A stretch of DNA of 7,910 nucleotides from Nitrospinae bacterium RIFCSPLOWO2_12_FULL_45_22. Lineage in GTDB: Bacteria; 2-12-FULL-45-22. The notes beneath the pieces are model-generated. The model did no database searches and was not told the origin of the DNA. It worked only from the letters and a program-made list of their open reading frames with translations. This document shows, in pieces, positions 1 through 7,910 of the stretch. The stretch lies in contig MHDQ01000218.1 in NCBI GenBank assembly GCA_001803565.1, positions 1-7,910 on the forward strand, given 5' to 3'. Each line of letters opens with the position of its first letter. Within the stretch, counting starts at the first letter, position 1. Both the position numbers and the translations under genes were made by a program.

Positions 1-293
1 ATGATATTAGTAAGTTCCCCCTCTACGATAAAAGCCGTTATAGAACTTATTACAAACATTAGCGTACCCATACCGAACAGGATCAACAGGATAGTAAAAA
101 CCTTGGCCGGTGGATTATGGCTTATATCTACCACTTCTTCAAACCCTACGGTAGAAAGGGTTATAACGGTCATATAAATGCTATCCAAAATACTCCATTC
201 TTTGCCGCCTAAGACCTTATACCCGATTATACCGGTAAGGACTACACCAACTAATAGAAGTAGACCCACCTTGATCCTGGCTACAAGTCCCAT
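1..293 (-). CDS. Two-TM potassium channel, N-terminal part (cut by window edge)
   Basis: Translating the minus strand from the ATG at 293 gives 97 residues, still open at base 1. An in-frame TGA two codons upstream makes this the first possible start; the Shine-Dalgarno is weak. Residues about 9-26 form a first membrane helix, 34-46 a pore-helix-like segment (ILDSIYMTVITLS), 48-53 read TVGFEE where K+ channels carry their selectivity filter (T-x-G-Y/F-G-D/E), and about 65-90 form a second helix. This is the Ion_trans_2 pore architecture. In bacteria such pores are often followed by a cytoplasmic RCK/TrkA-N regulatory domain, which would lie outside the window. The expected role is K+ flux across the inner membrane. 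Odd point: the second filter glycine is replaced by glutamate. The neighbouring membrane gene at 703 is divergent, so no operon partner is visible. Confidence 0.8.
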   Translation of the reverse strand, partial: MGLVARIKVGLLLLVGVVLTGIIGYKVLGGKEWSILDSIYMTVITLSTVGFEEVVDISHNPPAKVFTILLILFGMGTLMFVISSITAFIVEGELTNI

Positions 294-466
294 AATTCAC
301 TTTTGATTAAACCTATATCCAGAGCGAAAACTAATGAATGCGCTCCGGATAAATATTTGGGTGTGGCTATTTTCTGTCAGAGACCCATGAACTTTTTTGC
401 AAGTAGCATTTTCAGTCCCGTCTCAGCGTTATTTGCGTGCTCTGCGGTGAACGGTAGCGGCTCATG

Positions 467-493
467 CCTGTCTGCGTGCAACGCACAGGCAGG
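467..493. repeat. Strong hairpin, GC-rich inverted repeat
   Basis: Two 12-base arms, CCTGTCTGCGTG and CGCACAGGCAGG, flank a 3-base loop. Nine Watson-Crick pairs and two G-U pairs form with one mismatch. No U-tract follows on either strand and no gene ends nearby, so it does not look like a terminator. It resembles the short dispersed palindromes common in intergenic DNA of environmental bacteria. Function unknown. Confidence 0.55.
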
Positions 494-610
494 AATGTTT
501 TCTTGTAAAATAAAGCAAATTATAGCATAATAAAGCACGGCATATTGTAGCATAATCAGAGATTTTGTTTGCGCAAAATTTGTTAAAGCTTTTCCAATTG
601 TCAGCCACAG

Positions 611-673
611 AGTAAACAGTAAGCCGTGAGCAGTAAGGACTAACGGCTCACTCCTCATTGCTCACGCACTCAC
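611..673. repeat. Nine-unit degenerate heptad array, palindromic
   Basis: The stretch divides into nine consecutive 7-base units. The first four carry the core GTAA or GTGA (such as AGTAAGC, CGTGAGC, AGTAAGG), and the last four carry the complementary-sense core TCA (such as GCTCACT, CCTCATT, GCTCACG). The array is therefore a large imperfect palindrome: 626-639 pairs with 652-665 at 12 of 14 positions. The same period and core recur at 5846-5873, 7126-7150 and 7779-7853. Confidence 0.7.
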
Positions 674-702
674 AATTAAATTAAGAGGGAGGGTTAAGTA
701 AG

Positions 703-1040
703 ATGGAAGAGCGTATAAAACGAAGGAACAAGATATTTGGCATTTCGGCTATAGCTGTCTTTTTTATCCATAGCATTCTCCTGGCTACCAACGAATTGAT
801 CCTTACCTATAATACCTGGAGACACATCTTGATATTAACCAGATAACCAGGTATTTCCAGCTTTCAGAAAAAATCCTGCGCTATAGTTGCCCCCTTAGCT
901 TTATCTATCTGGTGATTGGCTTAAGCTTCCTGGCAAGGATTAAGCCAGAACAGGGAGAGGAAACCCCTACCCATAAACTGGCCAAGAGGGTCTCCCTCCT
1001 CAGGTCTTTCCTGATGGTCCGGGGAATAGGGATATTATAA
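703..1040 (+). pseudogene. Frameshifted small membrane protein, unknown family
   Basis: An ATG at 703 behind a GAGGGAGG ribosome-binding sequence opens a 47-residue frame ending at TAA 844-846. It starts with a basic segment (MEERIKRRNK) followed by a hydrophobic helix of about 20 residues. A second frame, open from 813 to TAA 1038-1040, carries on in the same style: an amphipathic stretch (ITRYFQLSEKILRYS), a second membrane helix (CPLSFIYLVIGLSFLA) and a charged tail. The two frames overlap between 813 and 846, which fits one shift of reading frame in a two-helix membrane protein of about 110 residues. Past 1040 the same frame continues to a TAG at 1119-1121. I do not recognise the family. 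An assembly error in place of a real frameshift cannot be excluded. The IS element begins about 110 bases downstream. Confidence 0.5.
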
Positions 1041-1206
1041 GAAAGATCGAGACTCAGAGATTTGAAAGATAATTTTGACCCTCTTTGGCACAATATTTGT
1101 GATTTTCTAAACCCTTGCTAGGTCCTGGTTTCGGTAACATTACTATTTCAGGAGGTTGTCAAGTTTTTAGTTGAAATTTTTATAGTGGCTCCTTCCAAAG
1201 TATCCC

Positions 1207-2466
1207 TCATGCAGCGTACTCTAAAGCCGTATTTCCTTCCTGTACATTCTCGATACGTGCAATGACATCGGGTATCGAGGCAAAACCCTTAATCCGATTA
1301 AAACCCTCTTCGCAATAGAGAAGAACCGATGCAAGCCAGCGCTGCATCATCTTACTCCCCCTGTATCGCTTGATATTGCCCTCACAATCCCGCACCGTGG
1401 CGAACATGCTCTCTATGGGATTGGTTGAATGAAGGGTCTTCATCAATATGCCAGGAACCTTCAGCCGGTGAAGAGTGAGAATCTCTTCCATAGCCTCCAG
1501 GAGTGAGTATGCCGCCGACTCATTTATGCCCCTGAGCCATTTCTCCATATCCAACAACATCTGGCGGGCATCTTCATACCGGCTTTGCTCCAGGGCCGTC
1601 CGGAACCGCCTGTGTGCCTCTTTACGATAGCGTTTCGCCAGATGCTTCTGTATGTTCCTGTCCTTATGAATTGTACATCTTTGGTGTATGAGTTTCTTCC
1701 CAAAACGATCCCTCAATGCCTTGATAATCCCCTTGCCCCCATCCGTAATCCAGATAATGCGTCTACTGAGCCGTAAACCCCGCCGCTCCATATCTCCAAG
1801 CAGCTCCTCACCCAGCACATGATTCTCTGTAGCACCCTGCCAAAACCCCAATACCCCCTTTACATCAATACCCAGACACACCATAAATGCCTCCCCACCA
1901 CGATTTATGGTATCGATAAAAACCGCAAAGGGATTAAAATCAGATAATGTCCTCTCTTTAAACTCCTCAAGCTTCTTCGCCGTTACCGCAACAATATGGC
2001 GAGATACCGAACTGGCAGATACCCCAAAAGCCTTGGCCGCTTCTACCACCGTCTCTGCATACTTCTGACACGATATGCGCCGCAATACCTTGTGCAACAA
2101 CTCCTCAGAAAATACATCTCGCTCTCTGAGCTTTTGGTAGCTCTGTAATGCAATCTCCCCCTGGGGCCCTCGAAGTCGGGGGCGCTGTACCGGTATCTTT
2201 TGATCCCCTATATATACCGATCCCGCCTGACTCGCCCATTTGTATACATCCGGCAAAGATGGTCGATAGTCCAGCCCCGATATCTCTTCCCGGTCTATGT
2301 ACATGATCGTCTCCGCCATCATCCCCCCAATCTCATTTATTAATACGTCAAACCCTTGCTTGCCCATTCGGTATATCTGATACATCCTATCAATAAGATC
2401 CTGCCTCCCATAGGCCTGCTCAAATCCCCTTATTGCTTTTTTCCTCCGTTTCGTGTTTACTTTCAT
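1207..2466 (-). CDS. IS256-family (mutator-type) transposase
   Basis: This 419-residue DDE transposase would catalyse cut-and-paste or copy-out transposition of the element around it. The N-terminal half (about 1-175) is helical, with a likely helix-turn-helix at 133-160 (AFGVSASSVSRHI) for DNA binding. The catalytic core shows D185 (FIDTI), D242 (ITDGGKG) and E352 in HSTNPIES, the family signature. The C/H pair in RCTIHKDRN (C264, H267), conserved in IS256 transposases, is also present. Length and residues suggest an intact enzyme. The ATG at 2466 has an AAAGGAG site six bases upstream. That site lies in one arm of an inverted repeat (2468-2525), which could repress translation of read-through transcripts. 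Confidence 0.92.
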   Translation of the reverse strand: MKVNTKRRKKAIRGFEQAYGRQDLIDRMYQIYRMGKQGFDVLINEIGGMMAETIMYIDREEISGLDYRPSLPDVYKWASQAGSVYIGDQKIPVQRPRLRGPQGEIALQSYQKLRERDVFSEELLHKVLRRISCQKYAETVVEAAKAFGVSASSVSRHIVAVTAKKLEEFKERTLSDFNPFAVFIDTINRGGEAFMVCLGIDVKGVLGFWQGATENHVLGEELLGDMERRGLRLSRRIIWITDGGKGIIKALRDRFGKKLIHQRCTIHKDRNIQKHLAKRYRKEAHRRFRTALEQSRYEDARQMLLDMEKWLRGINESAAYSLLEAMEEILTLHRLKVPGILMKTLHSTNPIESMFATVRDCEGNIKRYRGSKMMQRWLASVLLYCEEGFNRIKGFASIPDVIARIENVQEGNTALEYAA

Positions 2467-2467
2467 C

Positions 2468-2525
2468 AGTGGCTCCTTTCTTTATGTTTTTGGGTTTCTG
2501 TGGATTATGCCACAGGGGAGCCACT
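2468..2525 (-). promoter_or_regulatory. Stem-loop that can sequester the transposase ribosome-binding site
   Basis: On the minus strand, AGTGGCTCC (2525-2517) is followed by a small hairpin with arms CTGTGG and CCACAG (2515-2498) and then by GGAGCCACT (2476-2468). The last contains the GGAG ribosome-binding site six bases before the start codon. RNA that enters the element from outside would carry both 9-base arms, and pairing would hide the site. A transcript starting inside the interval would lack the first arm. IS10 and IS50 are known to limit expression this way. The copies may also be transposase-binding sites, since AGTGGCTCC recurs at 1184-1192. Confidence 0.6.
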
Positions 2526-2556
2526 TTTTCCAATTTTAACTATTTTTAGTATAACC

Positions 2557-3318
2557 TCATTCGGTATCAACCTTACTGGGATTTGCTGTATAGGTGCTTG
2601 TAGTTATCGGGAAGGAATTACCAAACTGGCGGTTATGATTCTTTACCATGGTATCCGTTTTAGCATATTGATGGGTGAATGTTACGGTGAATTTACCTCG
2701 AACATTTTCTTTAAGAAAAGAGGCAAATTCTTCCAAATAGGGGTAATTAAGTTCAAAAATAGCATAGTTAATTCTTAACTCAGGTCGCCTTTTCCCCATT
2801 CTTGCCTTAGCTTCTTCAAGTTTCTCTATCCCATTTAGAATTTTTAAAAAAGCTCCATCAACTCCAACGATAAAATCATGAATTTTTTTAGGCCCGGTTA
2901 TCGAAACTCCAAGAGAAGACATACCAAAACGTACTATATCCTCTGCATATCTTTCTAGAAGAATTCCATTAGTAGTGTTCGAATATGTCAACCCTTTGCG
3001 ATTAATATACTCAGAAAGTTCTAAGATATTTTTGCTAAGGAACGGTTCTCCCCCTGCGAACGAAACGTACGGCTTAAAGCTACTAACTTCATCAATTACT
3101 CTTTTCCACTCCTCAATTGAAAGGGGGTCATTACTAGACGGGCCATTTAATTGCCGAACCCAGGCCAGATTTTCTAACCCCTGTCCTATATCACACATTT
3201 TACATCTTGCGTTACATCTGGGTGTAGGAACAATATTAATTGAGAGGGGCTGAACAAAACTAAACCCTTGTGTAGGAAGATGGGACAACAGAGATATTTT
3301 CTTGGAACGATAATACAA
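2557..3318 (-). pseudogene. Radical SAM protein, main part (5' and 3' ends lost)
   Basis: The frame encodes 253 residues with the radical SAM cluster motif CNARCKMC (C35, C39, C42, which hold the 4Fe-4S cluster and S-adenosylmethionine) and the SAM-binding motif GGEP at 89-92. It continues through a partial TIM-barrel to about residue 210. The only start is a TTG at 3318 without a Shine-Dalgarno and with a stop two codons upstream, and it abuts an inverted-repeat element. A plausible true N-terminus in the same frame lies beyond that element at 3574-3642. The C-terminus stops at the tip of the IS256 element, and the family is usually 300 residues or longer. No auxiliary-cluster (SPASM) cysteines remain. 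The lysine- and proline-rich opening followed by PLSINIVPTPRCN resembles radical SAM proteins found beside polysaccharide genes. The substrate is unknown. Confidence 0.75.
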
Positions 3319-3573
3319 GCCTCAGACATCTGGAAATTTGAATTCCGCCTTTTTTGCTAAAATGGCAAAAAGGCTATAAAAACAAAGGTTTACGGCCAAT
3401 TTTGAAGTGGGCATAATTCCTTGCACCTTACTTAATTTTTGTTGTAAATATCTGTAGTAATATCAATGGGTTAGAAATGCTAATCTCTCCCATCATGCAC
3501 TATGAGGTCTTAGCGGGGCAAATCCCTATGCCCAATGAGCAATTTTATGTCAAATTTTCCAGATGTCTGAGCC
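3319..3573. mobile_element. Non-autonomous inverted-repeat element (MITE-like), ~255 bp
   Basis: The left end (3319-3341) and the complement of the right end (3550-3573) share CTCAGACATCTGGAAA followed by TTTGA, with one mismatch and a 1-base gap over about 23 bases. Between them is AT-rich DNA with no coding frame. It holds two further inverted repeats: a hairpin at 3347-3374 (GCCTTTTTTGC against GCAAAAAGGC) and TGGGCATA against TATGCCCA near the two ends. Small size, terminal repeats and lack of a gene fit a miniature element mobilised in trans. The repeats differ from those of the IS256 element, so its partner transposase is not in this window. No clear target duplication is seen. Confidence 0.7.
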
Positions 3574-3642
3574 TATAAACTCTAAGCTACAGTAATATCT
3601 GGGATTAAAGATCACTCTTTTCGCCTTCTTTAATAAGTTCAT
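3574..3642 (-). pseudogene. Separated N-terminus of the radical SAM gene
   Basis: The ATG at 3642 (minus) opens a frame reading MNLLKKAKRVIFNPRYYCSL and then EFI before it enters the inverted-repeat element and stops there. A basic, amphipathic start with NPRYY is typical of the first residues of radical SAM proteins. The frame is the same as that of the main part (3642 and 3318 are 108 codons apart). An in-frame TAA lies a few codons upstream, so this is the first start available. The Shine-Dalgarno is poor, and a palindromic repeat begins 22 bases upstream, so the original leader may be lost. Confidence 0.5.
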
Positions 3643-3663
3643 AGCATAGGAATTTTCATTTTA

Positions 3664-3741
3664 AGATTGCTTCGCTTCGCTCGCAATGACAAGAACATCC
3701 TTTCCATGTCATTGCGAGGAACGTTAGTGACGAAGCAATCT
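3664..3741. repeat. Dispersed palindromic repeat (GTCATTGCGAG / CGAAGCAATCT type)
   Basis: The arms AGATTGCTTCG...CGCAATGAC (3664-3690) and GTCATTGCGAGG...CGAAGCAATCT (3708-3741) face each other across a loop of about 17 bases and would form a long stem. Units of this sequence type are known to recur many times in genomes of unrelated environmental bacteria. It sits just upstream of the radical SAM start codon. Confidence 0.75.
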
Positions 3742-3937
3742 AAATTTAGACTTCTACGATTTCCATCCCGGGGATAGCCGGTAATCTCTTTCTGGTGCGG
3801 CCGGAGACCAAATAAGCAGAATAATTGGACATTCAAATAATGATGCCTATCAATATTACCTATCATATGATACCCATTTAAGTTAAATTATGCGTATTAA
3901 GAGTTTATTAAGCATATTTAGTTATAGCAAAACGTCT

Positions 3938-3966
3938 AAAAAATAGCCCCTTTTTATTGGCTATTA
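3938..3966 (-). terminator. Rho-independent terminator of the sugar-nucleotide operon
   Basis: On the minus strand, AATAGCC and GGCTATT form a 7-bp stem around a 10-base loop and are followed by a run of six T. It lies about 25 bases past the stop codon of the 2-epimerase gene, in the right orientation to end that operon, and separates it from the radical SAM remnant. Confidence 0.75.
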
Positions 3967-3989
3967 GGAGAAGTCTGAAGTTCATTAAT

Positions 3990-5165
3990 TTAGCCTTTCA
4001 AAATCCTACCCGCTAACAATACTTCCCCAATCCTCTCTGCCGCTCTACCATCCCCAAAGATTGGGTTTTGATCCTTAGAGTTAAATTCTTGATCAGAAAT
4101 TTTATTAAAACCATTGAGAATCTTCTCTATATCTGTTCCCACAACCATATTCCACCCATTTGCCACCGTCTCTATCCACTCGGTCTCATCTCGCAGGGTA
4201 ATACATGGAACCTTAAAAAAGTATGCCTCCTTCTGTACACCCCCAGAGTCGGTAAGTATCACGCTGCCATTCTTTTCAAGCGCAATCATGTCAAGATAGG
4301 AAACTGGATCGAAAATAGTAAATTGCGAATTGGGATAAGTTAGCCCCATCTCTTCCAGCACCTTTCTAGTCCTGGGGTGAAGAAGCAACACCACTCTCAT
4401 ACCATTTTTAGCAATCTCATCCAAGGCTTCAAAGATTGCTCTCAGGTTTTCAGGGCGGTCGGTGTTTTCTGCCCGGTGAATGGTACAGAGGGCATACTCC
4501 TTTTTCTTGAGGCCCAATTTTGCAAAAACCCCGTGACGTTCCTCGGCAAGCCCTGAGTAAAAAAGGGCACAATCATACATTACATCACCAACGTTTATAA
4601 CTACTGGAGACAAGTGAGAGCTCGGAAGGGAAAAGTCAAAAGAATCATCAATTAATTTGCCTTCATTAATTATGTTGTTAAACCCCTCATTCTTGAGGTT
4701 TCTAATGGCCGTCTCGGTCGGGCAGAACAGGATGGACGAGGCATGATCGGTCAAGATCCTATTTATCTCCTCGGGCAGTGCCTTATTAAATGACCTCAGA
4801 CCTGCTTCTACATGGGCAATGGGTATATGGAGCTTTGCGGAGGCTAAGGTAGAGTTTGTATCACCATAGACCATTACGACATCCGGTCTTTCTTCCATTA
4901 AGACCTCTTCTACCTTTTTGAGCATCTCCCCCGTCTGCCGGCCATGGGTTCCTGAACCCACGCCCAGGTGATAGTCAGGCATCCTCAGATTAAGCTCTTC
5001 GAAAAATATCCTGGACATCCCATAGTCATAGTGCTGCCCGGTGTCTATCAAGAGTTCGTGAATGGTGCAATCTGGATACTTGAGGTTATGTTTCTCAATG
5101 GCCCTGGAACCGGGGCTCGCTTTGATAAACTGTGGCCGTGCACCAACAATATGCAGGAGTTTCAT
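3990..5165 (-). CDS. wecB: Non-hydrolysing UDP-N-acetylglucosamine 2-epimerase (WecB/WbpI type)
   Basis: The 391-residue cytoplasmic enzyme inverts C2 of a UDP-N-acetylhexosamine through a UDP/2-acetamidoglucal intermediate. The family's conserved residues are seen: GARPQFIKA with R10 and K15, GDTNST with D102, HVEAGLRS with E120, LPEEINR (E132/E133, R136), TIHRAEN with H230, and TDSGGVQKEA at 305-314. RDETEW(I)ET at 325-332 is the form common in stand-alone family members. The ATG at 5165 has AGAGGA 9 bases upstream. The gene lies 41 bases after the fusion gene and is probably co-transcribed with it. That pairing favours the WbpI role (UDP-GlcNAc3NAcA to UDP-ManNAc3NAcA) over WecB, but sequence alone does not separate them. 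Oddity: residues about 164-190 are an extra loop (IDDSFDFSLPSSHLS) before the VGDVMYD motif, longer than I expect for the family. Confidence 0.9.
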   Translation of the reverse strand: MKLLHIVGARPQFIKASPGSRAIEKHNLKYPDCTIHELLIDTGQHYDYGMSRIFFEELNLRMPDYHLGVGSGTHGRQTGEMLKKVEEVLMEERPDVVMVYGDTNSTLASAKLHIPIAHVEAGLRSFNKALPEEINRILTDHASSILFCPTETAIRNLKNEGFNNIINEGKLIDDSFDFSLPSSHLSPVVINVGDVMYDCALFYSGLAEERHGVFAKLGLKKKEYALCTIHRAENTDRPENLRAIFEALDEIAKNGMRVVLLLHPRTRKVLEEMGLTYPNSQFTIFDPVSYLDMIALEKNGSVILTDSGGVQKEAYFFKVPCITLRDETEWIETVANGWNMVVGTDIEKILNGFNKISDQEFNSKDQNPIFGDGRAAERIGEVLLAGRILKG

Positions 5166-5174
5166 CGGAGCTAG

Positions 5175-5180
5175 TCCTCT
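5175..5180 (-). promoter_or_regulatory. Ribosome-binding site of the 2-epimerase gene
   Basis: AGAGGA on the minus strand, 9 bases before the ATG at 5165 and inside the 41-base gap after the fusion gene. It supports this start and separate initiation within the shared transcript. Confidence 0.55.
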
Positions 5181-5206
5181 TACTGCGATGGATTGGCTCT
5201 TAATCT

Positions 5207-6904
5207 TTACCCTGTATGGGGCGGATAGTCAGTTTTAGGATTCAATAAAGGGACCGTAATTGCCAAGTGCTGCTCTGGCTCTTTGTGAATTTTGGTCTCA
5301 TTTAGTTTTTTGAAGCGCCTCCCACAGGCTCTACAAGAAGCGACATTTTCTTTATCAAACTTAAGTTTTACTCCGCAGGTACACATCCAACCGGCCAGCC
5401 TTGCGGGATTTCCCAGAACAAGGGCATAATCGGGGATATCTCTGGTGACTACCGCCCCGGCACCGATAAAGGCATACTCTCCCACTGTAAGGCCGCAGAC
5501 AATGGTAGCATTGGCGCCAATGGTTGCCCCTCTCTTTATCAGGGTAAGTCGAAGCTCTTTCATCCTGGGAATAGCAGCCCGGGGATTGAAGACATTGGTG
5601 AAGACCATGGAAGGGCCACAGAAGACGTCATCCTCCAGGGTCACACCTTCATAGATAGAGATATTGTTCTGGATCTTGCAGCTATTGCCAACCGACACAT
5701 TGGGGCCAATAACTACATTCTGACCAATATTGCAATTGTGGCCAATCCTGGAACCCCTTAATATATGGGAAAAGTGCCAGATCCTGGTCCCAGGCCCTAT
5801 TTCTACATCTTCATCTATATAGGAAGATTCATGGATAAACACTTCGTGAGGAGTAAGGCGTGAGGCGTAAGGGGAAAAGCTTTTTACTTTTACCTCTTCA
5901 CTTTTTACTAATGAAATGGTTGCACCATTTCTATTCAGGGATTCCTGGGCGGCATGGAGAATTTGAAGGACACGAAGCCCCTCTTCACCATCCGTCTTGG
6001 GTCTAGTACCGTTCGAGATACATTCGAGGAAATGCTGACATTCGGCTTTTAAAGGTTCTTCTATTTGGATGGGCACAATCTCTGCTCCGGCCCTGGAAGC
6101 CACGGGGATACGGTTAATCCACTCGATCTTGTGGGGATAGAGAAAGAGCTTTTCTTCACTCAGATCGTCAAAGACCGCCATTTTACTGTCGCTAACCACT
6201 ACCAGCTTTTGTTCTTTGAAGGGATGGAGCCAGCTCACAAAGATATGGGCCTTAACTCCAGAGGGGAAGTCCATGGTAGTTATAGTTACATCGGGAATCT
6301 GATGCTGCAGGTAGCTGCCCCCGGTGGCATAGACAGTCTCTGGAGATTCATTCAAGAGGGAGAGAATAACAGAGATATCGTGCGGGGCAAAGCTCCAGAG
6401 GATATTCTCTTCAGCCCTGATCTTACCGATATTTAGACGATTGGAATAGATGTATTGGATCTTTTCCAACTCGCCTGCATCGATTAATTCCTTTAGTTTA
6501 TTGACTGCGGGATGGTATTGGAGTATATGGCCGACCATAAGGGTTTTGCCCTTCTGGGCAGCCACTTTTATTAAATTCTGACCCTCTTCGATATTCAAGG
6601 CTAAAGGTTTTTCTGTGAAGACATGTTTACTTGCTAGCAGGGCTTCTTTGGTCATCTGATAATGCATGGATGCGGGCGTAGATACTACAATGGCATCGAT
6701 ATTAGGATTGTCGAGTAGGGAGGAGAATGAATCTGTAAAATTAATAGCTGGATAATGCTCTCTGAAATTATCTCCAAGCTCTCTATTGATATCACAGATG
6801 GTATGGAGGGCGCCCAGGGCATAAAAATTACGCACCAGATTTTTACCCCAATACCCGGCGCCAACTACTGCTATATTTATTTGATCGTTATCTTTGCCTC
6901 GCAT
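5207..6904 (-). CDS. Fused sugar-nucleotide dehydrogenase and N-acetyltransferase (WbpB-WbpD like)
   Basis: I choose the ATG at 6904, with GGAG ten bases upstream and only nine residues before the nucleotide-binding strand; a TTG start at 6961 would add 19 residues. Numbering from 6961, residues about 28-350 are a Gfo/Idh/MocA oxidoreductase: Rossmann motif GAGYWG (34-39), EKP with catalytic-type K118, and FAPHDIS with H194. Residues about 352-372 are a linker encoded by heptad repeats. Residues 376-525 form a left-handed beta-helix of hexapeptide repeats (such as [22 protein letters not shown]) with the CGPSMVFTN motif of WbpD/WlbB acetyltransferases. A zinc ribbon with CTCG (527-530) and CRACG (543-547) follows. 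In Pseudomonas, WbpB oxidises C3 of UDP-GlcNAcA and WbpD acetylates the 3-amino group made by WbpE. Here both are one protein ahead of a 2-epimerase. WbpA and WbpE are absent from the window. Confidence 0.88.
5846..5873. repeat. Four-unit heptad repeat inside the fusion gene
   Basis: Four 7-base units follow one another on the plus strand with core GTGAGG or GTAAGG, for example GTGAGGA GTAAGGC. Read on the minus strand they are in frame and encode [11 protein letters not shown], the link between the dehydrogenase and acetyltransferase domains. Same period and core as the arrays at 611-673 and 7779-7853. Confidence 0.7.
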
Positions 6905-7075
6905 CTTATCGCTACTCCGATCTAAGATATATTTATCCCCAAATGATGCAAGCCCCTGCAAAAACCATCTTGAAGTGTCATCCTGAACCCTTCGCTTTGC
7001 TCAGGGATTCGGCTCAGAATGACGGACTAGTAAAGCGCTTTCCCATGAGTTCTGCATAAGTTGAGATTATTAACA
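6905..7075. other. Upstream region of the sugar-nucleotide operon, with dispersed repeat
   Basis: This gap between the divergent operon (minus) and the small gene pair (plus) should hold the operon promoter. I cannot point to a clear -35/-10 pair. A dispersed inverted repeat occupies 6977-7023. No gene is seen apart from the possible TTG-start extension of the fusion gene up to 6961. Confidence 0.5.
6977..7023. repeat. Dispersed inverted repeat (GTCATCCTGA / TCAGAATGAC type)
   Basis: GTCATCCTGA (6977-6986) faces TCAGAATGAC (7014-7023), and the interior carries CTTCGCTTTGCTCAGGG. This sequence type, related to the GTCATTCTGAG...GAAGAATC repeats, is scattered between genes in many bacterial genomes. 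It lies in the leader of the sugar-nucleotide operon. Confidence 0.65.
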
Positions 7076-7137
7076 TCTTTGAAGGCCAAAAAAGGGTAAG
7101 AAATATCATGAATTCAGGGTAAAGAGTGAACGGTTAC
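7076..7137 (+). pseudogene. Decayed 3' end of a second DUF2283 gene
   Basis: Bases 7076-7115 match 7721-7761, the 3' end of the intact DUF2283 gene, at 36 of 41 aligned positions: four transitions and one missing A in an A-run (six A here, seven there). The missing base breaks the frame after IFEGQK. Weaker similarity continues past the stop (AGTGAA-CGGTTACG against AGTGAATCGTGACG). Nothing of the rest of the gene remains upstream; the dispersed repeat ends about 50 bases before. It is a remnant of a duplicated module. Confidence 0.7.
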
Positions 7138-7210
7138 GATTTACATTGACTCCAAAGGGTAAAATCACTAATATGAAATAACGTGAGTTGGTAAAAGGGA
7201 TAATAAATAG

Positions 7211-7552
7211 GTGTTTACAATATTTGATAAAGATAAAATACCCGTTACTCTAACCAAAGAGGTATGGATCGGCAAACTACTTGATCCGGTTAAAGGACAC
7301 CCAGAAGTTAAAGATTATCTCGAAGAAATTAAGCTGACCATTCAGGAACCCGATTTTATCTTCCAAAGCATTAGGGATGAGAGATCAAAGTTATTGTATA
7401 AAGGAGGTCTGACAGCCGGCAAATATAAAGATTGTTTCATTCTGGTGGTCGTGAAATATGTAAAGGAGGCTGATCATCTCCATGGCTACATAAGTACAGT
7501 CATGCTAACCGGCCATGTTAAAAAAGGAGGAGGTCTCTTATGGCAAAGATAA
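7211..7552 (+). CDS. Small putative nuclease-fold protein (PBECR-like), possible toxin
   Basis: The frame encodes 113 residues from a GTG at 7211, with AAGGGA ten bases upstream and no in-frame ATG. No signal peptide or membrane helix is seen. The layout is a short strand, LTKEVW, GHPEV (H30), a helix (DYLEEIKLTIQEPDFI), IRDERSKLLYK (R55, Y63), a hydrophobic strand (CFILVVVKYV), then ISTVMLTGHVKKGG and a final W. This order resembles the small phage/Barnase-EndoU-ColicinE5/D-RelE-like (PBECR) nuclease-fold proteins often found beside DUF2283 genes. That assignment is from memory of the pattern, and activity is inferred. The gene overlaps the next one by 13 bases, which implies coupled translation. 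A toxin role with DUF2283 as partner is plausible but unproven. Confidence 0.6.
   Translation: MFTIFDKDKIPVTLTKEVWIGKLLDPVKGHPEVKDYLEEIKLTIQEPDFIFQSIRDERSKLLYKGGLTAGKYKDCFILVVVKYVKEADHLHGYISTVMLTGHVKKGGGLLWQR
7526..7533 (+). promoter_or_regulatory. Ribosome-binding site of the DUF2283 gene inside the upstream gene
   Basis: GGAGGAGG lies six bases before the ATG at 7540, inside the last codons of the upstream gene, where it encodes glycines of KKGGG. It is much stronger than the site of the upstream gene, so the second protein may be made in excess, as antitoxins usually are. Confidence 0.7.
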
Positions 7553-7782
7553 ATAAGATAATTATCGGTTATGATAGCGATGATGATATTTTGGAAATCG
7601 TTATTGGCCCTTCAGCAAAGGAAGCAATTTCTGTGGAACAAGAAGATGAAGTATTTCTCCGGATTGATCCTGAAACCAAGGAAATTGTGGGCATGACCAT
7701 TTTGGGCTTCAAAAATTATCTCTTTGAGGGCCAAAAAAAGGGCAAGAAGTATCACGAATTCATAATGACAAGTGAATCGTGA
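7540..7782 (+). CDS. DUF2283 family protein, possible antitoxin
   Basis: The 80-residue protein shows the DUF2283 pattern: a start strand with an acidic turn (YDSDDDILEIVIG, about 10-22), a central acidic stretch (VEQEDEVFLRID), and ETKEIVGMTILGFKNYL (45-61), where family members have a D/E-x-x-x-I-V-G-x-E/T-I-L motif. The C-terminal tail is basic (GQKKGKKYHEF). It is soluble, without membrane segments. DUF2283 proteins are small, uncharacterised and frequently paired with small nuclease-like or RelE-like genes. Here the start codon lies inside the preceding gene behind a strong ribosome-binding site. The stop codon TGA (7780-7782) falls within the first unit of a heptad repeat array, so the repeat may have trimmed or set the C-terminus. 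A remnant of a paralogue lies upstream at 7076-7137. Confidence 0.8.
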   Translation: MAKINKIIIGYDSDDDILEIVIGPSAKEAISVEQEDEVFLRIDPETKEIVGMTILGFKNYLFEGQKKGKKYHEFIMTSES

Positions 7783-7853
7783 CGGGTGACAGGTAAATTG
7801 TAACTGGTTTTTTCTATTCTTACCCGTTACGAGTTACTATTTACCTGTCACTG
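7779..7853. repeat. Heptad array forming a 19-bp-stem palindrome
   Basis: Four plus-sense heptads (GTGACGG, GTGACAG, GTAAATT, GTAACTG) are followed by a 12-base T-rich spacer and five opposite-sense heptads (from CTTACCC to GTCACTG). Arms 7786-7804 and 7833-7851 are complementary at 18 of 19 positions. It lies directly behind the DUF2283 gene and could act as a transcript-end stem, but no U-run follows it. It is the most regular of the four heptad loci. Confidence 0.75.
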
Positions 7854-7910
7854 CGGCATACAGAGGGCTTTAGTCTCTTGCAAATTGAGTTTATATCCTT
7901 CATCAATGAG
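7848..7910 (-). CDS. Possible C-terminal tail of a minus-strand gene
   Basis: From the window edge the minus strand reads 20 codons, LIDEGYKLNLQETKALCMPQ, then TGA at 7848-7850 inside the palindromic array. The pattern EGYKLN-x-x-x-TK faintly recalls the EGF-x-LN-x-x-KT segment of bacterial reverse transcriptases, which would make this a truncated copy ended by the repeat. Twenty residues are too few to decide, and the frame may not be coding. Confidence 0.25.
   Translation of the reverse strand, partial: LIDEGYKLNLQETKALCMPQ

Follow-up and report, generated by a model that had tools for sequence, protein, structure and literature searches.

An in-frame heptad palindrome in the linker of a fused dehydrogenase-acetyltransferase gene belongs to a genome-wide repeat family

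The fused gene and its linker element

The window (the whole stretch of Nitrospinae DNA analysed here, 7,910 nt) is contig C218 of a 3.67-Mb genome in 321 contigs. One open frame on its minus strand encodes a dehydrogenase joined to an acetyltransferase (Table 1), with Pfam matches to GFO_IDH_MocA, GFO_IDH_MocA_C and Hexapep. Fused homologues are up to 73% identical. Elsewhere in the window lie an apparently intact transposase ORF of the Mutator family (IS256-like; 419 aa, 1207-2466) and a 22-nt inverted repeat pair (3318-3339 and 3553-3574; 91% complementary, 213 nt apart) that adjoins a radical SAM ORF and is possibly a small insertion element.

The first-pass annotation placed four GTRAGG-type heptads at 5846-5873, in frame between the two enzyme halves. 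The sequence, the single open ORF and the Pfam borders bear this out: GFO_IDH_MocA_C stops at residue 345 and the hexapeptide/LbH matches start at about residues 372-385, which leaves the segment outside both enzyme domains. Only the extent has to be corrected, as the element runs on to 5908 and comprises nine heptads. The two arms flank a central heptad, GAAAAGC, and tandem repeat detection (TRF) called 5845-5872 with a period of 7/14. Codon 352 starts at base 5908 of the minus strand, so that the 63 nt form whole codons; the well-kept arm is read as TCC CCT TAC GCC TCA CGC CTT ACT CCT CAC GAA. In the degenerate arm, a one-base slip at the third GTRA (GAG GTA AAA) puts the TAA of the regular spacing out of frame. 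The element folds weakly (-11.9 kcal/mol, z -1.1), and its palindromic nature is therefore read from the spacing of the degenerate arm. It is a decayed palindrome. No Rfam match was found in the window.

Table 1. Coordinates of the fused gene, the heptad palindromes of the window and the in-frame copies in other genes
Feature	Contig, locus	Position	Strand	Description
Gfo/Idh/MocA dehydrogenase (WbpB/WlbA-like) + left-handed beta-helix acetyltransferase (WbpD/WlbB-like), one ORF	window	5207..6961	minus	584 codons; open frame, Pfam
In-frame heptad palindrome in the interdomain linker	window	5846..5908	minus (coding)	63 nt = nine heptads = 21 codons; residues 352-372
Well-kept arm	window	5846..5873	+	GTGAGGA GTAAGGC GTGAGGC GTAAGGG; four GTRAGGN heptads
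Degenerate opposite arm	window	5881..5908	+	TTTTTAC TTTTACC TCTTCAC TTTTTAC; minus-strand reading GTAAAAA GTGAAGA GGTAAAA GTAAAAA
Second GTRA-heptad palindrome	window	612..673	not assigned	outside recognised genes
Third heptad palindrome	window	7772..7851	not assigned	GTGACGG/GTAACTG type; overlaps last codons of DUF2283 ORF
In-frame copy	C295, L148	3992-4071		VSREPLAVSSTEPAGSSLLTAYSSPLT at residues 465-491 of 799-aa frame; Fer4_20/Pyr_redox_2 protein
In-frame copy	C274, L143	1872-1923		DHH-type phosphoesterase; ~30-aa insert
In-frame copy	C2, L093	2511-2559		Glyco_hydro_38C protein, YSSPLTPHSSPITPH; single-armed
In-frame copy	C58, L102	2506-2573		N-terminal part of thymidylate kinase frame

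In an AlphaFold2 model of the protein (22-sequence alignment, mean pLDDT 75.5), pLDDT falls below 50 over model residues 328-347, and the heptad insert occupies model residues 327-347. The insert thus coincides almost residue by residue with the low-confidence, disordered interdomain linker of the model. At 33 aa this linker is within the range of the fused homologues (15-40 aa) and is not extreme. Subtraction of the 21-aa insert leaves 12 aa, which is below the shortest homologue linker; the insertion event may have replaced linker sequence instead of purely adding to it.

A high-copy heptad family with facing arms

Pattern searches of the genome recovered three consecutive GTRAGGN heptads at 35 places and the reversed control pattern at none. 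The looser GTRANNN pattern was found 99 times with four heptads (control, 15) and 231 times with three (control, 44). The 35 to 0 and 99 to 15 ratios show that the window heptads are not a product of chance. Element counts were taken from these searches and from sequence stretches around approximately 90 sites. Of the 93 distinct elements read, 68 are two-armed, with the second arm oppositely oriented; the median total length is 62 nt. Well-kept copies form strong hairpins, such as L150 (-50.1 kcal/mol, z -11.0), and near-identical palindromes are present on separate contigs (L094, L118 and L132). The elements constitute a high-copy family of short palindromic GTRANNN-heptad repeats with facing arms across the genome. 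About 83 of 91 elements are located between ORFs, although approximately 83% of the same DNA stretches is ORF, which indicates that genes are seldom hit or that such insertions are mostly removed by selection.

Across 98 genomes searched, a four-heptad pattern gave 42 matches in this genome with no control match and was absent or rare in the others; it had no matches in the one other genome of the phylum that was searched. The homologue loci (L010-L092, 446 kb) contain two arrays only, of GATTCAC/GAATCAC type and not of GTRA-heptad type. In one of these loci, from an unrelated MAG, NNNTYAC heptads (GATTCAC repeated; L078 4803-4838) adjoin a dehydrogenase homologue. A search of the open-access literature turned up no paper that describes GTRA-heptad palindromes, although one may exist. 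Within the window, the region 540-720, which includes the second palindrome, is duplicated nearly identically at about 2420-2600 of L144 (contig C275).

Alternatively, slippage within an ordinary low-complexity linker could have built up the window array on site, with no mobile element involved. Tandem heptads are able to expand in this way, and some copies are single-armed (L093). We nevertheless consider this origin unlikely: the same degenerate heptad type recurs with two facing arms at more than 60 places, the near-identical palindromes lie on different contigs, and independent events would not yield the same motif.

Many elements are nested. In 30 of 92 cases, an outer inverted repeat from a different family encloses the GTRA-heptad element at its centre, compared with 3 of 92 when flanks were mispaired as a control. 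The outer families comprise TCAGCNG heptads, CCGCAGAG/CTCTGCGG, CAGATTT, CACTAAG and AAAGCGC, and the nested examples include L094, L101, L103, L111, L112, L119, L125, L126, L141, L200 and L204. This arrangement, which blurs the element termini, suggests either a preference for hairpin tips or palindromes that grow from their centre. A palindrome of another type, CCTGTC/GGCAGG (CCTGTCTGCGTGCAACGCACAGGCAGG), is located at 460-492 of the window; next to the heptads of the DHH-type gene in L143 there is a similar palindrome, which is also in the reading frame (CLPARQEG).

Reading direction and copies within genes

The two directions of the heptad differ in their stop codons. Three heptads span 21 nt, or seven codons, and consequently start in three different phases. 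Read as GTRANNN, every frame contains one TRA (TAA or TGA) in each set of three heptads. In the NNNTYAC reading, no stop codon arises from the fixed letters and all three frames are open. Since 7 and 3 are coprime, each frame of the NNNTYAC direction encodes the same cyclic heptapeptide, S-P-Y/H-x-S/L-x-L-T. The single-armed copy in L093 is open in all three frames.

A stop-free element is present inside five ORFs, including the window gene. The first-pass annotation had anticipated SPYASRLTP-like inserts in other genes of this genome, and four more genes contain them, with SSLLTPYSxPLTPH-like peptides. The C295 copy is a near-perfect hairpin (-43.4, z -7.4) and sits between the Fer4_20 (358-461) and Pyr_redox_2 (493-781) domains. 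The DHH-type protein of C274 is the clearest insertion case, as judged from the sequence comparison: the stretch CLPARQEG..NSSLLTPYSLPPLTLHPLP is missing from all nine homologues compared. The DHH-type assignment is our own family reading, since the protein has no Pfam match. A whole-genome peptide search recovered the C295 and C2 copies again and no further convincing gene with a heptad insert. The thymidylate kinase frame of C58 has two additional features. Its GTG start codon, upstream of the kinase domain, falls in the first heptad of the GTRA array, which may supply the start; close to the C-terminus there is another in-frame tandem repeat, EPRTKNQEQRTKNKEQRTK, built of GAACCAA-type heptads.

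All five genes read their copy in the TYAC direction, as follows from the stop pattern. The stops on GTRANNN mean that a gene can tolerate a copy only where the GTRA arm is absent, has degenerated or has slipped, and the stop-phase heptads of the in-gene copies are altered (GTTA, GTCA, GCAA or a slip). Such alterations were considered as a sign of selection after insertion, and this reading was dropped: at least one frame is open in 38 of 68 two-armed elements, nearly all of them intergenic, and GTTAG is common there. The stop pattern is a filter on which copies can be retained and not proof of change after insertion. The heptad build could itself be an adaptation of a selfish repeat, with a stop-free direction and an identical harmless peptide whatever the phase, and the family a steady source of linker peptides for the genome; this is a long shot, to which we give little weight.

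Age of the fusion and comparison with known repeats

The position of the array exactly at the domain junction raised two possibilities in the first-pass annotation: the repeat had helped join two genes, or it had invaded the linker afterwards. The homologues favour the second. Heptads are missing from the linkers of 29 fused homologues from Thermodesulfobacteriota/Myxococcota, Nitrospirota, Scalindua, Acidobacteriota, Armatimonadota, Chloroflexota, Verrucomicrobiota and Pseudomonadota; these linkers span 15-40 residues and are not conserved. A dehydrogenase-domain tree of 72 rows, whose bootstrap values had not quite stabilised, pairs the window protein with L048 at 98/92, and the group around it contains 25 fused and 4 split rows with a support of 95/90. 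L048 is a protein of a Syntrophaceae MAG that is 71% identical, fused and heptad-free, with a linker of 22 residues compared with 33 in the window. The four proteins labelled split inside this mostly fused group (L065, L067, L069 and L075) may be frameshifted assemblies or true splits; the order-of-events argument is unaffected.

With 29 heptad-free fusions and a fused, heptad-free neighbour in the tree, the fusion is older than the repeat, which would have entered an already existing linker. A same linker shared by distant fusions, together with a lack of arrays elsewhere, would have spoken against the first-pass reading; instead, the linkers are not conserved and the arrays occur genome-wide. 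That the fusion arose when a heptad array between two separate genes recombined or was read through, for which the junction position and the split neighbouring genes of other genomes could be cited, is very improbable in view of L048 and the mostly fused group around the window protein, and this origin was rejected. It is equally improbable that selection maintains the insert peptide as a functional linker, for instance to adjust length or flexibility between the enzymes: linker length does vary among the fusions and the insert is disordered in the AlphaFold2 model, but the peptide is dictated by the DNA heptads, recurs in unrelated proteins and is not conserved in other fusions.

We therefore favour, with a probability of about 0.85, the reading that the window segment is a copy of the genome-wide heptad family that entered the linker of an existing fusion and was kept as a translated flexible spacer. 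A dispersal process would copy heptad palindromes around the genome, and rare copies would end up in linkers, loops or N-termini and be kept there as disordered spacers. The window copy would have entered the linker of the already fused dehydrogenase-acetyltransferase gene and been retained because its length is a multiple of three and its frame follows the TYAC direction. Its opposite arm, which would bring the stops, is degenerate and slipped, and the frame would thus stay open. The insert is presumably translated as a flexible spacer, most likely with no function of its own. A repeat at a domain junction, then, need not be the cause of the fusion.

In-frame palindromic inserts are known mostly from Rickettsia, Wolbachia, some enterobacteria, Neisseria and one archaeon (PMC2229807; PMC2996958; PMC10969869). 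The heptad family, from a phylum with little sampling, is a further, independent case and comes with an arithmetic reason for the tolerated in-gene copies, namely the lack of a common factor between heptad and codon lengths and the one stop-free direction.

Rickettsia palindromic elements (RPEs; Ogata et al. 2000/2002, as reviewed) are dispersed palindromes located between genes and in frame inside conserved protein genes (PMC10969869; PMC2229807). They are approximately 150 bp long with a conserved peptide, and nearly half of them are in ORFs (PMC10969869). The likeness drawn to them by the first-pass annotation holds for behaviour alone. In both cases a palindromic repeat is dispersed in one genome (here with a partner arm in most elements), inserts in frame into conserved protein genes (five here, with the clear DHH-type insert) and is tolerated in unstructured segments. 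The likeness fails for size, peptide and ORF share: the present element is built of degenerate heptads and is less than half as long by its median, about 5 of about 91 copies are intragenic and in frame, and the host is not related to Rickettsia.

REP/REPIN sequences with RAYT transposases are also short dispersed palindromes (PMC3733652; PMC3116915). Among the listed heptad elements, no GTAG/CGTC-tagged hairpin was seen. The genome has five Y1_Tnp matches, and a facing heptad pair is near one of the four inspected, about the density expectation. A RAYT/REP origin was thus discarded, as Y1 transposases are present but are not associated with the heptad elements. Cyanobacterial STRRs are tandem heptanucleotide repeats with a consensus of their own. 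In the part of the Geobacter metallireducens account available to us, multicopy elements of four or five tandem heptanucleotides are described, some classes of which are paired on opposite strands and one of which also occurs within genes; these resemble the present family but have the consensus GGACCGG or MTYCTGA, and that part describes no translated linkers (PMC2700814).

Intragenic MITE fusions are known in enterobacteria and Neisseria for ERIC, RU-2 and the 107-bp Correia element; in the 107- and 155-bp Correia forms, stop-free versions enter ORFs and stop-rich versions remain intergenic (PMC2229807). The heptad family shares this division, with stop-free versions tolerated in ORFs and stop-rich versions kept between genes. 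These MITEs are approximately 100-200 bp long and have no heptad structure; they carry terminal inverted repeats and often target duplications, neither of which was seen for the heptad elements. In-frame insertion is therefore already a known behaviour of RPEs and intragenic MITEs; what is new is a short, heptad-built and mostly intergenic element that does the same.
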